From Salinibacterium sp. dk2585 (GTDB lineage Bacteria > Actinomycetota > Actinomycetes > Actinomycetales > Microbacteriaceae), in contig NZ_CP042856.1 in NCBI RefSeq assembly GCF_008001035.1, forward strand, positions 2,232,001 to 2,296,000: DNA of 64,000 nt, written 5' to 3'. Below are positions 1 through 64,000 of this stretch, one piece after another; the first letter of the stretch is position 1, and each line of letters starts with the position of its first letter. The notes beneath the pieces are model-generated. The model saw only the letters and a list, made by a program, of their open reading frames with translations, was not told the origin of the DNA and searched no databases. Made by a program: the position numbers and the translations under genes.

Positions 1-645
1 CTTGAGCGAGACCTCGGGCATGATGCGATCCATCGCCTCGATGAGGTGGAAGTGCGTGTCGTCAAAGCTGAGGTTCGGGTGCTGCGCGAGCAGCGCGCTC
101 GCGAAGCTGCGCAGCTCTGCGAACACCTCGATGCCCGCGAAGCCGCCGCCGACGACCGTGATCGTGAGCAGACGGTCACGCTCGGGGCCGGGAGGAAGGG
201 CGGATGCCTTCTCGAAGTTGCCGACGATGCGGTCGCGGATCGCCGCGGCCTCCTCGATCGTCTTGAGGCCGAACGCGTTGTCGGCGATGCCCGGGATGGG
301 GAAGGTGCGGGTGATGGCGCCAGCCGTGACCACGACGATGTCGTACTCGAAGGCCCACTCCTCGCCGACCTCGGGCGTGATGGTCGCGGTCTTCGACGCG
401 TGGTCGATCGCCGTGACGCGTGCCGCGACCACATTGGTCGACTTGAGGTGGCGACGCAGGGGAACCACGGCGTGCCGCGACTCAACGGTGCCAGCAGCCA
501 CCTCGGGCAGGAAGGGCTGGTAGGTCATGTACGGGAGCGGGTCTACGACCGTGACCTCGGCCTCACCGCGACGCAGAAGCTTCTCCAGCTTGAGCGCAGT
601 GTAGAAACCGGCATATCCGCCGCCGACGATGAGGATTTTTGGCAC
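1..645 (-). CDS. ndh: Type II NADH dehydrogenase (NDH-2), 3' end cut by window edge
   Basis: FAD-dependent, non-proton-pumping NADH:quinone oxidoreductase of the membrane face, feeding electrons from NADH to menaquinone. Only the first 215 residues are in the window. The FAD-binding GGGYAG motif lies at residues 8-13, directly after the start, and the second dinucleotide motif GGGFAG (NAD) at 166-171, the order expected for the family. The chosen GTG at 643-645 places the first glycine motif seven residues in, as is usual. It lies 10 nt downstream of the S8 protease gene on the same strand, so co-transcription is likely. Another FAD/NAD disulfide-family oxidoreductase is possible, because the C-terminal membrane anchor is outside the window. 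Confidence 0.85.
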   Translation of the reverse strand, partial: MPKILIVGGGYAGFYTALKLEKLLRRGEAEVTVVDPLPYMTYQPFLPEVAAGTVESRHAVVPLRRHLKSTNVVAARVTAIDHASKTATITPEVGEEWAFEYDIVVVTAGAITRTFPIPGIADNAFGLKTIEEAAAIRDRIVGNFEKASALPPGPERDRLLTITVVGGGFAGIEVFAELRSFASALLAQHPNLSFDDTHFHLIEAMDRIMPEVSLK

Positions 646-655
646 GACGGCGATT

Positions 656-1927
656 CTACTCTTTTCGGCGCAGTCTCCCGAATTCGCGCGCCGCGAGCCA
701 CCCGGCAGCGCCGAACGCGAGGACGAAGATCGTGTACACGAGCACGGGGATACCGACGAGACGCAGCTGGTCGAGGGTCGGCAGCACCGTGCCGAGAGGG
801 CTCACCGGGCCAGCCACCTCCTGCTCCTCGATGGGAGTCGGCGACGGCAGCACCGGGGTGGGCGTGGGGATCGGCTCCGCATCCGCCCGGCGGTAGAGCC
901 GGATCCAGTCGGTGAGGAGCTGGGCGGGATCCTCCCCCGCCGTCGCGACGGAACCCGACACCGCGGCATCCGCGTCAAGGAGTCCGTGCCCGTAGATGGG
1001 GCTCGGGTCACGCTGGCCGGGCACCTGCCGCGCCGTCTCGGTGATGCGGCTGATGACGTCGCCCGCGTTGAGCCCCGGATGAGCCGAGCGCACGAGGGCC
1101 ACGAGCCCCGCAACGATCGGCGCGGCGCCGCTCGTGCCGCCCCACGCCGAGTACCCGCCGCCGGGTGTCGCCCCGACGAGTTCCTCGCTCGGCGCCGACA
1201 CCGAGATCGTGATGCCCTGCGAGGAGGCGTCGAAGCTCGCATTGCCGCGCCTGTCGACGCCAGCGACCGTCAGCACCCCCGGCATGGTCGCGGGCGCCCC
1301 GACCTGGGTCGTGCCGCTGCCGCGGTTGCCGGCGGCCGCCACGACGACGACGTCGTTCTGCATCGCGTAGAGGAAGGCCTCATCCCAACTCTCGGGCCAC
1401 TCGATCGTGTTGCGCGTGAGCGACATGTTGATGACGTCGGCGCCGTTGTCGACCGACCAGCGCACCGCCTGCGCGATCTGGTCATCGGACGGCACGGTGC
1501 CCACGCCGAAGCCGACCGACACCGAGAGGAGGTTCGACTCGGGCGCGACACCGATCACGCCCGAATCGGCGCCCGTGCCGCGACCAGCGAGGAGCGACGC
1601 GACCATGGTGCCGTGCTCGCGACTCGAATACCCGACCGGCGTCTGCCCATCGGGCGCACCCACGCCCGAGACATCCGTGCCCCCGACGACCGCACCCGCG
1701 AGGTCGGGGTGCGTGCCGTCGATGCCCGTGTCAATCACGGCGACCGTGACGCCAGCGCCGCGGGTCTTCGCCCAGGCCTGCGTGATGCCGTAGTCGTCGA
1801 GCCAGTACTCGCGATCACGGATGCTGTCTGCCGCGGCAGGGGACACCGCAGGCGAGACCAGCGCCAGGAGGAAGGCAGCGACGAGTGCCGAAGCGATGGT
1901 GGAGCCCCGCCAGCGCTGGGGCGTCAC
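656..1927 (-). CDS. Membrane-anchored S8 (subtilisin/mycosin-like) serine protease
   Basis: Predicted 423-residue secreted protease held in the membrane. A hydrophobic signal segment covers residues 10-33 and ends near an AAA site. The catalytic triad is visible: Asp66 (VIDTG), His105 (REHGT) and Ser266 (GTSGAAP), with the oxyanion Asn201 in AAAGN. A Pro/Thr-rich linker leads to one C-terminal transmembrane helix followed by a basic RRKE tail, the layout of mycosins. No type VII (ESX) secretion genes are visible nearby, so the substrate is unknown. The GTG start at 1927 overlaps the stop of the DUF501 gene (GTGA), which implies translational coupling. Longer upstream starts would run inside that gene and are rejected. 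Confidence 0.88.
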   Translation of the reverse strand: MTPQRWRGSTIASALVAAFLLALVSPAVSPAAADSIRDREYWLDDYGITQAWAKTRGAGVTVAVIDTGIDGTHPDLAGAVVGGTDVSGVGAPDGQTPVGYSSREHGTMVASLLAGRGTGADSGVIGVAPESNLLSVSVGFGVGTVPSDDQIAQAVRWSVDNGADVINMSLTRNTIEWPESWDEAFLYAMQNDVVVVAAAGNRGSGTTQVGAPATMPGVLTVAGVDRRGNASFDASSQGITISVSAPSEELVGATPGGGYSAWGGTSGAAPIVAGLVALVRSAHPGLNAGDVISRITETARQVPGQRDPSPIYGHGLLDADAAVSGSVATAGEDPAQLLTDWIRLYRRADAEPIPTPTPVLPSPTPIEEQEVAGPVSPLGTVLPTLDQLRLVGIPVLVYTIFVLAFGAAGWLAAREFGRLRRKE

Positions 1928-2466
1928 TTCACCCCGCTCGCCGTCGCTGAGTCGTCCTCTTCGCCTGAATAGTCGGCGCACTCGCACACCTCGGGAGACC
2001 AGTCGGCACGTTCGAGAGCGAGGTCGCCGATCGGGTTCACGCCGGGGCCCGCTGCGAGGGAGTGCCCCACGAGCGCGTGCAGGCACTTCACGCGGGTCGG
2101 CATGCCACCGGCCGAGATGCCCGCGATCTCCTCGACATGCTCGATGCTCTCGCGGTCGGCGAGATAGGCCTCGTGCGCGGCGCGGTACGCATCCGCCATG
2201 TCGCCCTCCAGGAGGGCAGCGAGCTCCGGCATGACGCCGTTGGCCTCGAGTGTCGAGACCGCCGCAGTCGCCGCCGGGTGGCACAAGTAGTAGAGCGTCG
2301 GAAAGGGGGTGCCGTCGGCCAGACGCGGGCGCGTCGACACGACCGTCGGGGCACCACATGCGCAACGAGCGGCGATGCCGACCACGTCGCGCGCGGGACG
2401 GCCGAGCTGCCGCGTCACGATGCGCACATCCTCAGCGCTCGGCGGGTCGAACGGGGGTGTCGCCAT
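1924..2466 (-). CDS. DUF501 domain protein
   Basis: 180 residues, full length for the DUF501 family, which in actinobacteria typically sits between divIC/ftsB-like and ppx or similar genes downstream of enolase. Its biochemical role is unknown. The protein is soluble, with Cys residues that may bind metal: CACG near residues 35-38, YLCHP near 60, KCLHALVGH near 127-135 and CEC near 162. It overlaps the divIC-like stop by one base (TGATG) and ends in a GTGA overlap with the S8 protease, so the three genes are one translationally coupled unit. The acidic tail after residue 165 is probably disordered. Confidence 0.85.
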   Translation of the reverse strand: MATPPFDPPSAEDVRIVTRQLGRPARDVVGIAARCACGAPTVVSTRPRLADGTPFPTLYYLCHPAATAAVSTLEANGVMPELAALLEGDMADAYRAAHEAYLADRESIEHVEEIAGISAGGMPTRVKCLHALVGHSLAAGPGVNPIGDLALERADWSPEVCECADYSGEEDDSATASGVK

Positions 2467-2972
2467 CAGTCGACCTCCTGAATCTCTGGGGCAACGATCT
2501 CGGAGGGCGGAGCATCCGTCAGCGCAGCCGTGAATACGGACGACAGCATCGCGTCGACCCAGTCGACCTCCGTCGTGAGCACCTCGTCGCTGATCGGCAG
2601 GCCGGATTCCGTCACAGGAGTCTGTCCGTCGTCGATCACGAGGTAACTGAACTCGCCTGGCTTGACGTAGTAGAGGCGCTCGCGAGCCTGCGCCTCAACA
2701 TAGCTCGGGTCATCCCAGCGGGCGACATCCTGCTCAAGGTCCTTCACGAGCTCGCGCTGCGCCTCGACCTCCGCCGCCAACTGGGCCCGCTCATTCTGCT
2801 GCTCAGCGAAGATGCGCAGGGACGGCGCCAGGGCCACGATGAAGACGATCAGCATGCCGAGCGTCAACACCGTGAACCCTGAGAAGCGGATGCCTCGAAG
2901 CCAGTGAGCGCCCGCGCCCTGCTCTGGCAACGCCGCAGGCACGCGGCGCACACGGGGCTTTCGGGTGCTCAT
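2466..2972 (-). CDS. FtsB/DivIC-like septum formation initiator protein
   Basis: 168-residue bitopic membrane protein of the divisome, expected to pair with FtsL/FtsQ-type partners outside the membrane. A basic N-terminus (residues 1-30) is followed by one transmembrane helix at about 32-52, a coiled coil at about 55-88 and the conserved ARERLYYVKPGE segment near 94-106 typical of the family. The C-terminal extension is acidic. It lies 21 nt downstream of enolase and overlaps the DUF501 start by one base. The eno-divIC-DUF501 order is the common actinobacterial arrangement. Confidence 0.87.
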   Translation of the reverse strand: MSTRKPRVRRVPAALPEQGAGAHWLRGIRFSGFTVLTLGMLIVFIVALAPSLRIFAEQQNERAQLAAEVEAQRELVKDLEQDVARWDDPSYVEAQARERLYYVKPGEFSYLVIDDGQTPVTESGLPISDEVLTTEVDWVDAMLSSVFTAALTDAPPSEIVAPEIQEVD

Positions 2973-2993
2973 CCCCCCAGCGTAACCGGCGAA

Positions 2994-4322
<1,329 letters not shown>

Positions 4323-4332
4323 TCAGGCTGCC

Positions 4333-4440
4333 CTTTCACAATTCAGGAACTTTCTCGCCAGGTCCTGAATTGTGAAAGACAGGTCCTGAATTGTGAAAGA
4401 CAGGTCCTGAGTTGGGAGAGACAACTCCTGAATTGGGAAG
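4333..4440. repeat. 21-bp phased intergenic repeat cluster (family 1, copy A)
   Basis: Five units of a 16-bp motif, consensus TCCTGARTTGKGARAG. One unit is inverted (ctttcacaattcagga, 4333-4348). Four are direct, starting at 4363, 4384, 4405 and 4426, exactly 21 bp apart. The first and second units form a perfect 16-bp inverted repeat with a 14-bp loop. The cluster fills the gap between hisS and eno. The same motif and spacing recur at 35202-35286 and 47367-47433. Confidence 0.9.
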
Positions 4441-4441
4441 G

Positions 4442-5671
4442 CTAGGCGAGCGGGCGGAGTTCGAGGGTTGCGGCATCCGTCTCGGCGTTGACGAAGGCGA
4501 AGCGACTGAAGCCCTCCGTCGCGAGGCGCTCGAGGGTGGCCTTCGTGTTCTTGGGCCGGCGCTCGAGGCGCACGCGGTGTCCCTGCGCCACGAGGGCGGT
4601 CTTGAGCGCGACGAGCTGGCTCGCCGGAGCATCCTTGTCGTGGAGGAGTGCGACCGCGTCAGCGCCCTCGGGGGCCGGCAGGTCGACGAGATCCACGAGG
4701 CGCTCGAAGCCGAGGGAGAACCCGGTGGCCGGGACATCCGTGCCCAGGAAACGGCCGATCATGCCGTCGTAGCGACCGCCACCGCCCAGCGAGTAGCCGA
4801 GCGAGGGGTGCGCCACCTCGAAGATCGTGCCCGTGTAGTAGCCCATCCCCCTCACCAGGGTCGGGTCGAAGACCAGCTCCGCGCTCGGCACGGCAGCGCG
4901 AAGGTCGAGGAGTGCCTGGTATGCCTCCGCGTCGAGCCATTCGGGCGCGTCGTCGAGGAGGTCCCAGCCGGATGCCCCGAGTGCGGCCGCAAGGCCCTCG
5001 GTCGCGATGCCGTGCTCCGCGAGTTCTGCGGCGACACCCTCCGGCCCGATCTTGTCGAGCTTGTCGATCGTGATGAGAGCGCGCTCGTGCAGTTCGGCAG
5101 GCACATTCCAGTGCGTGAGCAGGCCGAGCAGGATGCGACGGTCATTGATGCGGATGCTGCATCCCTCGAGCCCCAGGGCGTCGAGCGCCGCCGTCGTGGC
5201 CGTGATGAGCTCGATCTCCGCGAGGGGGCCAGCCTCACCGATGATGTCGATGTCGCACTGCACGAACTGGCGGAAGCGACCCTTCTGCGGCCGCTCGGCG
5301 CGCCACACGGGCGCGATCTGGATCGCACGGAATACCGTCGGCAGCTCGGCGCGGTGCGTCGCATAGAAGCGCGCGAGCGGCACCGTCAGGTCGAAGCGCA
5401 GCCCGAGGTCGGTCAGGTCGAGGGCGTCGGATGCCGCGGCGAAGTCCTCGCTCGTGAGCCCCCGCTTGAGGATTCCGAACGCGAGTTTCTCATTGTCGCC
5501 GCCCAGGCCCGAGTGCAGGCGCGCACTGTCTTCCACGACGGGGGTCTCGATCTCGTCGAAGCCGTGCGAACGGTAGACGTTGCGGATGACGCCGAGCACG
5601 CGCTCCCGCCGTGCTTTCTCGGCGGGGAGGAAATCGCGCATGCCACGGGGAGGATTGACGGGAGAGGCCAT
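4442..5671 (-). CDS. hisS: Histidyl-tRNA synthetase
   Basis: Class II aminoacyl-tRNA synthetase that charges tRNA-His; 409 residues, usual size. Visible signatures: the N-terminal PRGMRDFLP, motif 2 around RFRQFVQCDIDIIG, the histidine-specific RGMGYYTG loop and motif 3 GFSLGFERL, then a C-terminal anticodon-binding domain. The start ATG 5671 gives the standard N-terminus, but the only Shine-Dalgarno-like sequence (AGGAGG) abuts the ATG with no spacer, so either initiation is unusual or the transcript is leaderless. Longer starts add unrelated residues. The TetR gene lies 23 nt upstream on the same strand. Confidence 0.96.
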   Translation of the reverse strand: MASPVNPPRGMRDFLPAEKARRERVLGVIRNVYRSHGFDEIETPVVEDSARLHSGLGGDNEKLAFGILKRGLTSEDFAAASDALDLTDLGLRFDLTVPLARFYATHRAELPTVFRAIQIAPVWRAERPQKGRFRQFVQCDIDIIGEAGPLAEIELITATTAALDALGLEGCSIRINDRRILLGLLTHWNVPAELHERALITIDKLDKIGPEGVAAELAEHGIATEGLAAALGASGWDLLDDAPEWLDAEAYQALLDLRAAVPSAELVFDPTLVRGMGYYTGTIFEVAHPSLGYSLGGGGRYDGMIGRFLGTDVPATGFSLGFERLVDLVDLPAPEGADAVALLHDKDAPASQLVALKTALVAQGHRVRLERRPKNTKATLERLATEGFSRFAFVNAETDAATLELRPLA

Positions 5672-5694
5672 CCTCCTATTCTGGCAGGCGGCCC

Positions 5695-6306
5695 CTACTC
5701 GCCAGTGCGACGGTCGCTGAGCGCCAGGGCCGCCTCCAAGCGCGCGCGGCACTGCTCGATGAAGCGGCGGAACGAGCGCGTCGCGCCCTCGGGGTCGCGG
5801 TGCACGATGAGGTCGTACTGGAGCCCCATGACGGTGTCAACCGCGAGGCGCGACTCCGCCTCGGCCTCCTCCGGCCTGAAGCCCATGTCGAGCAGCACAT
5901 CGCGGCCGAGCTCCTGCCACTCGGTGAAGGTCTCGCGTGTGTGCGTGTGCCCGCGGTCGTGCGCTTCCAGCAGCGCGGCCTCGAACTCGAGCCGCAGGAG
6001 CCTGATGTTGCGCTCCTCCACGGCCCACTCCCACGAACGCTCGAGACCCGCCACATAGGTCTCAACCGTCGCCGGTCGCTCGTGGGCCGCGGCGACAACG
6101 GGGTGGGAGCGCTGCGAGATGGCGCGAACGATCTCGCTCAGAAGTTCGTCGCGGGAGCCGAAATGGTAGACGAGCGTGAAGGTGCTCACCCCGAGCGCGC
6201 TGGCGAGCGGCCGCAGCGACAGGCTCGACAGCGGCTTGTCGAGCAGGTAGTCGAGAATCTGCTCGAGCAGGGCTGGCTTGCGGGCGGGATCCGGCCGTCG
6301 GGACAT
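5695..6306 (-). CDS. TetR/AcrR family transcriptional regulator
   Basis: 203-residue repressor-type protein. The N-terminal helix-turn-helix is at about residues 28-50 (LRPLASALGVSTFTLVYHFGSRDELL), matching TetR pattern with the YHF recognition segment. The rest is an all-helical ligand-binding domain of unknown specificity. It lies between ferritin and hisS on the same strand, with 36 nt to the ferritin stop. No paired efflux pump is adjacent, so its target cannot be inferred from context. Confidence 0.88.
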   Translation of the reverse strand: MSRRPDPARKPALLEQILDYLLDKPLSSLSLRPLASALGVSTFTLVYHFGSRDELLSEIVRAISQRSHPVVAAAHERPATVETYVAGLERSWEWAVEERNIRLLRLEFEAALLEAHDRGHTHTRETFTEWQELGRDVLLDMGFRPEEAEAESRLAVDTVMGLQYDLIVHRDPEGATRSFRRFIEQCRARLEAALALSDRRTGE

Positions 6307-6342
6307 GCCCGCAACCCTACATCGAGAAGAACTCGGGTTCGC

Positions 6343-6873
6343 TTAAACCGCTCCGCCCGCGGCTTCCGGGGCGTTCGGGTCGTGACCACTGTCGCCGATG
6401 GACTCACGCGCGAGGTAGTTCTCGACGTCGAACAGGTTCTCGGCGCGCTCCATGATCGTGAGGAGCGTGCTCATCGACGCGACTTCCTCGACCTGCTCCT
6501 TGAGGAACCAGAGCATGAACTGCTCACCCAGGGCGTCGGTCTCGGCACGGGCGGCCGCGAAGAGGGCCTCGATCTGCTGTGTGACCCGCTTCTCCTGCGC
6601 GAGGGCGAGGGCGATGGGTTCGCGCTCGTCGACGAAGGTGCTCTGCACTGCGGAGACACCGGGGATGACGACGCCCATGTCCCGGTCGAGCCGGTAGCGC
6701 ACGATCATCATGGCGTGGTTACGCTCCTCGAGCGCCTGGCTGTAGAAGTGCTTGGCCAGTTGGGGCAGGTCGCGCTCATCGAACCAGACGGCGATCGCGA
6801 TGTACTGCTGGGCCGCGTCGAACTCGTGGCCGACCTGTTCGGCGAGAAGCTGGTCGAAGGATGCTGTCGTCAT
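6343..6873 (-). CDS. Non-heme bacterial ferritin
   Basis: Iron-storage protein that oxidises Fe(II) and stores it as a ferric core in a 24-subunit shell. With the start at ATG 6873 the protein has 176 residues, and all E. coli FtnA-type ferroxidase residues fall at the same numbers: Glu17, Glu50, His53, Glu94 and Gln127. Heme-ligand Met of bacterioferritin is not apparent, favouring the non-heme class. Twelve upstream codons in the open frame are rejected because they are Arg/Ser-rich and break this register. Two GGCATGCC palindromes upstream (6919-6952) may be operators for iron control. Confidence 0.92.
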   Translation of the reverse strand: MTTASFDQLLAEQVGHEFDAAQQYIAIAVWFDERDLPQLAKHFYSQALEERNHAMMIVRYRLDRDMGVVIPGVSAVQSTFVDEREPIALALAQEKRVTQQIEALFAAARAETDALGEQFMLWFLKEQVEEVASMSTLLTIMERAENLFDVENYLARESIGDSGHDPNAPEAAGGAV

Positions 6874-6912
6874 GCGAGAGACGCTACTCCGCGATGGCCG
6901 CGAGCGCACCGA

Positions 6913-6952
6913 AGGTTAGGCATGCCAACAGTGAAGTGAGGGCAGGCATGCC
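6913..6952. promoter_or_regulatory. Paired GGCATGCC palindromes upstream of ferritin (possible iron box)
   Basis: GGCATGCC occurs at 6919-6926 and again at 6945-6952, 26 bp apart. The first lies in AGGTTAGGCATGCCAAC, which shares 12 of 19 positions with the DtxR/IdeR iron-box consensus known from actinobacteria. The position is 40-80 bp upstream of the ferritin start. The regulator assignment is inference. Confidence 0.4.
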
Positions 6953-7117
6953 ATGCTTCACGTTCGTAATGCATAACGAGCGTGCGCTGTTTCCTGTAGA
7001 GTTCCGGTGGCATGCAACGCCACACAGACATGGCCGAATGATCGGGTAAATCTTCGGCCAGCGCCCGCGCATCTTTTGTTTCTGTTGTGAAATTTCCAAC
7101 AAAAACACGCCGGGCTG

Positions 7118-7148
7118 GTGCCCTTCCCGTTCGGGTCGGGAAGGGCAC
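7118..7148 (-). terminator. Rho-independent-type terminator of mazG
   Basis: Perfect 11-bp inverted repeat (gtgcccttccc at 7118-7128 and gggaagggcac at 7138-7148) with a 9-nt loop, 10 nt past the mazG stop. On the minus strand it is followed, after nine bases, by a T run (GTTTTTG). The gap to the ferritin start (6874-7117) otherwise holds only the paired palindromes. Confidence 0.75.
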
Positions 7149-7158
7149 AACCCCTCTT

Positions 7159-7821
7159 CTACCCCGTCGCCTCAGCCTCGCGAATCTCCGCCTGTAGCCC
7201 CCGGAGCGTCGCCCGCAGTGCGCGCTCCGAGTTGAGTCCGCGCGAACGCGCCGATGCGACGATCGCGAGCAGCAGCCCGCCCAACTCGTCCTCCGACTCG
7301 ACCGGGATACCGGCGGGGGCATCATCGAGTACCCCGACCTTCTGCGCGCGGCCAAGCAGCTTGTCGGCAAGTGCGAGCGACGGCATCCCCTGCGGAATCC
7401 CGTCGAGCACGCTCGTGCGGTGCGCCTTCTCCTTAGCCTTCATCTCGTCCCAGACGAGCACGACCTCATCGGCGGTCTCGGCGAGCGCATCGCCAAAGAC
7501 GTGCGGATGCCGCGCGACCATCTTTGCGCGACTCCGCTCCGCGACATCCTCGATCGTGAACGGCTCCTCGGCCGCGTGCGCCGCGATGTCCGCGTGGAAG
7601 AGCACCTGATAAAGCACGTCGCCCAGCTCCTCGATGAGCTCCTCCCGCGTGCCCGCCTCGATCGCCTCGATCAACTCGTGCGTCTCCTCGATGAGGTACT
7701 GCACGAGCGACTCGTGCGTCTGCTCGGCGTCCCAGGGACACCCGCCTGGGCCACGCAGCTTCGCCATGAGGGCGATGAGTTCGTCGAGCTTCGGATGCTG
7801 CGGCACGGATGTCTCAGTCAT
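7159..7821 (-). CDS. mazG: MazG family nucleoside triphosphate pyrophosphohydrolase
   Basis: Hydrolyses (d)NTPs to monophosphates and pyrophosphate, acting as a house-cleaning enzyme. 220 residues from ATG 7821, a common size for actinobacterial single- or 1.5-domain MazG. The helical core carries the metal-binding pattern EETHELIEAIE and further EELIEELGDVLYQVLFH, with the conserved LRGPGGCPWD segment near residue 25 that defines the family. Upstream codons in the same frame overlap the CPBP gene and are rejected. It diverges from the CPBP protease gene with 66 nt between starts. Confidence 0.93.
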   Translation of the reverse strand: MTETSVPQHPKLDELIALMAKLRGPGGCPWDAEQTHESLVQYLIEETHELIEAIEAGTREELIEELGDVLYQVLFHADIAAHAAEEPFTIEDVAERSRAKMVARHPHVFGDALAETADEVVLVWDEMKAKEKAHRTSVLDGIPQGMPSLALADKLLGRAQKVGVLDDAPAGIPVESEDELGGLLLAIVASARSRGLNSERALRATLRGLQAEIREAEATG

Positions 7822-7887
7822 GCGCCCATCCTCGCATCCGTCGCCCGAGGGATCCGTCGCCCGGGGCACTGCGGCGAGAATGGGGAC

Positions 7888-8649
7888 ATGCTCTCCCCCG
7901 ACGATCCGCTGGCCCGGATTGTGCTCGCGGCCGCGCTCGTCGCCCTGCTCGCCCTCCTCGTGGTGCGGGCGGCGCGCAAGGACCGTCGCGAGTACTCGCG
8001 CTTCAAGCGCTACCGCACGACCCGGCGCAGGCAGGCGATGATGCGCAAGTGGCTCATCGAGTCCTTCCTCGTGCACGGCGGGGCTGCAGCGGTCGTGCTG
8101 CTACTGGCATGGCAGCAGGTGCCACTCATGCTTGCGGCGATCGAGGACCTCGCTGCCGTGCAATGGCTGCGGGATGCGACATCCGAGGGTCTCCTCAAGG
8201 GCTTCCTGATCGGCGCGGTCGGCGCCCTCCTCGTCGCCTCGATCGCCCTGCTGCCGCTCGCTCGCGGGCAGGACGAGGTCGTCACCGTCGGCGACATCCA
8301 CGCCCTCCTCCCGCGAAACCGGGGCGAGCTGCGGTACGGCGCGCTGCTGTCGATCAACGCGGGCGTCGTCGAGGAGCTGCTGTTCCGGCTCGCCCTCCCG
8401 GCCGCCATCTTCGGTGTCACGGGGAGCGTCGCCGCGGCCGTGCTGGGCAGCACGGCGATATTCGCCGCCCTCCACCTCTACCAGGGCGCGTCCGGCGTCA
8501 TCGGCTCCGCGATCATCGGCGCGCTCCTCATGGCCGTCTTCGTCGGCACCGGCAGCATCCTCGTCGCCATCGCCGTGCACGCCTTCATCGACCTGCGCTC
8601 GCTCGTCGCGATCCCCATGATCGTGTACCGCGTGCACCGCAAGGCGTAG
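7888..8649 (+). CDS. CPBP family intramembrane metalloprotease
   Basis: 253-residue polytopic membrane protein of the CAAX protease/bacteriocin-processing (Abi) family. Membrane segments lie near residues 10-27, 62-75, 104-124 and in the C-terminal half. Motif 1 is EELLFR at 162-167 (paired Glu and Arg), and motif 2 is FAALH at 192-196, the metal-binding set; a third His lies in VAIAVHAFID. The substrate is unknown. ATG 7888 is chosen because the protein then starts just before the first transmembrane helix; the longer frame overlaps mazG. It converges with mfd, 24 nt apart. Confidence 0.86.
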   Translation: MLSPDDPLARIVLAAALVALLALLVVRAARKDRREYSRFKRYRTTRRRQAMMRKWLIESFLVHGGAAAVVLLLAWQQVPLMLAAIEDLAAVQWLRDATSEGLLKGFLIGAVGALLVASIALLPLARGQDEVVTVGDIHALLPRNRGELRYGALLSINAGVVEELLFRLALPAAIFGVTGSVAAAVLGSTAIFAALHLYQGASGVIGSAIIGALLMAVFVGTGSILVAIAVHAFIDLRSLVAIPMIVYRVHRKA

Positions 8650-8673
8650 CGCGGAGCCTCGACCCCGAGTGGC

Positions 8674-11600
8674 TCAGGCCTTCGACTCGACCGCCGTTTC
8701 GGCCGGCTCAGGCTCCTTCGGCAAGAACTGTTCGAACAGCTGCCCAACCCACTCGATGAGCCCGTCGTCGCTCAGCGCCTCGCCGCCAGCCTTCGGCAGC
8801 GGGATGACGACCGCGCTGTTCTGGGTGAAGTATCGGCCACCCGGATACATCCGCTGCAGGCGCACCTGGAGCGAGTCGGGCAGCTCAAGGGGCGCGATGC
8901 GCAGGTTGGGGCCCATGACGACGACCTCGCTGAGTCCGGCCTTTTGGGCGCGTCGCCGCAGTCGCGACACCGCGATGAGCTGCAGCACAGCCGGCGGAAG
9001 CTCACCATAGCGGTCGGCCAGTTCCTCGGCGACCGCATCGATGGCATCCGACGCCGCCTGCGGCGAACTCGCCGTCGACAGCTTCTGGTAGGCCTCGAGC
9101 CTCAGCCGCTCGCTCTCGACGTACTCCTCCGGGATGCGAGCATCCACGGGAAGCTCGAGGCGCAGCTCCGTCGGGCCCTCCACGTCTTCACCACGGAAGG
9201 CGCTCACGGCCTCGCCGATCATCCGGAGGTAGAGGTCGAAACCGACACCGGCGATGTGGCCGGACTGCTCGCCACCGAGGAGGTTGCCCGCGCCACGGAT
9301 CTCCAGGTCTTTGAGCGCGACCTGCATGCCCGCGCCCAGCTCATTGTTGGCAGCGATCGTCGCGAGCCGGTCGTGGGCGACCTCGCCGAGGGGTTTGTCG
9401 GGGTCGTAGAGGAAGTAGGCATAGGCCCGCTCGCGGCCACGACCCACCCGGCCACGCAGCTGGTGCAGCTGCGAGAGGCCGTACTTGTCGGCCCGGTCGA
9501 TGATGAGGGTATTGGCGTTCGAGACGTCGAGGCCTGTCTCGATGATGGTCGTGGAGACGAGCACGTCGAACTTGCGCTCCCAGAAGTCGACCATGACCTG
9601 CTCGAGCTGGCCCTCGCCGAGCTTGCCGTGGGCGACCGCGATGCGGGCCTCGGGCACGAGTTCGGCAAGCTGGCTGGCGACCCGGTTAATGCTTGAGACG
9701 CGGTTGTGCACGAAGAACACCTGGCCCTCGCGCAGCAGCTCGCGCCGAATTGCCGCCGCGACCTGCTTCTCGCTGTAAGGGCCGACGAAGGTGAGAATCG
9801 GATGCCTGTCTTCCGGCGGCGTCGCGAGGGTCGACATCTCGCGGATGCCCGTGACGGCCATCTCGAGCGTTCGCGGGATCGGCGTGGCACTCATCGCAAG
9901 GATGTCGACGTTGGTCTTGAGCTTCTTGAGCGCATCCTTGTGCTCGACACCGAAGCGCTGCTCCTCATCGACGATCACGAGCCCCAGGTCTTTGAACGCG
10001 ATCTCCTTCGAGAGGAGTCGGTGGGTGCCGATGACGACATCGACCGTGCCATCCGCGAGGCCCGCGATGACCTCCTTCGCCTCCTTGTCGCTCTGGAAAC
10101 GGCTGAGGCCGCGCAGGTGGATGGGGAATCCGGCGAAGCGCTCCGCGAAGGTCTCCATGTGCTGCTTCACAAGCAGCGTCGTCGGCACGAGCATCGCGAC
10201 CTGCTTGCCGTCCTGCACGGCCTTGAAGGCGGCACGTACGGCGACCTCGGTCTTGCCGTAGCCCACGTCGCCCGCGACGAGGCGATCCATGGGGATCGGC
10301 TTCTCCATGTCGGCCTTGATCTCATCGATCGTCGTCAACTGGTCGGGAGTCTCGGCGAAGGGGAAGGCGTCCTCGAACTCGCGCTGCCACGGAGTGTCGG
10401 GGCCGAAGGCGTGGCCCTTGCTCTGCTGGCGGGCCGAGTAGAGCTTGACGAGTTCGACCGCGATATCGCGCACGGCCTTGCGTGCCTTGCCCTTCGCCGC
10501 CGCCCAGTCGCTGCCGCCCATCTTGCTGAGCTGGGGAGCCTCGCCACCCACGTAGCGCGACACGAGGTCGAGCTGGTCGGTCGGCACGTAGAGCTTGTCG
10601 CCCGGGTAGCCGCGCTTCGACGGGGCGTATTCGATCAGCAGGAACTCGCGCGTCGTCTTGACGGCGTTGCGCCCGCCGCTCGAGACCTCGCGGCGCACCA
10701 GCTCCAGGAACTTCCCGATGCCGTGCGTCTGGTGCACGATGTAGTCGCCCGCCTTGAGTTGCAGCGGGTCGACCACGTTGCGGCGCCTCGTCGCGAGCTT
10801 CTTGACCTGGCGCGACTCGTAGCCGACGGCGCGACCGAAGAACTCGGTCTCGCTGAAGAGGGCAAGACGGATGTCGGGCACCTCGAAGCCCGCCTCGACC
10901 GCGCCCGTCACGACATAGGCGACGCCCGGCTCGAAGACGCCGTCCTCCGGCAGGTCGTCGACGACACGAGCGGCAAGCCCGTGCTCGCCCAGGGCCTCGG
11001 CCGCACGCTCCACGAGCCCGTGTCCCTGCGCCGTGATGACGACCGACCAGCCCTGCTGCAGCCGGTCGCCGACGTGCGCGATCGCGCCGTCGGCGTTGCC
11101 CGTGAAGCTCGGCGCGGCATCCGCCTCGATGCGCACGTAGTCACCCGCCGCCTCGACCATCTCGCTGATCGCATCCGCGCCCTCTGCGCCGTCTGCCGCA
11201 TAGGAGGCTGCGCCACTGTCGAAGGCACTGAGCGTCCACCAGGGGCGCTCGCCCGCCGCATCGCGCAGCTGCCGCAGGGTCAGGAAGTCCCCCGCGCCGA
11301 GATCGATGGGCGCCTCGGCGCCCGCCGTCGCGGCATTCCAGGCGGCATCGAGGAACTCGCGGTTGGTCTCGAGGAGCGACGTCGCGCGCGTCGCGACCCG
11401 CTCAGGCGAGATGACCGCGACGGCGGCATCCTCGGGCAGGTAGTGGGTGAAGGGCACAAGGCGCTCGAGCAGTGCGGGCGCGAGCGACTCCATGCCGTCG
11501 ACGGGGATGCCGTCGGCGATCTTCGCAAGCATGGTGGAGAGTCCCGGGAACTCGTGCAGCATCTCGGTGGCGCGCTGGCGCACCGACTCGCTGAGCAGAA

Positions 11601-12312
11601 GCTCGCGGCACGGGGGCAGGTCGACGCGCTCAACCGCATCGGGCAGCGAACGCTGGTCGGCGACCGAGAACTGACGGATCTCCTCCGCCTCGTCACCGAA
11701 GAACTCGATGCGAAGCGGATGCTCCGCCGCCGGTGGGAACACGTCGAGGATGCCGCCGCGCACCGCGAACTCGCCACGCCGTGTGACCATGTCGACGCGG
11801 GAATAGGCGAGGTCGACAAGGCGACGCTGGATCTCCGCGAGCTCGTAGCCCCGGCCCTTCGCCGTGATCGTGAGCGACTCGAGCGAGGTCAGGTTGTCGG
11901 CGAGCGGCTGGATCGCCGCCCGCACGCTCGCGACCACCACAAGCGAACCGCCCTTGGGGTCGCGGGCGGCGTCCCACTCGGCGATGCGGCGCAGCGCCTC
12001 GATGCGGCGGCCGACCGTCTCGGTCGAGGGGCTGAGACGCTCGTGCGGAAGGGTCTCCCACGCGGGGAACTGCAGCACGGTCGCCGAGGGCGAGTTGGTC
12101 GAGATGGCGGAGGTCAGCGCGTCGGCCTCGCGGCCCGTCGCGACGATCGCGAGCAGGGCGGCTGGTGGCGTGCGGCGCGAGAGCAGCCCGGCGAGGAGAG
12201 GCGCCCGGAGGCCCTCGACGAGCGAGAAGTCGGCATCACGCGACGCGTACTGGAGGGCGTCGTCGAACGATTGGGCGCGCGAAAGCGCAGTAGCCAAGCC
12301 CTGGAGGATCAC
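8674..12312 (-). CDS. mfd: Transcription-repair coupling factor Mfd
   Basis: ATP-dependent translocase that removes RNA polymerase stalled at lesions and recruits UvrA. 1212 residues, full length. Order of domains: N-terminal UvrB-like module, RNA-polymerase-interacting CarD-like segment around 500-570 (GDYIVHQTHGIGKF), helicase core with Walker A GDVGYGKT and Walker B DEEQ, motif VI region LRGRVGRGRERAYAY, and the C-terminal TRCF domain from about 1050. The GTG start 12312 gives the normal MILQGLA opening. It sits between pth and the convergent CPBP gene, as in many actinobacteria. Confidence 0.97.
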   Translation of the reverse strand: MILQGLATALSRAQSFDDALQYASRDADFSLVEGLRAPLLAGLLSRRTPPAALLAIVATGREADALTSAISTNSPSATVLQFPAWETLPHERLSPSTETVGRRIEALRRIAEWDAARDPKGGSLVVVASVRAAIQPLADNLTSLESLTITAKGRGYELAEIQRRLVDLAYSRVDMVTRRGEFAVRGGILDVFPPAAEHPLRIEFFGDEAEEIRQFSVADQRSLPDAVERVDLPPCRELLLSESVRQRATEMLHEFPGLSTMLAKIADGIPVDGMESLAPALLERLVPFTHYLPEDAAVAVISPERVATRATSLLETNREFLDAAWNAATAGAEAPIDLGAGDFLTLRQLRDAAGERPWWTLSAFDSGAASYAADGAEGADAISEMVEAAGDYVRIEADAAPSFTGNADGAIAHVGDRLQQGWSVVITAQGHGLVERAAEALGEHGLAARVVDDLPEDGVFEPGVAYVVTGAVEAGFEVPDIRLALFSETEFFGRAVGYESRQVKKLATRRRNVVDPLQLKAGDYIVHQTHGIGKFLELVRREVSSGGRNAVKTTREFLLIEYAPSKRGYPGDKLYVPTDQLDLVSRYVGGEAPQLSKMGGSDWAAAKGKARKAVRDIAVELVKLYSARQQSKGHAFGPDTPWQREFEDAFPFAETPDQLTTIDEIKADMEKPIPMDRLVAGDVGYGKTEVAVRAAFKAVQDGKQVAMLVPTTLLVKQHMETFAERFAGFPIHLRGLSRFQSDKEAKEVIAGLADGTVDVVIGTHRLLSKEIAFKDLGLVIVDEEQRFGVEHKDALKKLKTNVDILAMSATPIPRTLEMAVTGIREMSTLATPPEDRHPILTFVGPYSEKQVAAAIRRELLREGQVFFVHNRVSSINRVASQLAELVPEARIAVAHGKLGEGQLEQVMVDFWERKFDVLVSTTIIETGLDVSNANTLIIDRADKYGLSQLHQLRGRVGRGRERAYAYFLYDPDKPLGEVAHDRLATIAANNELGAGMQVALKDLEIRGAGNLLGGEQSGHIAGVGFDLYLRMIGEAVSAFRGEDVEGPTELRLELPVDARIPEEYVESERLRLEAYQKLSTASSPQAASDAIDAVAEELADRYGELPPAVLQLIAVSRLRRRAQKAGLSEVVVMGPNLRIAPLELPDSLQVRLQRMYPGGRYFTQNSAVVIPLPKAGGEALSDDGLIEWVGQLFEQFLPKEPEPAETAVESKA

Positions 12313-12360
12313 CGGACAAGCTTACGGTGAGCCGCTGACAGGGGACTTCACGCGCTGATG

Positions 12361-12941
12361 CTACTGCGGGGCGTGGAAGCGCTGCTGCGCTGTCGTGAGC
12401 CCGTCTGTCGCGAGTGACTCGACGGCGTCCGCGGCATCCGCCAGCAGGTTCGGCAGCACGGCGCGCTCGGTCGACCCGAAGTCGCGCAGCACGAAGTCGG
12501 CGGCCGGCTGGCGTCCGGGCGGTCGACCGATGCCGACCCTTACGCGGAGGAAGTTCGGGGTGCCGATCGCGGAGATGATGTCACGCAATCCGTTGTGGCC
12601 CCCATGGCCGCCGCCACTCTTGAGACGCACAGTGTCGAAGGGGATGTCGAGTTCGTCGTGCACAACGACGAGGCGCTCGGCAGGCACCTTGAAGAATCGC
12701 ATGAGGGCTGCGACCGGGCCGCCCGACACGTTCATGAAACTGTTGGGCTTGGCGAGGATGAGCCGCGGACCCTCGATGCCCGTGCGGGCCTCCGCGACCA
12801 TGGCATTGGCCTTGTGGGAGCGGAAGCTCGCGGAGCGGCGATCGGCGAGCTCCGCCAACACCATTTGGCCCACATTATGACGGTTTCCCGCGTAGTCAGC
12901 ACCCGGGTTACCGAGGCCGACGACAAGCCAGGACGCGCCAC
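12361..12941 (-). CDS. pth: Peptidyl-tRNA hydrolase, start region disrupted
   Basis: Releases tRNA from prematurely dropped peptidyl-tRNA. From ATG 12873 the frame encodes the core with NSFMNVSGG, HDELDIPFD and GGHGGHNGLRD. However, the essential N-terminus, LVVGLGNPG to NRHNVGQM with the catalytic His, is encoded upstream in the same frame without any ATG, GTG, TTG or CTG before the TGA stop near 13012. GTG GCG at 12936-12941 lies out of frame by two bases, within gtggcgcgtcctgg. Removing one CG pair would give a normal start. I therefore mark the gene from 12941 with a suspected frameshift or assembly error; a rare start codon is the alternative. It follows mfd's 5' end by 48 nt. Confidence 0.75.
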
Positions 12942-12942
12942 C

Positions 12943-12981
12943 CCGCTGGACGCCTACCCCCTCGGGGTCGGCGTCCAGCGG
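12943..12981. terminator. Long hairpin between rplY and pth
   Basis: An 18-bp stem (12943-12960 with 12964-12981) has one T/C mismatch and a 3-nt loop. It lies 39 nt past the rplY stop and ends two bases before the out-of-frame GTG assigned to pth. There is no T tract on either side, so it may act as an attenuator or RNA-processing signal rather than a classic terminator. Confidence 0.55.
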
Positions 12982-13019
12982 CGTCGCGCGGGAAAAGAGG
13001 CCTGCTATGTCAGCACGCC

Positions 13020-13667
13020 TTACTCTGCGGCGGAGGCCTCAGCTGCGGCCTCCTGGTCGGACTCGTCGCCCAGGTCCTGCTCGGTCTCGCCCTTGACCGC
13101 GAGCACGAGGGTCTCGGGGTCGACCACGAGGGTGACGCCCTCGGGCAGCGTGACGTCCTTGGCGTAGATGCTGGCTCCGTCTTCGAGGCCCTCGACACTG
13201 ACCTCGATGTTGGCGGGGATGCTGACGGCGGGAGCCTCCACGAGCAGCGAGTGCGCGTCAACGTCGACCGAGGTGCCGGGAGCGGACTCGCCGACGACGT
13301 GGACGGCGACATCCACCTCGACCTTCTCACCCTTGCGGATGACGATGAGGTCGACGTGCTCGATGATCTGGCGCACCGGGTCCTTCTGCACATCCTTGAC
13401 GAGGCCGGTCTGGGTCTTGCCGTCGATCTCGAGTTCGAGAATGGCGTTGGCCTTGCGCAGGAGGAGCGCGGTCTCGTGACCCGGAAGAGCAAGGTGCTGC
13501 GGCTTGGTGCCGTGGCCGTAGAGCACGGCGGGGATCTGGCCGGCGGCGCGCAGGCGGCGCGCGTAGCCCTTGCCGAAGCTGTCGCGCACCTCGGCGACGA
13601 TGTGGTTCGAGAGCTCGGTCGTGCTCGCGACGGACGGGCGTCCTGCGCGGCTGGTCTTCTCACCCAT
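13020..13667 (-). CDS. rplY: 50S ribosomal protein L25/general stress protein Ctc
   Basis: Binds 5S rRNA in the large ribosomal subunit. 215 residues, the long Ctc form: N-terminal L25 RNA-binding domain (about 20-110, with the family segment FGKGYARRLRAAGQIPAVLYG) and a C-terminal TL5 beta domain. The acidic tail is Glu/Ala-rich and ends in SAAE. ATG 13667 has AAGGAG seven bases upstream. The first 20 residues are a non-conserved extension. The rplY-pth order is typical of actinobacteria. Confidence 0.94.
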   Translation of the reverse strand: MGEKTSRAGRPSVASTTELSNHIVAEVRDSFGKGYARRLRAAGQIPAVLYGHGTKPQHLALPGHETALLLRKANAILELEIDGKTQTGLVKDVQKDPVRQIIEHVDLIVIRKGEKVEVDVAVHVVGESAPGTSVDVDAHSLLVEAPAVSIPANIEVSVEGLEDGASIYAKDVTLPEGVTLVVDPETLVLAVKGETEQDLGDESDQEAAAEASAAE

Positions 13668-13793
13668 GGTGATTCTCCTTCTTGCGGGCTGGGCCCGCTG
13701 TCGTGTGTGGATTCAACTCGAACGCATCGGCACAACCCGAAACGGGTAGTGCTGCGTGAGGAAAGACCGAAGCCCTGCTCGCCGCGTCGATAA

Positions 13794-13811
13794 CGGATGC
13801 CGCGGCATCCG
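13794..13811. repeat. Perfect 18-bp palindrome in divergent rplY/hydroxyacid dehydrogenase gap
   Basis: cggatgccgcggcatccg is fully self-complementary. It consists of the frequent GGATGC hexamer joined head to head. It lies about 127 bp upstream of rplY and 60 bp upstream of the 13871 gene, where a regulator could bind, but no regulator is implied. Confidence 0.6.
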
Positions 13812-13870
13812 AAACTCAGATGCCATCGGTCCCTCGCCGAAGTTCAATGGGAGAGTCTAGCGTAAGACGC

Positions 13871-14818
13871 ATGACTGCAAGCCCCCTGCTGGTGCTGGTG
13901 CCGGACACCATGCAGGAGCCGGCGCCCGTCGTGCCCGGTGCGGAGTTCCTGCGCTACGCCGCGGCAGCGCCGATCACCCGCGAAGACGCCGACGTGCTCG
14001 TCGTCTGGGGCAACCCGAGCGAGCACATCCGCGACGCGGCCGGGCGGATGCCGCGACTCCGGCTCGTGCAGGCGCTCTCTGCGGGCACGGATGTGGTCGA
14101 AACCGCAGGGTTCGCGCCGGGAGTGGTGATCTGCTCGGCGGCGGGACTGCACGACCGCCCGGTGGCGGAGCACACGCTCGCGCTCGTGCTTGCCGCGGCC
14201 CGCAGCCTGCATGTCGCCGCCCAGGCCAAGGCGGAGCAGCGCTGGGCCGGCGAGATCGGCGGGATGCAGCAGGAACCGAGCCCCGGCCGCTTCACGACGC
14301 TGCGGGGCGCGCGCGTGCTCCTGTGGGGCTTCGGCGGTATCGCCCGCACCTTGGCACCCCATCTCTTGGCACTCGGCGCGAGCGTGACGGGCGTGGCCCG
14401 CTCGGCGCGCACGGTCGACGGCATTCGCGTCATCGCGGCGGAAGACCTCGGCACCGAGTTGCCACACACAGACGTGCTCATCGACATCCTGCCGGCGACC
14501 CCCGCGACCCGGCACCTCGTCGACGCCGAGGTGCTGGGGCAGCTCCCCCATCACGCCTGGCTCGTCAACGTCGGCCGGGGCGCCACGGTCGATGAGCATG
14601 CCCTCGTGCGCGCCCTCCGCGCGGGCCGGCTCGGCGGTGCTGCCCTCGATGTCTTCGACACGGAGCCGCTGCCCCCAGAGTCACCCCTGTGGGACGAACC
14701 AAACGTCATCATCACGCCCCACGCCGCGGGCGGTCGCCCGCTCGGCTCGGCCGCGCTCGTCGAACACAACGTGCGGGCACTCCTGGAGGGCGACCCCTTG
14801 CGCAACCGCGTGGTCTGA
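13871..14818 (+). CDS. D-isomer-specific 2-hydroxyacid dehydrogenase
   Basis: NAD(P)H-dependent reductase of 2-keto acids, 315 residues. The Rossmann motif GFGGIA lies at about 156-161. The catalytic set appears as Arg in VNVGRGA, Glu in DTEPLPPES and His in TPHAAGG. Specificity (glyoxylate/hydroxypyruvate or other) cannot be set from the sequence. ATG 13871 gives the standard opening; the longer frame adds 17 unlike residues. It converges with gluconokinase, whose stop lies 1 nt beyond its own. Confidence 0.9.
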   Translation: MTASPLLVLVPDTMQEPAPVVPGAEFLRYAAAAPITREDADVLVVWGNPSEHIRDAAGRMPRLRLVQALSAGTDVVETAGFAPGVVICSAAGLHDRPVAEHTLALVLAAARSLHVAAQAKAEQRWAGEIGGMQQEPSPGRFTTLRGARVLLWGFGGIARTLAPHLLALGASVTGVARSARTVDGIRVIAAEDLGTELPHTDVLIDILPATPATRHLVDAEVLGQLPHHAWLVNVGRGATVDEHALVRALRAGRLGGAALDVFDTEPLPPESPLWDEPNVIITPHAAGGRPLGSAALVEHNVRALLEGDPLRNRVV

Positions 14819-14819
14819 G

Positions 14820-15332
14820 TCAGTCCTGCAGCTCGCGCACGGCGGATGCCGCGGCCGCAACAACCTCGTCGACAGCCGGTTCGATCGACACCCTCGCGCC
14901 CGGCTCGTCCATCGCAAGTGGCTCGAGCGCGCCCAACTGCGACTCGAGCAGCCCGACAGGCATGAAGTGGCCGGCGCGCGTGCGCAGGCGGGACTCGAGC
15001 AGTTCACGCGAGCCGTCGAGGTGCACGAAGACCGTCCGCGGCGCAGCCGCCCTGAGACCGTCGCGGTACGAGCGGCGGAGTGCCGAGCACGCCATCACGA
15101 TGCCCTGCCCTGCCTCAGCCGCCTCGGCGAGCGCCTCGCCCACAAGCCTCAGCCAGGGCATCCGGTCGTCGTCATCGAGGGGGATGCCGCGCGCCATCTT
15201 CTCGACATTCGCCGGCGGGTGCAGGTCATCGCCGTCGAGGAACCGCAGGCCGAGCGTCTCTGCGAGGCCCATCCCCACGACCGACTTGCCTGACCCGCTC
15301 ACACCCATGACGACGACGAGTGGTGGCTGCAT
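14820..15332 (-). CDS. gntK: Gluconokinase
   Basis: Phosphorylates D-gluconate to 6-phosphogluconate. 170 residues, the size of the GntK/IdnK type. The Walker A motif GVSGSGKS lies at residues 10-17 and a DGDDLHPPANVEKM segment follows, both diagnostic of this kinase. ATG 15332 has GAAGGG 6 nt upstream. It is divergent from gnd, whose product uses its reaction product, so the two genes form a small gluconate/pentose phosphate module sharing a 122-bp control region. Confidence 0.95.
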   Translation of the reverse strand: MQPPLVVVMGVSGSGKSVVGMGLAETLGLRFLDGDDLHPPANVEKMARGIPLDDDDRMPWLRLVGEALAEAAEAGQGIVMACSALRRSYRDGLRAAAPRTVFVHLDGSRELLESRLRTRAGHFMPVGLLESQLGALEPLAMDEPGARVSIEPAVDEVVAAAASAVRELQD

Positions 15333-15454
15333 TGCGTTCCCTTCACCGGTGCGGAGTGCGCGCTGCACGCGGGCACGCCTCTCACGCTAGTTCCCGTGTG
15401 AGGCCACGCAGTAGCCTTGAGCCATTCCCTTTCTCGACTTTGAGGAGCACCAGC

Positions 15455-16912
15455 GTGGCCGAACCCACCGCAGCAAAGGCAAACATCGGCGTGGTCGGGA
15501 TGGCGGTGATGGGGTCGAACCTCGCCCGCAACCTCGCCAGCCGTGAGGGAAACACAGTGGCGATCTACAACCGCTCCTATGAGAAGACGGAGGCGGTGCT
15601 GACGGAGCACCCCGAGGCCGGCTTCGTGCCCGCGGTGGACTACAAGGAATTCGCGGCCGCGCTGCAGAAGCCGCGCACCGCAATCATCATGGTCAAGGCG
15701 GGAGCGGCGACGGATGCCGTCATCACCGAACTGACCGAGGTCTTCGAGCCGGGTGACATCATCGTCGACGGTGGCAACGCCCTCTTCACCGACACCATCC
15801 GTCGCGAGCGCACCGTGCGCGAGACGGGCATCAACTTCGTCGGCGCCGGCATCTCAGGCGGCGAGGAGGGTGCCCTCAACGGCCCCTCGATCATGCCGGG
15901 CGGCAGCGCCGAGGCATGGGAGACTCTCGGCCCCATCCTCAAGTCCATTGCCGCGGTCGCCGACGGCGAGCCCTGTGTGACGCACGTCGGCACGGATGGC
16001 GCGGGACACTTCGTCAAGATGGTGCACAACGGCATCGAGTACGCGGACATGCAGCTCATCGCCGAGGCCTACGACCTCATCCGCCGTGGCACGGGCAAGT
16101 CGCCCTCCGAAATCGCGGAGATCTTTGAGGAGTGGAACCAAGGCGAGCTCGAGAGCTACCTCATCGAGATCACCGCCGAGGTGCTCCGCCAGGTCGACGC
16201 TCGCACGGGCGAGCCCCTCGTCGACGTCATCAAGGACGAGGCCGGCGCCAAGGGCACCGGTGCCTGGACCGTGCAGACCGCGCTCGACCTCGGCGTCCCC
16301 GTTTCCGGCATCGCCGAGGCCGTGTTCGCGCGCTCGCTCTCTTCGAGCCGCGCCAGCCGCGACGCGGCCGTCGACCTGCCAGGGCCGGACGAGTCCTTCG
16401 AGGTGAGTGACGAGGCTGCCTTCATCGAGGATGTGCGCCTCGCGCTCTTCGCCTCCAAGATCGTCGCCTACAGCCAGGGGTTCGACGAGATCGTCGCCGG
16501 AGCCCGCCAATACGACTGGGATATCGACCTCGGCGAGATCGCGCGCATCTGGAAGGCCGGCTGCATCATCCGCGCCCAGTTCCTCGGCCGCATCACGGAG
16601 GCCTACCTGGAGGACCCTCGGCTCGGCTCGCTCCTCACCGCCCCGTACTTCACGGAGGCGATCGGCCGCGCCCAGAATTCCTGGCGCCGCGTCGTGATCG
16701 CCGCAGCCCACGCCGGCATCCCGTCCCCCGCGTTCTCCTCCTCGCTCGCCTACTACGACGGACTGCGCGCAGAGCGCCTGCCCGCCGCCCTCATCCAGGG
16801 CCAGCGCGACTTCTTCGGCGCCCACACCTACAAGCGCATCGACGCTGAGGGCACCTTCCACACGCAGTGGAGCGGTGACCGCAGCGAGATCGAGGCCGAG
16901 GACACCCACTAG
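15455..16912 (+). CDS. gnd: 6-Phosphogluconate dehydrogenase (decarboxylating)
   Basis: Oxidises 6-phosphogluconate to ribulose 5-phosphate and CO2, yielding NADPH in the pentose phosphate pathway. 485 residues, the long dimeric form. The N-terminal Rossmann motif is GVVGMAVMG (residues 11-19). The catalytic Lys/Asn set appears in GHFVKMVHNGIEY, and the C-terminal all-helical domain ends in HTQWSGDRSE, as in homologues. The GTG start has GAGGAG eight bases upstream (15442-15447). Divergent from gluconokinase; GNAT follows after 2 nt. Confidence 0.97.
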   Translation: MAEPTAAKANIGVVGMAVMGSNLARNLASREGNTVAIYNRSYEKTEAVLTEHPEAGFVPAVDYKEFAAALQKPRTAIIMVKAGAATDAVITELTEVFEPGDIIVDGGNALFTDTIRRERTVRETGINFVGAGISGGEEGALNGPSIMPGGSAEAWETLGPILKSIAAVADGEPCVTHVGTDGAGHFVKMVHNGIEYADMQLIAEAYDLIRRGTGKSPSEIAEIFEEWNQGELESYLIEITAEVLRQVDARTGEPLVDVIKDEAGAKGTGAWTVQTALDLGVPVSGIAEAVFARSLSSSRASRDAAVDLPGPDESFEVSDEAAFIEDVRLALFASKIVAYSQGFDEIVAGARQYDWDIDLGEIARIWKAGCIIRAQFLGRITEAYLEDPRLGSLLTAPYFTEAIGRAQNSWRRVVIAAAHAGIPSPAFSSSLAYYDGLRAERLPAALIQGQRDFFGAHTYKRIDAEGTFHTQWSGDRSEIEAEDTH

Positions 16913-16914
16913 GC

Positions 16915-17394
16915 ATGTCGCTGTCGCACATCCCCCGCCCGGCCCTCGAGCGCGACATCCCCGAGATGCTCGCGCTCATCCAGGAGCTCGCCGAATATGA
17001 GCGCGAGCCGGATGCCGTCAAGACGAGCGAGGATGACCTGCGTCGGGCGCTCTTCGGCGAGCATCCGACGGTCTTCGCCCACGTGGTCGACGGCGACGAG
17101 GAACGCCTCGCCGGCATGGCGATCTGGTTCCTGACCTTCTCCACGTGGGAGGGGGTCAACGGCATCCACCTCGAGGACCTCTACGTGCGCGAGGAGTTCC
17201 GTAGCCGCGGCTACGGCCGGCAGCTCCTCGCGACCCTCGCGGCCGTGTGCGTCGAGCGTGGCTACGCCCGGCTCGAGTGGCAGGTGCTCGACTGGAATGA
17301 GCCCGCCATCGGCTTCTACAAGAACCTCGGCGCCGAGCCCATGGACGAGTGGACGACATTCCGCCTCAGCGGCGACGCGCTGCGGGCGCAGTAG
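16915..17394 (+). CDS. GNAT family N-acetyltransferase
   Basis: 159-residue acetyl-CoA-dependent transferase resembling the diamine/spermidine acetyltransferase (SSAT-like) group. The acetyl-CoA-binding loop REEFRSRGYGRQLL lies near residues 84-97, after the characteristic strand GIHLEDLYV. The C-terminal YKNLGAEP motif is also present. The substrate is unknown. It starts 2 nt after the gnd stop and is probably co-transcribed with it; the next gene starts 4 nt after its stop. Confidence 0.88.
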   Translation: MSLSHIPRPALERDIPEMLALIQELAEYEREPDAVKTSEDDLRRALFGEHPTVFAHVVDGDEERLAGMAIWFLTFSTWEGVNGIHLEDLYVREEFRSRGYGRQLLATLAAVCVERGYARLEWQVLDWNEPAIGFYKNLGAEPMDEWTTFRLSGDALRAQ

Positions 17395-17398
17395 GCCC

Positions 17399-17773
17399 AT
17401 GGTCGACGACGAGCACCCCGAACTGGCGGGCTACGAACCGCACGAGGAGCGCCCCCTCCGCAGCAGGCGACGGATGCTGCTGCTCCGCGTCGTCGTGCTG
17501 CTCGCGGTGCTCGGGCTTGTGCTCCCCGGCATCATCACGACCGTGAGCCTCGGCGCGAACAACGCCGAGCGTGCCTGCTCCTACCGCGGCGCCATCATGC
17601 TGCCGGGCGCCGCGCGCTACGAGGCACGCTGGGAACTCTTCGGCGCAGGCGGCATCGGCTGGGAGTGCTACGCGACCGACCGCAACGGCGACAGCCTGCA
17701 CGTCGACTCGATGGGGCTCATCCCCGTCGCGCCCGGCCCCGCGGTCGCGCCCGTCGACACACGCGATACCTAG
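17399..17773 (+). CDS. Small single-pass membrane protein, unknown function
   Basis: 124 residues. A hydrophilic N-terminus rich in Glu and Arg is followed by one transmembrane helix at about 28-50 (LLLRVVVLLAVLGLVLPGII) and an extracytoplasmic domain with two Cys residues (ACSYRG and WECYAT) that could form a disulfide. I do not recognise a family. ATG 17399 is 4 nt after the GNAT stop, so it likely belongs to the gnd transcription unit. A palindromic repeat that can terminate transcription lies 22 nt downstream. Confidence 0.75.
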   Translation: MVDDEHPELAGYEPHEERPLRSRRRMLLLRVVVLLAVLGLVLPGIITTVSLGANNAERACSYRGAIMLPGAARYEARWELFGAGGIGWECYATDRNGDSLHVDSMGLIPVAPGPAVAPVDTRDT

Positions 17774-17794
17774 GCCGCGGGCTCGGCCATCTCC

Positions 17795-17852
17795 GTGAGT
17801 GGCCAAACTCTCGGCTTCCCGTCGAGCTTTGGGCGAAACTTTGGCCACTCAC
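17795..17852. repeat. Palindromic intergenic repeat (family 2, copy A)
   Basis: Outer 13-bp arms gtgagtggccaaa (17795-17807) and tttggccactcac (17840-17852) enclose a conserved core with TCGGCTT and GAAA. It lies between convergent genes and ends 14 nt before the CaiB stop, a position fit for a bidirectional terminator. A close relative is at 22633-22690. Confidence 0.85.
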
Positions 17853-17866
17853 CGGCGCGAGGCGTG

Positions 17867-19270
17867 TCAGGCCGGAGAACCCCACTCCGCGGCATCCGAG
17901 CCCAGTGGCCGCGGGATGCGCTCGAAGCCGAAGTTGATCTCGTCGAAGCGGGCCGGTGGGGGCAGCAGTTCGGCGGCACCCCACTGCGTGCCGATCATGG
18001 TGCAGGGCCCGTTCCACTGGTCGAAGACGCCGTCAGTCGGCTGGTCGCCGCCGGAGGCGAGCGCCTCCGCCACCCGCGCGAGCGAGGTGCGGCTCGACGA
18101 GCCGGCACCATTCCGCACGAGCTCGACGACACCGCGAAGCACGGATGCCGCGAGCAGGTAGCCGGTGGCATGGTCGAGCGCCTGCACGGGCAGCTGCTGG
18201 GGACGCTCCTCCCACGTGGCGACCATGCCGCGGTGCGAGATGCCGCTCGCCATCTGCACGACACTGTCGAAACCGCGGCGCTGGCGCCACGGGCCCGAGA
18301 AGCCAAAGGCCGTGAGGGATGCCTCCACGAGGCCGGGCCGAAGTCGCTGTCGGGTCTCGGCGTCGAGCCCGAGTCCGTCGAGGGCGCCGTCACGGTAGCC
18401 GTGCACGAGCACGTCCGCCTCGGCGAGCAGGGACTTGAGCCGCTCGAGGCCCTCCGGCGTGCGGGCGTCAAGCCGCGCCGTGCGCTTGCCGAGCGTCATG
18501 TTGGGCACGATCGCTGGCTCGTCCCAGTCGGGCGGGTCGACCCGCAGCACGTCGGCACCGAGGCCCGCGAGGAAACGGGTCGCAACGGGGCCCGCCAGCA
18601 CGCGCGTGAGGTCGAGCACGCGCAGGCCCGCGAGCGGTCGCTCGACGCGTGGCCGCCAGTGCTCGCCGACGGCACCAGCTGAACCCGCCTCGCGGTGCAG
18701 GAGGGGCTCACTCGCGACCGCCGCGCCCTGGGGATGGGCACGCCACTCCTCGCGCGTGCGCATTGCAGCGGACACTCCGCCCGCCTCAACGACCGCCTCC
18801 TCAAGCTCGAAGGCGTCCCACCGCCCCACGAGACGTCGCACGTCGGCCGGATCACTCGACTCGTCGGCACCCAGCACACGGAGGGCGGCCGCGCGATGCT
18901 GCGCCGCATTGGTGTGCAGGCGCACCCAGCCCCCGCGGGCCGCGCGGTAGTTGCGCGTGAAGGGGTCCCAGACGGGCGGCACCGACCACCCGGCCGGCCG
19001 CACAGCCGAACCGAACCACGCGGATGCGAGCAGGCGGTTGACGCTGACCTTCGGTTCCGCGCCCCCCACGAGTGCCGCGAGTTCCGTCGCAGCGAGCCCG
19101 GCAACGCCGATGGATGCCGCGGCCAAGGCGGAAACCCGGAACGCTGAAGGAAGATCGCCGATGCCGGTCACCCGCAGGCCGGGAAGGAGAGCATCCGCCC
19201 CTCCCAGGGCCGCCCAGAACTCCGCGGCGAACGGCACCGACTCGTGCCCCTCAACTGGCCCGGTGCCCAC
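17867..19270 (-). CDS. CaiB/BaiF family CoA transferase
   Basis: 467-residue class III (family III) CoA transferase-like protein. The family opening PLAGLRVLDLTRVLAGPVAT starts only near residue 213, with GADVLRVD after it. The first 200 residues form a second, degenerate half, as in the fused two-domain subgroup. The candidate catalytic Asp lies in VQALDHATGYL. Substrate CoA ester and acceptor are unknown. GTG 19270 is 29 nt downstream of the prs stop, so it may be the tail of the glmU-prs transcript. Confidence 0.85.
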   Translation of the reverse strand: MGTGPVEGHESVPFAAEFWAALGGADALLPGLRVTGIGDLPSAFRVSALAAASIGVAGLAATELAALVGGAEPKVSVNRLLASAWFGSAVRPAGWSVPPVWDPFTRNYRAARGGWVRLHTNAAQHRAAALRVLGADESSDPADVRRLVGRWDAFELEEAVVEAGGVSAAMRTREEWRAHPQGAAVASEPLLHREAGSAGAVGEHWRPRVERPLAGLRVLDLTRVLAGPVATRFLAGLGADVLRVDPPDWDEPAIVPNMTLGKRTARLDARTPEGLERLKSLLAEADVLVHGYRDGALDGLGLDAETRQRLRPGLVEASLTAFGFSGPWRQRRGFDSVVQMASGISHRGMVATWEERPQQLPVQALDHATGYLLAASVLRGVVELVRNGAGSSSRTSLARVAEALASGGDQPTDGVFDQWNGPCTMIGTQWGAAELLPPPARFDEINFGFERIPRPLGSDAAEWGSPA

Positions 19271-19299
19271 CGGCGACCCGCCCCCTCTCGTGCGTGACG

Positions 19300-20277
19300 T
19301 TATGCGGCGCCGTCGAACATCGACGTCACCGAACCGTCGCTGAAGACCTCATTGATGGCGCCCGCGATGAGCGGGGCGATCGGGAGGACCGTCAGCTTCG
19401 GGAAGATCTTGTCGGCCGTCAGCGGCAGGGTGTCGGTCACGACGACCTCGTCGATGAAGTCGGCCTGTAGGCGCTCCGCCGCGGGGTGCGAGAACACCGC
19501 GTGCGTCGCCGCCACCACGACATTCTTGGCACCGGCCTTCTTGAGCGCCTCCGCGGCCTTGGCAATCGTGCCGCCCGTGTCGATCAGGTCGTCGACGAGC
19601 AGGCAGGTGCGCCCAGCGACCTCACCGACGATCTCGTGCACCGACACCTCGTTGGCGACCCGCGGGTCGCGACGCTTGTGGATGATCGCAAGGGGGGCAT
19701 CCAGCTTGTCGCTCCAGATGTCAGCAACGCGAACGCGGCCCATGTCGGGTGAGACGACCGTGAGCGTCTCCTTGTCGAGCTTCTCCTTGAAGTACTTGAG
19801 CAGCACCGGCATCGCGAAGAGGTGGTCGACGGGGCCATCGAAGAAGCCCTGGATCTGTGCGGCGTGCAGGTCGACGCTCATGATCCGGTCGGCGCCAGCG
19901 GCCTTGAAGAGGTCGGCGACGAGACGGGCCGAGATGGGCTCGCGGCCACGGCCCTTCTTGTCTTGGCGAGCGTAAGGGTAGAAGGGAGCGACGACCGTGA
20001 TGCGCTTGGCCGAGGCACGCTTGAGCGCGTCGACCATGATGAGCTGCTCCATGAGCCACTCATTGATCGGGGTCGTGTGCGACTGGATGACGAAGGCGTC
20101 GCATCCGCGCACGCTCTCGCTGTAGCGCGCGTAGATCTCACCATTCGCAAAGGTGCGCGTCTCGGCGTGCAGGAGCTCCGTGTCGAGCTCGCGGGCGATG
20201 TCCTCCGCCAACTGTGGGTGTGCGCGGCCCGTGACAAGCACGAGCTTCTTCTGTCCGTTGACGGTGATCTCGGACAA
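19300..20277 (-). CDS. prs: Ribose-phosphate pyrophosphokinase
   Basis: Makes PRPP from ribose 5-phosphate and ATP for nucleotide, His and Trp synthesis. 325 residues, normal length. Signatures seen: GRAHPQLAEDIA, the ATP-loop YARQDKKGRGREPISA, the flexible-loop region, the PRPP-binding SVDLHAAQIQGFFDGPVDHL and the LVDDLIDTGGT phosphate loop. The start is TTG at 20277, with only a weak GAG-type ribosome-binding site. It lies 45 nt downstream of glmU on the same strand, the classical glmU-prs pair. Confidence 0.97.
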   Translation of the reverse strand: MSEITVNGQKKLVLVTGRAHPQLAEDIARELDTELLHAETRTFANGEIYARYSESVRGCDAFVIQSHTTPINEWLMEQLIMVDALKRASAKRITVVAPFYPYARQDKKGRGREPISARLVADLFKAAGADRIMSVDLHAAQIQGFFDGPVDHLFAMPVLLKYFKEKLDKETLTVVSPDMGRVRVADIWSDKLDAPLAIIHKRRDPRVANEVSVHEIVGEVAGRTCLLVDDLIDTGGTIAKAAEALKKAGAKNVVVAATHAVFSHPAAERLQADFIDEVVVTDTLPLTADKIFPKLTVLPIAPLIAGAINEVFSDGSVTSMFDGAA

Positions 20278-20322
20278 TGCCGCTCGCTCTCTGCCGGTGT
20301 GGCCCCAACGGGACCGTGGTTC

Positions 20323-21762
20323 TCAGGCCTCGTCGACTGCCTCACCGGATGCCTCGGCCGCCTCAGCCGCCTCGGAACCCGGCCTGTTGGCGCCGACCCA
20401 ACCTGCCATGTTGCGCTGCGGAGCCACGCTGATCGCCAGCGCGCCCGCCGGAATGTCCTTGCGGACCACCGTGCCAGCGCCTGTGTAGGCTCCGTCACCA
20501 ATCCTAACGGGCGCGACGAAGACGTTGTGCGAACCAGTGCGCACATGCGAACCCACGATCGTGCGGTGCTTGTTGACGCCGTCGTAGTTGGCCGTGATCG
20601 TGCCGGCACCCACGTTCGAACCGACACCCACCTCGGTGTCGCCAATGTAGCTGAGGTGCGGCACCTTGCTGCCATCGCCGATCTTCGCGTTCTTCGTCTC
20701 GACGAAGGTGCCGATCTTGCCGTCAGCGCCGAGGACGGTGCCCGGCCGCAGGTAAGCGAAGGGGCCGACACTCGCGCCCGCGCCGATGACCGCCAGCGTG
20801 GCATCCGTGCGCTTGACGACGGCGTTCTCGCCGACCTCGCAGTCCACGAGCGTCGTGTCAGGGCCGACAACCGCACCGCGCTCGATCGTCGTGGTGCCGC
20901 GGATCTGTGTGCCCGGCAACAGCTCGACATCCTCAGCCAGCGTGGCATCCGCGTCGATCCACACCGAGGCCGGGTCGAGGATCGTCACACCAGCCACCTG
21001 CCAGCGACGGATGATGCGGGCATTCAGCTCCCGCGCCGCCGCCGCCAACTGCACCCGGTCGTTGATGCCAGCGACGAGCCACGGGTCGCGCACCGAGACC
21101 GCCTCGATGCGGCCACCCGACTGCCGGATCACGGCCGCGGCATCCGTCAGGTACTTCTCGCGCTGCGCGTTCTGCGTGCCCACCTGGCGGAGGGCCTCCC
21201 GCAGGGGACCCGCCGAGAACACATAGACCCCCGCGTTGACCTCGCGCACCGCGAGCTGCTCAGACGAGGCGTCCTTGTGCTCCACGATCTCCTCGAAGAG
21301 GCCATCCGCCGAACGGACGATGCGGCCGAAACCGGAGGGGTCATCGAGGATCGCCGACAGCATCGTGAGCGCGTTGCCCTCATGCTGGTGCGCCGACACG
21401 AGCGAGCGCAGGGTTGCTGCATCCAGGAGCGGAACATCGGCGCTCAGCACCACGACACGACCCTCGAAGTCGGCCGGCAGTGCCTCCAGTGCCACCTCAA
21501 CCGCGCGACCGGTGCCCGGCACCTCGTCCTGGTCGACGATGATCGCGTTCGGGGACCGGCGCAGCACCTCGCCAGCGACCGCGTCCCGCTCATGGCGCAC
21601 GACCGTCAGGATGTGCGCCGCGCCCAACTCCTCCGCCGTCGACAACACGTGGCCCACGAGCGGCACACCCGCGAGGGTATGCAGCACCTTCGCCTTCGCC
21701 GACTTCATGCGGGTGCCCTGGCCGGCCGCCAGGATGATGACGGCGAGAGACTGGTCGGTCAT
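20323..21762 (-). CDS. glmU: Bifunctional GlmU (UDP-GlcNAc pyrophosphorylase/GlcN-1-P acetyltransferase)
   Basis: Carries out the last two steps of UDP-GlcNAc synthesis for peptidoglycan. 479 residues. The N-terminal uridylyltransferase opens with LAAGQGTRMKS (about residues 10-20). The C-terminal left-handed beta-helix contains the hexapeptide-type repeats and the RPGTVLGADGKIGTFVETKN acetyl-CoA region. ATG 21762 has AAGGAG four bases upstream; earlier in-frame codons are unlike the family. The C-terminal tail is Glu/Ala-rich. It leads the glmU-prs operon, downstream of tRNA-Gln. Confidence 0.97.
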   Translation of the reverse strand: MTDQSLAVIILAAGQGTRMKSAKAKVLHTLAGVPLVGHVLSTAEELGAAHILTVVRHERDAVAGEVLRRSPNAIIVDQDEVPGTGRAVEVALEALPADFEGRVVVLSADVPLLDAATLRSLVSAHQHEGNALTMLSAILDDPSGFGRIVRSADGLFEEIVEHKDASSEQLAVREVNAGVYVFSAGPLREALRQVGTQNAQREKYLTDAAAVIRQSGGRIEAVSVRDPWLVAGINDRVQLAAAARELNARIIRRWQVAGVTILDPASVWIDADATLAEDVELLPGTQIRGTTTIERGAVVGPDTTLVDCEVGENAVVKRTDATLAVIGAGASVGPFAYLRPGTVLGADGKIGTFVETKNAKIGDGSKVPHLSYIGDTEVGVGSNVGAGTITANYDGVNKHRTIVGSHVRTGSHNVFVAPVRIGDGAYTGAGTVVRKDIPAGALAISVAPQRNMAGWVGANRPGSEAAEAAEASGEAVDEA

Positions 21763-21810
21763 GGTGCTCCTTTTGCGGCACTCGGGTATTCGAGTGTCCT
21801 TCCGGGCTGA

Positions 21811-21833
21811 AAACTGATCCGCCTGCGGCGGAT
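21811..21833 (-). terminator. Terminator downstream of tRNA-Gln
   Basis: Stem atccgcc/ggcggat (21817-21823 with 21827-21833, loop tgc), followed on the minus strand by cagTTTTcag. It lies between tRNA-Gln and glmU and would separate the tRNA transcript from the glmU-prs operon. Confidence 0.65.
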
Positions 21834-21846
21834 GCGCTCCGCGCAC

Positions 21847-21885
21847 GGAGCCGGTTGAAATCGCTCCGCGATTTCAACTGGCTCC
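21847..21885. repeat. Hairpin whose arm includes the tRNA-Gln 3' end
   Basis: Arms ggagccggttgaaatcg (21847-21863) and cgatttcaactggctcc (21869-21885) pair over 17 bp with one mismatch and a 5-nt loop. The right arm contains the tRNA CCA and three acceptor-end bases, so the precursor 3' trailer can pair with mature tRNA sequence. Confidence 0.7.
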
Positions 21886-21953
21886 GCCCCCAGGATTCGA
21901 ACCTGGTCCTAACAGTTCCAAAGACTGCCGTGCTGCCGTTACACCAGGGCGGA
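21879..21953 (-). tRNA. tRNA-Gln (anticodon TTG)
   Basis: 75 nt including the encoded CCA. Acceptor stem TCCGCCC/GGGCGGA, discriminator G, D-arm GTGTAACGGCAGCAC, anticodon loop CTTTGGA giving TTG, and T-arm CCAGGTTCGAATCCTGG all fold into the standard cloverleaf. Reads CAA and, by wobble, CAG. Divergent from the MarR gene. Confidence 0.97.
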
Positions 21954-22040
21954 CCGTGCCACCCCACAACGCAGGGGCGGACACGAGAGACAAGTCTGCC
22001 AGAAGAGAACCAAAGGAAGCCGCCGAGATCCACCGCTCGG

Positions 22041-22046
22041 GATAAT
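22041..22046 (+). promoter_or_regulatory. -10 element GATAAT of the MarR gene
   Basis: GATAAT lies 7 bases before ATG 22054. Transcription would start at or next to that A, implying a leaderless mRNA. No convincing -35 is seen. Confidence 0.4.
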
Positions 22047-22053
22047 GGGGACC

Positions 22054-22563
22054 ATGCCCGCACGCGACAACCCCGACCGGCTCGACGAAGTTGATCGCAT
22101 CGTCGACGCCTGGCAACGGGAACGGCCAGACCTCGACTTCGCCCCGCTCCAAGTGCTCAGCCGGGTCGGCCGCCTCGCCCGCCACCTCGACCGCGCCCGC
22201 CGCACGGCCTTCGCGGCATCCGGCCTCGAATCATGGGAATTCGACGTGCTCTCCGCCCTTCGGCGCGAAGGTGAGCCCTACCAGCTCAGCCCCAAGTCGC
22301 TCCTGCAGCAGACCCTCGTCTCCTCTGGCACCATGACCAACCGCATCGACCGCCTCGTCGAGCGCGGACTCGTCACCCGCAACGCCGACCCGCGCGACCG
22401 CCGCAGCGTGCTCGTCACCATGACCGGGGAAGGCCGCGCCCGCGTTGACACGGCGATCACGCAACTCCTCGAATCGGAGCGGGCCCTCCTCGCCGCGCTG
22501 CCGGATGCCGAACACGAACGACTCGCCGACCTGCTGCGGGTGCTCAGCCTCGACTTCGACTGA
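22054..22563 (+). CDS. MarR family transcriptional regulator
   Basis: 169-residue winged-helix dimer typical of MarR proteins responding to phenolic or oxidative signals. The helix-turn-helix and wing region spans about 60-115, with SPKSLLQQTLVSSGTMTNRI as recognition segment and the wing signature DPRDRRSVLVTMT. Another ATG at 22045 is in frame, but it lies inside the likely -10 element, so I prefer 22054 and a leaderless transcript. It is isolated between tRNA-Gln (divergent) and the DksA-like gene (convergent), so its target is not indicated by context. Confidence 0.88.
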   Translation: MPARDNPDRLDEVDRIVDAWQRERPDLDFAPLQVLSRVGRLARHLDRARRTAFAASGLESWEFDVLSALRREGEPYQLSPKSLLQQTLVSSGTMTNRIDRLVERGLVTRNADPRDRRSVLVTMTGEGRARVDTAITQLLESERALLAALPDAEHERLADLLRVLSLDFD

Positions 22564-22583
22564 ACAGTCAGGCCGCCCTACGC

Positions 22584-22630
22584 CTCTCATCTCTCATCTC
22601 TCATCTCTCATCTCTCATCTCTCATCTCTC
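22584..22630. repeat. Tandem 7-bp repeat CTCTCAT
   Basis: Six perfect head-to-tail copies of CTCTCAT (22584-22625) plus a partial seventh, starting 21 bp after the MarR stop. It is a simple microsatellite, probably length-variable by slippage, placed directly before the family 2 palindrome. Confidence 0.95.
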
Positions 22631-22632
22631 GG

Positions 22633-22690
22633 CCCAGTGGCCAAAGTTTCGGCTTACCGGAGCGATGAAGGTGAAAGTTTGGCCACTCAC
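22633..22690. repeat. Palindromic intergenic repeat (family 2, copy B)
   Basis: Arms gtggccaaa (22637-22645) and tttggccac (22678-22686), with the same TCGGCTT and GAAA core as the copy at 17795-17852. It lies in the convergent MarR/DksA-like gap, a bidirectional-terminator position, 51 bp before the latter's stop. Confidence 0.85.
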
Positions 22691-22740
22691 AGGGATCCGG
22701 CTGAGCTCTGAGGTTAAGGAGGCTCGGGCGTAGGTGAACG

Positions 22741-23109
22741 TCAGGCGCGCGAGGCGCAGTCCACGCAGAGCGTCGCCCACGGGCGCGCCTCGAGGCGGGC
22801 CTCCGGGATGTCACGGCCGCACGACTCGCACACGCCGAAGCCAGGGGCACCCAGGCGGAGGAGCGCGGCATCCGTCTCCGCAAGGCGAGACCGCGACTGC
22901 CGCAGCAACGCGTCGGACTGGGAGCGCTCGAACGCGATCGTCGAGCCCTCAGGGTCGTGCTCGTCGTCGACATTGGAGTCCTGACGGGCGTCAACGATGC
23001 GGCGGATGTCTTCGCCGAGTCCCGCCATGAGGCGCAGGGTGGACTCGCGCTCGGCAAGCAACTGCTCGCGAAACTGCTCGAGCCGCGCATCCGTGAACCT
23101 GGGTGTCAT
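22741..23109 (-). CDS. TraR/DksA family C4-type zinc finger protein
   Basis: 122 residues. A helical N-terminal half (about 8-85) precedes a zinc finger with Cys94, Cys97, Cys115 and Cys118 (CESCGRDI and CVDCA), as in DksA/TraR proteins that bind the RNA polymerase secondary channel. In actinobacteria such proteins are less studied and a regulatory role is inferred. ATG 23109 gives MTPRFTD; eight upstream codons are less likely. It lies downstream of the metQNI genes on the same strand, with a 70-nt gap. Confidence 0.87.
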   Translation of the reverse strand: MTPRFTDARLEQFREQLLAERESTLRLMAGLGEDIRRIVDARQDSNVDDEHDPEGSTIAFERSQSDALLRQSRSRLAETDAALLRLGAPGFGVCESCGRDIPEARLEARPWATLCVDCASRA

Positions 23110-23179
23110 GTCCCGAGTATGCCCTGACGCCACTTGCTTGGCACCAAACGGCCTCGGCGGTGTGGGCGCGGGGCCGGCG

Positions 23180-23839
23180 TCAGCGGCGCAGCACGCGACG
23201 GGCGAGCCAGTTGGCGAAGAACTGCACGAGCTGCACGATCAGGATGATGACAATCACTGCCGCCCAGGTGACAACCGGCTCGAACTGGCGGTAGCCGTAG
23301 AGGATCGCGAAGTTGCCCAGCCCACCGCCGCCGATGAAGCCGGCGACGGCCGTCATGTCGACGATCGCGACGAAGACGAAGGCGTAGCCCAGGATGAGCG
23401 GCCCGAGCGCCTCGGGCAGCAGGAGGGTGCGGATGATCCGCCACGGCCCCGCGCCGACCGAACGCGCCGCCTCGATCACGCCCGGCTGCACCGTCAGCAG
23501 GTTCTGCTCGACGATGCGGCTGATGCCGAAGACAGCGGCGAGGGCAATCGAGAAAATGATGGCGGGGTCGCCGATTCCAGTGCCAACGACCGCGCGGGCG
23601 AGCGGCTGCACGGCCGCGAGGAAGATGATGAACGGGATCGGGCGGAAGGTGTTGACGAGCACGTTCAGCACCGTGTTGACGACGCGGTTCGGCAGGAGAC
23701 CGCCGGCGCGGGTCACGTAGAGGCCGAGCCCGACGATGAGACCCCCCAGACCGCCGAAGAGCATGCACAGGGCGACGATGTAGAGCGTCTCGAAGGTCGC
23801 GTCGAGCAATTCTGGGAGCAGGTTGATCAGCGCATCCAT
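23180..23839 (-). CDS. metI: Methionine-type ABC transporter permease MetI
   Basis: 219-residue inner-membrane subunit of the D/L-methionine importer family, with five predicted membrane segments. The EAA-type cytoplasmic loop that docks the ATPase is visible as EAARSVGAGPWRIIRTLLLPEA (about 120-141). The ATG overlaps the metN stop by one base (TGATG), with GGAGGTG upstream inside metN, so translation is coupled. Together with MetN and MetQ it forms a complete importer. Substrate could be methionine or a related amino acid or dipeptide. Confidence 0.93.
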   Translation of the reverse strand: MDALINLLPELLDATFETLYIVALCMLFGGLGGLIVGLGLYVTRAGGLLPNRVVNTVLNVLVNTFRPIPFIIFLAAVQPLARAVVGTGIGDPAIIFSIALAAVFGISRIVEQNLLTVQPGVIEAARSVGAGPWRIIRTLLLPEALGPLILGYAFVFVAIVDMTAVAGFIGGGGLGNFAILYGYRQFEPVVTWAAVIVIILIVQLVQFFANWLARRVLRR

Positions 23840-24879
23840 CAGCGCACCTCCGTCACGGTGACGGTCTGCTCGATCGCCGCAAGCGCCGCGTCAATGCGGT
23901 CACCCTTGAGCGCGAGCGTCAGGTGCCCGAAGGTGCGACCCTGGATCTCGTTGACCCCGCCGTAGACGAGCTCGAAGGTCACGCCATGGTTCGCGAACTC
24001 GAGGAACACCTCCGACTGGCTCACCCCGCCGTCCGCGAAAGACACCGTCACGATGCGACCCGGATGCTTGAGCCGCAGCTGCTCGAGCGCCTCCCGCTCT
24101 GGGACCGCGCGGATGACGGTCGAGACGAAGCGCTTGGCGGCATCCGTCTGCGGGTCGGAGAAGACGTCGAAGACGCTGCCCTGCTCGATGACGCGGCCGG
24201 AGTCCATGACGGCGACACGATTGGCCACCGCCTTGATGACCTCCATTTCGTGCGTGATGAGCACGATGGTGATGCCGAGCTCCCGATTGACCTTCTTGAG
24301 GAGCGCGAGCACCTCAGTTGTCGTCTCGGGGTCGAGCGCGCTCGTCGCTTCGTCGGCGAGAAGGATCTTGGGGCTCGTCGCCAAGGCGCGCGCGATGCCG
24401 ACGCGCTGCTTCTGGCCGCCCGAGAGCTGGTCGGGGTAGCTGCGTGCCTTGTCGGCGAGCCCGACGAACTCGAGCATCTCGGTGACCCGTGCCTTGCGCT
24501 CAGCGGCGGGCATCCCGGCCACCTGGAGCGGGTATTCGACGTTGCCGGCGACCGTGCGCGAGTTGAAGAGGTTGAACTGCTGGAAGATCATGCCGATGCC
24601 GCGACGCACATCGTGCAGCTGGCGCTCGCGCAGCCCGCTGATCACCCGGCCGTCGACCTCGACCGTGCCGCTCGTAACCGGCTCGAGCGCGTTGATGAGC
24701 CGCACAAGCGTGCTCTTGCCCGCGCCCGAGTAGCCGATGATGCCGAAGATGTCGCCCGCCTCGATGTCGAGGCTGACGTTGTCGACCGCGAGGAGCGGCG
24801 CCGCACCGCGCTTGGAAGCCGGGTACGACTTTGAGACCTCGCTGAGTCTCACGATCGGCATGGGGGCTGCTTTCGTCAT
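23839..24879 (-). CDS. metN: Methionine-type ABC transporter ATP-binding protein MetN
   Basis: 346-residue ATPase energising the importer. Walker A GYSGAGKST, signature LSGGQKQR, Walker B LLADEATSALD and the switch His in VLITHEME are all present. A C-terminal NIL regulatory domain (about 260-345) that senses substrate in MetN proteins follows. ATG 24879 is chosen; ATG 24861 (MPIVRLSEV) is equally possible since neither has a strong ribosome-binding site. A 14-bp hairpin separates it from metQ upstream, and it overlaps metI downstream. Confidence 0.94.
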   Translation of the reverse strand: MTKAAPMPIVRLSEVSKSYPASKRGAAPLLAVDNVSLDIEAGDIFGIIGYSGAGKSTLVRLINALEPVTSGTVEVDGRVISGLRERQLHDVRRGIGMIFQQFNLFNSRTVAGNVEYPLQVAGMPAAERKARVTEMLEFVGLADKARSYPDQLSGGQKQRVGIARALATSPKILLADEATSALDPETTTEVLALLKKVNRELGITIVLITHEMEVIKAVANRVAVMDSGRVIEQGSVFDVFSDPQTDAAKRFVSTVIRAVPEREALEQLRLKHPGRIVTVSFADGGVSQSEVFLEFANHGVTFELVYGGVNEIQGRTFGHLTLALKGDRIDAALAAIEQTVTVTEVR

Positions 24880-24893
24880 ACGGGGAATCAGTA

Positions 24894-24927
24894 CGGCGGC
24901 GGATGCTCCGAGAAGCATCCGCCGCCG
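24894..24927 (-). promoter_or_regulatory. Hairpin in the metQ-metN spacer
   Basis: Perfect 14-bp stem (24894-24907 with 24914-24927), loop ccgaga, without a T tract. It sits 15 nt after the metQ stop and before metN. Such spacer hairpins often stabilise the upstream message so that the binding protein is made in excess; that role is inferred. Confidence 0.6.
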
Positions 24928-24942
24928 GCTACTGCATAAAGG

Positions 24943-25836
24943 CTACTCGTTGGCCTCGACGTCGGCCTCGACCTTGGCGAGGGCATCCTCGAGCTCGGAC
25001 GCCGGAGTGTCGACGAGGATGGCCGTGCCGCCCGAGACCTCAAGCACGCCGTCCTGCACGGCCTGCGTCGACTGGTAGATCTCGACGAGGCGCTGGAAGA
25101 GCTCGTTGTCCTTATCGTCGGCGCGGGCCGCGAAAATGTTGATGTAGGCCTGCGCGGCGGGGTCGCTGGGGTCGTCGACCGCGATCGCGCTGAGCGGGTC
25201 GATGCCCGCCTTGGTCACGAAGTCGTTGTTGACGACGGCCGCCGCGACGTCGGCGAGCGAGGTCGCCGTGAACGAGGCATCCGCTGCCTTGACCTCGACG
25301 CGAGACGAGTCCTCGATGTCGGCGAGGGTCGAGAAGATGCTGCCGCCGTCCTTGAGGTCGATGAGGCCGGCGGACTGCAACACGAGGAGAGCGCGGGCCT
25401 GGTTGCTCGTGTCGTTCGGCACGATGACCTGCTCACCGTCCTTGATGTCGTCGACCGAGTCGTACTTCTGCGAGTAAAGCCCGAGCGGGTAGATCGCGGT
25501 CGCGCCGATCGGCACGAGGTCATCGCCGGATGCCACGTTGTGCTGCGCGAGGAAGATGACGTGCTGGAACTGGTTCAGGTCGAGCTCACCCGCAGAAAGG
25601 GCGGGATTCGGCTGGTTGTAGTCAGCGAAATCGATGATCTCGACGTGGATGCCCTCCTCCTCGGTCGCCTCGAGGTAGGCGTCCCAGTAGGGGTCGCTCG
25701 CGCCGACGACGCCAAGCTTGACCGGGTTGGACTCGGAGCCGAGCTCCGCGTCGGAATCAGACGAGGCGCAGGCGGCGAGGCCGGTGAGGAGCGCGGTCGC
25801 GGTAGCGACGGCAGCGAGCTTCTTGACGAGGGACAT
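24943..25836 (-). CDS. metQ: Methionine-type ABC transporter substrate-binding lipoprotein MetQ
   Basis: 297-residue NlpA/MetQ family lipoprotein that delivers substrate to MetNI on the outer face of the membrane. The signal peptide ends in the lipobox LAAC with Cys23 as lipidated residue. The mature domain contains the conserved opening KLGVVGASDPYWD and a VPNDTSNQARAL segment. AAAGG lies 8 nt before ATG 25836. It is the first gene of metQ-metN-metI. I looked for a SAM-type riboswitch in the 95-nt leader and did not find one. Confidence 0.94.
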   Translation of the reverse strand: MSLVKKLAAVATATALLTGLAACASSDSDAELGSESNPVKLGVVGASDPYWDAYLEATEEEGIHVEIIDFADYNQPNPALSAGELDLNQFQHVIFLAQHNVASGDDLVPIGATAIYPLGLYSQKYDSVDDIKDGEQVIVPNDTSNQARALLVLQSAGLIDLKDGGSIFSTLADIEDSSRVEVKAADASFTATSLADVAAAVVNNDFVTKAGIDPLSAIAVDDPSDPAAQAYINIFAARADDKDNELFQRLVEIYQSTQAVQDGVLEVSGGTAILVDTPASELEDALAKVEADVEANE

Positions 25837-25931
25837 GGGTGGTGCCTTTCAGTGGAGCGGGGATATCCAGTGTCATCCGTGTGCGGAGCATCGCCGAATC
25901 AGGTGACGAACTGTGACAGCCGACCGCGCCA

Positions 25932-27728
25932 TCAGCCCTCGAGGAGCTCGGTGAGTTCGAGCCAGCGGGTCTCGAGCGCCGCGGCATCCGTTTCAAGCTT
26001 CGACAGTTGCGCCGAGAGCGCGCCGAGACCCTCGTAATCGTTCTGGTCGTGGGCCGCCATCTGGGCGTGCACTGCGTCTACCTTCTGGCCCGACTTCTCG
26101 AGCTTGCGCTCGACCGAGGCGAGCTCCTTCTGCGCATTGCGGAGCTCGGCGCCCGAGAGGCCGGGCGCCTTCTTCGCCGGCGCCGTCGCCGCCTTGGTGG
26201 CCGAGGGAGCGTCGGATGCCGCATCCGCCGCCGTGCGGATCTTCAGGTACTCCTCGACGCCGCCCGGCAGGTGACGCAGGTGTCCGCCGAGCACGGCGTA
26301 CTGCTGGTCGGTCACACGCTCGAGGAGGTAACGGTCGTGGCTCACGACGAGCAGCGTGCCGGGGAAGGAGTCGAGCAGGTCCTCCATGGCGGCGAGCATG
26401 TCGGTGTCGAGGTCGTTGGTGGGCTCGTCGAGGATGAGCACGTTGGGCTCGTCGAGGAGGATGAGCAGCAGCTGCAGGCGACGCTTCTGGCCACCCGACA
26501 GGTCTTTGATGGGGGTGCTGAGTTGGGCGCTGTCGAATCCGAGGCGCTCAAGCAGCTGGCCCGGCGTAACCTCCTTGCCGCCCGCGACGTAGGACGACTT
26601 CTGGCGCCCGATGACGGTGCGCACGGGTTCGTTCTGCACTTCGGCCAGCTCCGCGAGTTGCTGGTCGAGGATGGAAATCTTGACGGTCTTGCCCCGCTTG
26701 ACGCGTCCACTCGTCGGTTCGACCGAGCCCGCGATGAGGCCGAGCAGTGTCGACTTGCCTGCACCATTGACGCCCAGGATGCCCGTGCGCTCGCCCGGCG
26801 CAATGCGCCACTCGATGTCGCGCAGCACGGTCTTCTCGCCGAACTGCACCCCAACATCGAGCAGGTCGACGACGTCCTTGCCGAGTCGCTGCATCGCCAT
26901 CGACTGCAGGCTCACCTTGTCGCGCACGGGCGGCTCGTTCGCGATCAACTCGTTCGCGGCGTCGATGCGGAACTTCGGCTTCGCCGTGCGGGCCGGGGCG
27001 CCGCGCCGCAGCCAGGCAAGCTCCTTCTTCATGAGGTTCTGGCGCTTCGCCTCCGTGACGGATGCCATGCGGTCGCGCTCGACGCGCTGCAGGATGTACG
27101 CCGCGTAACCGCCCTCGAAGGGCTCGATGATGCGGTCGTGCACCTCCCACGTGGTGTTACACACCTCGTCGAGGAACCACCGGTCGTGGGTGACGACGAT
27201 GAGGCCGCCCTGGCCCGCCGGCCAGCGGCGCTTGAGGTGCTCGGCCAGCCACGCGATGCCCTCGACATCGAGGTGGTTGGTGGGCTCATCGAGGAACACG
27301 ACGTCCCAGTCGCCGACCAGCAGCTTGGCGAGGCCGACCCGGCGGCGTTGGCCACCGGAGAGCTGGCCCAGCGTCGCATCCCACGGGATGCCGCCAAGCA
27401 GGCCGTCAATGACATCGCGGATGCGCGCATCCGAGGCCCACTCGTACTCCTGCTTGTCGCCCACGATCGACTCGCTCACGACGATCGAGTCGTCGAGCTC
27501 GTCGGCCTGGTCGAGCATGCCGATCGTCGTGCCCTTGCGCACCGTCACGCGGCCACTGTCGGGCTCGATGCGGCCCGCGAGCAGGCGCATGAGGGTCGAC
27601 TTGCCGTCGCCATTGCGGCCAACCACGCCGATGCGGTCGCCCTCGTTGAGGCCGATCGTCACCGAGTCAAAGATGACGCGCGTTGGATATTCGAGGTGGA
27701 GGGACTCTGCCCCCAAGAGATGTGCCAC
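25932..27728 (-). CDS. ABC-F family ATPase (ribosome-acting)
   Basis: 598-residue protein with two ABC modules and no membrane segments, typical of ABC-F translation factors (EttA/Uup-like). Module 1 has Walker A GRNGDGKST and signature LSGGQRRR; module 2 has GVNGAGKST and LSGGQKRR. The inter-domain linker lies at about 235-300. A C-terminal coiled coil (about 510-598), as in Uup, follows a Lys/Ala-rich linker. I prefer GTG 27728, which gives the family opening AHLLGAESLHLEYP; GTG 27740 four codons upstream is also possible. In related genomes this gene often follows ispE; here a dehydrogenase cassette separates them. Confidence 0.93.
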   Translation of the reverse strand: MAHLLGAESLHLEYPTRVIFDSVTIGLNEGDRIGVVGRNGDGKSTLMRLLAGRIEPDSGRVTVRKGTTIGMLDQADELDDSIVVSESIVGDKQEYEWASDARIRDVIDGLLGGIPWDATLGQLSGGQRRRVGLAKLLVGDWDVVFLDEPTNHLDVEGIAWLAEHLKRRWPAGQGGLIVVTHDRWFLDEVCNTTWEVHDRIIEPFEGGYAAYILQRVERDRMASVTEAKRQNLMKKELAWLRRGAPARTAKPKFRIDAANELIANEPPVRDKVSLQSMAMQRLGKDVVDLLDVGVQFGEKTVLRDIEWRIAPGERTGILGVNGAGKSTLLGLIAGSVEPTSGRVKRGKTVKISILDQQLAELAEVQNEPVRTVIGRQKSSYVAGGKEVTPGQLLERLGFDSAQLSTPIKDLSGGQKRRLQLLLILLDEPNVLILDEPTNDLDTDMLAAMEDLLDSFPGTLLVVSHDRYLLERVTDQQYAVLGGHLRHLPGGVEEYLKIRTAADAASDAPSATKAATAPAKKAPGLSGAELRNAQKELASVERKLEKSGQKVDAVHAQMAAHDQNDYEGLGALSAQLSKLETDAAALETRWLELTELLEG

Positions 27729-27794
27729 GTGGGTCGACACTACCGGGCCCGGCCTGGGCGGCGGCCCGGTAGTGCCACAGCGGAAGACAGTCGC

Positions 27795-29264
27795 CTAGGC
27801 GAGCGGCTGCAGCGATTTCGGCACGAGGTACTCCTCGATGCCAAAGGGGCCCCGCTCTCTGCCATGCCCGGAGTTCTTTACCCCACCGAATGGCGCGTCC
27901 CAGGTCGCGGGCCTTCCGTTCTGAATCACCCCACCGGCCCGTATCGCCCGAGCCGCCGAGCTGAAGAGCCCGGGGTCGTCCGTCCATACCCGCGCCAACA
28001 GACCGAACTCGGTTCCGTTCGCGAGCGCGAGCGCCCCATCGATGTCGCCGTCGTCATAGGGCTGCACGGTCAGCACTGGACCGAACAGTTCTTCCTGCAC
28101 GACCCCGAGGTCCTCACGCTCGGCGCGCAGGACCGTTGGCGGCACATACCAACCGTGCTCGGGGAGCGGCGCATCGACGCTCGCGACGACCGTCACCCCG
28201 CGTTGCGTCCGCGCCTCGGCGAGCGCGCGAAGCACCGACTGCTGCTGGGCGCGGCTGGCAAGGGGGCCAACGGTGGATGCTTGGTCCCCCGGGTCTGCGA
28301 CGATTTGCGAGCCGATCACCGAGGCGAGCCTGGCCTCGACCTGGATGAGCGTGCTTCGCGGCACGATGAGCCGCGTGAGCGCGGCGCACGTCTGCCCGTT
28401 GTTCGACAGGGTGCTCGAGAGGGCGTGGACGGCTGCCTCCTCGGCCAGCGCGGCGTCGAGCACGACCGCGGCACTCTTGCCGCCGAGCTCCATTGTCGTT
28501 CGGGTGCCCGCAGCGGCGGCCCCCATAGCGACGGCGCGCCCCGTCGCGTTTGAGCCAGTGAACGAGACGATGTCAGCGGTCGGATGTCCCGCCACGAGCG
28601 CCCCGACGCGGGAGCCCGGACCCGTCACGAGGTTGAGCACGCCGGCGGGGAGCCCCGCTTCGGCAAAGGCGCTCACAATGCTGAACGCCGTGAGCGGTGC
28701 GACGCTCGGCGGCTTGAGCACGACGGAGCAGCCCGCGACGATCGCCGGTGTCACCTTGAGCGCAACCTGGAAGATGGGGTAATTCCAGGGCGTGATCGCT
28801 CCCGCGACGCCGGCCGGCTCGCGGATGACCATCGAGTCACCGATCGTCATGGTGTGATTCACGGTGGACTCCGCCCAGTCCGCCGTGAACCGCATGGCGT
28901 CGAGGCCCAGTTCTACCTGGATCGCGGAGGCGGACCGGCAGACAGTGCCGACCTCGCGCGTGATCGTCTCCGCGAGGTGTGGGCTGCGCGCGAGAATCTC
29001 GACGGCGTCACGCACAACGCGGACGCGTTCCTCCACCGGCACTCGAGCCCAGTCCGCCTGCGCCCGAGCGGCCGAGGCATACGCTCGATCCACGTCGTCG
29101 CCGTCGCAGTCGCGCACGAGCGCGAACACCCGGCCCGTACCGGAGTCGTCGACGGGCGAATGGCTGTCGCCGCCGGCTTTCTGGGCGGTGTTGTCGATCC
29201 AGAGCGACTCCTCGATGACGAGCGGGTCACCCAAAGCGGCCGCGTTCAGCAGTGCGTCAGTCAT
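27795..29264 (-). CDS. NAD(P)-dependent aldehyde dehydrogenase
   Basis: 489-residue ALDH superfamily enzyme oxidising an aldehyde to the acid. Catalytic Cys is in NNGQTCAAL and general base Glu in TMELGGKS; the ITPWNYP cofactor segment and the FTGSNATGR nicotinamide loop are present. ATG 29264 overlaps the alcohol dehydrogenase stop (ATGA), so alcohol to aldehyde to acid oxidation is made from one coupled mRNA. The substrate is unknown. The cassette also includes a permease and a divergent LysR regulator. Confidence 0.93.
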   Translation of the reverse strand: MTDALLNAAALGDPLVIEESLWIDNTAQKAGGDSHSPVDDSGTGRVFALVRDCDGDDVDRAYASAARAQADWARVPVEERVRVVRDAVEILARSPHLAETITREVGTVCRSASAIQVELGLDAMRFTADWAESTVNHTMTIGDSMVIREPAGVAGAITPWNYPIFQVALKVTPAIVAGCSVVLKPPSVAPLTAFSIVSAFAEAGLPAGVLNLVTGPGSRVGALVAGHPTADIVSFTGSNATGRAVAMGAAAAGTRTTMELGGKSAAVVLDAALAEEAAVHALSSTLSNNGQTCAALTRLIVPRSTLIQVEARLASVIGSQIVADPGDQASTVGPLASRAQQQSVLRALAEARTQRGVTVVASVDAPLPEHGWYVPPTVLRAEREDLGVVQEELFGPVLTVQPYDDGDIDGALALANGTEFGLLARVWTDDPGLFSSAARAIRAGGVIQNGRPATWDAPFGGVKNSGHGRERGPFGIEEYLVPKSLQPLA

Positions 29265-30370
29265 GAGTGCAGCATCACCCCTCGGAGGTTTCGACCGGCG
29301 GCGAGATCGTCAAAGCCGGGCTCGATCTCGTCGAGCGTGTAGTGCTTGGTCACGAGTTCGTCGAGTTTGAGCTTGCCGTCGCGGTAGAGCTCAATCAGGC
29401 GCGGGATCGTGTCGCGGAAGTTGGAGGAGCCAATCGCTGAGCCGCGAATCGACAGGTTCCGCAGCGCCATGGGCGCGATCGGCACATCGAGCCGGAAGGT
29501 CGCGGGGTCGCCAAGGGCCGCGATCGTCAGGTTTCCGCCCGGCACGAGCAGGGCGATGGCCTCGGCGGGAATGCTCGGCACCGCCGCCGTGAGGATGATC
29601 GCGTCGGCACCGCCCCGCCGCGTCGAGAGCAGTACGTCGCTCGCTTCCGCGAGACTCGCGTAGCCCGCGGTGGCGCCGAACGCGGCCGCCGCCTCAAGCT
29701 TCGCCTGCACGGGGTCGATCACGATGACTTCGCTCGCCCCCGCGATCTGGGCCCCCTGGCACGCGTTCATGCCGACGCCGCCCGCTCCGACGACAACGAC
29801 GACATCGCCCGGGCGCACCTGCGCCGTATTCACAGCCGCGCCCCAGCCCGTGGGCACGGCGCAGCCGAGCACCGCGAGCGTGTGCAGCGGGATGTCCTTC
29901 TGCACGACGAGACACGATGACTGCGAGATAACGGCGTACTTCGAGAACGTGCCGAGCATCGCGGATGCCCCGTACCGCACGCCGTCGCGGTGGAACCGGA
30001 ACTCTCCGCTCGGCAGCGCCCCAAGCATGGTGCGGCGGCTGAGCGCGCACACGTAGCTCTTGCCGACGGCGCAGAAGTCGCAGCGACCGCAGGACGGCCG
30101 GAACGAACACACGATGTGGTCCCCGACCGCGATGTCCTGGACTCCGACGCCGACCTCGCGCACGATGCCTGCGCCCTCGTGGCCGCCGACGATTGGGTAT
30201 CGCACCTGCCCGCCGAGCGTGCCCTTGCGCATGCTCTCGTCCGACTGGCACAGCCCGGAGGCGACGAATTCGACCAGCAGTTCCCCCGGGCCGGGCGGGT
30301 CGAGTTGGAGGTCGATGAGTTCCCATTGCGCCCCTGAGTCGGTGATGACTGCGGCTCGTGTTGTCAGCAT
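29261..30370 (-). CDS. Zn-dependent alcohol dehydrogenase, NDMA-dependent type
   Basis: 369-residue MDR-family enzyme. Catalytic zinc ligands are Cys41 and His64 with Glu65 in GGHEGAG, plus Cys in AVLGCAVPTGWGA. Structural zinc Cys residues are 94, 97, 100 and 108. The Rossmann motif is VGAGGVGMNA. The pattern around the third ligand and NACQGAQIAGA resembles the actinobacterial NDMA-dependent and mycothiol-dependent formaldehyde dehydrogenase group, so a tightly bound NAD or a thiol adduct substrate is possible. ATG 30370 has AAAGGA upstream. It is the second gene of the cassette, 46 nt after the permease stop. Confidence 0.92.
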   Translation of the reverse strand: MLTTRAAVITDSGAQWELIDLQLDPPGPGELLVEFVASGLCQSDESMRKGTLGGQVRYPIVGGHEGAGIVREVGVGVQDIAVGDHIVCSFRPSCGRCDFCAVGKSYVCALSRRTMLGALPSGEFRFHRDGVRYGASAMLGTFSKYAVISQSSCLVVQKDIPLHTLAVLGCAVPTGWGAAVNTAQVRPGDVVVVVGAGGVGMNACQGAQIAGASEVIVIDPVQAKLEAAAAFGATAGYASLAEASDVLLSTRRGGADAIILTAAVPSIPAEAIALLVPGGNLTIAALGDPATFRLDVPIAPMALRNLSIRGSAIGSSNFRDTIPRLIELYRDGKLKLDELVTKHYTLDEIEPGFDDLAAGRNLRGVMLHS

Positions 30371-30416
30371 CCTGCTGTTCCTTTCGCTTGCGTTGTCGAC
30401 GCTGTGCGGTTCGTGC

Positions 30417-31760
30417 TCAACCGTGCAGCGCCGGATCGATGTGGTTGAGGTCACGCCCGCGGCCGTCTTTCGCAGACATGACGGCGAGGAGGCACAGGAG
30501 GAGGAACGCGACCCAAGCGGCCCCGACGATGTAGATGTTGCCGCCCGTCGCGGCAAGGAACGAGGTGACCGCGAGAGGGAAGAGCCCCGCCCCGATTGTG
30601 GAGCTGAGCTGGAAGCACAGTGACGCTCCCGTGTAGCGCACGGCCGTCGGGAACAGCTCCGAGGTGTACGCCGCGAGCGGCCCGAGGATGGCGCCCTGGA
30701 TGACCTCGGCGACGCCGACCCCGGCGACGAAACCACCGAGCGTGCCCGTGTCGACCAGCATCATCATGGGGACGGCCCACAGCATGGCGGCGAGGATCCC
30801 CCCGATGATGATCGGCTTGCGGCCGATCCTGTCGCAGAGAAACGCCGTGACGATAGCCGCGAGCAGCATGCCGATCGACGTGGCCGACTTGGCCCCGAGA
30901 ATCGACGCCTGCTCAACGCCGAGAGATACGGAATGACTGACGGCCCACGCGTTCGCGAGACCGGAGATCGTGTGGTGGCTGACGACGGCCGCGAGGCCGA
31001 TGAGCACCGCGAGGCGGTGGCGGCGGAGAATCTCAAGGAGGGGCACGCGGGGTGCGGCAGCGCGCGACTTGAGCTCCTTGAAGAGCGGCGTCTCTGCCAC
31101 CCGCAGACGGATGAAGAGGGCGACGATCACGAGCACGGCACTGAGGAGGAATGGCAGCCGCCAGCCCCACGAGAAGAACTGTTCGTCCGGCAGGAGGGAG
31201 ACGATCGAGAAGGCGCCGGCGGCCAGCACCGAGCCCAGAGGCGCGCCGAAGTTCGCGAAGGCACCCGCGAAGCCGCGCCGGTCTGGGTGCGCCGTTTCGA
31301 GGGCGATCAGCACGGCACCACCCCACTCGCCACCCACGGCGATGCCCTGGATGATCCGGAGCGCCACGAGCATGACGACCGCCATCTGGCCCACCTGGTC
31401 GGTCGTGGGCAAGACGCCGATGAGCACCGTCGCGCCACCCATGAGCAGCATGGATGCGATGAGCACCTTCTTGCGGCCGATGCGGTCGCCGAGGTGGCCG
31501 AAGATGATGCCGCCGATGGGCCGCGCCAGGTAACCGACGGCAAGGGTGCCGAACGACGCGATCGTCGCGGTGACAGGGTTGAGATCGGTGAAGAAGAGGC
31601 GTGAGAAGACGACGGCCGACGCGGTGACGTAGATCAGGAAGTCGTAGAACTCGATCGTGCTCCCGATGAAGCTCGATGCGAGGATGCGCCGCATCTGCGG
31701 CGACCTGAGCCCCGGCGCAGACGATGCCGGCGTGGTCTGAACGTCGATGTTCTGAGTCAT
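30417..31760 (-). CDS. MHS-type MFS transporter (metabolite:H+ symporter)
   Basis: 447 residues with twelve predicted membrane helices. The MHS signatures are GHLGDRIGRKKVL between helices 2 and 3, IQGIAVGGEWGGA in helix 4 and CDRIGRKPIIIGG between helices 8 and 9. The family carries organic acids, osmolytes or aromatic acids with protons. Placement ahead of ADH and ALDH genes suggests uptake of the substrate or a related compound of that pathway. It is transcribed divergently from the LysR gene across a 107-bp control region. Confidence 0.9.
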   Translation of the reverse strand: MTQNIDVQTTPASSAPGLRSPQMRRILASSFIGSTIEFYDFLIYVTASAVVFSRLFFTDLNPVTATIASFGTLAVGYLARPIGGIIFGHLGDRIGRKKVLIASMLLMGGATVLIGVLPTTDQVGQMAVVMLVALRIIQGIAVGGEWGGAVLIALETAHPDRRGFAGAFANFGAPLGSVLAAGAFSIVSLLPDEQFFSWGWRLPFLLSAVLVIVALFIRLRVAETPLFKELKSRAAAPRVPLLEILRRHRLAVLIGLAAVVSHHTISGLANAWAVSHSVSLGVEQASILGAKSATSIGMLLAAIVTAFLCDRIGRKPIIIGGILAAMLWAVPMMMLVDTGTLGGFVAGVGVAEVIQGAILGPLAAYTSELFPTAVRYTGASLCFQLSSTIGAGLFPLAVTSFLAATGGNIYIVGAAWVAFLLLCLLAVMSAKDGRGRDLNHIDPALHG

Positions 31761-31833
31761 AAGGATGTTCCATTCGAAGGAAGGTGAACTGCTCTAGACA
31801 TCGTCAAACCTGCGGTACAACTGAAGCAAGCGG

Positions 31834-31845
31834 GTTCTTCCGAAC
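31834..31845. promoter_or_regulatory. Dyad GTTCttccGAAC in the LysR/permease control region
   Basis: Four-base arms in gttcttccgaac lie 22 bp upstream of the LysR start, within the 107-bp divergent gap. A LysR protein often binds such a position to control itself and the divergent operon. The identification is tentative. Confidence 0.3.
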
Positions 31846-31867
31846 GGGTTATTTAGGGGAGCTGAAT

Positions 31868-32785
31868 ATGCCAGCCTTCACACTCCGACAACTGGAGTTC
31901 TTCGTCGCGGTGGCCGAAACCGGATCGGTGTCGGCCGCCGCAAAGCACACGAATGCGTCGGCCGGCGCTGTCTCCCTTTCACTGCGCGAGCTCGAGCGGG
32001 CCGTCAAAGCGCAGCTGTTGTACCGCCGACCCGGCTACGGCACGACGGTGACCCCGACCGGGGCCGCTGCCTACCAGCACGCCAAACGGCTGCTTGCGAA
32101 TGCCGAGAGCATCGAGGGACTGTCCCAGACGGACGAGGGCGCCCTCATCGGCGAACTCCGGATCGGCTGTTTCCCGACCCTCTCCCCCTGGATGGTTCCC
32201 CGCGTTATTGAGTTCTTCGCCCAGGAGCATCCCGCGATCGACGTGCAGCTCACCGAGGACGACTCCACATATCTCCAGGCGCACCTGCTGGCAGGAAAGC
32301 TCGACGCCGTCATCATGTATCGCAACGCCCTCGCGCCTGGCGTCGAAGCAGAACTGGTCGCGCCAGCCCGCGTGCAGGTTGTGCTCGCGGCTGATCATCC
32401 GCTCGCCGCCTTCGACGAGGTTCCGCTCGCCGCACTGCAGCCGGAGACCGCGATCGCCCTCGCACAGCCCGCCGCCACCCACTACCTTGAGGACGTACTC
32501 CGGGTGGCGGGCTTCATGCCCAACGTTCGCTGGCGGAGTTCCAACACCGAGACGATCCGCTCGATGGTGGCCCGGGGACTCGGCTACGCGCTGGTCATGG
32601 GTCGCCCGGTCGGCGACCGCACCTACGACGGGCTTCCCCTCGTGTACCGCCGCATTCAGGGCGACATCCCCGAGAACCCCGTCGTGATCGCGCGGCCCCG
32701 CGATGCACCTGTGACGCCGAAGTTCCGCGCGCTCGCGGACTTCTGCCGCCAGAAGTTCTCGCTCGAAGGAACCCCCGTGCAGTAG
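31868..32785 (+). CDS. LysR family transcriptional regulator
   Basis: 305 residues, normal size. The N-terminal winged helix (about 4-62) contains LRQLEFFVAVAETGSVSAAA and an atypical second helix KHTNASAGAVSLSLRELE. The effector domain follows from about 90 (LIGELRIGCFPTLSPWMVPR). ATG 31868 has GGGGAG six bases upstream; the longer frame overlaps the control region. It is divergent from the permease-ADH-ALDH operon, which it most likely regulates in response to the transported compound. It converges with ispE, 1 nt apart. Confidence 0.92.
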   Translation: MPAFTLRQLEFFVAVAETGSVSAAAKHTNASAGAVSLSLRELERAVKAQLLYRRPGYGTTVTPTGAAAYQHAKRLLANAESIEGLSQTDEGALIGELRIGCFPTLSPWMVPRVIEFFAQEHPAIDVQLTEDDSTYLQAHLLAGKLDAVIMYRNALAPGVEAELVAPARVQVVLAADHPLAAFDEVPLAALQPETAIALAQPAATHYLEDVLRVAGFMPNVRWRSSNTETIRSMVARGLGYALVMGRPVGDRTYDGLPLVYRRIQGDIPENPVVIARPRDAPVTPKFRALADFCRQKFSLEGTPVQ

Positions 32786-32786
32786 C

Positions 32787-33722
32787 TCAGTCGGCGATCA
32801 CCCTGGCGCCGTGCACCGGACCCGTTGCCCGCACGGCGGCGAGGCGCGCCGCGCTGAGCGCGACCTGCAGTTCGAGGGCCGAATCGACGTCGGCTGCGAG
32901 GAACGCGATCGTCGGCCCCGAGCCCGAGACGATGCCAGCGAGGGCGCCGTTCTCCTCACCCAGCTCGAGCACCCGCGCGAGTCGCGGTTCCAGGTGAAGA
33001 GCGGGGGCCTGGAGGTCGTTGTGCATGGCATCGGCGAGCATCGCTGAGTCGCCCGCGCGCAGCGCCTGCAGCACGGCCGTGTCAACCGTCGGCTGCGGGG
33101 ATGCGGGCGAGATGTCGAGGGCGTGGCGCTCCCGGTGCAGGTCGAGTTCTCGGTAGACCTCGGGGGTGCTCATGCCGAAATCGGCGAGCGCGAACACCCA
33201 GTGGAACTGGCCCTTCGCGAGGGCCGGGCTGAGCTCGTCACCGCGTCCCGTGCCGACGGCCGTGCCGCCCGTGAGGGCGAAGGGGACGTCGGCACCCAGT
33301 TGCGCCGCGAGCGAGTGCAATTCCTCCCGGCCGAGGTCGGTTCCCCAGAGGGCGTCGCACGCAATGAGGGTGGCCGCGGCATCCGCTGACCCTCCGCCCA
33401 TTCCACCCGCGACTGGCACGTTCTTCTCGATCTCGAGCCGCACTCCCCCACGGTAGTCGGCGACGCGCGCGAGGAGGCGGGCGGCGCGGATTGCGAGGTT
33501 GCTTCCGTCGGTCGCGAGTGCAGAGGTGTCGATGCTGCCGCCGAAGGTGACGGAGAAGTCGTCCGCCGGATATGCCCTGACGTCTTCGTAGAGTGAGACG
33601 GCCTGGTAGGCGGTCGCGACGTCGTGGTAGCCGTCGTCGAGGAGGCAGCCAACGCGAAGGTAGACGTTGAGCTTGCCGGGGGCGCGGACGTGAACCTTCT
33701 CGGACCGGGCCAGCCTGCTCAT
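32787..33722 (-). CDS. ispE: 4-Diphosphocytidyl-2-C-methyl-D-erythritol kinase
   Basis: GHMP kinase of the MEP isoprenoid pathway, phosphorylating CDP-ME. 311 residues. The opening [13 protein letters not shown] (catalytic Lys region) and the ATP loop [16 protein letters not shown] near residues 103-118 are clear; the third GHMP motif lies in [11 protein letters not shown]. It is the distal gene of metG-tatD-rsmA-(DUF4287)-ispE. The LysR gene converges on its stop. Confidence 0.95.
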
Positions 33723-33783
33723 GCAACCAACCTAGTGGACCGCGCTGTCTGCACCCTGCCGCCCGCGTGCCGGTCTCGCCGCA

Positions 33784-34323
33784 CTAGCCTTCGAGCCGTG
33801 ACAGGATGCCCGCGAGCTCCTGCGTCTCGGCGTCGAGCTGTTCCGGCGCGAGCCTGAGCCGGGTCAATGCCACGCGGCACCGCCCCACAGAGCCGAGCGG
33901 ACCTCGACTGAGCGTCGCCAGGACCTCGGTGCCGTCTCCCAGTTTCCACCGAGCGGTGGGGTGTTCCGTCTCGTGGCTCACGGCACTCGGGGCGAGGCCG
34001 TAGTGGTCGCTCAGGAGGGCGATGGTGCGGTTGAGCGTGGCCCGCAATTCGCCCTCCACGGTCTTGCTCGAGCCGGCCGCGAACGTTCCGTCTGATTGCT
34101 GGCCGGGGATTCGGATGCCGCGTGCCTGTTCGTAGGCGACCGTGACACCCTGCGTCCACCACTGGCCGACGCCGTGCTCGCGGTGCAACCAGTCGGCGAT
34201 CTCAGCGTGCGACCAGGTGGCCGCGTTCTCAGCATCGAGCAGCGCGAACCATTCGTTGCGCGTCTTGCCCGTAGCGGCGCGCATCTTGACGTCCGAGGCC
34301 CTGCTTGGCGCTATGGGAACCAT
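33784..34323 (-). CDS. DUF4287 domain protein
   Basis: 179 residues. An N-terminal DUF4287-like helical region contains TGKTRNEWFALLD and SHAEIADWLHREHGVGQWW, and the VAYEQARGIR segment follows. The C-terminal 90 residues resemble the SRPBCC-type domain often found with it. Function unknown. It stands between rsmA and ispE on the same strand, a position where most actinobacteria have no gene, so it looks like a local insertion into a conserved operon. Gaps are 46 nt upstream and 61 nt downstream. Confidence 0.75.
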   Translation of the reverse strand: MVPIAPSRASDVKMRAATGKTRNEWFALLDAENAATWSHAEIADWLHREHGVGQWWTQGVTVAYEQARGIRIPGQQSDGTFAAGSSKTVEGELRATLNRTIALLSDHYGLAPSAVSHETEHPTARWKLGDGTEVLATLSRGPLGSVGRCRVALTRLRLAPEQLDAETQELAGILSRLEG

Positions 34324-34369
34324 GCCGCCACGATACGACGCTCTGCGCGCGCGTGAAAGGCCTGACTCG

Positions 34370-35200
34370 TCAGGCGCGTGTGATTGCGAGGAAGTCGTGC
34401 ACCGTCAGCTGTTCGCCGCGCTCGGTCGGCTTGATGCCGGCAGCTTCAAGACGAGCGGATGCCGCGGCAGAGCCCCCCAGCACGCCCGCGAGCGACTGGC
34501 GCAGCATCTTGCGGCGCTGGCCGAATGCGGCGTCGACGAGTTCGAAGGTCGCGAGGCGCTCCTCCTCCGTGCCGAGCGGTTCCTCGCGCACCGTAAAGCC
34601 GACGAGGATCGAGTCGACGTTGGGCACCGGCCAGAAGACCTGGCGGCTGACGAGGCCCGCCGTGCGCCAGTGGCCATACCAGGCCGCCTTGACGCTCGGG
34701 CTGCCGTAGACCTTGCTGCCGGGCTCTGCGGCGAGGCGCTGGCCGACCTCGGCCTGCACCATCACGAGTCCAGAGGTGATGTACCTGAAATGCTCGAGGA
34801 AGTGCAGCAGCACGGGCACTGAGACGTTGTACGGCAGGTTCGCGACCAGGGTCTTTGGATGCCGCGGCAGCTCCATGATCGTCATGGCATCGTGCAGCAC
34901 GACCGTGACATCGGCGCCCGGCTGCATCGTCTCGACCGTCTTGGGCAGTTGCCCGGCGAGGCGCGGATCGATCTCGACCGCGACGACGGGGGCGCCCGTC
35001 TCGAGGAGTCCGAGTGTGAGCGATCCGAGGCCCGGGCCGATCTCGACGACCGGGGAGTCACCGGTGACCCCCGCGGCCGCAACGATGCGGCGGACGGTGT
35101 TGCCGTCGATGACGAAGTTCTGGCCCAGCTTCTTGGTGGGCTGCAGGTCGAGGAGTTCAGCGAGGTCGCGGATCTCGGCCGGCCCCAGGAGTGCTTTCAT
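34370..35200 (-). CDS. rsmA: 16S rRNA dimethyladenosine transferase RsmA/KsgA
   Basis: Dimethylates two adjacent adenines in helix 45 of 16S rRNA during 30S maturation. 276 residues. SAM motif I VVEIGPGLGSLT and the catalytic NLPYN motif are present, and the N-terminal TKKLGQNFVID is standard. The ATG at 35200 is immediately preceded by an inverted unit of the 21-bp phased repeat (35201-35209). The leader therefore contains this repeat, which may affect ribosome binding. Part of the metG-tatD-rsmA-ispE run. Confidence 0.96.
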   Translation of the reverse strand: MKALLGPAEIRDLAELLDLQPTKKLGQNFVIDGNTVRRIVAAAGVTGDSPVVEIGPGLGSLTLGLLETGAPVVAVEIDPRLAGQLPKTVETMQPGADVTVVLHDAMTIMELPRHPKTLVANLPYNVSVPVLLHFLEHFRYITSGLVMVQAEVGQRLAAEPGSKVYGSPSVKAAWYGHWRTAGLVSRQVFWPVPNVDSILVGFTVREEPLGTEEERLATFELVDAAFGQRRKMLRQSLAGVLGGSAAASARLEAAGIKPTERGEQLTVHDFLAITRA

Positions 35201-35201
35201 G

Positions 35202-35286
35202 ATTCAGGACCTGCCTTCCTGAGGCGAGAACTCCTGAGTTGGGAGCGAGAACTCCTGAGTTGGGAGCGAGAACTCCTGAGTTGGGA
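35202..35286. repeat. 21-bp phased intergenic repeat cluster (family 1, copy B)
   Basis: Three direct units of tcctgagttggga start at 35232, 35253 and 35274, exactly 21 bp apart, each separated by gcgagaac. A truncated unit starts at 35217 and an inverted attcagga lies at 35202-35209, next to the rsmA start. It fills the tatD-rsmA gap, with the same architecture as 4333-4440 and 47367-47433. Confidence 0.9.
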
Positions 35287-35298
35287 AAGGGAGGGCGC

Positions 35299-36195
35299 TC
35301 ATGCGAGAGGGTGCGGCGCGAACTCGCTCGGGGCATCCAGCACGAGCGGCTCGTCGTCCCACGAGCCGTAGACGGCTTCCGTGTTGGAGGCGATGACCGC
35401 GGCGAGCAGCGAGTCTGGCACGCCGAGGTGATCGGCCATGAAGCGCAGCGTCGTCGGGATCATGTACGAGGCGTTCGTCTGCCCGCGATGCGGCGTCGGC
35501 GTCAGGTAGGGAGAGTCCGTCTCGATCAGGATGTGATCACGCGGCACGACCTCGAGGGCCTCGCGCAGGTTCGCCGCATTCTTGAAGGTGACGGTGCCCG
35601 CGAAGGAGAGGTACCAGCCCTCCTCGGCACAGAGTCGCGCCATCGTGGCGTCACCGGAGAAGCAGTGGAACACCGTGCGCTCGGGAGCGCCCACGCGCAG
35701 GAGGGTGGAGATGACCTCGTCATGCGCGTCACGGTCATGGATCTGGAGCGCCAGGTCGTGCTTCTTGGCGATCTCGATGTGCGCCTCGAAGGAGTAGAAC
35801 TGGGCCGGGCGACCCACCTCGTCGGTGCGGTAGAAGTCGAGTCCCGTCTCCCCCACCGCGCGCACGCGGGGCCGCTGGGCGAGTTCCTCGATCTCGGCGA
35901 GCGACACATCCAGTGTGCCCGCACGGTCGAGCTCGGGGACGTCGTTCGGGTGGATGGCGACGGCGGCGAGCATCCGGGGTTCCCGCGCGGCCATCTGGGC
36001 CGACCAACGGGAGCTCGCGACATCCGTGCCCACCTGCACGACGCCCTTGACACCGACGCTCGATGCGAGATCGAGCGCCTCGCGGTAGTCGAGCAGCTCC
36101 GGCTCCCCCGAGGGCTGCCATGCCCCGTGTTCGAGGTGCGTGTGGTTGTCGTAGACGCCCACCGTGAGCGCCTCGGGCAGCGGGGGGTAGGTCAT
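35299..36195 (-). CDS. tatD: TatD family metal-dependent hydrolase
   Basis: 298-residue amidohydrolase-fold nuclease/hydrolase linked to DNA and D-aminoacyl quality control in other bacteria. Metal-site residues: His18 and His20 in DNHTHL, Glu in GETGLDFYR, His in QIHDRDAHDE, His in VFHCFSG and Asp in ETDSPYL. ATG 36195 overlaps the metG stop (ATGA), so the two are translationally coupled. The longer open frame lies inside metG and is rejected. Confidence 0.94.
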   Translation of the reverse strand: MTYPPLPEALTVGVYDNHTHLEHGAWQPSGEPELLDYREALDLASSVGVKGVVQVGTDVASSRWSAQMAAREPRMLAAVAIHPNDVPELDRAGTLDVSLAEIEELAQRPRVRAVGETGLDFYRTDEVGRPAQFYSFEAHIEIAKKHDLALQIHDRDAHDEVISTLLRVGAPERTVFHCFSGDATMARLCAEEGWYLSFAGTVTFKNAANLREALEVVPRDHILIETDSPYLTPTPHRGQTNASYMIPTTLRFMADHLGVPDSLLAAVIASNTEAVYGSWDDEPLVLDAPSEFAPHPLA

Positions 36196-37763
36196 GTCTG
36201 CTCCTGTTCGACGCGCGGGAAGAGCGGCGGAAGCGTGTCGACGGTCGCGCCCGGCTGCAGCACGCCCCAGTTGCCCGCCTCGGTGATGAGCTGCTCCGTG
36301 AGGGGCGTCGTGAAGCCGAGTGCCGCCCAAAGCTTCGCGGTCGCCTCCGGGATGACTGGGGACAGCAGCACGGCGAGCGCGCGCAGTCCCTCGGCAGTCG
36401 TGTAGAGCACGGTGCCGAGCCGCTCGCGGGTCTCCTCGTTCTTGGCGAGCACCCACGGCTCGTTGATCGTGATGTAGCCGTTGAGATCGTCGACCAGCTT
36501 CCAGATCGCCTCGATCGCCTCGTGGATCGCCAAGCGCTCCATCGCGGCATCCGCCTTGGTCACGGCCGAGGCGAGCGTCTTCTGGATGGCGAGGTCAGCA
36601 TCCGAGTACTCGCCCGGCTGCGGCACGCTGCCGTCGTAGTAGCGGTTGATCATCGCGATCACGCGGGAGGCGAGGTTGCCGAAACCATTGGCGAGCTCGG
36701 CCTGGTAACGGGCGGAGAGGTCCTCCCACGAGAAGGAACCGTCCTGGCCGAAGTTGATCGCGCTCATGAAGTAGTAGCGGAACGCATCGGCACCGAAGGT
36801 GTCGGTGATGTCGCTCGGTGCGATGCCCGTGAGCTTCGACTTCGACATCTTCTCGCCGCCAACGAGGAGCCAGCCGTGGCCGAAGACCCTCTTCGAGACG
36901 GGAAGGCCCGCCGCCATGAGCATCGCCGGCCAGATGACGGCGTGGAAGCGGGCGATGTCTTTGCCGACCAGCTGCACGGCCGGCCAACGCCGTTCGAAGT
37001 TCTCCTGGTCGGCACCGTAGCCGATCGCGGTGATGTAGTTGAGAAGCGCGTCAAACCACACGTAGAGCACGTGCGAGTCGTCCCAGGGCAGCTTGACACC
37101 CCAGTCGAAGCTCGAGCGCGAGATCGAGAGGTCGCGCAGGCCCTGCTGCACGAACTGGATGATCTCGTTGCGCACACTCTCCGGCTGGATGAAGTCGGGG
37201 TTGTCGCGGTAGAGCTTCAGCAGCGGCTGCTCGAAGTCGCTCATGCGGAAGAAGTAGTTGGTCTCCTTGAGCACCTCGACCGGGCGCGTGTGGATCGCGC
37301 AAACCTGCTGCCCCTCGAACTCACCTGTGCCCGGCACGAGGTCGCTTGGCTGCTTGTACTCCTCGCACCCGACGCAGTAGTGACCCTCGAATTCGCCCTG
37401 GTAGATGAAGCCGTCGTCGTAGAGCTTCTCGAGGAAGATACGCACGCCATTCTCGTGCCGCTCGTCGGTCGTGCGGATGAAGTCGTCGTTGGAGATGTTG
37501 ATCGTCTCGAGCAGCGGCTTCCATGCCGTCTCGACGAGCCGGTCGGCCCACTCGCGCGGCGTCACGTTGTTGGCGACGGCCGTGCGCAGGATCTTCTGCC
37601 CGTGCTCGTCGGTGCCCGTCAACAGCCAGGTGTCGTCGCCGCTCTGGCGGTGCCAGCGGGCGAGCACATCCGCCGCCACCTCCGTGTAGGCGTGCCCGAT
37701 GTGGGGAACGTCGTTGACGTAGAAGATGGGCGTGGCGATGTAGAAGGACTTGCCGGAGGACAT
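36192..37763 (-). CDS. metG: Methionyl-tRNA synthetase
   Basis: Class I synthetase charging initiator and elongator tRNA-Met. 523 residues, the short form without a C-terminal dimerisation domain. The HIGH signature appears as PHIGHAY near residue 18 and KMSKS in GGEKMSKSK near 300. A single zinc knuckle is indicated by CVGCEEY and a later CAIH. ATG 37763 has GAGG three bases upstream and gives the standard N-terminus. First gene of metG-tatD-rsmA-ispE. Confidence 0.97.
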   Translation of the reverse strand: MSSGKSFYIATPIFYVNDVPHIGHAYTEVAADVLARWHRQSGDDTWLLTGTDEHGQKILRTAVANNVTPREWADRLVETAWKPLLETINISNDDFIRTTDERHENGVRIFLEKLYDDGFIYQGEFEGHYCVGCEEYKQPSDLVPGTGEFEGQQVCAIHTRPVEVLKETNYFFRMSDFEQPLLKLYRDNPDFIQPESVRNEIIQFVQQGLRDLSISRSSFDWGVKLPWDDSHVLYVWFDALLNYITAIGYGADQENFERRWPAVQLVGKDIARFHAVIWPAMLMAAGLPVSKRVFGHGWLLVGGEKMSKSKLTGIAPSDITDTFGADAFRYYFMSAINFGQDGSFSWEDLSARYQAELANGFGNLASRVIAMINRYYDGSVPQPGEYSDADLAIQKTLASAVTKADAAMERLAIHEAIEAIWKLVDDLNGYITINEPWVLAKNEETRERLGTVLYTTAEGLRALAVLLSPVIPEATAKLWAALGFTTPLTEQLITEAGNWGVLQPGATVDTLPPLFPRVEQEQT

Positions 37764-37787
37764 GGCCTCAATCCTAAGCGGCACCCG

Positions 37788-38603
37788 TCACCGTGCGGCG
37801 AGCGCGCCTTCGTAGAGTTCGCGCTTGCTCAGGCCTGTCGCATCGGCGACCTCGGCCGCGGCATCCTTGAGCCTCGTTCCGGATGCCACGAGCTCAAGCA
37901 CCTGCGCGACGCCATCATCGATCGACGCGACCGTCGGCGCGGCGCCCTCGATGACGACGACGATCTCCCCCTTGACGCCGTCGGCCGCCCAGTCCGCGAG
38001 CTCGGAGGCCGTGCCACGCTTGACCTCCTCGAACATCTTGGTGAGCTCGCGGGCGACGACGACCCGGCGGTCCGGGCCGAGGATGGCCGCGACATCCGCC
38101 AGCGCGTCGGCCAGTCGCTTGGGCGACTCGAAGAACACCATCGTGCGGGCCTCGCGCGCGAGCGCCGTGAAGGCCTTGCGGCGGTCGCCGCCCTTGCGCG
38201 GCAGGAAGCCCTCAAAGCAGAAGCGGTCGGTGGGGAGACCGGAGACGGCGAGCGCCGTCAGCACGGCGGAGGGGCCGGGCAGCGCCGTGACGGTGACTCC
38301 CGCAGCGGTTGCCGCGGCGACGAGCGGGAAACCGGGGTCGGAGATCGCGGGCATGCCGGCGTCAGAGAGCACGAGCACGTCGGACTCCCGGGCCAGCTCA
38401 ACGATCTCTGCAGCCTTCGCGACCTCGTTGTGTTCGTGGAGGGGGATGAGACGCGGCCGGTTCTCGATGCCGAGCGCGCGCATAAGGTGCACGGTCGTGC
38501 GGGTGTCCTCGGCGGCGATCACCTCGGCACTCGCGAGGGCATCGCGCAGCCGCTGCGAGGCGTCGCCGAGGTTGCCGATGGGCGTCGCCGCGAGGATGAT
38601 CAT
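37788..38603 (-). CDS. rsmI: 16S rRNA (cytidine(1402)-2'-O)-methyltransferase RsmI
   Basis: SAM-dependent tetrapyrrole-methylase-fold enzyme that methylates C1402 in the ribosomal decoding centre. 271 residues. Diagnostic segments: ATPIGNLGD at the N-terminus, EDTRTT, SDAGMPAISDPG, LPGPSAVLTAL and FEGFLPRK. ATG 38603 fits the family opening MIILAATPIG; ATG 38612 three codons upstream is possible. It lies 24 nt upstream of metG on the same strand and is divergent from the mannosyltransferase gene by 45 nt. Confidence 0.95.
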   Translation of the reverse strand: MIILAATPIGNLGDASQRLRDALASAEVIAAEDTRTTVHLMRALGIENRPRLIPLHEHNEVAKAAEIVELARESDVLVLSDAGMPAISDPGFPLVAAATAAGVTVTALPGPSAVLTALAVSGLPTDRFCFEGFLPRKGGDRRKAFTALAREARTMVFFESPKRLADALADVAAILGPDRRVVVARELTKMFEEVKRGTASELADWAADGVKGEIVVVIEGAAPTVASIDDGVAQVLELVASGTRLKDAAAEVADATGLSKRELYEGALAAR

Positions 38604-38648
38604 GGGCTCCATCCTCGCAGGCTCGGCGGGGTTGAATAGGGTGGGCGG

Positions 38649-40166
38649 GTGACCCGCCGCCTCGCCCGCCTGCCCGAGTGGCTGTGGCTGCTGGCCGTCA
38701 CGATGCTCGCCGCGGTGCTGCGCCTGTGGAATCTCGGCCACCCGCGAGCGCTCGTCTTCGACGAGACCTACTACGTCAAGGACGCCTGGACGCTCCTCCA
38801 CCTCGGCTACGAGGGCAGCTGGCCGGAGGGCGCCGACGAGGGCTTCGTGGCGGGGAACGTGGATACCTACAGCGATGAGGCCTCGTTTGTCGTGCATCCG
38901 CCGCTCGGCAAGTGGATCATCGCACTCGGCCTCAGTGCCTTCGGAGCCGAGGACCCGTTTGGGTGGCGCATCGGCATGGCGGTCGTCGGCGTCCTGGCAG
39001 TCGCGGTGCTGTGGCTGGTGGCGCGCATCCTGTTCCGTTCGCCGCTGCTCGCGACGATCGCGGGCGGGCTCATGGCGGTCGACGGGCACGCGATCGTCAT
39101 GTCGCGCACGGCGCTGCTCGACAACGCGCTCATGCTGTTCACGCTGCTCGGCTTCCTCTTCGTGCTGCTCGATCGGCGCCAGAGTCGGGGCCGCCTGGAA
39201 CGATGGATGCTGGAGCGCGAAAAGCGCGGACTCTCCCTCGACTGGGGCCCTGCCCTGTGGGCCCGCCCGTGGCTCGTGGCCGCCGGCCTCGCCTTCGGAC
39301 TCGCGACTGCCGTCAAGTGGAGCGGGCTGTACTTCCTCGCGATCTTCGCCGTCTACACGCTCATCGTCGACGCGCTCGCGAGGCGACGGGCGGGCATCCC
39401 GTTCTGGTTCTCGGGCACCGCCCTCAAGCAGGCACCCGTGAGCTTCCTGCTGACGGTGCCGATCGCCGCCATCGCGTATGCCGCGAGCTGGGCGGGGTGG
39501 TTCCGCACGGGGGGCGGCTACTACCGGCAGTGGGCGGAGGGCAACCCCTGGGAAGGTGTGCTCTCGTGGGTGCCGCTCGACTGGCAGAGCTGGTGGCACT
39601 ACCAAGTGAGCGCCTACAACTTCCACGTCGATCTCGGCACGGAACACGGCTGGGCGTCACCCGCGTGGCAGTGGCTGCCCATGCTGCGGCCCACGGCGTT
39701 CTACCGTGTCTACGCCGACGAGGGTGAGAACGGATGCTCGGTCGACCGCTGTGAGCAGTTCATCACGACCCTGCCCAACCCGCTCATCTGGTATCTGGCG
39801 GTGGTGGCACTCGGGCTGCTCGTGTGGCGGCTGCTGCGGCATCCGCGGTCCTGGCGTGCCGGGCTGATCCTGGTCGGCGTCGTCGCGGGGTGGGCGCCGT
39901 GGCTGCTCTACCCGGAGCGCACGATGTTCCAGTTCTATGCGATCGCTTTCCTGCCCTACATGGTGCTCGCGCTGACGTATGCGCTGGGCGTCGTGATGGG
40001 GCGGCCGTGGGAGGGCGAGTGGCGGCGGGCCACGGGCATCCGGGTCGTCATCGTGGTGCTGGCGCTCGTCGTGCTGCTGAGCGCCTACTTCTACCCCGTC
40101 TGGACGGGGATCATGCTGCCGGAACCCTTCATCCGCAGCCACTACTGGCTACCAGGGTGGCGCTAG
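38649..40166 (+). CDS. Polyprenyl-phosphate-mannose protein mannosyltransferase (PMT)
   Basis: 505-residue GT39-type glycosyltransferase in the membrane, transferring mannose from polyprenyl-phosphomannose to secreted proteins. The catalytic acidic pair appears in the first extracytoplasmic loop, FDETYYVKDAW near residue 39. VHPPLGKWIIALG and VDGHAIVMSRTALLDNAL follow, both typical of PMT. About eleven membrane segments are predicted. The GTG start is 45 nt from the divergent rsmI, the usual actinobacterial arrangement. It overlaps the stop of the oppositely oriented oxidoreductase gene by 4 nt. Confidence 0.93.
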   Translation: MTRRLARLPEWLWLLAVTMLAAVLRLWNLGHPRALVFDETYYVKDAWTLLHLGYEGSWPEGADEGFVAGNVDTYSDEASFVVHPPLGKWIIALGLSAFGAEDPFGWRIGMAVVGVLAVAVLWLVARILFRSPLLATIAGGLMAVDGHAIVMSRTALLDNALMLFTLLGFLFVLLDRRQSRGRLERWMLEREKRGLSLDWGPALWARPWLVAAGLAFGLATAVKWSGLYFLAIFAVYTLIVDALARRRAGIPFWFSGTALKQAPVSFLLTVPIAAIAYAASWAGWFRTGGGYYRQWAEGNPWEGVLSWVPLDWQSWWHYQVSAYNFHVDLGTEHGWASPAWQWLPMLRPTAFYRVYADEGENGCSVDRCEQFITTLPNPLIWYLAVVALGLLVWRLLRHPRSWRAGLILVGVVAGWAPWLLYPERTMFQFYAIAFLPYMVLALTYALGVVMGRPWEGEWRRATGIRVVIVVLALVVLLSAYFYPVWTGIMLPEPFIRSHYWLPGWR

Positions 40167-41140
40167 GGCGTCAGCAGGATCTTGCCCGTGTGGGCGGACC
40201 CCTCCATGCGGCGGTGGGCATCCGCGACCTCGGCGAAGGAGAAGGTGCTGTCGACGAGGGGGCGCAGGCGGCCCTCCGCAACCCAGGGCCACACGTGCTC
40301 GCGCACGCCCGCGACGATCGCGAGCTTCTGTTCGAGCGGGCGGGCTCGCAGGGTCGTGCCCCAGATGCGCCCGCGCTTCACCATGAGGTGCGCCAGGTTG
40401 AACTCCGCCGGCACGCCGCTCTGGTTGCCGATGACCATGATTCGGCCATCCACGGCGAGCGCGCGGACATTGGATGCCGCGTAGGCACCACCCACGATGT
40501 CGAGGATCACGTTGGCCCCGGCGCCGTCGGTCTCCTCCTTGATGCGGGCGACGAAGTCCTCCTCGCGGTAGTTGATGAGGATGTCCGCCCCAAGCTCGGC
40601 GCAGGCCGCGAGCTTCTCGGCAGAGCCCGCCGTGACCGCCACCCGTGCCCCGCCGAGCTTCGCCATCTGGATCGCCGTCGTGCCGATGCCGCTGCCGCCG
40701 CCGTGCACGAGCAGCGTCTCGCCCGGCTGCAGCTCGGCACTCATGAAGACGTTCGACCAGACGGTGCAGAGGGTCTCGGGCAGCGCGGCCGCTTCGACGA
40801 GGTCGAGGTGCTCCGGCAGCGGGAGGGTGAGCCCCTCGTGCACGACGACCTCCTCCGCGTAGCCGCCACCCGCGAGCAGGGCACACACGCGGTCGCCGAC
40901 ACGGACGCCCGTGACATCCGGTGCCGTCTCGGTGACGGTGCCCGAGACCTCGAGACCCGGCCACTCGGGCGCCCCAGGAGGCGAGGGGTAGGTGCCCTGG
41001 CGCTGCGCGATGTCGGCGCGGTTGAGGCCCGCCGCCGCGACGCGGATGCGCACCTCGCCCCCGCCGAGAGGCAGGTCGTCGACCTCGCTCAGGACCAGGT
41101 TCTCGGGGCCGCCGGGCTCGCTGACGGTGATGGCACGCAT
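40163..41140 (-). CDS. NAD(P)H:quinone oxidoreductase, PIG3-like MDR family
   Basis: 325-residue zinc-independent MDR reductase close to the TP53I3/PIG3 quinone oxidoreductase group. Seen: NRADIAQRQGTYPSPPG in the substrate domain, LPETLCTVWSNVF and the NADPH loop VHGGGSGIGTTAIQ. No structural zinc cysteines are present. ATG 41140 has GGAGG five bases upstream. It converges with the mannosyltransferase gene and diverges from the sulfhydrylase gene across a gap that holds a 68-bp palindrome. Confidence 0.93.
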   Translation of the reverse strand: MRAITVSEPGGPENLVLSEVDDLPLGGGEVRIRVAAAGLNRADIAQRQGTYPSPPGAPEWPGLEVSGTVTETAPDVTGVRVGDRVCALLAGGGYAEEVVVHEGLTLPLPEHLDLVEAAALPETLCTVWSNVFMSAELQPGETLLVHGGGSGIGTTAIQMAKLGGARVAVTAGSAEKLAACAELGADILINYREEDFVARIKEETDGAGANVILDIVGGAYAASNVRALAVDGRIMVIGNQSGVPAEFNLAHLMVKRGRIWGTTLRARPLEQKLAIVAGVREHVWPWVAEGRLRPLVDSTFSFAEVADAHRRMEGSAHTGKILLTP

Positions 41141-41212
41141 GGGTTCCTCCCGTTGGATGTGTCACTCGCACGATACGCGTGACCGGCGGGCGTGGCACCG
41201 CGCCTGGTGTCA

Positions 41213-41280
41213 CGAATGATCGGATTTCGGTCAGATGATCGTGCCGCGGCACCGTCATCTGACCGAAACGCAGTCATTCG
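41213..41280. repeat. 68-bp nested palindrome in a divergent gap
   Basis: Three nested arms share one axis: cgaatga/tcattcg (41213-41219 and 41274-41280), tttcggtcagatga/tcatctgaccgaaa (41225-41238 and 41255-41268) and gtgcc/ggcac (41241-41245 and 41248-41252). It lies between divergent genes, 73 bp from one start and 99 bp from the other, so it is not an ordinary terminator. Confidence 0.85.
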
Positions 41281-41378
41281 CGGCGAAAGGAGCAGCGGTC
41301 GCGGTCGGTGCTGCCGCTCGCGGTCACACGACGTAACGCGGCCCGGGCTGTGTGGGAGGCTCGGATAGCCTGTGCCCT

Positions 41379-42686
41379 ATGGCAGACCGGGACACGACCG
41401 ACCGCGACTGGGGTTTCAAGACCCGCGCGATCCACGCAGGCAACATTCCAGACGCAGTGAGCGGCTCGCGCGCACTCCCCGTCTACAACTCGACGGCGTT
41501 CGTCTTCGACAACAGCGCGGATGCCGCGGCGCGCTTCGCCCTGCAGAAGTACGGCAACATCTACAGCCGCGTCTCCAACCCGACTGTCGCATCCTTCGAG
41601 GAGCGCGTCGCCAGCCTCGAGGGGGGCCTCGGCGCGGTCGCCACCGCGAGCGGCCTCGGCGCACAGTTCATCACCTTCGCTTCGCTGGCCGGCGCTGGCG
41701 ACCACATCGTGGCATCCGCGAACCTCTACGGCGGATCCATCACGCAGCTGGATGTCACGCTGCGGCGCTTCGGCGTCGAGACGACCTTCGTCCAGTCGGC
41801 CAACGCCGAGGACTACGCGACCGCGATCAAGGACAACACGAAGGCGATCTTCGCCGAGACAGTTGCGAACCCCTCCGGCGAGATCGCCGACCTGGAGGCG
41901 CTCGCCGGGGTCGCGCACGCGCACGACCTGCCCCTCATCATCGACTCGACTGTCGCCACCCCCTACCTGTGCCGTCCCATCGAGTGGGGCGCCGACATCG
42001 TCACGCACTCGGCGACGAAGTTCCTCGGCGGGCACGGCACCGTGCTCGGCGGCGTGGTCGTCGAGTCGGGTCGCTTCGACTGGTCGAACCACCGCTTCCC
42101 CCTCTTCGACGAGGCGGTGCCGCACTACGGCGGGCTCAACTGGTACGGCAACTTCGGCGAATACGCCTTTCTCACCCGCCTGCGGGCCGAGCAGCTGCGC
42201 GACATCGGGCCCGTGCTCTCCGCGACATCCGCCGCCAACCTGGCGCAGGGGGTCGAGACGCTGCCGTACCGGATCCAGGCGCACGTCGACAACGCCCGCG
42301 CGGTCGCAGAGTGGCTGCGCGCCGACGACCGCATCGAGTACGTCAACTGGGCGGGCCTCGAGGAGCACCCGCACCACGACCGCGCGCTCAAGTACCTGAA
42401 CGGCACTCCCGGCTCGGTCTTCGGCTTCGGCATCCGCGGCGGCCGCGCCGTCGGCCAGAAGTTCATCGAGTCCGTCGAACTCGCGAGCCACGTCGCCAAC
42501 ATCGGCGACGCGAAGACCCTCGTCATCCACCCCGCCTCGACGACCCACGCGCAGCTGACCGAGCAGCAGCTCATCGACGGCGGCGTCGGCGCAGGGCTGA
42601 TCCGCATCAGCGTGGGTATCGAGGATGTCGACGACATCATCTATGACCTCGACCAGGCGCTCGACGCCGCACTGAAGGGAGCGTGA
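41379..42686 (+). CDS. metY: O-acetylhomoserine aminocarboxypropyltransferase (sulfhydrylase)
   Basis: PLP enzyme of the Cys/Met metabolism family that makes homocysteine from O-acetylhomoserine and sulfide. 435 residues, longer than cystathionine gamma-synthases, which supports the MetY assignment. The PLP Lys lies in [19 protein letters not shown] and SGLGAQF segments are typical. ATG 41379 begins [21 protein letters not shown]. The next gene starts 2 nt after its stop. Sulfur role fits with the methionine-type importer elsewhere in the window. Confidence 0.93.
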
Positions 42687-42688
42687 GC

Positions 42689-43273
42689 ATGGTTTCGACA
42701 GGCTCAACCGGCGACACCGAGACCGTGCAGCTAGCGAATGGCCTGAGCTGCAGCATCCCGGCCTCCTCTCCCCTTGCGAAGCTGCTGAAGTCGCAGCGCA
42801 CCTGGGTGGGCCCGACCGCGAAGCAGCGCCTCGGCATCCTGCGTCGCGCGAAGTCGATCGCGATCGTCGGCGCCTCACCCAACCCCGCCCGTTCGAGCTA
42901 CTTCGTCGGCACCTACCTGCTGCAGTCGAGCGACTACCGCGTGTACTTCGTAAACCCGAACGCCGACGAGATCCTCGGCCAGAAGGCCTACCCCAACCTG
43001 GCCTCGCTGCCCGAAGTGCCCGACATCGTCGACGTGTTCCGCAAGGCGAGCGACATCCCCGCGGTGATCGACGACGTGCTCGCGGTCGGCGCGAAGACGA
43101 TCTGGGTGCAGCTCGGCATCTACAACGAGGAGGCGGCCCGCTACGGCGAGGAGAACGGCCTCGCGGTCGTCATGGACCGCTGCCTCAAGGTCGAGCACGC
43201 CCGCTTCCACGGTGGCCTGCACCTGCTCGGCTTCGACACGGGTGTCATCTCGTCGCGCAAGGCGATCGCGTAG
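42689..43273 (+). CDS. CoA-binding domain protein (YccU-like)
   Basis: 194-residue Rossmann-fold CoA-binding protein, often encoded next to metY in actinobacteria; its role is unknown. The nucleotide loop is IAIVGASPNPARSS near residue 58, followed by VYFVNPN and MDRCLKVEHAR. ATG 42689 has GGGAG seven bases upstream, within the metY 3' end; GTG 42683, overlapping the metY stop, is the alternative. The first ten residues are encoded by a short dispersed repeat (42693-42712) and lack family conservation. Confidence 0.88.
   Translation: MVSTGSTGDTETVQLANGLSCSIPASSPLAKLLKSQRTWVGPTAKQRLGILRRAKSIAIVGASPNPARSSYFVGTYLLQSSDYRVYFVNPNADEILGQKAYPNLASLPEVPDIVDVFRKASDIPAVIDDVLAVGAKTIWVQLGIYNEEAARYGEENGLAVVMDRCLKVEHARFHGGLHLLGFDTGVISSRKAIA
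42693..42712 (+). repeat. Dispersed repeat TTTCGACARGCYCAACCGGC, copy in CoA-binding gene
   Basis: TTTCGACAGGCTCAACCGGC lies right after the start codon and contributes the residues STGSTG. It matches 60012-60031 in 18 of 20 positions. I associate this motif with repeats scattered through Microbacteriaceae genomes; the genome-wide status was not checked. Confidence 0.65.
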
Positions 43274-43313
43274 GCACCTCGATAATGTCGGCGGATGCTG
43301 GCACGATTCGGTC

Positions 43314-43727
43314 ATGGACCAGCGACTGAGCCTCGTCACGCTCATTGTCGATGACGTCGAGCGTTCCCGTGCCTTCTACGTCGACGGCCTCGGGTGGGAC
43401 CCCGAAGTGGCCGTCGATGGCGAAGTGCTCATGCTCCGCGTCGGCGAGCGTCTCGCGCTCTCCCTCTGGGACCGTGGGCACGCCGAGGCAGAGATCGGCA
43501 CCGTCTCGCGGGACGGTTCCGCGCCTGTGACCCTGGCGCACAACGTCGCGAGCGAGGCCGAGGTCGACGCCGTCATCGCGGCGGCGCGGTCAGCGGGGGC
43601 GCGCATCCTGGCCGAGCCGCAGCGGCGGGAGTGGGGTGGATATTCCGGCTACTTCACCGACCCGGACGGCTTCCGCTGGGAGGTTGCGCACAACCCTGGA
43701 CCGTTCGGCCAGTCGCTGTTGCCGTGA
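43314..43727 (+). CDS. VOC (glyoxalase/bleomycin resistance) family protein
   Basis: 137 residues with paired beta-alpha-beta-beta-beta modules. The opening LVTLIVDDVERSRAFYVDGLGW and the closing YFTDPDGFRWEVAHNP are typical, with Glu in the last strand as a likely metal ligand. Function unknown; members act as lyases, dioxygenases or drug-binding proteins. A -10-like GATAAT lies at 43281-43286, upstream of ATG 43314. A following metallo-hydrolase gene starts 30 nt after its stop. Confidence 0.87.
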   Translation: MDQRLSLVTLIVDDVERSRAFYVDGLGWDPEVAVDGEVLMLRVGERLALSLWDRGHAEAEIGTVSRDGSAPVTLAHNVASEAEVDAVIAAARSAGARILAEPQRREWGGYSGYFTDPDGFRWEVAHNPGPFGQSLLP

Positions 43728-43757
43728 GCCGAGACGCCGCCTCAATAGGCTGACGGC

Positions 43758-44417
43758 ATGACCCTGCTCCACGATCTCGGCTTCGCCGTCATCCGTTCCA
43801 TGTCGGTGTCGGATATGAACAACAACGTGTACCTCGTCACGTCGCGCGCCTCAGGCGCGCAGGTGCTCATCGACGCCGCGAACGACTGGCCAGCCATCGA
43901 AGGGATGCTCGACGACGCTCGCGAGGACGCAGAGGTGGCGACATCCGTGCGGGCGATCGTGACGACGCACCAGCATCGGGACCACATCGGGGCCCTGGCG
44001 GAGGCGGGGCGCGCAACGGGCGCTCCCCTGCTTGCGGGGGCCGACGATGCCGACGCGATCGAGGAGCACACGGGGGTTGCGATCGACCGGCGGTTGTCGC
44101 ATGGCGACACGGTCGGGGTCGACGGCCTCTCCTTTGGCGTCGTACACTTGCGCGGACACACCCCAGGGTCGGTCGCACTCGTGCTCGATGACACGAGCGG
44201 ATCGACGCACCTGTTCACGGGCGACAGCCTGTTTCCGGGCGGGGTCGGCAACACGTGGGGCGACGCGAAGCGCTTCGAGCAGCTGTTCACCGACGTGAGC
44301 GAGCGACTCTTTGGAGCGTTCGACGACGACACGCACGTGCATCCCGGCCATGGTGCCGGAACGACCCTCGGGGCGGAACGCCCCCACCTCGGGGAGTGGC
44401 GGGCGCGCGGCTGGTAG
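43758..44417 (+). CDS. MBL-fold metallo-hydrolase
   Basis: 219-residue metallo-beta-lactamase-fold hydrolase of the glyoxalase II-like group. The zinc motif HQHRDH is clear (TTHQHRDHIGAL), followed by LRGHTPGSV, TGDSLFPGG with the bridging Asp, and the late His in VHPGHG. Substrate unknown, with a thioester a reasonable guess. It follows the VOC gene, another glyoxalase-type fold, by 30 nt, so a shared detoxification role is possible but not shown. Confidence 0.9.
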   Translation: MTLLHDLGFAVIRSMSVSDMNNNVYLVTSRASGAQVLIDAANDWPAIEGMLDDAREDAEVATSVRAIVTTHQHRDHIGALAEAGRATGAPLLAGADDADAIEEHTGVAIDRRLSHGDTVGVDGLSFGVVHLRGHTPGSVALVLDDTSGSTHLFTGDSLFPGGVGNTWGDAKRFEQLFTDVSERLFGAFDDDTHVHPGHGAGTTLGAERPHLGEWRARGW

Positions 44418-44482
44418 TCGGGCCGGTTCACCCCCTCTCGTGGGGATGACCCGACCCGAAAGTTTCGCAAGACTCGATTTCC

Positions 44483-44923
44483 ATGAGAACACGGCGGTCG
44501 GTCGATATCCCTCGAGACGCCGCATCGGTGTTCGGCTACCTCTCCCAGGTGGAGAACGAAGTCCAGTGGCGCGAATCCATCGTCGGGAGCCGGTACCGCC
44601 ACGCAAGTGGGCCTGCTCTCGGGGTCCGCGGTGAGACCCGCGTCGAGATGGGCGGCCGGGGCGTCGTCATGCGCTGGGAGATCAGCGAGTTTGCACCGGG
44701 GACGCTCGTTGCATGGACTCTTGACGGTTCCCCCTGGAATGGCGGCGGCAGCTACCGGGTCGTGCCGACAGACGCGGGATGCCGCCTGACTGCCTCGCTC
44801 GAGGTCCGCCTCCACGGTGTCATGCGCGTGCTGGAACCGATCCTTTGGCTGCACTTCTCGCGAGGTCTCCGCGCCGACCTCGCAGCCGTGCAGGAACTGC
44901 TCTCGGGGTCGCCGCGACGGTAA
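44483..44923 (+). CDS. SRPBCC family protein (polyketide cyclase/dehydrase-like)
   Basis: 146-residue START-like helix-grip protein with the typical opening DIPRDAASVFGYLSQVENEVQW and a curved sheet enclosing a hydrophobic cavity. No catalytic motif can be assigned. Such proteins bind lipids or other small molecules or act as cyclases. It is a single gene between the metallo-hydrolase and pdxH, all on the plus strand. Confidence 0.82.
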   Translation: MRTRRSVDIPRDAASVFGYLSQVENEVQWRESIVGSRYRHASGPALGVRGETRVEMGGRGVVMRWEISEFAPGTLVAWTLDGSPWNGGGSYRVVPTDAGCRLTASLEVRLHGVMRVLEPILWLHFSRGLRADLAAVQELLSGSPRR

Positions 44924-44979
44924 GTTCGCGGCGGAGTGAGCCAGGTGGGCCGGTCGAGCACCTGTGGCCGACGCGGGCT

Positions 44980-44985
44980 TAACAT
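44980..44985 (+). promoter_or_regulatory. -10 element TAACAT of pdxH
   Basis: TAACAT ends 7 bases before the pdxH ATG at 44993, so transcription should begin at or beside the start codon, giving a leaderless mRNA. No Shine-Dalgarno sequence is present, which agrees. Confidence 0.45.
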
Positions 44986-44992
44986 TGCGACC

Positions 44993-45625
44993 ATGAGCTA
45001 CCCGCAGACCCTCAGCGGCGACGGCGGCCTCGAGCTGCCCGAGTTTGACTCGCCCCCAAGCGACCCCGGTGCGCTGCTCGTGACCTGGTTCTCGCGCGCC
45101 GAGCAGTTGGGCGCGCGAGAGCACCTCGCGGTCGCTCTCGCGACGGCGGATGCTGACGGCCGGCCTTCCACCCGCATGGTGCTGCTGAAACGAGTGGATG
45201 CCGCGGGCGTGACCTTCACGACGACCGCGACGAGCCGCAAGGGGCGCGAACTGGCGGGGCAGCCATGGGGCGCGATGACGGCGTATTGGCGTGAGACGAT
45301 CCAGCAGGTGCGCCTGGCGGGGCCCGTGCGGAGGCTCAGCGAAAAGGAGTCCGACGCACTCTTCGCCGCGCGCCCCATCCCATCCCAGGCATCAGCGATC
45401 GCGTCCCAGCAGGGCGAGCCGCTCGACGACCCGGCCGACCTCGTGGCACGAGCGGCTGCCCTCGCCTCGTCACCTGAGGCGCTGCCCCGGCCCGAGTTCT
45501 GGTACGGCTACCGGCTCGAGCCCGAGGTCATCGAGTTCTGGCACGGCACCGTGCACCGGCTCCACCGGCGCCTGCTGTACGAACGCGACGGCGGGGCCTG
45601 GACGCACCGGCGCCTGCAGCCCTAG
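44993..45625 (+). CDS. pdxH: Pyridoxamine 5'-phosphate oxidase
   Basis: FMN-dependent oxidase making pyridoxal 5'-phosphate from PNP/PMP. 210 residues. Diagnostic segments: GRPSTRMVLLK (FMN/PLP site), TTTATSRKGREL, VRLAGPVRRLS and the C-terminal IEFWHGTVHRLHRRLLY with WTHRRLQP at the end, the conserved PdxH finish. A -10-like element directly upstream suggests leaderless expression. It supplies cofactor to enzymes such as the nearby MetY. Confidence 0.94.
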   Translation: MSYPQTLSGDGGLELPEFDSPPSDPGALLVTWFSRAEQLGAREHLAVALATADADGRPSTRMVLLKRVDAAGVTFTTTATSRKGRELAGQPWGAMTAYWRETIQQVRLAGPVRRLSEKESDALFAARPIPSQASAIASQQGEPLDDPADLVARAAALASSPEALPRPEFWYGYRLEPEVIEFWHGTVHRLHRRLLYERDGGAWTHRRLQP

Positions 45626-45645
45626 CGCGATCGCACCGGGGGAAC

Positions 45646-46422
45646 TCAGCCCTTGTTGCGGTGCTCCCGAATCGCCTTGATCGCGAGCTGTGTCGCCGTG
45701 AAGACGAGAAGCAGCGCGAAGAGCACGCTGCCGAGCTGAGGGTCGACGAGGCCCGCGACCGCGATCCCGCCGAATGACGCCGGCACCGCGAAGAGGCCGA
45801 TCGTGAGGGCCCCCTTCACGTCGGCATTGCCGTTGCGCAGGTTGTTGATCGTGCCCGTGATCGCCGTGGGAATCATCATGACGAGTGAGGAACCCTTCGC
45901 GACCAGGTCGCCCATGCCAAAGAGCACGATCATCACGGGAACCACGATGACGCCGCCGCCGACGCCGAGGAGCCCCGACAGGATGCCCGTGGCGAGCCCG
46001 ACACCGGCGAGCGCGAACACTGAACCCAGCGAGAAGACGAACTCGCCGCCGCGGTCGGGCACCGTGAAGAAGAGGCTCACGGCCATGACCACCTGGAAAG
46101 CGATGAAGCCCCACCTGAGCCAGAGCTGCGAGATGCGTGCCAGGAGGGCCGTGCCGATGATGGAGCCGACGATGGCACCGGCCGCGAGGCATCCGGCGAC
46201 AACCCAGTCGACGTCACCGTTGATGGCGTAGCCGAGCGAGCCCGCGATCGCCGTCGGCAGGATCGCCAGGAGCGACGTGCCGCTCGCGCGACGCTGCTGG
46301 TAGTGCAGCAGGATCACCAGGAGGGGCACGATGACGATGCCGCCGCCCACCCCGAAGAGGCCAGAGAAGAAGCCAGCAAAGATGCCCGCGAGGGCGAGGA
46401 GGAGCACGCGACGAATCTTCAT
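45646..46422 (-). CDS. TSUP (TauE/SafE) family permease
   Basis: 258-residue membrane protein of the sulfite/sulfonate exporter family, with about eight helices in two homologous halves. Each half carries the family motif: FGVGGGIVIVP near residue 22 and LGVGGGVIVVP near 150. The substrate (sulfite, sulfoacetate or another organosulfur anion) is not indicated. ATG 46422 gives the normal basic KIRR start; the longer frame runs into a duplicated GC-rich stretch. It converges with pdxH. Confidence 0.9.
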   Translation of the reverse strand: MKIRRVLLLALAGIFAGFFSGLFGVGGGIVIVPLLVILLHYQQRRASGTSLLAILPTAIAGSLGYAINGDVDWVVAGCLAAGAIVGSIIGTALLARISQLWLRWGFIAFQVVMAVSLFFTVPDRGGEFVFSLGSVFALAGVGLATGILSGLLGVGGGVIVVPVMIVLFGMGDLVAKGSSLVMMIPTAITGTINNLRNGNADVKGALTIGLFAVPASFGGIAVAGLVDPQLGSVLFALLLVFTATQLAIKAIREHRNKG

Positions 46423-46447
46423 GGGCGCTTTCGGGAAGGGCCGGGCC

Positions 46448-46490
46448 GGGCTGGAGCGGAGGGCCGGCCGGGGCTGGAGCGGAGGGCCGG
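46448..46490. repeat. Tandem duplication of a 20-bp GC-rich unit
   Basis: gggctggagcggagggccgg occurs at 46448-46467 and 46471-46490, a 23-bp period. It lies between the TSUP start and the aldo/keto reductase stop, in the leader of the TSUP gene. Confidence 0.8.
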
Positions 46491-46492
46491 GC

Positions 46493-47433
<941 letters not shown>

Positions 47434-47494
47434 TCGGCCGGGCCGCCTCTCCGAGATTCCGGCGGAAGTTCAGGAACGGCGCAAGCAGATATGA

Positions 47495-47533
47495 AAACGG
47501 GCCGGGTCCACCAAGGGATATCACGACCCGTTC
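47495..47533 (-). terminator. Terminator-like hairpin downstream of prpC
   Basis: aacggg and cccgtt arms with an inner gggtc/gaccc pairing enclose the segment 18 nt past the prpC stop. On the minus strand the arm is followed by TTTTCAT. An outer tcaggaacgg/ccgttcctga pairing (47471-47480, 47529-47538) offers an alternative fold. Confidence 0.5.
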
Positions 47534-47551
47534 CTGAGTTTCCGCGGGGGA

Positions 47552-48670
47552 TCAGACCTCGCGCTGCTCTGGCCCGTTGTAGGCGCTCAGGGGGCGGATG
47601 AGCGAGTTCGAGCGCAGCTGCTCCATGATGTGCGCTGTCCAGCCGGTCACGCGCGACGCCACGAAGAGCGGCGTGAACATCTCGGTGTCGAAGCCGATCA
47701 GCCGGTAGGCGGGCCCGCTGGGGTAGTCGAGGTTGGGCTTGATCGACTTGCGAGCATCCATCGCCGCTTCGAGCCGGTCATAGAGCTCGCCCATCTGGCC
47801 CGCGTCGTAGTGCTCGATGAGGGTGTCGAGCGCCTTCTTCATGGTGGGGACGCGCGAGTCGCCGCTCTTGTAAACACGGTGGCCGAAGCCCATGATCTTG
47901 CGCTTCTCGGCGAGGGCCTGGTCGAGCCACTCCTCGGCACGCTCGGGGATGACGATCTCGTCGAAGACGTGCATGACCGCCTCGTTGGCGCCGCCGTGGA
48001 GCGGCCCCTTGAGCGCGCCGATCGCGGCAACGACCGCGCTGTAGATGTCGCTCAGCGTCGAGGTGACGACGCGCGCCGTGAAGGTCGAGGCGTTGAAGGA
48101 GTGCTCCGCGTAGAGAATCATCGACACGTCGAAAGCCTCAACCACGACCGCCTCGGGCACTTCACCGAAGGTCATGTGCAGGAAGTTCGCCGAGTAGGAG
48201 AGGTCGTCGCGCGGTTCGACGAGCTCCTGGTCGCGGCGGCGGCGCTGGTCGTAGGCGACGATCGCGGGGATCCGCGCGAACATGCTGATCGCGCGACGCA
48301 GGTTCGCCTCCTCGTCGTCGGCCGACGACATCCCGGGCACCGTGTCGTCCTGGGCTCCGATCACGCTGACGGCGGTGCGCACGACGTCCATCGGATGCGC
48401 GGTCGTCGGCAGCTCGTCGATGACCCGCTTGATGACAGGGTCGAGGCGGCGCTGCGAACGCTCCAGCTCCTGGAACTCCTCCAACTGCACGGGCGTCGGC
48501 AGCTCGCCGTGCCAGAGCAGGTAGGCGACCTCCTCGAAGGTGCACTTGGCGGCGAGCTCCTGCACGGGGTAGCCCCGGTAGAGCAGCGAGTTGGTCTCGG
48601 GGTTCACCTTCGAGATGGCGGTGGTGTCGACGACGACCCCCGCGAGTCCCTTGCGAATCTCCTCAGTCAT
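47552..48670 (-). CDS. prpC: 2-Methylcitrate synthase/citrate synthase
   Basis: Condenses propionyl-CoA with oxaloacetate in the methylcitrate cycle. 372 residues, the short form. Active-site residues are seen as His in KGPLHGGANEAV and His in GFGHRVYKSGD; the N-terminal LLYRGYPVQELA is typical of the type II methylcitrate group. Citrate synthase activity may also be present. Third structural gene of gntR-prpD-prpB-prpC, 35 nt after prpB, with a hairpin downstream. Confidence 0.94.
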   Translation of the reverse strand: MTEEIRKGLAGVVVDTTAISKVNPETNSLLYRGYPVQELAAKCTFEEVAYLLWHGELPTPVQLEEFQELERSQRRLDPVIKRVIDELPTTAHPMDVVRTAVSVIGAQDDTVPGMSSADDEEANLRRAISMFARIPAIVAYDQRRRRDQELVEPRDDLSYSANFLHMTFGEVPEAVVVEAFDVSMILYAEHSFNASTFTARVVTSTLSDIYSAVVAAIGALKGPLHGGANEAVMHVFDEIVIPERAEEWLDQALAEKRKIMGFGHRVYKSGDSRVPTMKKALDTLIEHYDAGQMGELYDRLEAAMDARKSIKPNLDYPSGPAYRLIGFDTEMFTPLFVASRVTGWTAHIMEQLRSNSLIRPLSAYNGPEQREV

Positions 48671-48705
48671 GACACTCCTTCGTGGTGCTGTCGCTTCGAC
48701 CTGGC

Positions 48706-49623
48706 TCAGTGCCGGCCGGGAACGGTGAAATTGAACACGCCCTCGTCGAAGGAGTTATACCCCGAGTAGTCGACGAGTTCGTAAAGACGGGCCCGCGTGA
48801 GCATGTCGGGCACGGATGCCTCCTGCGTGCCCTCGGCAACGATCGTGTCGAGCACGCGCTCGGCTGCGCCCATCGCCGCCCGCAGCAGGGTCACGGGGTA
48901 GATGACGATGTTGACGCCGACCTCCCGCAGCTGCTCGGTCGTGAAGAGGGCGCTCTTGCCGAACTCCGTCATGTTGGCGAGGATCGGCACGTCGATCGCC
49001 TTACGCACAGCCTCGAACTCGCTGAGGTCGGCCATCGCCTCGGGGAAGATCGCGTCGGCACCCGCATCCACGAGCGCCTTCATGCGGTCGATGGATGCTG
49101 CAAGCCCCGCCTCTCCAGGGATCGTGCCGCGCAGGTCGGTGCGCGCCATGATGAGCAGGTTCGCGTCGCGGCGGGTCTCGACCGCGGCGCGCACGCGCTT
49201 GATCGCGGTGTCGTCATCCACGACCGCCTTGCCGTCGAGGTGCCCGCAGCGCTTGGGGTTGACCTGGTCCTCGATGTGCACGCCGGCAACGCCCGCATCC
49301 TCGAGTTCATGGATCGTGCGGGCCACATTCATGGGCTCGCCGAAGCCTGTGTCGATGTCGACGAGCGAGGGCAGGTCGGTCATGCGGCTGATCTGGCCGG
49401 CGCGCTGGGCGACCTCGGTGAGGGTCGTGAGGCCGATGTCGGGCAGGCCGAGTTCGTTGCTGAGCACGGCGCCCGAAATGTAGACGCCCTCGAAGCCCTT
49501 CTCCTCGATCAGCCGCGTGCTGAGTGGGGTGAACGAGCCGGGGAACCGCTGGAGTTCCCCGGTCGCCAGGCGTTCGCGCAGCCCGGCCCGCTTCTCAGTG
49601 GGAGTCTTGGTGGAATACAGCAT
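48706..49623 (-). CDS. prpB: 2-Methylisocitrate lyase
   Basis: Cleaves 2-methylisocitrate to pyruvate and succinate, the last step of the methylcitrate cycle. 305 residues, isocitrate lyase/PEP mutase superfamily. The catalytic KRCGH motif and the metal-binding DIDTGFG segment are present. ATG 49623 overlaps the prpD stop by one base (TGATG), so translation is coupled. An upstream in-frame start lies within prpD and is rejected. Confidence 0.96.
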   Translation of the reverse strand: MLYSTKTPTEKRAGLRERLATGELQRFPGSFTPLSTRLIEEKGFEGVYISGAVLSNELGLPDIGLTTLTEVAQRAGQISRMTDLPSLVDIDTGFGEPMNVARTIHELEDAGVAGVHIEDQVNPKRCGHLDGKAVVDDDTAIKRVRAAVETRRDANLLIMARTDLRGTIPGEAGLAASIDRMKALVDAGADAIFPEAMADLSEFEAVRKAIDVPILANMTEFGKSALFTTEQLREVGVNIVIYPVTLLRAAMGAAERVLDTIVAEGTQEASVPDMLTRARLYELVDYSGYNSFDEGVFNFTVPGRH

Positions 49624-51122
49624 CAGAAGATCCCCTTGGTGGTGAGGCGCGGGAGTTCGGCGTTGATCGTGAGGCCGCACAGCTCGTCGGCCGTGAGCTG
49701 GGGCAGACGCTGGGCTACGTCGAGGAAGCGCTCGATCTCATCGGCCTCGAGCACGCCCTCCGCGAGGGTGCGGAACTTGTTGACGTACTGCGCACGGGCG
49801 AAGGGCCGGGCACCGAGCGGGTGGGCGTCGGCGACGGCGATCTCGTCGACCACGCGGGTGCCGTCCTCGAGCTCGATCTCGACGCGACCGCCGAAGGCCT
49901 TCTCGCTGATGTCGTTGGAGTGGTAGCGGCGCGTCCACTCGGCGTCCTCCAGCGTCGTGACCTTGTGCCACAGCTCGACCGTGTCGGGGCGACCGGCACG
50001 CTCGGGCGCGTAGGAGTCGACGTGGTGCCAGCTGCCGTCCTGCAGCGCGACCGTGAAGATGTACGGGATCGAGTGGTCGAGCGTCTCGCGGCTCGCTGTC
50101 GGGTCGTACTTCTGCGGGTCGTTCGCGCCCGAACCGATCACGTAGTGCGTGTGGTGGCTCGTGTGGAGCACGACGCTGCGGATGTTGGCGGGGTCGCGCA
50201 GTTCGGGACGCTCATTGCCCAGCTTGCGCGCGAGGTCGATCCACGCCTGGGCCTGGTACTCGGCCGAGTGCTCCTTCGTGTAGCTGTCGAGGATGGCGCG
50301 GCGCGCCTCTCCCCGCTCGGGCAGCGGCACCTCGTAGCGGCCCTCTGGCCCGTCGAGCAGCCACGCGATGACGCCGTCCTCACCCTCGTAGATCGGGGTG
50401 GGGCTCGTCTGGCCGCGCATGGCACGGTCGACCGCTTCGACCGCCATCTTGCCGGCGAACGCCGGAGCGTGTGCCTTCCAAGTGGAGATCTCGCCCTTGC
50501 GCGACTGGCGAGTGGCCGTCGTCGTGTGCAGCGCCTGGCCGACGGCCTGGAAGATCGTCTCGGTGTCGAGGCCGAGGAGCGTGCCGATGCCTGCCGCCGC
50601 CGACGGGCCGAGGTGGGCCACATGGTCGATCTTGTGCTTGTGCAGGCTGATCGCCTTGACGAGGTCGATCTGGATCTCGTAGCCCGTGACGATGCCGCGA
50701 AGGAGGTCGTCGCCCGTGCAACGCATGTGCTGCGCGACCGCGAGAATCGGCGGGATGTTGTCGCCCGGGTGCGAGTACTCCGCAGCGAGGAAGGTGTCGT
50801 GGTAGTCGAGCTCGCGCACCGCCACGCCGTTGGCCCATGCTGCCCACTCCGGGCTCACGCGCGTCGTGGTGCCGAATACCGTCGCGCCCGGCTCGAAGCC
50901 GCCGTGACGCTCCGCCTGCTCGCGGGCCGAGACGACGGGAGCCCGCGTGAGGCTCGCTGCAGCGACGGAGGCGTTGTCGATGACGCGGTTGATGACCATG
51001 TCGGCAACCTCGTCGGTGACGTCGACGCGCTCGGATGCGACATCCGCGATCTTCCAGGCGAGCTGGTCTTCGCGGGCGAGGTTCTCGTCGCTGCGGTATG
51101 TGCGCACGGGGTGGAGCTTCAC
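49623..51122 (-). CDS. prpD: 2-Methylcitrate dehydratase PrpD
   Basis: Dehydrates 2-methylcitrate to 2-methyl-cis-aconitate. 499 residues, MmgE/PrpD family. Recognisable segments: [13 protein letters not shown] near residue 45, the REQAERHGG linker, [24 protein letters not shown] and [18 protein letters not shown]. The start is GTG 51122, overlapping the gntR stop (GTGA). It is therefore coupled to its own regulator on one mRNA and to prpB downstream. Confidence 0.95.
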
Positions 51123-51781
51123 GATGCGGTCCTTTCGAGGGGAGTCGTCCCCGCCGTGGCGAGGACGCTGGTGAGGGCGTTGTGGAGGTGGACGTGGGTC
51201 GCGTGGGCGGCAAGGTCGGCGTCTCGGGCGAGGATCGCCTGCACGATCAGCAGGTGCTCGGTTGCCGCTTGGCGCAGTCGCGCTGGATCATCCTTCGCGA
51301 GGCGACGGATGCGCACGAGGTGGGTGCGCAGCGAGGTGAGCGCGGCCACGAGGTAGGGGTTGCGCACCGCCACGTCCATCGCGGCATCGAAGCGCGCGAC
51401 GAGGTCGTAGTAGTCGTGGCGGGCGGGGTCGTCGGATGCCAGCAGGCCGGGGGCGGCGCGGAACTCTGCCTCGAGCGCGGCGAAGGTGATGGCATCCGCT
51501 CGCACTGCCGCGAGTCGGGCCGCCTGCTCCTCGAGGGCACGGCGCACCTCGAAGAGCTCGCGGATGTTCTCGACGGAGACGTTGGTGACGACGAGGCCGC
51601 GACCGGTCTGGGTGGCGACGAGCCCGTCGGCGATGAGTCGCGAGAGAGCCTCGCGCAGGGGCGTGCGGCTGACGCCGAGACGCTCGGACTGCTCGACCTC
51701 GCCGAGCACCGTGCCGGGCGGAAGGTGCCAGTCGATGATGTCGTCGCGCAGGGTGCGGTACGCCCGATCCGATGCGCGCAT
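51119..51781 (-). CDS. GntR family (FCD) regulator of the methylcitrate operon
   Basis: 220 residues. The winged helix at about 5-70 has the GntR pattern [22 protein letters not shown]-terminal FCD domain (about 80-205) with His and Asp residues able to bind metal and an acid ligand follows. It is the first gene of gntR-prpD-prpB-prpC and overlaps prpD, so it probably controls its own operon in response to propionate metabolites. Two TGTATACA sites upstream are likely operators. ATG 51781 gives [11 protein letters not shown]; longer starts cross the operator region. Confidence 0.93.
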
Positions 51782-51814
51782 CCGTGCTCCCTCCGCCCCG
51801 TCGACGCCTCTTAC

Positions 51815-51885
51815 TGTATACACAACGAGGCCTGAAGCCAACCTGTCACGCAGCCCGGGCGCCCGAACAGGGATGTTTGTATACA
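51815..51885. promoter_or_regulatory. Two TGTATACA operators of the prp operon
   Basis: TGTATACA occurs at 51815-51822 and 51878-51885, exactly 63 bp apart, about six helical turns. The second is extended as tttgtatacaact. Both fit the GntR/FadR-type T-GT-N-AC-A pattern and lie 34 and 97 bp upstream of the gntR start. Autoregulation with looping is inferred. Confidence 0.65.
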
Positions 51886-51941
51886 ACTGAGCCGGATGGG
51901 CCAGCGCATGGTCGCAGCGTGAGCGGTCAGGGGCAGCGCTA

Positions 51942-51991
51942 CAGTTTCCGTCCGGCGCTACGGAAGTATCTGTAACGCCGGACGGAAACTG
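51942..51991 (-). terminator. Long palindrome after the ABC exporter operon
   Basis: Perfect 16-bp arms cagtttccgtccggcg (51942-51957) and cgccggacggaaactg (51976-51991), extended by gcgct/agcgc outside and tac/gta inside. It starts 38 nt past the permease stop on the minus strand. No clear T tract. Function as terminator or repeat element is inferred from position. Confidence 0.55.
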
Positions 51992-52028
51992 CAGCGCGAG
52001 CGCAGGCGGGCCGCAGGGACCTGGCGGC

Positions 52029-52781
52029 TCAGCGGAAGCGGCGGCCCTCGTCACGGCGGAAGAGGAAGAGCGCGAGGGCGGCAGTGGCGGCGATCCACAC
52101 GAGGATGCCCATCCACACCCACGGGTGCAGCTCACCTCCCTGCACAGCCCAGATCACGAGTTCACGTGCCTGGCGCGAGGGGAAGAACGTCGACAGGGTG
52201 TCGAGCCACGGCGCGAACATGATGGGCGGCAGGAACAACCCGCCCGCGAAGGCGAAGCTGAACATGACGACCTGCACGACCGCGATCGCCGCCTTCGAGG
52301 GCATCGCGTAGCCGACGCACACTCCGATGAGCATGAACGGCAGCGCGGAGATCGCGAGCGCCACCAGGCCGAGGAGCACTCCCGACAGTGAAGCCTCGGC
52401 CGCAGTGAAGAGCCTGCCGATGACGATGACGGGCAGGATGGCGACGAGCCCCATCGTTCCGATCGAGAACACGTAGCCGAGCACGCGCGAGACTCCCGAA
52501 CCGGGGAGCGTGCGCAGGTAGGGGTCCCAGGGCTTCTCGCGGTCTTCGGAGATCGTGAGGCCGAAGCTGAACAGCGAGTTCGACATCACCGCGAAGACGC
52601 TCAGCGAGATCACGGCCTGGGTGGCGAAGAGCGGGTCAGCCGCCACGACCTCCTGCGGCACGACGAAGAACAGCAGCGCGAGCGCGGGAAACGCGAGCGC
52701 GCTGATCACCGCGATGGGGATGCGCATGGTCTCGAGCAGCCCGTACTTGGCGTGCACGAGGGCGAGGTTCATGGCGGACAT
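52029..52781 (-). CDS. ABC-2 type transporter permease
   Basis: 250-residue membrane subunit with six predicted helices. The cytosolic segment SEDREKPWDPYLRTLPGS after helix 2 and the CVGYAMPSKAAIAVVQVV region are typical of ABC-2 exporters similar to those in multidrug or lantibiotic-immunity systems. It overlaps the ATPase gene by one base (TGATG), forming a two-gene exporter. Substrate unknown. Confidence 0.88.
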   Translation of the reverse strand: MSAMNLALVHAKYGLLETMRIPIAVISALAFPALALLFFVVPQEVVAADPLFATQAVISLSVFAVMSNSLFSFGLTISEDREKPWDPYLRTLPGSGVSRVLGYVFSIGTMGLVAILPVIVIGRLFTAAEASLSGVLLGLVALAISALPFMLIGVCVGYAMPSKAAIAVVQVVMFSFAFAGGLFLPPIMFAPWLDTLSTFFPSRQARELVIWAVQGGELHPWVWMGILVWIAATAALALFLFRRDEGRRFR

Positions 52782-53701
52782 CAGTTGCTCCCCTTGGTGT
52801 CGAGGCGAACCGGCTGGGCGCCTGCGCCCCCGGTCAGTGTCAGGAATGCCTCCTCGAGGCTTGCCCCGCGCACCGTGAGTCCGTGGAACGGCACCCCCGA
52901 CTGCACGAGGGCGCGCACCGCTTCGTCGGCGTCGCGAACGAAGAATGTGTGCGCACCGTCCTCCTCGGCACGGGTGTCGACGACCTCGGGGAGGGCAGAA
53001 ACGGCCTCCGGATGCTCGGTCGTGAGTCGAAGCATCCGCAGCCCCACCTGCTGGAGCACAGTCGAGAGGTCATCGTCGGCGAGCACGCGCCCCTCCCCGA
53101 TCACGACGACACGCTCCGCCAGCGCCTCAATCTCTTCGAGGTAGTGGCTCGTGACGACGACCGTCGCGCCGGCGGCCTGCTGCGCCTGGACGGCCGCCCA
53201 CAGCACCTTGCGTGCGTCAACGTCGAGTCCGGTGGTCGGCTCGTCGAGCAACACGAGCTTCGGCCGCCCGACGAAGGCGAGCGCGACGCTGATGCGCCGC
53301 TTCTGCCCGCCCGAGAGCGAACCGGTCTGGCGGCGCAGCAGGTCGGCGAAGCCGAACTGCTCGGCGAGCTCCTGCTTGGGCGCCGGGTTCTCGAAGTGTG
53401 CGCCCACATAGTCGAGCACCTCTCCCACCCGCAGCGTCGGAGGCAGGGCGGTCTCCTGCGGGGTGCAGCCGAGCATCCGCCGGTTGTGGTGGTCACCGGG
53501 GCTGCCGTCGAAGAGTTCGACGGTGCCGGACGTCGGCCTGCGGAGGCCCTGCAGGAGCGAGAGAAGCGTGCTCTTGCCTGCACCGTTCGGGCCGAGGAGG
53601 CCCACGATGCGGCCGGAGCCGATCTCGAGGGAGACATCGTCGAGGGCCGTGACATCCCCGAAGCGGCGCGTCACGCCATCGAGACGGGCGAGGGTGTTCA
53701 T
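52781..53701 (-). CDS. ABC exporter ATP-binding protein
   Basis: 306 residues. Walker A GPNGAGKST, signature LSGGQKRR, Walker B VLLDEPTTGLD and switch His in VVTSHYLEE are present, and a C-terminal extension (about 225-306) resembles that of DrrA/CcmA-type exporters. It overlaps the winged-helix regulator upstream (ATGA) and the permease downstream. The four genes from 54619 to 52029 form one coupled unit. Confidence 0.92.
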   Translation of the reverse strand: MNTLARLDGVTRRFGDVTALDDVSLEIGSGRIVGLLGPNGAGKSTLLSLLQGLRRPTSGTVELFDGSPGDHHNRRMLGCTPQETALPPTLRVGEVLDYVGAHFENPAPKQELAEQFGFADLLRRQTGSLSGGQKRRISVALAFVGRPKLVLLDEPTTGLDVDARKVLWAAVQAQQAAGATVVVTSHYLEEIEALAERVVVIGEGRVLADDDLSTVLQQVGLRMLRLTTEHPEAVSALPEVVDTRAEEDGAHTFFVRDADEAVRALVQSGVPFHGLTVRGASLEEAFLTLTGGAGAQPVRLDTKGSN

Positions 53702-53991
53702 TCGGATGCTCCCAACAGGGTTCGGAGGGTTTCGGTGTAGTCCTCGAAGGCGCGACGGCCGCGCTTCGAGAGGGCCAGGTAGGTGACGGGTGTGCGTCCC
53801 TGGTGTGTCTTGGTGACCTCGACGTACTCCGCGTCCTCGAGCTTGCGGAGGTGGGTCGAGAGGTTGCCTGCCGTCATGTCGAGCAGCTCCTGCAGGCGCG
53901 GGAACGACATTTGGTCGCCGACCGGCAGCGTTGCCAGGGTCGCGGTGATGCGGAGCCGCGCCGCCGCGTGGATGACCGGGTCAAGCTCCAT
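53698..53991 (-). CDS. Small winged-helix transcriptional regulator
   Basis: 97-residue protein that is almost only a winged helix: LQELLDMTAGNLSTHLRKLEDAEYVEVTK (about 33-61) and a wing with RTPVTYLALSKRGR. It resembles the ArsR/MarR-like regulators encoded with ABC-2 exporters in actinobacteria. It overlaps the upstream membrane-protein gene by 11 nt and the ATPase gene by 4 nt, so it likely regulates this exporter. The palindrome at 54651-54667 is a candidate operator. Confidence 0.88.
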   Translation of the reverse strand: MELDPVIHAAARLRITATLATLPVGDQMSFPRLQELLDMTAGNLSTHLRKLEDAEYVEVTKTHQGRTPVTYLALSKRGRRAFEDYTETLRTLLGASE

Positions 53992-54619
53992 GGCGCGCCC
54001 TCCTGATCACGAGGGCGAAGTGTGCGGCTGCCACGAGGAAGCCGCCGCCACCACCGATCGCCATCACCAGGTTGTTGGTGGGGAGACCGAAGAAAGGGGC
54101 GATGGAGCCGACGACGAGCAGGAGGCATCCCAGTACGAGCTGGCTGCGCTCGTTCCAGAGGGCTGCGCCGGCGAGGTACATGATCCCGGCCATGAGGGCG
54201 TACGCGGAGGGGAAATAGAGGCCTGCGAGTTCCGGTGACATCCCGTTACTGATGAGGCCCACCCCCACGGCGGCGAAGGCCATGCCAGAGAGCGACCACG
54301 AGATGCCATACACGGAGCCTTGGAACGCGGTCGAGCCGCCGCGCACCCCGCGCCCGATCCGCATCCCGACGATGGCGGAGGTCACGATCGAGGCGACGAG
54401 CAGCACGCCGAACACCGTGCCGGCCAGCGAGAGCGACATCCAGTCCGTCACGCGCCCGAGCCAGAGGAGCAGGAAGCCGACGAACCACGCGATGCCCCAC
54501 ACGAGGTAGAGCACTGCCACGGGAGCGACGTAGGCAAGGTCAACACGGCGGCGCTGTCGCTCGGCGAGTGCGAGCATCTCGGCCGGGTCGAGCGGGCGGT
54601 CATCGTCGGGTTCGGTCAT
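53981..54619 (-). CDS. Polytopic membrane protein encoded with the ABC exporter
   Basis: 212 residues with about six hydrophobic helices after a cytosolic, acidic N-terminus (MTEPDDDRPLDPAEMLALAE). I do not recognise a family. Its first position in the operon and overlap with the regulator gene suggest an accessory or sensing role for the exporter. ATG 54619 is preferred; ATG 54646 in the same frame would extend it by nine residues and sits next to the candidate operator. Confidence 0.75.
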   Translation of the reverse strand: MTEPDDDRPLDPAEMLALAERQRRRVDLAYVAPVAVLYLVWGIAWFVGFLLLWLGRVTDWMSLSLAGTVFGVLLVASIVTSAIVGMRIGRGVRGGSTAFQGSVYGISWSLSGMAFAAVGVGLISNGMSPELAGLYFPSAYALMAGIMYLAGAALWNERSQLVLGCLLLVVGSIAPFFGLPTNNLVMAIGGGGGFLVAAAHFALVIRRARHGA

Positions 54620-54650
54620 GGGGACTGCTCTTGGGCGGGAAGACATGATC

Positions 54651-54667
54651 ACTTTGTAACACAAAGT
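54651..54667. promoter_or_regulatory. Palindrome ACTTTGTaacACAAAGT upstream of the exporter operon
   Basis: Perfect 7-bp arms with a 3-bp centre, 32 bp upstream of the first exporter-operon gene. Its AT content stands out from the surroundings. It is a plausible operator for the small winged-helix protein encoded in that operon. Confidence 0.5.
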
Positions 54668-54706
54668 ACTCTGCGTACTCAATCACTTCGCGAAAGATTC
54701 CCCTTG

Positions 54707-54740
54707 CTTGCTATTGACAAGCGAACTTGCTTTTTACAAG
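54707..54740. promoter_or_regulatory. Two CTTGC-N5-ACAAG palindromes and -35 of the VOC/HxlR pair
   Basis: CTTGCTATTGACAAG (54707-54721) and CTTGCTTTTTACAAG (54726-54740) begin 19 bp apart. The first contains a consensus -35 TTGACA (54714-54719). They lie about 76-109 bp upstream of the VOC gene, so a repressor bound there would block the promoter. The HxlR protein encoded next is the likely binder. Confidence 0.6.
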
Positions 54741-54815
54741 CTGGTCGTGCTTGCGGGGGCTCCGAGCAGGAACACCATCCACACCGACCGAACCGCACGC
54801 ACCGAAGGAGACACC

Positions 54816-55262
54816 ATGCCCACCGAAATCTTCGTCAACCTGACGACGAGTGACCTTCCCCGGGCCAAGAAGTTCTTCACCGACCTCGGCTGGGAGATCA
54901 ACCCCCTGTTCACCGATGACAACGCCGCGTGCGTCGTCATCGACGAACGCATCTACCTCATGGTGCTGACCCGTGAGTTCTTCAGCACCTTCACGAAGAA
55001 GGAGATTCCCGACCCGCGGACACACAGCCAGCTGCAAACCGCCCTCAGCACCGACAGCCGCGAGAGTGTCGACGCACTGATCGACCGTGCCATCGCCGCG
55101 GGAGCCATCGAACCGAAGGCCGCACAGGACTACGGCTTCATGTACTCTCGCGACTTCGAAGACCCCGACGGCAACGAGTTCAGCGTCTTCTGGATGGACC
55201 CGAGGGCCTCAGAGCTGGGGCCCGAGGCGTGGGCTGCCGCGCAGGATGGAGCCTCTGCCTAA
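54816..55262 (+). CDS. VOC family protein with HxlR partner
   Basis: 148-residue glyoxalase-fold protein. The opening IFVNLTTSDLPRAKKFFTDLGW and the end FEDPDGNEFSVFWMDP are family features; it resembles the lactoylglutathione-lyase-like proteins found beside HxlR regulators. ATG 54816 has AAGGAG five bases upstream. Its stop is followed without a gap by the HxlR start, so both are made together and probably under HxlR control. Confidence 0.88.
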   Translation: MPTEIFVNLTTSDLPRAKKFFTDLGWEINPLFTDDNAACVVIDERIYLMVLTREFFSTFTKKEIPDPRTHSQLQTALSTDSRESVDALIDRAIAAGAIEPKAAQDYGFMYSRDFEDPDGNEFSVFWMDPRASELGPEAWAAAQDGASA

Positions 55263-55970
55263 GTGGCATCCCGCAACTACGGCCAATACTGCGGCGTCAC
55301 GACCGCACTCGAGCTGGTCGGCGAACGATGGGCGCTGCTCATCGTTCGCGACCTGCTCGTGGGCCCCCGCCGCTACACCGACCTGAAGGCTGGACTGCCG
55401 CGCATCCCCACCAACATCCTCAGCGCCCGCCTCAAGGAACTGCAGGAGGCCGGCGTCGTCCACCGCGTGCCCCTCGCCCACTGCGGGCTCGTCTACGAAC
55501 TCACCCCCTACGGCCGGGAGCTTGAAGACGTCGTGCTTGCGCTGGGGCGCTGGGGCTTCAAGGCCATGGGAGAGCCCGGGACCGATGACGTCATCACGAG
55601 CGACTCCATGACGACGGCCTTCAGGGCGGCCTACGACGCGGATGCCGCGGCCGCCCACCCCCCAACCACCTACCACGCACACATCGGCGAGGTGGCACTC
55701 GCCCTCCGCACGGGGCCGGAGGGCCTGCGCATCGCCCCGCGCCCCGGCAGCACCAGCACCCCCGTGCCCACCGCCCACCGCTTCGACGAGCACGCCGACC
55801 TCGTCTTCGCTGCCGGGCCGGGCATCCGTTCGCTCATCTCGGGCGAGCTGAAGCCAGCCGACGCGATCGAAGGCGGCACCGTGCACGTGATCGACGGCGA
55901 CCCCACCCTGCTGGGGCGCTTCGCCGCGACCTTCCACCTGGAGCCCGCCGCCGGGGAGCACGCGGCGTAG
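55263..55970 (+). CDS. HxlR family regulator with C-terminal extension
   Basis: 235 residues, about twice the size of a basic HxlR protein. The winged helix with the sensor Cys is at about 5-100 (NYGQYCGVTTALELVGERWA, RIPTNILSARLKEL). The C-terminal 120 residues form an SCP2/sterol-carrier-like domain common in actinobacterial HxlR proteins. GTG 55263 directly follows the VOC stop codon. HxlR proteins often sense electrophiles or aldehydes, which fits a glyoxalase-fold partner. Confidence 0.88.
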   Translation: MASRNYGQYCGVTTALELVGERWALLIVRDLLVGPRRYTDLKAGLPRIPTNILSARLKELQEAGVVHRVPLAHCGLVYELTPYGRELEDVVLALGRWGFKAMGEPGTDDVITSDSMTTAFRAAYDADAAAAHPPTTYHAHIGEVALALRTGPEGLRIAPRPGSTSTPVPTAHRFDEHADLVFAAGPGIRSLISGELKPADAIEGGTVHVIDGDPTLLGRFAATFHLEPAAGEHAA

Positions 55971-56738
55971 TCAGGAGATGAACCCGAGCGCGTCGAAGAG
56001 TTCCGGCACGCGGGCGATCGCGTCGCGAGCGACGAGAAAGCCGACGATGCCGACAACCCACGCGGTGGTCTCGGCACCCTCGCGAGCCATCCATGCCGCG
56101 AGCCGCTGCAACAGCGGCTCAACCAGTCGGCGGACGAGGATGCGGGCGGCCAGCAGCACGAGCGCCGGCACCACCATGACCGCACAGTAGGCCGCCAAGG
56201 TCAGCGCCCGGCCGCCGCCGTCGAGCTCGGACCCGCTGATGAGGCCCACCGCCGCCAGGTAGGGCAGCATGGTGGCAAGCTCCAGCACGGCCGCCGTGAG
56301 CGCAAGCGCCATGAGACTGAGCAGGGAACCGCGCCCGCCCCCGTCATGCATGGCACGGTCGCGCCAGCGGAGCAGACGACCCGGCGTGGCGTCGGCACCC
56401 TCGCCCGCAGCATCCGTCTTCTTTCGGCCGATGAAGAAGCTCCACACCACCAGCCCGGCCCCGATGACGAACTGCGCGCGGCCCGCCATGGGGCTCTCAA
56501 GAAACTCCGCATCGGAGAGGAACGACACCGCCCCCGCCGTCAGCAGCAGGCCCACACCGAAGTAGAAGACGGCCACCGTGGCAAGGAACACAAGCACACG
56601 CGAGGGTCGCAACCGGCCCGGGGCCAGTAGGAGCCACAGGGGGATGAGGAGGGTTCCAAAACTGAGCGAATCGACCAGCGCCAGGGCCAGGAGAGGCAGT
56701 GCGAGTTCGAGCGGGAGTTCGGGCGGAAGGGAGACCAT
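55971..56738 (-). CDS. GAP family membrane protein (Sap-like)
   Basis: 255-residue polytopic protein with about six helices, similar in pattern to the GAP/Sap family implicated in glycopeptidolipid export in mycobacteria. Here it may serve another lipid or small molecule. Residues 90-130 form a charged cytosolic loop (GRKKTDAAGEGADATPGRLL). ATG 56738 is taken; the longer frame overlaps the sensor kinase. It diverges from the two-component system across 117 bp, so it may be the kinase's target. Confidence 0.78.
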   Translation of the reverse strand: MVSLPPELPLELALPLLALALVDSLSFGTLLIPLWLLLAPGRLRPSRVLVFLATVAVFYFGVGLLLTAGAVSFLSDAEFLESPMAGRAQFVIGAGLVVWSFFIGRKKTDAAGEGADATPGRLLRWRDRAMHDGGGRGSLLSLMALALTAAVLELATMLPYLAAVGLISGSELDGGGRALTLAAYCAVMVVPALVLLAARILVRRLVEPLLQRLAAWMAREGAETTAWVVGIVGFLVARDAIARVPELFDALGFIS

Positions 56739-56855
56739 GGCACCAGCGTCGCGGGCCGTCGCCCGCGCGGGAATCGGCCACCCGGCCGAACCCGCCGCAG
56801 GCGAGTACATCCTTCGGATGACCCCGCACAGCACCGTGTGTGCTGAGATTGCATC

Positions 56856-58049
56856 GTGGATGTTCGCGAGTGGTGGGGCCAGGACCGCACGCGGGGAATC
56901 GCCGAGGCCCTCGCCGTCGCCGCACTCGGACTGCTGCTGCTCTCGGTCGGGCTCGTCAGGGCATGGGAACCCCTCGGAGATCACGCCTTCTCCCCCTGGT
57001 GGCATGTGGTGCCGCTCGCAGTCGCGTGTGGCGCGATCCTCATCGAACGTCGGCATCCGCTGCTCGCGCTCGGCATCGGCCTTGTCGCCTTCGCCGTCGA
57101 CGGCTACGCGGGCGGCAGCCTTGGCGTCATCATCGCGCTCGTCAACCTGCTCTACGCCGCCGCCCTTTACTCGGGCCCCGCCACCCCGCGCAGGTTGGGG
57201 ATCGTGGCCGTGGCCGTAGTCGTCGCGAGCACCGCGGCAACGTTCATCATCACGGGCGACCTGCAGCAGACGATCCTCATGGACTTGCAGGTCTTCGCGC
57301 TCCTCGGCACCCCGCTCTGGTGGGGCCTATCGGTACGCCAGCAGCGCGAACTCGCCGAGCTCGCCGCGGCGAGGGCCCGCGACATCCAGCGTCTCGCCGA
57401 GCTGAGGGAGGCCGACGCCGTGCGCGGCGAACGCACCCGCATGGCCCACGACCTGCACGACGCGCTCGCCGGCAACCTCTCGGCGATCGCGATCCACTCG
57501 GAGGCGGCCCTCTCCGGCGACACCCCCGCGCGCGAAGCGCAGGCACTGGGGGCGATCCGCTCTGCCAGCGTGGAAGCCCTCGAGGAGATGCGCTCCATGA
57601 TCGGCCTGCTTCGCGGTGAGGACGATGCGCTCGTCTCCCCCGCCCGCCTCGCCGAGGTCGCGGAGCTCGTCGCGGGCGCGCGCTCCCGCGGCATCGAGGT
57701 GCACTGCGCGGTGACGCCCGAGCCCATCCCGCACCTCCCTGCCGCGGTCGATCACGCGGCGTACCGCATCGTGCAGGAGGCCCTCGGCAACGCCGCCCGG
57801 CACGCCCTGGGGGCGAGCGTCCGCATCGATGTGGAGGTGCGGGCGGAGGAGGTCGACATCAGGGTGGGCAATGCTCGCGGCACGACCATCACCGACACCG
57901 CGGGCGGCGGAATGGGCACGACCACCATGCGTGAACGGGCCGAAGCCCTCGGCGGCACCTTCAGCGCCGGCTGGACCCCCGACGACCGGTGGCTCGTCCA
58001 CGCGACGATCCCCCTCGCCACGAACGCCCTCACGAGCGTGACCACATGA
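56856..58049 (+). CDS. Sensor histidine kinase (NarX/LuxR-partner type)
   Basis: 397 residues. The N-terminal half has four to five membrane helices with short loops and no large sensor domain. HisKA_3 dimerisation domain follows, with the phospho-acceptor His in MAHDLHDALAGNLS near residue 203; the ATPase N-box is AAYRIVQEALGNAARHA. GTG 56856 is the start. Its stop overlaps the response regulator start (ATGA), so the pair is translationally coupled. The ligand is unknown. Confidence 0.92.
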   Translation: MDVREWWGQDRTRGIAEALAVAALGLLLLSVGLVRAWEPLGDHAFSPWWHVVPLAVACGAILIERRHPLLALGIGLVAFAVDGYAGGSLGVIIALVNLLYAAALYSGPATPRRLGIVAVAVVVASTAATFIITGDLQQTILMDLQVFALLGTPLWWGLSVRQQRELAELAAARARDIQRLAELREADAVRGERTRMAHDLHDALAGNLSAIAIHSEAALSGDTPAREAQALGAIRSASVEALEEMRSMIGLLRGEDDALVSPARLAEVAELVAGARSRGIEVHCAVTPEPIPHLPAAVDHAAYRIVQEALGNAARHALGASVRIDVEVRAEEVDIRVGNARGTTITDTAGGGMGTTTMRERAEALGGTFSAGWTPDDRWLVHATIPLATNALTSVTT

Positions 58050-58702
58050 TCACCGTGCTCCTCGCCGACGACCACGCGGCCATCCGCTCCGGCCTGCGAC
58101 TGCTCCTCCAGAACGCCGACGACATCACGGTCGTCGGCGAAGCGGGCGACGGCGCCACCGCCATCAGCAACGCGCGCGCCCTCCGCCCGGACGTCGTGCT
58201 CATGGACATCCGGATGCCCGGGGTCGACGGCATCGCCGCCACCCGCGCCATCCGTGGCGAAGACCTCGCCGAGGTGCTCGTGCTCACGACCTTTGGCCAC
58301 GACGACGTCGTCTTCGACGCACTCCGCGCGGGCGCCGCCGGGTTCCTGCTCAAGACCGTGGGCGGGCCGCAACTCATCGACGCCGTGCGACGGGTCGCCA
58401 CCGGCGAGGGCGTGCTCGCCCCCGAGGTCACGCGCGGGCTGCTCGACGCCTTTGCGCGCACTGCCGAGCCCGAGGCATCCGCGACCCCCGCCTGGCTCGA
58501 CACCCTCACCGCCCGCGAGATCGACGTGCTGCGCGGCCTCGCGCACGGCCGCTCGAACGCCGAGATCGCTCGTGACCTGCACATCTCGACCGCGACCGCC
58601 AAGACCCACGTCTCACGCGTGCTCGCCAAGCTCAGCTGCAGCACCCGCATGCAGGCGGCGATCCTCGCGCGGGAGGCCGGGCTCGACACGCCCGCGACGT
58701 AG
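58046..58702 (+). CDS. NarL/FixJ family response regulator
   Basis: 218 residues. Receiver domain at 1-120 with acidic pocket Asp8/Asp9, phospho-acceptor Asp54 in VVLMDIRMPG and Lys in FLLKTVGG. Linker, then a C-terminal LuxR-type helix-turn-helix from about 150 (LTAREIDVLRGLAHGRSNAEIA). It partners the overlapping kinase upstream. The divergent GAP-family gene is a candidate target. Confidence 0.94.
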   Translation: MITVLLADDHAAIRSGLRLLLQNADDITVVGEAGDGATAISNARALRPDVVLMDIRMPGVDGIAATRAIRGEDLAEVLVLTTFGHDDVVFDALRAGAAGFLLKTVGGPQLIDAVRRVATGEGVLAPEVTRGLLDAFARTAEPEASATPAWLDTLTAREIDVLRGLAHGRSNAEIARDLHISTATAKTHVSRVLAKLSCSTRMQAAILAREAGLDTPAT

Positions 58703-58714
58703 GATGGAGGGCTC

Positions 58715-61700
58715 ATGACTGCCGCCCTCCCCGTCACCGTCACGTACCCGGAAGACCTCCCGGTCAGCCAGCGGCGCGACGACATCAGCGCGGCCATCCG
58801 CGACCACCAGGTCGTCATCGTCGCGGGTGCGACCGGATCGGGCAAGACGACGCAGCTGCCCAAGATGCTGCTCGAGCTCGGCTACGAGTCGATCGGGCAC
58901 ACGCAGCCGCGCCGCATCGCCGCCCGCACCATCGCGGAACGCATCGCCGAGGAACTCGGGCAAGAGGTCGGCGAGCTCGTCGGCTACCAGGTGCGCTTCA
59001 CCGACCGCACCGCCAAGGGCACCCGCATCAAGCTGATGACCGACGGCATCCTGCTCAACGAGATTCACCGCGACCGGATGCTCCGCAAGTACGACGCCAT
59101 CATCATCGACGAGGCGCACGAACGCAGCCTCACGATCGACTTCCTGCTCGGCTACCTCAAGCAGTTGCTGCCGAAGCGGCCCGAGCTCAAGGTCATCATC
59201 ACCTCGGCGACCATCGACCCCGAGAGCTTCGCGCGCCACTTCGCCGCCGCGTCCGGTGACCCCGCCCCCATCGTCGAGGTCAGCGGGCGCACCTACCCGG
59301 TCGAGATCCGGTACCGGCCGCTGGCCCCGGATGCTGCCACCGACGACCCCGACGAGCAGGAGAGCAGCGGCACCGGCGACGCGATCGACCTGTTCGACGG
59401 CATCAACGCCGCGATCGACGAGCTCGGCCGGGAGGGCAGCGGCGACATCCTCGTGTTCCTGAGCGGGGAGAACGAGATCCGCGATGCGGAGGACGCAATC
59501 CGGGCGCGGAACCTGCCCGGCGTGGAGGTGCTGCCGCTCTACGGGCGGCTGAGTTCGGCCGACCAGCACAGAGTGTTCCAGAGGAGCTCGAGCCCGGGCA
59601 TCCGTCGCCGCATCGTGCTCGCGACCAACGTCGCCGAGACCTCCCTGACGGTGCCCGGCATCAAATACGTGATCGACGCGGGCACCGCCCGCATCAGCCG
59701 GTACAGCACGCGGGCGAAGATCCAGCGGCTGCCGATCGAGGCGATCTCGCAGGCATCCGCGAACCAGCGTTCGGGACGCTCGGGCCGCACCAGCAGCGGC
59801 ATCGCGATCCGCCTGTACTCGCAGGAGGACTTCGAGAAGCGGCCCGAGTTCACCGACCCGGAGATCCTGCGCACCAACCTTGCCGCAGTCATCCTGCAGA
59901 TGATCTCGCTCGGGCTGGGCGCGATCGAGGACTTCCCCTTCCTTCAGCCGCCCGACTCTCGCGGCATCAAGGACGGGCTCGACCTGCTGCGCGAGTTGGG
60001 GGCGGTGCGGGTTTCGACAAGCCCAACCGGCAAGGCGGGCTCAACCGGCGCACCCGAGATCACCAAGATCGGCCGCCAGCTCTCGCAGTTGCCGATCGAC
60101 CCGCGCCTCGCCCGCATGGTCATCGAGTCGGGCCGCCACGGCGTCACGCGCGAGGTCATGGCGATCGTCGCCGGGCTGAGCATCCAGGACCCTCGCGAGC
60201 GCCCGCTCGAGAAACGCCCGCAGGCCGACCAGCTGCACGCCCGCTTTGTCGACAAGACGAGCGACTTCCTCACCCTGCTGAACCTCTGGAACTACCTCAG
60301 GGAGCAGGAGGAGGCGCTCAGCGGCAACCAGTTCCGTCGCCTGTGCAAGGCCGAGTACCTCAACTACCTGCGCGTGCGGGAGTGGGCGGATGTCTACCGA
60401 CAGCTCACCCGGATGGCGAAGTCGCTGGGGCTCACGGTCGGTGAACCGAGCAATGACGGGGTCGGCATCCACAAGTCGCTCATGGCGGGGCTGCTGAGCC
60501 AGCTCGGCGTGCGCGACGACACCGTGGTGCCGGCATCCGGCAAAGCCCCCAAGGATCGTGAGCGTCCACGAAACAAGAAGGGCGAATACATCGGGGCGCG
60601 GCAGGTGCGCTTCTCAGTGTTCCCAGGCTCGGCGCTCGCCAAGAAGCTTCCCGCCGAGATCATGTCGGCCGAGCTCGTGGAGACGAGTCGCCTCTTCGCC
60701 CGCATGAACGCCGCCGTGGACCTGGCCTGGGCGGAGCCGCTCGCAGGTGAGCTCGTCAAGCGGCAGTACGGCGAACCCCACTGGGAGAAGAAGCAGGGCG
60801 CCGCGGTCGCGTATGAACGCGTCACCCTCTACGGCGTGCCAATCGTCGCGCGACGACGCGTGCAGTTCGCGCGCATCGACCCAGTGCAGTCCCGGGAGCT
60901 CTTCATCAGGCACGCCCTGATCGAGGGCGAGTGGGATGTCACGCGGCTCGACAAGCGCCTGACCCAGTTCGACCGCACCAACCGGGCCCTGCGCAAGCAG
61001 CTCGCCGAGTTCGAGGAGCGCACCCGCCGCCGCGACATCCTGCTCGATGACGAGTCCGTCTTCGACTTCTACGACCGTCACATTCCCGCAGAGGTATGCA
61101 CGCAGCGGGACTTCGAGTCGTGGTGGAAGCGCACCCGCCCCGAGAGCCCCGAACTGCTCACGATGACACGTGGGGACCTGCTCGAGGAGTCCGACGCCGC
61201 GCCCGAGTTGCTCGAGGCGGACTACCCCAAGTGGTGGCATCAGGGCGAGCAGCGCCTCAAGCTCACCTACCGCTTCGAGCCCGGCTCCAAGGACGACGGC
61301 GTCACCGTGCACGTGCCCCTCGCCCTGCTGGCGCGCCTCTCCCCCGCGGGCTTTGACTGGCAGGTGCCCGGCCTGCGTGCCGACCTGGTCGCCGCGCTGA
61401 TCAAGGCGCTGCCGAAGGCCATCCGCCGCAATGTCGTGCCCGCGGGAGATTGGGCACGCAAGCTCCTCGCTGACCTCCCCGAAGACCTCGATGTCACCGA
61501 GATGCCGCTGACGGAATATCTTGCGCGGGAGATCCAACGACGCACCTACACGCCCGTCGACGTCGAGGACTTCGAACTCGAACGCGTGCCCGATCACCTG
61601 CTCGTGACCTTCGCCGTCATCGGCGAGCACGGCCGGGAACTCGCCCGATCGAAGAACCTCACCTCCCTGCAGGCCAAGCTGCGCGACCGTGCGAGGGAGA

Positions 61701-62665
61701 GCGTCGCGAAGGCCCACGCGCGGGCGTCGCAACCCGCGCCTCGTCCGGGTGCGGCGGCCGCGGCATCCGCCCCGTCCATCGAACGCGCGGGGCTCACCTC
61801 CTGGGACTTCGAGGAGCTGCCGCGCGTGCGAGATACCAAGCTCGCGGGCAATGTCGTGCGCGGCTACCCGGCGCTCATCGACGAGGGCAATTCGGTCGCT
61901 ATCCGGCTCATGAGCACGCCCGCCGAGCAGCTGCGCGAGCATCGTCGCGGCGTGCGTCGGATGCTGCAGCTCGCGATCCCCGCGCCGACCGCGTATGTGC
62001 AGCAGCACCTGACCCCGGCCGAGATCCTCAGCCTCGGCGCGAGCCCCTACGCATCAACGAAGGAGCTCTTCGCCGACGCCATGGCGGCGACCCTCGACGC
62101 GACCATCGGCCAGACGACGGATGCTTCAGCCCTCCCCTGGCGCCGTGCCGACTTCGAGGCACTCCGAGACCGCGCCTCCGCCGGCATCGTCGACGGGCTC
62201 TTCACCACGGTCTCGCTCGTCGCCAGGTCGCTCGCCTCGGCGCGCACCGCCGAGAAGGCCATCAAGGCAGCGACGAGCATGGCGCTCATCGCGCCGCTCA
62301 CCGACGCCCGCGAGCAGCTCGGCGCCCTCGTGCACCCAGGGTTCGTCGGCCTCGCCGGGGTGGAGCGACTCCGTCGCATCCCGCTGTACCTCGATGGCAT
62401 CACGCACCGGGTCGGCCGCCTCGCCGAGAACCTGGGCCGCGACCGCGTGTGGATGGCCGAGGTGCAGAAGGCCACCGAGCTGTATCTGAAGGCCGGCGGG
62501 CCACTCCCGCTGACGCGTGAAGTGGTCGACGACCCGGAGCGGGCGCACCTCGTGCAGGTGCGCTGGATGCTTGAGGAACTGCGCATCAGCCTCTTCGCGC
62601 AACACCTCGGCACGACCGGACCGGTCTCGGTGCAGCGGGTGCAGAAGGCACTCGCGACACGCTGA
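58715..62665 (+). CDS. hrpA: ATP-dependent RNA helicase HrpA
   Basis: 1316-residue DEAH-box helicase. Walker A GATGSGKT at 38-45, DEAH at 132-135, motif III SAT, and motif VI in QRSGRSGRTSSG. The HA2 and OB-fold modules follow, and the C-terminal 600 residues form the DUF3418 region characteristic of HrpA rather than shorter HrpB. ATG 58715 has GGAGGG three bases upstream. A short repeat-encoded insertion (about residues 433-445, STSPTGKAGSTGA) lies in the winged-helix/HA2 region. It converges with nrdB. Confidence 0.96.
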   Translation: MTAALPVTVTYPEDLPVSQRRDDISAAIRDHQVVIVAGATGSGKTTQLPKMLLELGYESIGHTQPRRIAARTIAERIAEELGQEVGELVGYQVRFTDRTAKGTRIKLMTDGILLNEIHRDRMLRKYDAIIIDEAHERSLTIDFLLGYLKQLLPKRPELKVIITSATIDPESFARHFAAASGDPAPIVEVSGRTYPVEIRYRPLAPDAATDDPDEQESSGTGDAIDLFDGINAAIDELGREGSGDILVFLSGENEIRDAEDAIRARNLPGVEVLPLYGRLSSADQHRVFQRSSSPGIRRRIVLATNVAETSLTVPGIKYVIDAGTARISRYSTRAKIQRLPIEAISQASANQRSGRSGRTSSGIAIRLYSQEDFEKRPEFTDPEILRTNLAAVILQMISLGLGAIEDFPFLQPPDSRGIKDGLDLLRELGAVRVSTSPTGKAGSTGAPEITKIGRQLSQLPIDPRLARMVIESGRHGVTREVMAIVAGLSIQDPRERPLEKRPQADQLHARFVDKTSDFLTLLNLWNYLREQEEALSGNQFRRLCKAEYLNYLRVREWADVYRQLTRMAKSLGLTVGEPSNDGVGIHKSLMAGLLSQLGVRDDTVVPASGKAPKDRERPRNKKGEYIGARQVRFSVFPGSALAKKLPAEIMSAELVETSRLFARMNAAVDLAWAEPLAGELVKRQYGEPHWEKKQGAAVAYERVTLYGVPIVARRRVQFARIDPVQSRELFIRHALIEGEWDVTRLDKRLTQFDRTNRALRKQLAEFEERTRRRDILLDDESVFDFYDRHIPAEVCTQRDFESWWKRTRPESPELLTMTRGDLLEESDAAPELLEADYPKWWHQGEQRLKLTYRFEPGSKDDGVTVHVPLALLARLSPAGFDWQVPGLRADLVAALIKALPKAIRRNVVPAGDWARKLLADLPEDLDVTEMPLTEYLAREIQRRTYTPVDVEDFELERVPDHLLVTFAVIGEHGRELARSKNLTSLQAKLRDRARESVAKAHARASQPAPRPGAAAAASAPSIERAGLTSWDFEELPRVRDTKLAGNVVRGYPALIDEGNSVAIRLMSTPAEQLREHRRGVRRMLQLAIPAPTAYVQQHLTPAEILSLGASPYASTKELFADAMAATLDATIGQTTDASALPWRRADFEALRDRASAGIVDGLFTTVSLVARSLASARTAEKAIKAATSMALIAPLTDAREQLGALVHPGFVGLAGVERLRRIPLYLDGITHRVGRLAENLGRDRVWMAEVQKATELYLKAGGPLPLTREVVDDPERAHLVQVRWMLEELRISLFAQHLGTTGPVSVQRVQKALATR
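60012..60049 (+). repeat. Dispersed repeat TTTCGACARGCYCAACCGGC, copy inside hrpA
   Basis: TTTCGACAAGCCCAACCGGC (60012-60031) followed by gggctcaaccggc (60037-60049) forms one full and one partial copy in tandem. It is in frame and adds about 13 Ser/Thr/Gly-rich residues to HrpA. The related copy is at 42693-42712. Confidence 0.65.
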
Positions 62666-62710
62666 GCCGCACTGTCGGTCCCAGCCGCCGATGCCGGGCA
62701 CGCAACGCAG

Positions 62711-62740
62711 AAGGCGCGCCCCGTGATCGGGACGCGCCTT
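62711..62740. terminator. Bidirectional terminator between hrpA and nrdB
   Basis: aaggcgcg-c-cccg / cggg-a-cgcgcctt stem with one C/A mismatch and loop tgat. It lies 46 nt after the hrpA stop and 24 nt from the nrdB stop, able to serve both convergent genes. T tracts are weak. Confidence 0.6.
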
Positions 62741-62763
62741 CCTCGCGGGTAAGCGGGATTTGG

Positions 62764-63759
62764 TTATTTCGCGGCTGACGCCGTGGTCTTGGCGTTGACC
62801 TCGTAGGAGGTGTTGGTCGACTCGAAGAAGTTGACCAGCTCGAGCGTGTCGTTCGCGGTCGCCATCCACTTGGCCGGGTTGGAAACCTTGTAGTGCGCCT
62901 CGAATCCGAGCTCCTCGAGGCGCCGGTCTGCGAGGTACTTGACGTACTGGTTGATGTAGTTGGCGTTGAGGCCCAGGATGCCACCGGGGAGCAGGTCGTG
63001 GTTGTACTGCTCCTCCAGCTCGACCGCGTCGAGGATCATCTGGCGGATCTCCTCGGCGAACTCGGGCGTCTGCAGCTCGGGGTTCTCCTCCAGCACCGTG
63101 AGGATGAGGTTGATGCCGAACTTGAGGTGCAGGCTCTCGTCGCGCACGATCCAGTCCATGAGGGAGCCGAAGTTGCGCAGCAGGTTCCGCTGGCGGAACG
63201 ACAGCGCCACCATGAAGCCCGAGTAGAACCAGATGCCCTCAAGCACGACGTTGTAGGCAACGAGGTTGCGCACGAAGTCCTGCTTGCCCTCGAGCGTGTT
63301 GATGTCGAGGGTCTCCTCGGTCATACGACGGAGGAACTTGACCTGGAACTCTTCCTTCTTGGCCATCGACGGGATGTCGACGTGCGCCGCGTAGGCCTCT
63401 TCCCTGTTGATGGGGAAGGTCTCGAGCACGTACTCGAACGACATGCAGTGGTTGGCCTCCTCCCACATCTGCTTGGCGAGGTAGAGGTGCGCCTCGGCCG
63501 AGTTGACGTAGGGGTAGACACCGAAGGCGAGCGCCTTGTTGACGAGCAGCTCGTTGGGGTTGAAGTAGCTCATGAGGAACGTCACGGCGTGACGCTCTTC
63601 ATCCGTCATCTTCTTGAAGTCTGCGATGTCTTCGCCGAGCTGGATCTCATTGGGGAACCAGGTGTTGGCAACCGCCTGGTCGTAGAGGTCCATGGCCCAC
63701 TGGTACTTGATCGGCTTGAGCAGGAGTGCTTCCTGGATGCCGGTGCCGAGAATGCCCAT
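62764..63759 (-). CDS. nrdB: Ribonucleotide reductase small subunit, class Ic-like (Phe at radical site)
   Basis: 331-residue R2 protein that activates the large subunit for dNTP synthesis. Ligand spacing matches E. coli R2: Glu70, Glu101, His104, Glu174, Glu208, His211 (E70-E101 is 31 residues, E174-E208 is 34, as in E. coli). At the tyrosyl-radical position, His104+4, there is Phe108 instead of Tyr, and the first ligand is Glu instead of Asp. Both are hallmarks of class Ic enzymes with a Mn/Fe cofactor (Chlamydia type). The C-terminal Tyr for radical transfer is retained in TNTSYEV. It follows the CxxC micro-ORF by 89 nt. Confidence 0.94.
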   Translation of the reverse strand: MGILGTGIQEALLLKPIKYQWAMDLYDQAVANTWFPNEIQLGEDIADFKKMTDEERHAVTFLMSYFNPNELLVNKALAFGVYPYVNSAEAHLYLAKQMWEEANHCMSFEYVLETFPINREEAYAAHVDIPSMAKKEEFQVKFLRRMTEETLDINTLEGKQDFVRNLVAYNVVLEGIWFYSGFMVALSFRQRNLLRNFGSLMDWIVRDESLHLKFGINLILTVLEENPELQTPEFAEEIRQMILDAVELEEQYNHDLLPGGILGLNANYINQYVKYLADRRLEELGFEAHYKVSNPAKWMATANDTLELVNFFESTNTSYEVNAKTTASAAK

Positions 63760-63848
63760 TCGTTACTTCATCTTCTTTCTGGTGTGTGCGAGAGCCGGGC
63801 CCACCGAGACGTCTGCCCCGGTGGCCGCGGCCGGCTACGCGGTGTGTC

Positions 63849-63923
63849 CTACTGGCAGCTGTCGCACTGCAGGTCGTCCATGGGATCGACCGGCACGGAG
63901 TAGTCGTCGATGCTTGCGCTCAT
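63849..63923 (-). CDS. 24-residue micro-ORF ending in CxxC between nrdA and nrdB
   Basis: ATG 63921-63923 to TAG 63849-63851 encodes an acidic peptide that starts MSASIDDYSV and ends MDDLQCDSCQ. AAAGG lies 7 nt upstream, so it has its own ribosome-binding site. The Cys-x-x-Cys tail resembles the redox-active tail at the C-terminus of ribonucleotide reductase large subunits. Its place directly after the probable nrdA stop suggests a split-off or separately made NrdA tail. Expression is inferred. Confidence 0.6.
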   Translation of the reverse strand: MSASIDDYSVPVDPMDDLQCDSCQ

Positions 63924-63940
63924 GGTGTGGCCTTTCACGA

Positions 63941-64000
63941 TCACGCACCTTCCTTCGGGGCGACGCTGCCGAAGCCGCGGCGGGCGGGTGCCGAGACGGC
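63941..64000 (-). CDS. nrdA: C-terminal end of probable ribonucleotide reductase large subunit
   Basis: Only 19 codons and a TGA stop (63941-63943) are visible. They read AVSAPARRGFGSVAPKEGA, with no cysteine. Identification as NrdA rests on its position, upstream of nrdB on the same strand, and is therefore tentative. If right, this subunit ends without the usual Cys pair. Confidence 0.45.
   Translation of the reverse strand, partial: AVSAPARRGFGSVAPKEGA

Follow-up and report, generated by a model that had tools for sequence, protein, structure and literature searches.

A gene-end repeat family of Salinibacterium sp. dk2585 that occupies the tatD/rsmA junction and avoids the terminus region

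Results

A repeat array between tatD and rsmA

The window analysed here is a 64-kb stretch of the 2.835-Mb chromosome of Salinibacterium sp. dk2585 (G000). At the locus of interest a repeat array lies between a tatD family gene and rsmA, with the following features in window positions:

34370-35200, minus strand: rsmA (ksgA), 276 aa, start inside the repeat (TIGR00755, 230.8 bits, cut-off 171)
35299-36195, minus strand: tatD family gene, stop codon at 35299-35301 (TIGR00010, 218.9 bits, cut-off 206)
35193-35295, no strand assigned: whole insert by the alignment junctions, 103 bp in G000 against 4 bp in the near relative G001
35194-35209, minus strand: inverted end unit TCCTGAATCATGAAAG, which holds the rsmA ATG (35200)
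35220-35233, plus strand: partial unit of 14 bp
35224-35286, plus strand: three perfect direct 21-bp units GCGAGAACTCCTGAGTTGGGA, read from the sequence
35232-35244, 35253-35265 and 35274-35286, plus strand: cores TCCTGAGTTGGGA within the direct units

Both genes are read on the minus strand according to their NCBIfam profiles, and the last core (end 35286) is separated from the tatD stop codon by 12 bp. The preliminary description saw here three direct 21-bp units, a truncated unit and an inverted half, and the sequence confirms all of them. It took the stretch for the leader of rsmA, which it is, but it is equally the tail of tatD. The inverted half was placed beside the ATG; in fact the unit contains it. 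An in-frame TGA two codons upstream of this ATG excludes an earlier start of rsmA, and the start codon of the gene is supplied by the inverted repeat unit.

Does the array carry a recognizable signal? In 34900-35700, the only region scanned for such signals, there was neither a sigma-70-like match nor an intrinsic terminator (a G-C stem-loop followed by a T run), and an intrinsic terminator at rsmA was rejected as a candidate. Folded in the transcribed sense the array gives an RNA hairpin that is not unusually stable (z -0.43; opposite strand, z -1.7). A known RNA family was rejected too: the Rfam search at gathering scores, run on 14 sources including the window, had no match at the arrays and one tRNA, at 21882-21953 of the window.

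Other repeats were also seen in the window. A perfect 7-bp tandem repeat, CTCTCAT in 6.7 copies, lies between convergent genes at 22584-22630 and is likely prone to slippage. At 51936-51997 there is a palindrome GCGCTACAGTTTCCGTCCGGCG with 22-bp arms; a similar sequence occurs near 114.8 kb of the chromosome, and the two possibly represent a third family.

Copies across the chromosome and their placement at gene ends

Within the window, 11 matches to TCCTGAATTGGGA were found at up to 2 mismatches against 0.54 expected, a number reached in none of 100 shuffles. Two related arrays, both with steps of 21 bp, accompany the one at rsmA:

4336-4438, no strand assigned: one minus and four plus units, hairpin z -3.8, between genes that we take, by eye, to be hisS and eno
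47369-47430, no strand assigned: two minus and one plus unit, RNA hairpin z -2.6

The repeat occurs at far more than two or three loci. The pattern TCCTGARTTGKGA has 95 matches in 37 clusters on the G000 chromosome, and the reversed-pattern control has none. A step of 21 bp between neighbouring units is common, and a G at the sixteenth position, beyond the 13-base motif, is found in 93 of the 95 copies. No paper on this repeat family was found among the titles and abstract openings listed from the open-licence literature.

Where do the clusters lie with respect to genes? Gene orientation was taken from our own codon-usage gene caller and is approximate: the caller flagged one cluster inside an open reading frame, gave another a 13-bp overlap with a gene end, and missed tatD at rsmA. 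With these calls the genes flanking a cluster are convergent in 22 cases, co-directional in 15 and divergent in none. Among background gene pairs in sampled arm DNA, the window included, 27/135 are convergent and 28/135 divergent (Fisher p = 8e-6 and 8e-4, respectively, for clusters against arm pairs). By the same caller, 30 of the 37 clusters start at most 30 bp from a stop codon. The units of the 15 co-directional clusters point towards the gene end in 35 of 48 cases and away from it in 13. By the strict motif 9 of the 22 convergent clusters have minus units only and 7 have plus units only. At 2793335 the start codon of the following gene apparently lies inside a repeat unit, as at rsmA. At 2454184-2455284 of the chromosome a called open reading frame runs in frame through an array, and the peptide has a period of roughly 7 residues because 21 bp make seven codons.

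Inverted pairs and hairpins

With a relaxed motif, 28 inverted neighbour pairs were counted in the G000 sequence examined, and the terminal inverted repeats CTTTCMCAAYTCAGGA ... TCCTGARTTGKGAAAG are found at many loci, not at all of them. Where minus units precede plus units long stems are formed, with z reaching -13.6 at 2507 kb. The array at 187.5 kb is a nearly perfect palindrome in both G000 and G001 (hairpin z -11.7 for the G001 counterpart); its letters differ between the two genomes, both sides having changed together. When all inverted pairs are taken together, the two arms clearly agree in the inner eight bases alone (104/224 against 76.2; 108/200 against 64.2), a count that is inflated because gaps of 1 to 2 bases put letters of the opposite arm inside. 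Covariation between arms is weak in the core, where 309 and 102 of 5000 shuffles reach the observed value; the outer flank gives a moderate signal in G000 (38/5000) and none in G001 (1794/5000). Near 48.1 kb of the chromosome, the G001 repeat sits in the basal part of a hairpin with a different tip in G000.

Presence, absence and unit turnover in relatives

Is the repeat at rsmA an old feature of the locus? In G001 tatD and rsmA are 95% identical to those of G000 and the flanks about 94%, and there the two genes overlap at an ATGA with no repeat between them. The junction is similarly tight in two other genomes of the genus, G003 and G004, and the ATGA overlap appears, from this sequence comparison, to be the ancestral state. 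G002 carries a different element at the site, with the same right boundary and likewise carrying the rsmA ATG. A loss or exchange in G001, in place of an insertion in G000, is therefore conceivable. The pattern TCCTGARTTGNGR has no match in 80 named rsmA loci, that of G001 included.

The preliminary description proposed a comparison of unit numbers between strains. The comparison made here is with one near relative, G001, instead of strains, and it covers the orthologous sites of the 37 clusters. Of these sites 26 are occupied in G001 (one of them across a contig break), 6 are empty (886545, 2097983, rsmA, 2643748, 2718923 and 2793293 in G000), one holds a remnant (2712205) and one a different repeat (2756001); the remaining 3 are without assignment (267179, 772535 and 2279369). 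Conversely, G001 has an array near the position of 95.9 kb, where G000 has none. Arrays common to both genomes mostly differ in unit number and in the letters of the spacers. Direct neighbours are more alike in their cores than shuffled units, as local duplication would give, in G000 (152/192 against 133.9) and in G001 (138/176 against 113.4), with 0 of 5000 shuffles reaching either value. In the flanks the likeness is clear in G000 (0 and 2 of 5000 shuffles) and weak in G001 (160/5000 and 268/5000). Inspection by eye of the empty junctions examined, whose boundaries are blurred by base changes, showed no clear target-site duplication.

Thus the proposal of a mobile-like sequence that grows in 21-bp steps was mostly right, given the 95 copies in 37 clusters, the differing unit numbers at orthologous sites, the six empty sites including rsmA and the likeness of neighbouring units at core positions. 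The proposal of an operator array found no support, with no cluster between divergent genes, most clusters starting within 30 bp of a called stop codon, and, in G001, G003 and G004, a leaderless junction at which the stop and start codons overlap or almost do.

Breadth in Microbacteriaceae and search for a mobilizer

At least one match was found in 41 of 398 Microbacteriaceae genomes, the reversed control giving at most 1 per strand per genome; a single match, which chance would give, is common among the 41. Genomes with at least 3 matches belong to seven genera (g1, g29, g64, g67, g70, g72 and g79). In g72 the copies form inverted pairs, each element spanning about 80 bp, whose arms are similar and whose loops differ. 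Within the genus of G000 the relaxed pattern has 15 matches in G002, 1 in G003 and 0 in G004. Three g72 loci, L056 (428-900), L058 (449-1197) and L059 (391-840), contain runs of about 450 to 750 bp in which two kinds of palindrome, each about 70 to 80 bp long, alternate, one kind with TCACAA-type and the other with CCCCAA-type ends.

What could mobilize the repeat? The whole-genome search for a mobilizer covered the RAYT family (Y1_Tnp, PF01797) only. It was negative in all five genus genomes and positive in 5 of 14 control genomes, and a RAYT-driven REPIN was rejected on this ground. At four places where two clusters lie close together, the genes were inspected by eye and included no evident transposase. 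An origin from phages or plasmids was also rejected, a 111-bp query being unmatched by distant blastn in 72,556 plasmid and 50,697 phage records; no viral contig had two strict adjacent units.

A desert centred on the terminus

The copies are not spread evenly over the chromosome. With parS at 4.2 kb and dnaA near the contig start (identified by eye and confirmed as a tblastn query), the terminus is expected near 1.419 Mb. Strict copies are absent between 886,557 and 1,935,688 (desert 886545-1935730, 0.887-1.936 Mb), and the centre of this desert, 1.411 Mb, is 8 kb from the point opposite dnaA. Per seventh of the distance from origin to terminus the clusters number 12, 10, 6, 5, 4, 0 and 0. 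A gap this large was reached in 0 of 20000 random placements, and in 2 of 20000 after clusters within 10 kb were merged. As a control, 35 isolated two-mismatch forward-strand matches among the matches listed have no such positional bias. All 73 strict sites of G001 map outside the gap or at its edge, which is not independent support since G001 shares ancestry with G000.

Is the avoidance a property of this one sequence? A second family, GTGGCCAAASTTT, consists mostly of inverted pairs and has 34 matches (at most 1 mismatch) at 17 places in G000; its copies in the window, at 22637-22686 and 17799-17848, have arms whose starts are 37-38 bp apart. It is absent from 0.773-2.250 Mb, a gap whose centre is 92 kb from the expected point (1 to 21 of 20000 simulations). 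In the one genome of another genus that was studied in this respect, G325, 43 TCCTGARTTGNGR matches extend from 4.025 Mb through zero to 1.930 Mb. Its origin was guessed from the matches to lie near 0.94 Mb and only 0.74-1.14 Mb was then examined; dnaA and a parS cluster are at 0.764-0.773 Mb, so the guess was only roughly right. The centre of the G325 gap is 164 kb from the point opposite dnaA, reached in 1 to 11 of 20000 simulations. The terminus side is avoided by the GTGGCCAAASTTT family and in G325 as well, less exactly.

Several simple causes were examined. Two 12-kb desert stretches, of 11 sampled, were searched in relatives and both are conserved in 5/5 genus genomes (92-95% identity in G001, 71-83% in the others), and in G003, a genome in one contig, they occupy similar coordinates; recently acquired DNA is thus no explanation in these two. 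A shortage of convergent sites was rejected, convergent pairs making up 20/102 in the sampled desert against 27/135 in the sampled arms. A ban on all hairpins was rejected too: inverted repeats with stems of at least 14 are not clearly rarer in the desert samples (5 in 132 kb) than in random samples of the arms (4 in 108 kb). The 64-kb window has 6 of them, including one copy of the TCCTGARTTGKGA family.

Discussion

What kind of element is the stretch between tatD and rsmA? It is probably a copy of an intergenic repeat family that proliferates, builds palindromes and behaves like REP and MITE elements. The family has many copies, lies mostly at gene 3' ends, is present or absent at orthologous sites, varies in unit number, has units that resemble their neighbours, and avoids the terminus side in G000, G001 and G325. 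It may spread by copying through an enzyme that acts in trans, and slippage or unequal exchange could raise the number of its direct units, 21 bp at a time. Copies behind stop codons or between convergent genes would persist since they are least harmful there, or since a hairpin at an RNA 3' end is mildly useful. At tatD/rsmA an insertion would have split the overlapping stop-start junction, the inverted end unit becoming the start codon of rsmA. Chromosome position, and not recent acquisition of DNA in the two stretches tested, would keep the family on the origin side. Some observations fit this REP- and MITE-like reading poorly. PF01797 is absent from the five genus genomes and no transposase is evident near the four cluster pairs; the empty sites have no clear target-site duplication; the rsmA array is a poor RNA hairpin in the transcribed sense; a minority of the units in co-directional clusters point in the other direction, not towards the gene end; the arms covary weakly in part, and weak too is the flank likeness of direct neighbours in G001.

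If the arrays were instead selected RNA 3'-end structures, terminators or mRNA-stabilizing hairpins for which repeat families are interchangeable, the closeness to stop codons and the several very stable hairpins would follow. So would the different repeats of G000 and G001 at the same gene end at 2756 kb, the G001 element near 48 kb, which sits in a hairpin base where the G000 hairpin is different, and the arms at 187.5 kb that changed together. We find this reading rather doubtful: the one region scanned, 34900-35700, has no terminator-like site, the rsmA array does not fold unusually well as transcribed, and six gene ends are without the array in G001. In addition, convergent pairs are equally frequent in desert and arms, so a general terminator role predicts no desert. 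If the array were an operator bound by a regulator that controls rsmA and further genes, the 21-bp spacing being a two-turn phasing, the perfect direct units and their position next to rsmA would be accounted for. This reading is very improbable and was discarded, for the clusters are placed at gene ends with none between divergent genes, and relatives have the overlap at the junction, with no array in G001, G003 or G004. The negative results for a sigma-70-like match in 34900-35700 and for TCCTGARTTGNGR in the 80 named rsmA loci count against it too.

The desert itself might be read in other ways. By analogy with nucleoid occlusion, the units could be sites for a chromosome-organizing protein that are kept out of the terminus and couple division or organization to the end of replication. 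The close centring of the desert opposite dnaA and the 37 clusters per chromosome are in line with this, as are the core TCCTGARTTGNGR common to another genus with differing loops, the same avoidance in G325, and the conserved DNA of two desert stretches. In the part of the source available (PMC4726725), Noc has about 70 sites and SlmA 24-52, not uniformly distributed, and arrays of such sites placed in the terminus region delay division, which makes a protein-array reading worth testing. Yet it is unlikely. The GTGGCCAAASTTT family has a different sequence and the same avoidance, so that one DNA-binding protein would not explain the desert; and the strong preference for gene 3' ends, with most units of co-directional clusters pointing towards the gene end, the near absence of matches in G003 and G004, and presence or absence between near relatives all speak against it. 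Similarly unlikely is the more specific proposal of a conserved Microbacteriaceae unit TCCTGARTTGNG, placed at gene ends in expandable 21-bp arrays or in palindromes some 80 bp long, that would mark the arms near the origin and be kept out of the terminus actively. Spread by a mobile repeat, it would form a binding array for a putative actinobacterial nucleoid-occlusion or arm-organizing factor. It is quite improbable, too, that the desert is accessory, recently acquired DNA near the terminus. The analogy is with P. fluorescens, where deserts coincide with strain-specific or atypical regions according to the available text of PMC2718517 and PMC3390384; here both of the desert stretches that were tested are conserved throughout the five genus genomes.

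Then why does one part of a bacterial chromosome, conserved in the stretches tested, reject repeats that are tolerated in the arms? The cause may be a spread tied to early-replicating DNA, a selection against repeats near the terminus where forks meet, or a role in the arms such as that of an arm-marking factor, in each case specific to interspersed repeats. At the locus itself, the repeat stands where near relatives have overlapping genes, and gives a conserved gene its start codon.

Comparison with known systems

The REP-like and MITE-like reading can be set beside several known systems. Like the REP, BIME and REPIN elements of E. coli and Pseudomonas, the repeats are short, extragenic and palindromic, often in inverted pairs and in many copies. 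They differ in that the genus genomes have no RAYT gene, that they grow as 21-bp direct arrays, and that there is one terminus-centred desert, of core DNA in the two stretches tested. In REP and REPIN elements with RAYT the palindrome is tagged on one side by GTAG or CGTC, according to the accessible text of PMC3733652. The intergenic inverted repeats of P. fluorescens SBW25 share the tail-to-tail bias, the stem-loops and the presence of deserts, as far as the available text of PMC2718517 goes; it counts 60 deserts, mostly of strain-specific genes, whereas here there is one terminus-centred region and two repeat families and two genera are involved. With MITEs the repeats share inverted ends, presence/absence polymorphism and the lack of a transposase of their own, but they show no clear target-site duplication at the empty sites, nor was an autonomous partner found near the four cluster pairs. 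With Noc and SlmA sites, as far as the same partial source describes them, they share dozens of unevenly spread sites and a terminus free of them (here tested in G000 and G325). The placement at gene ends and the tandem arrays set them apart from these protein sites. REP-like and MITE-like repeats are familiar; it is the desert, a terminus-centred region that is avoided by a second family too and in one genome of another genus, that raises this repeat above the routine.
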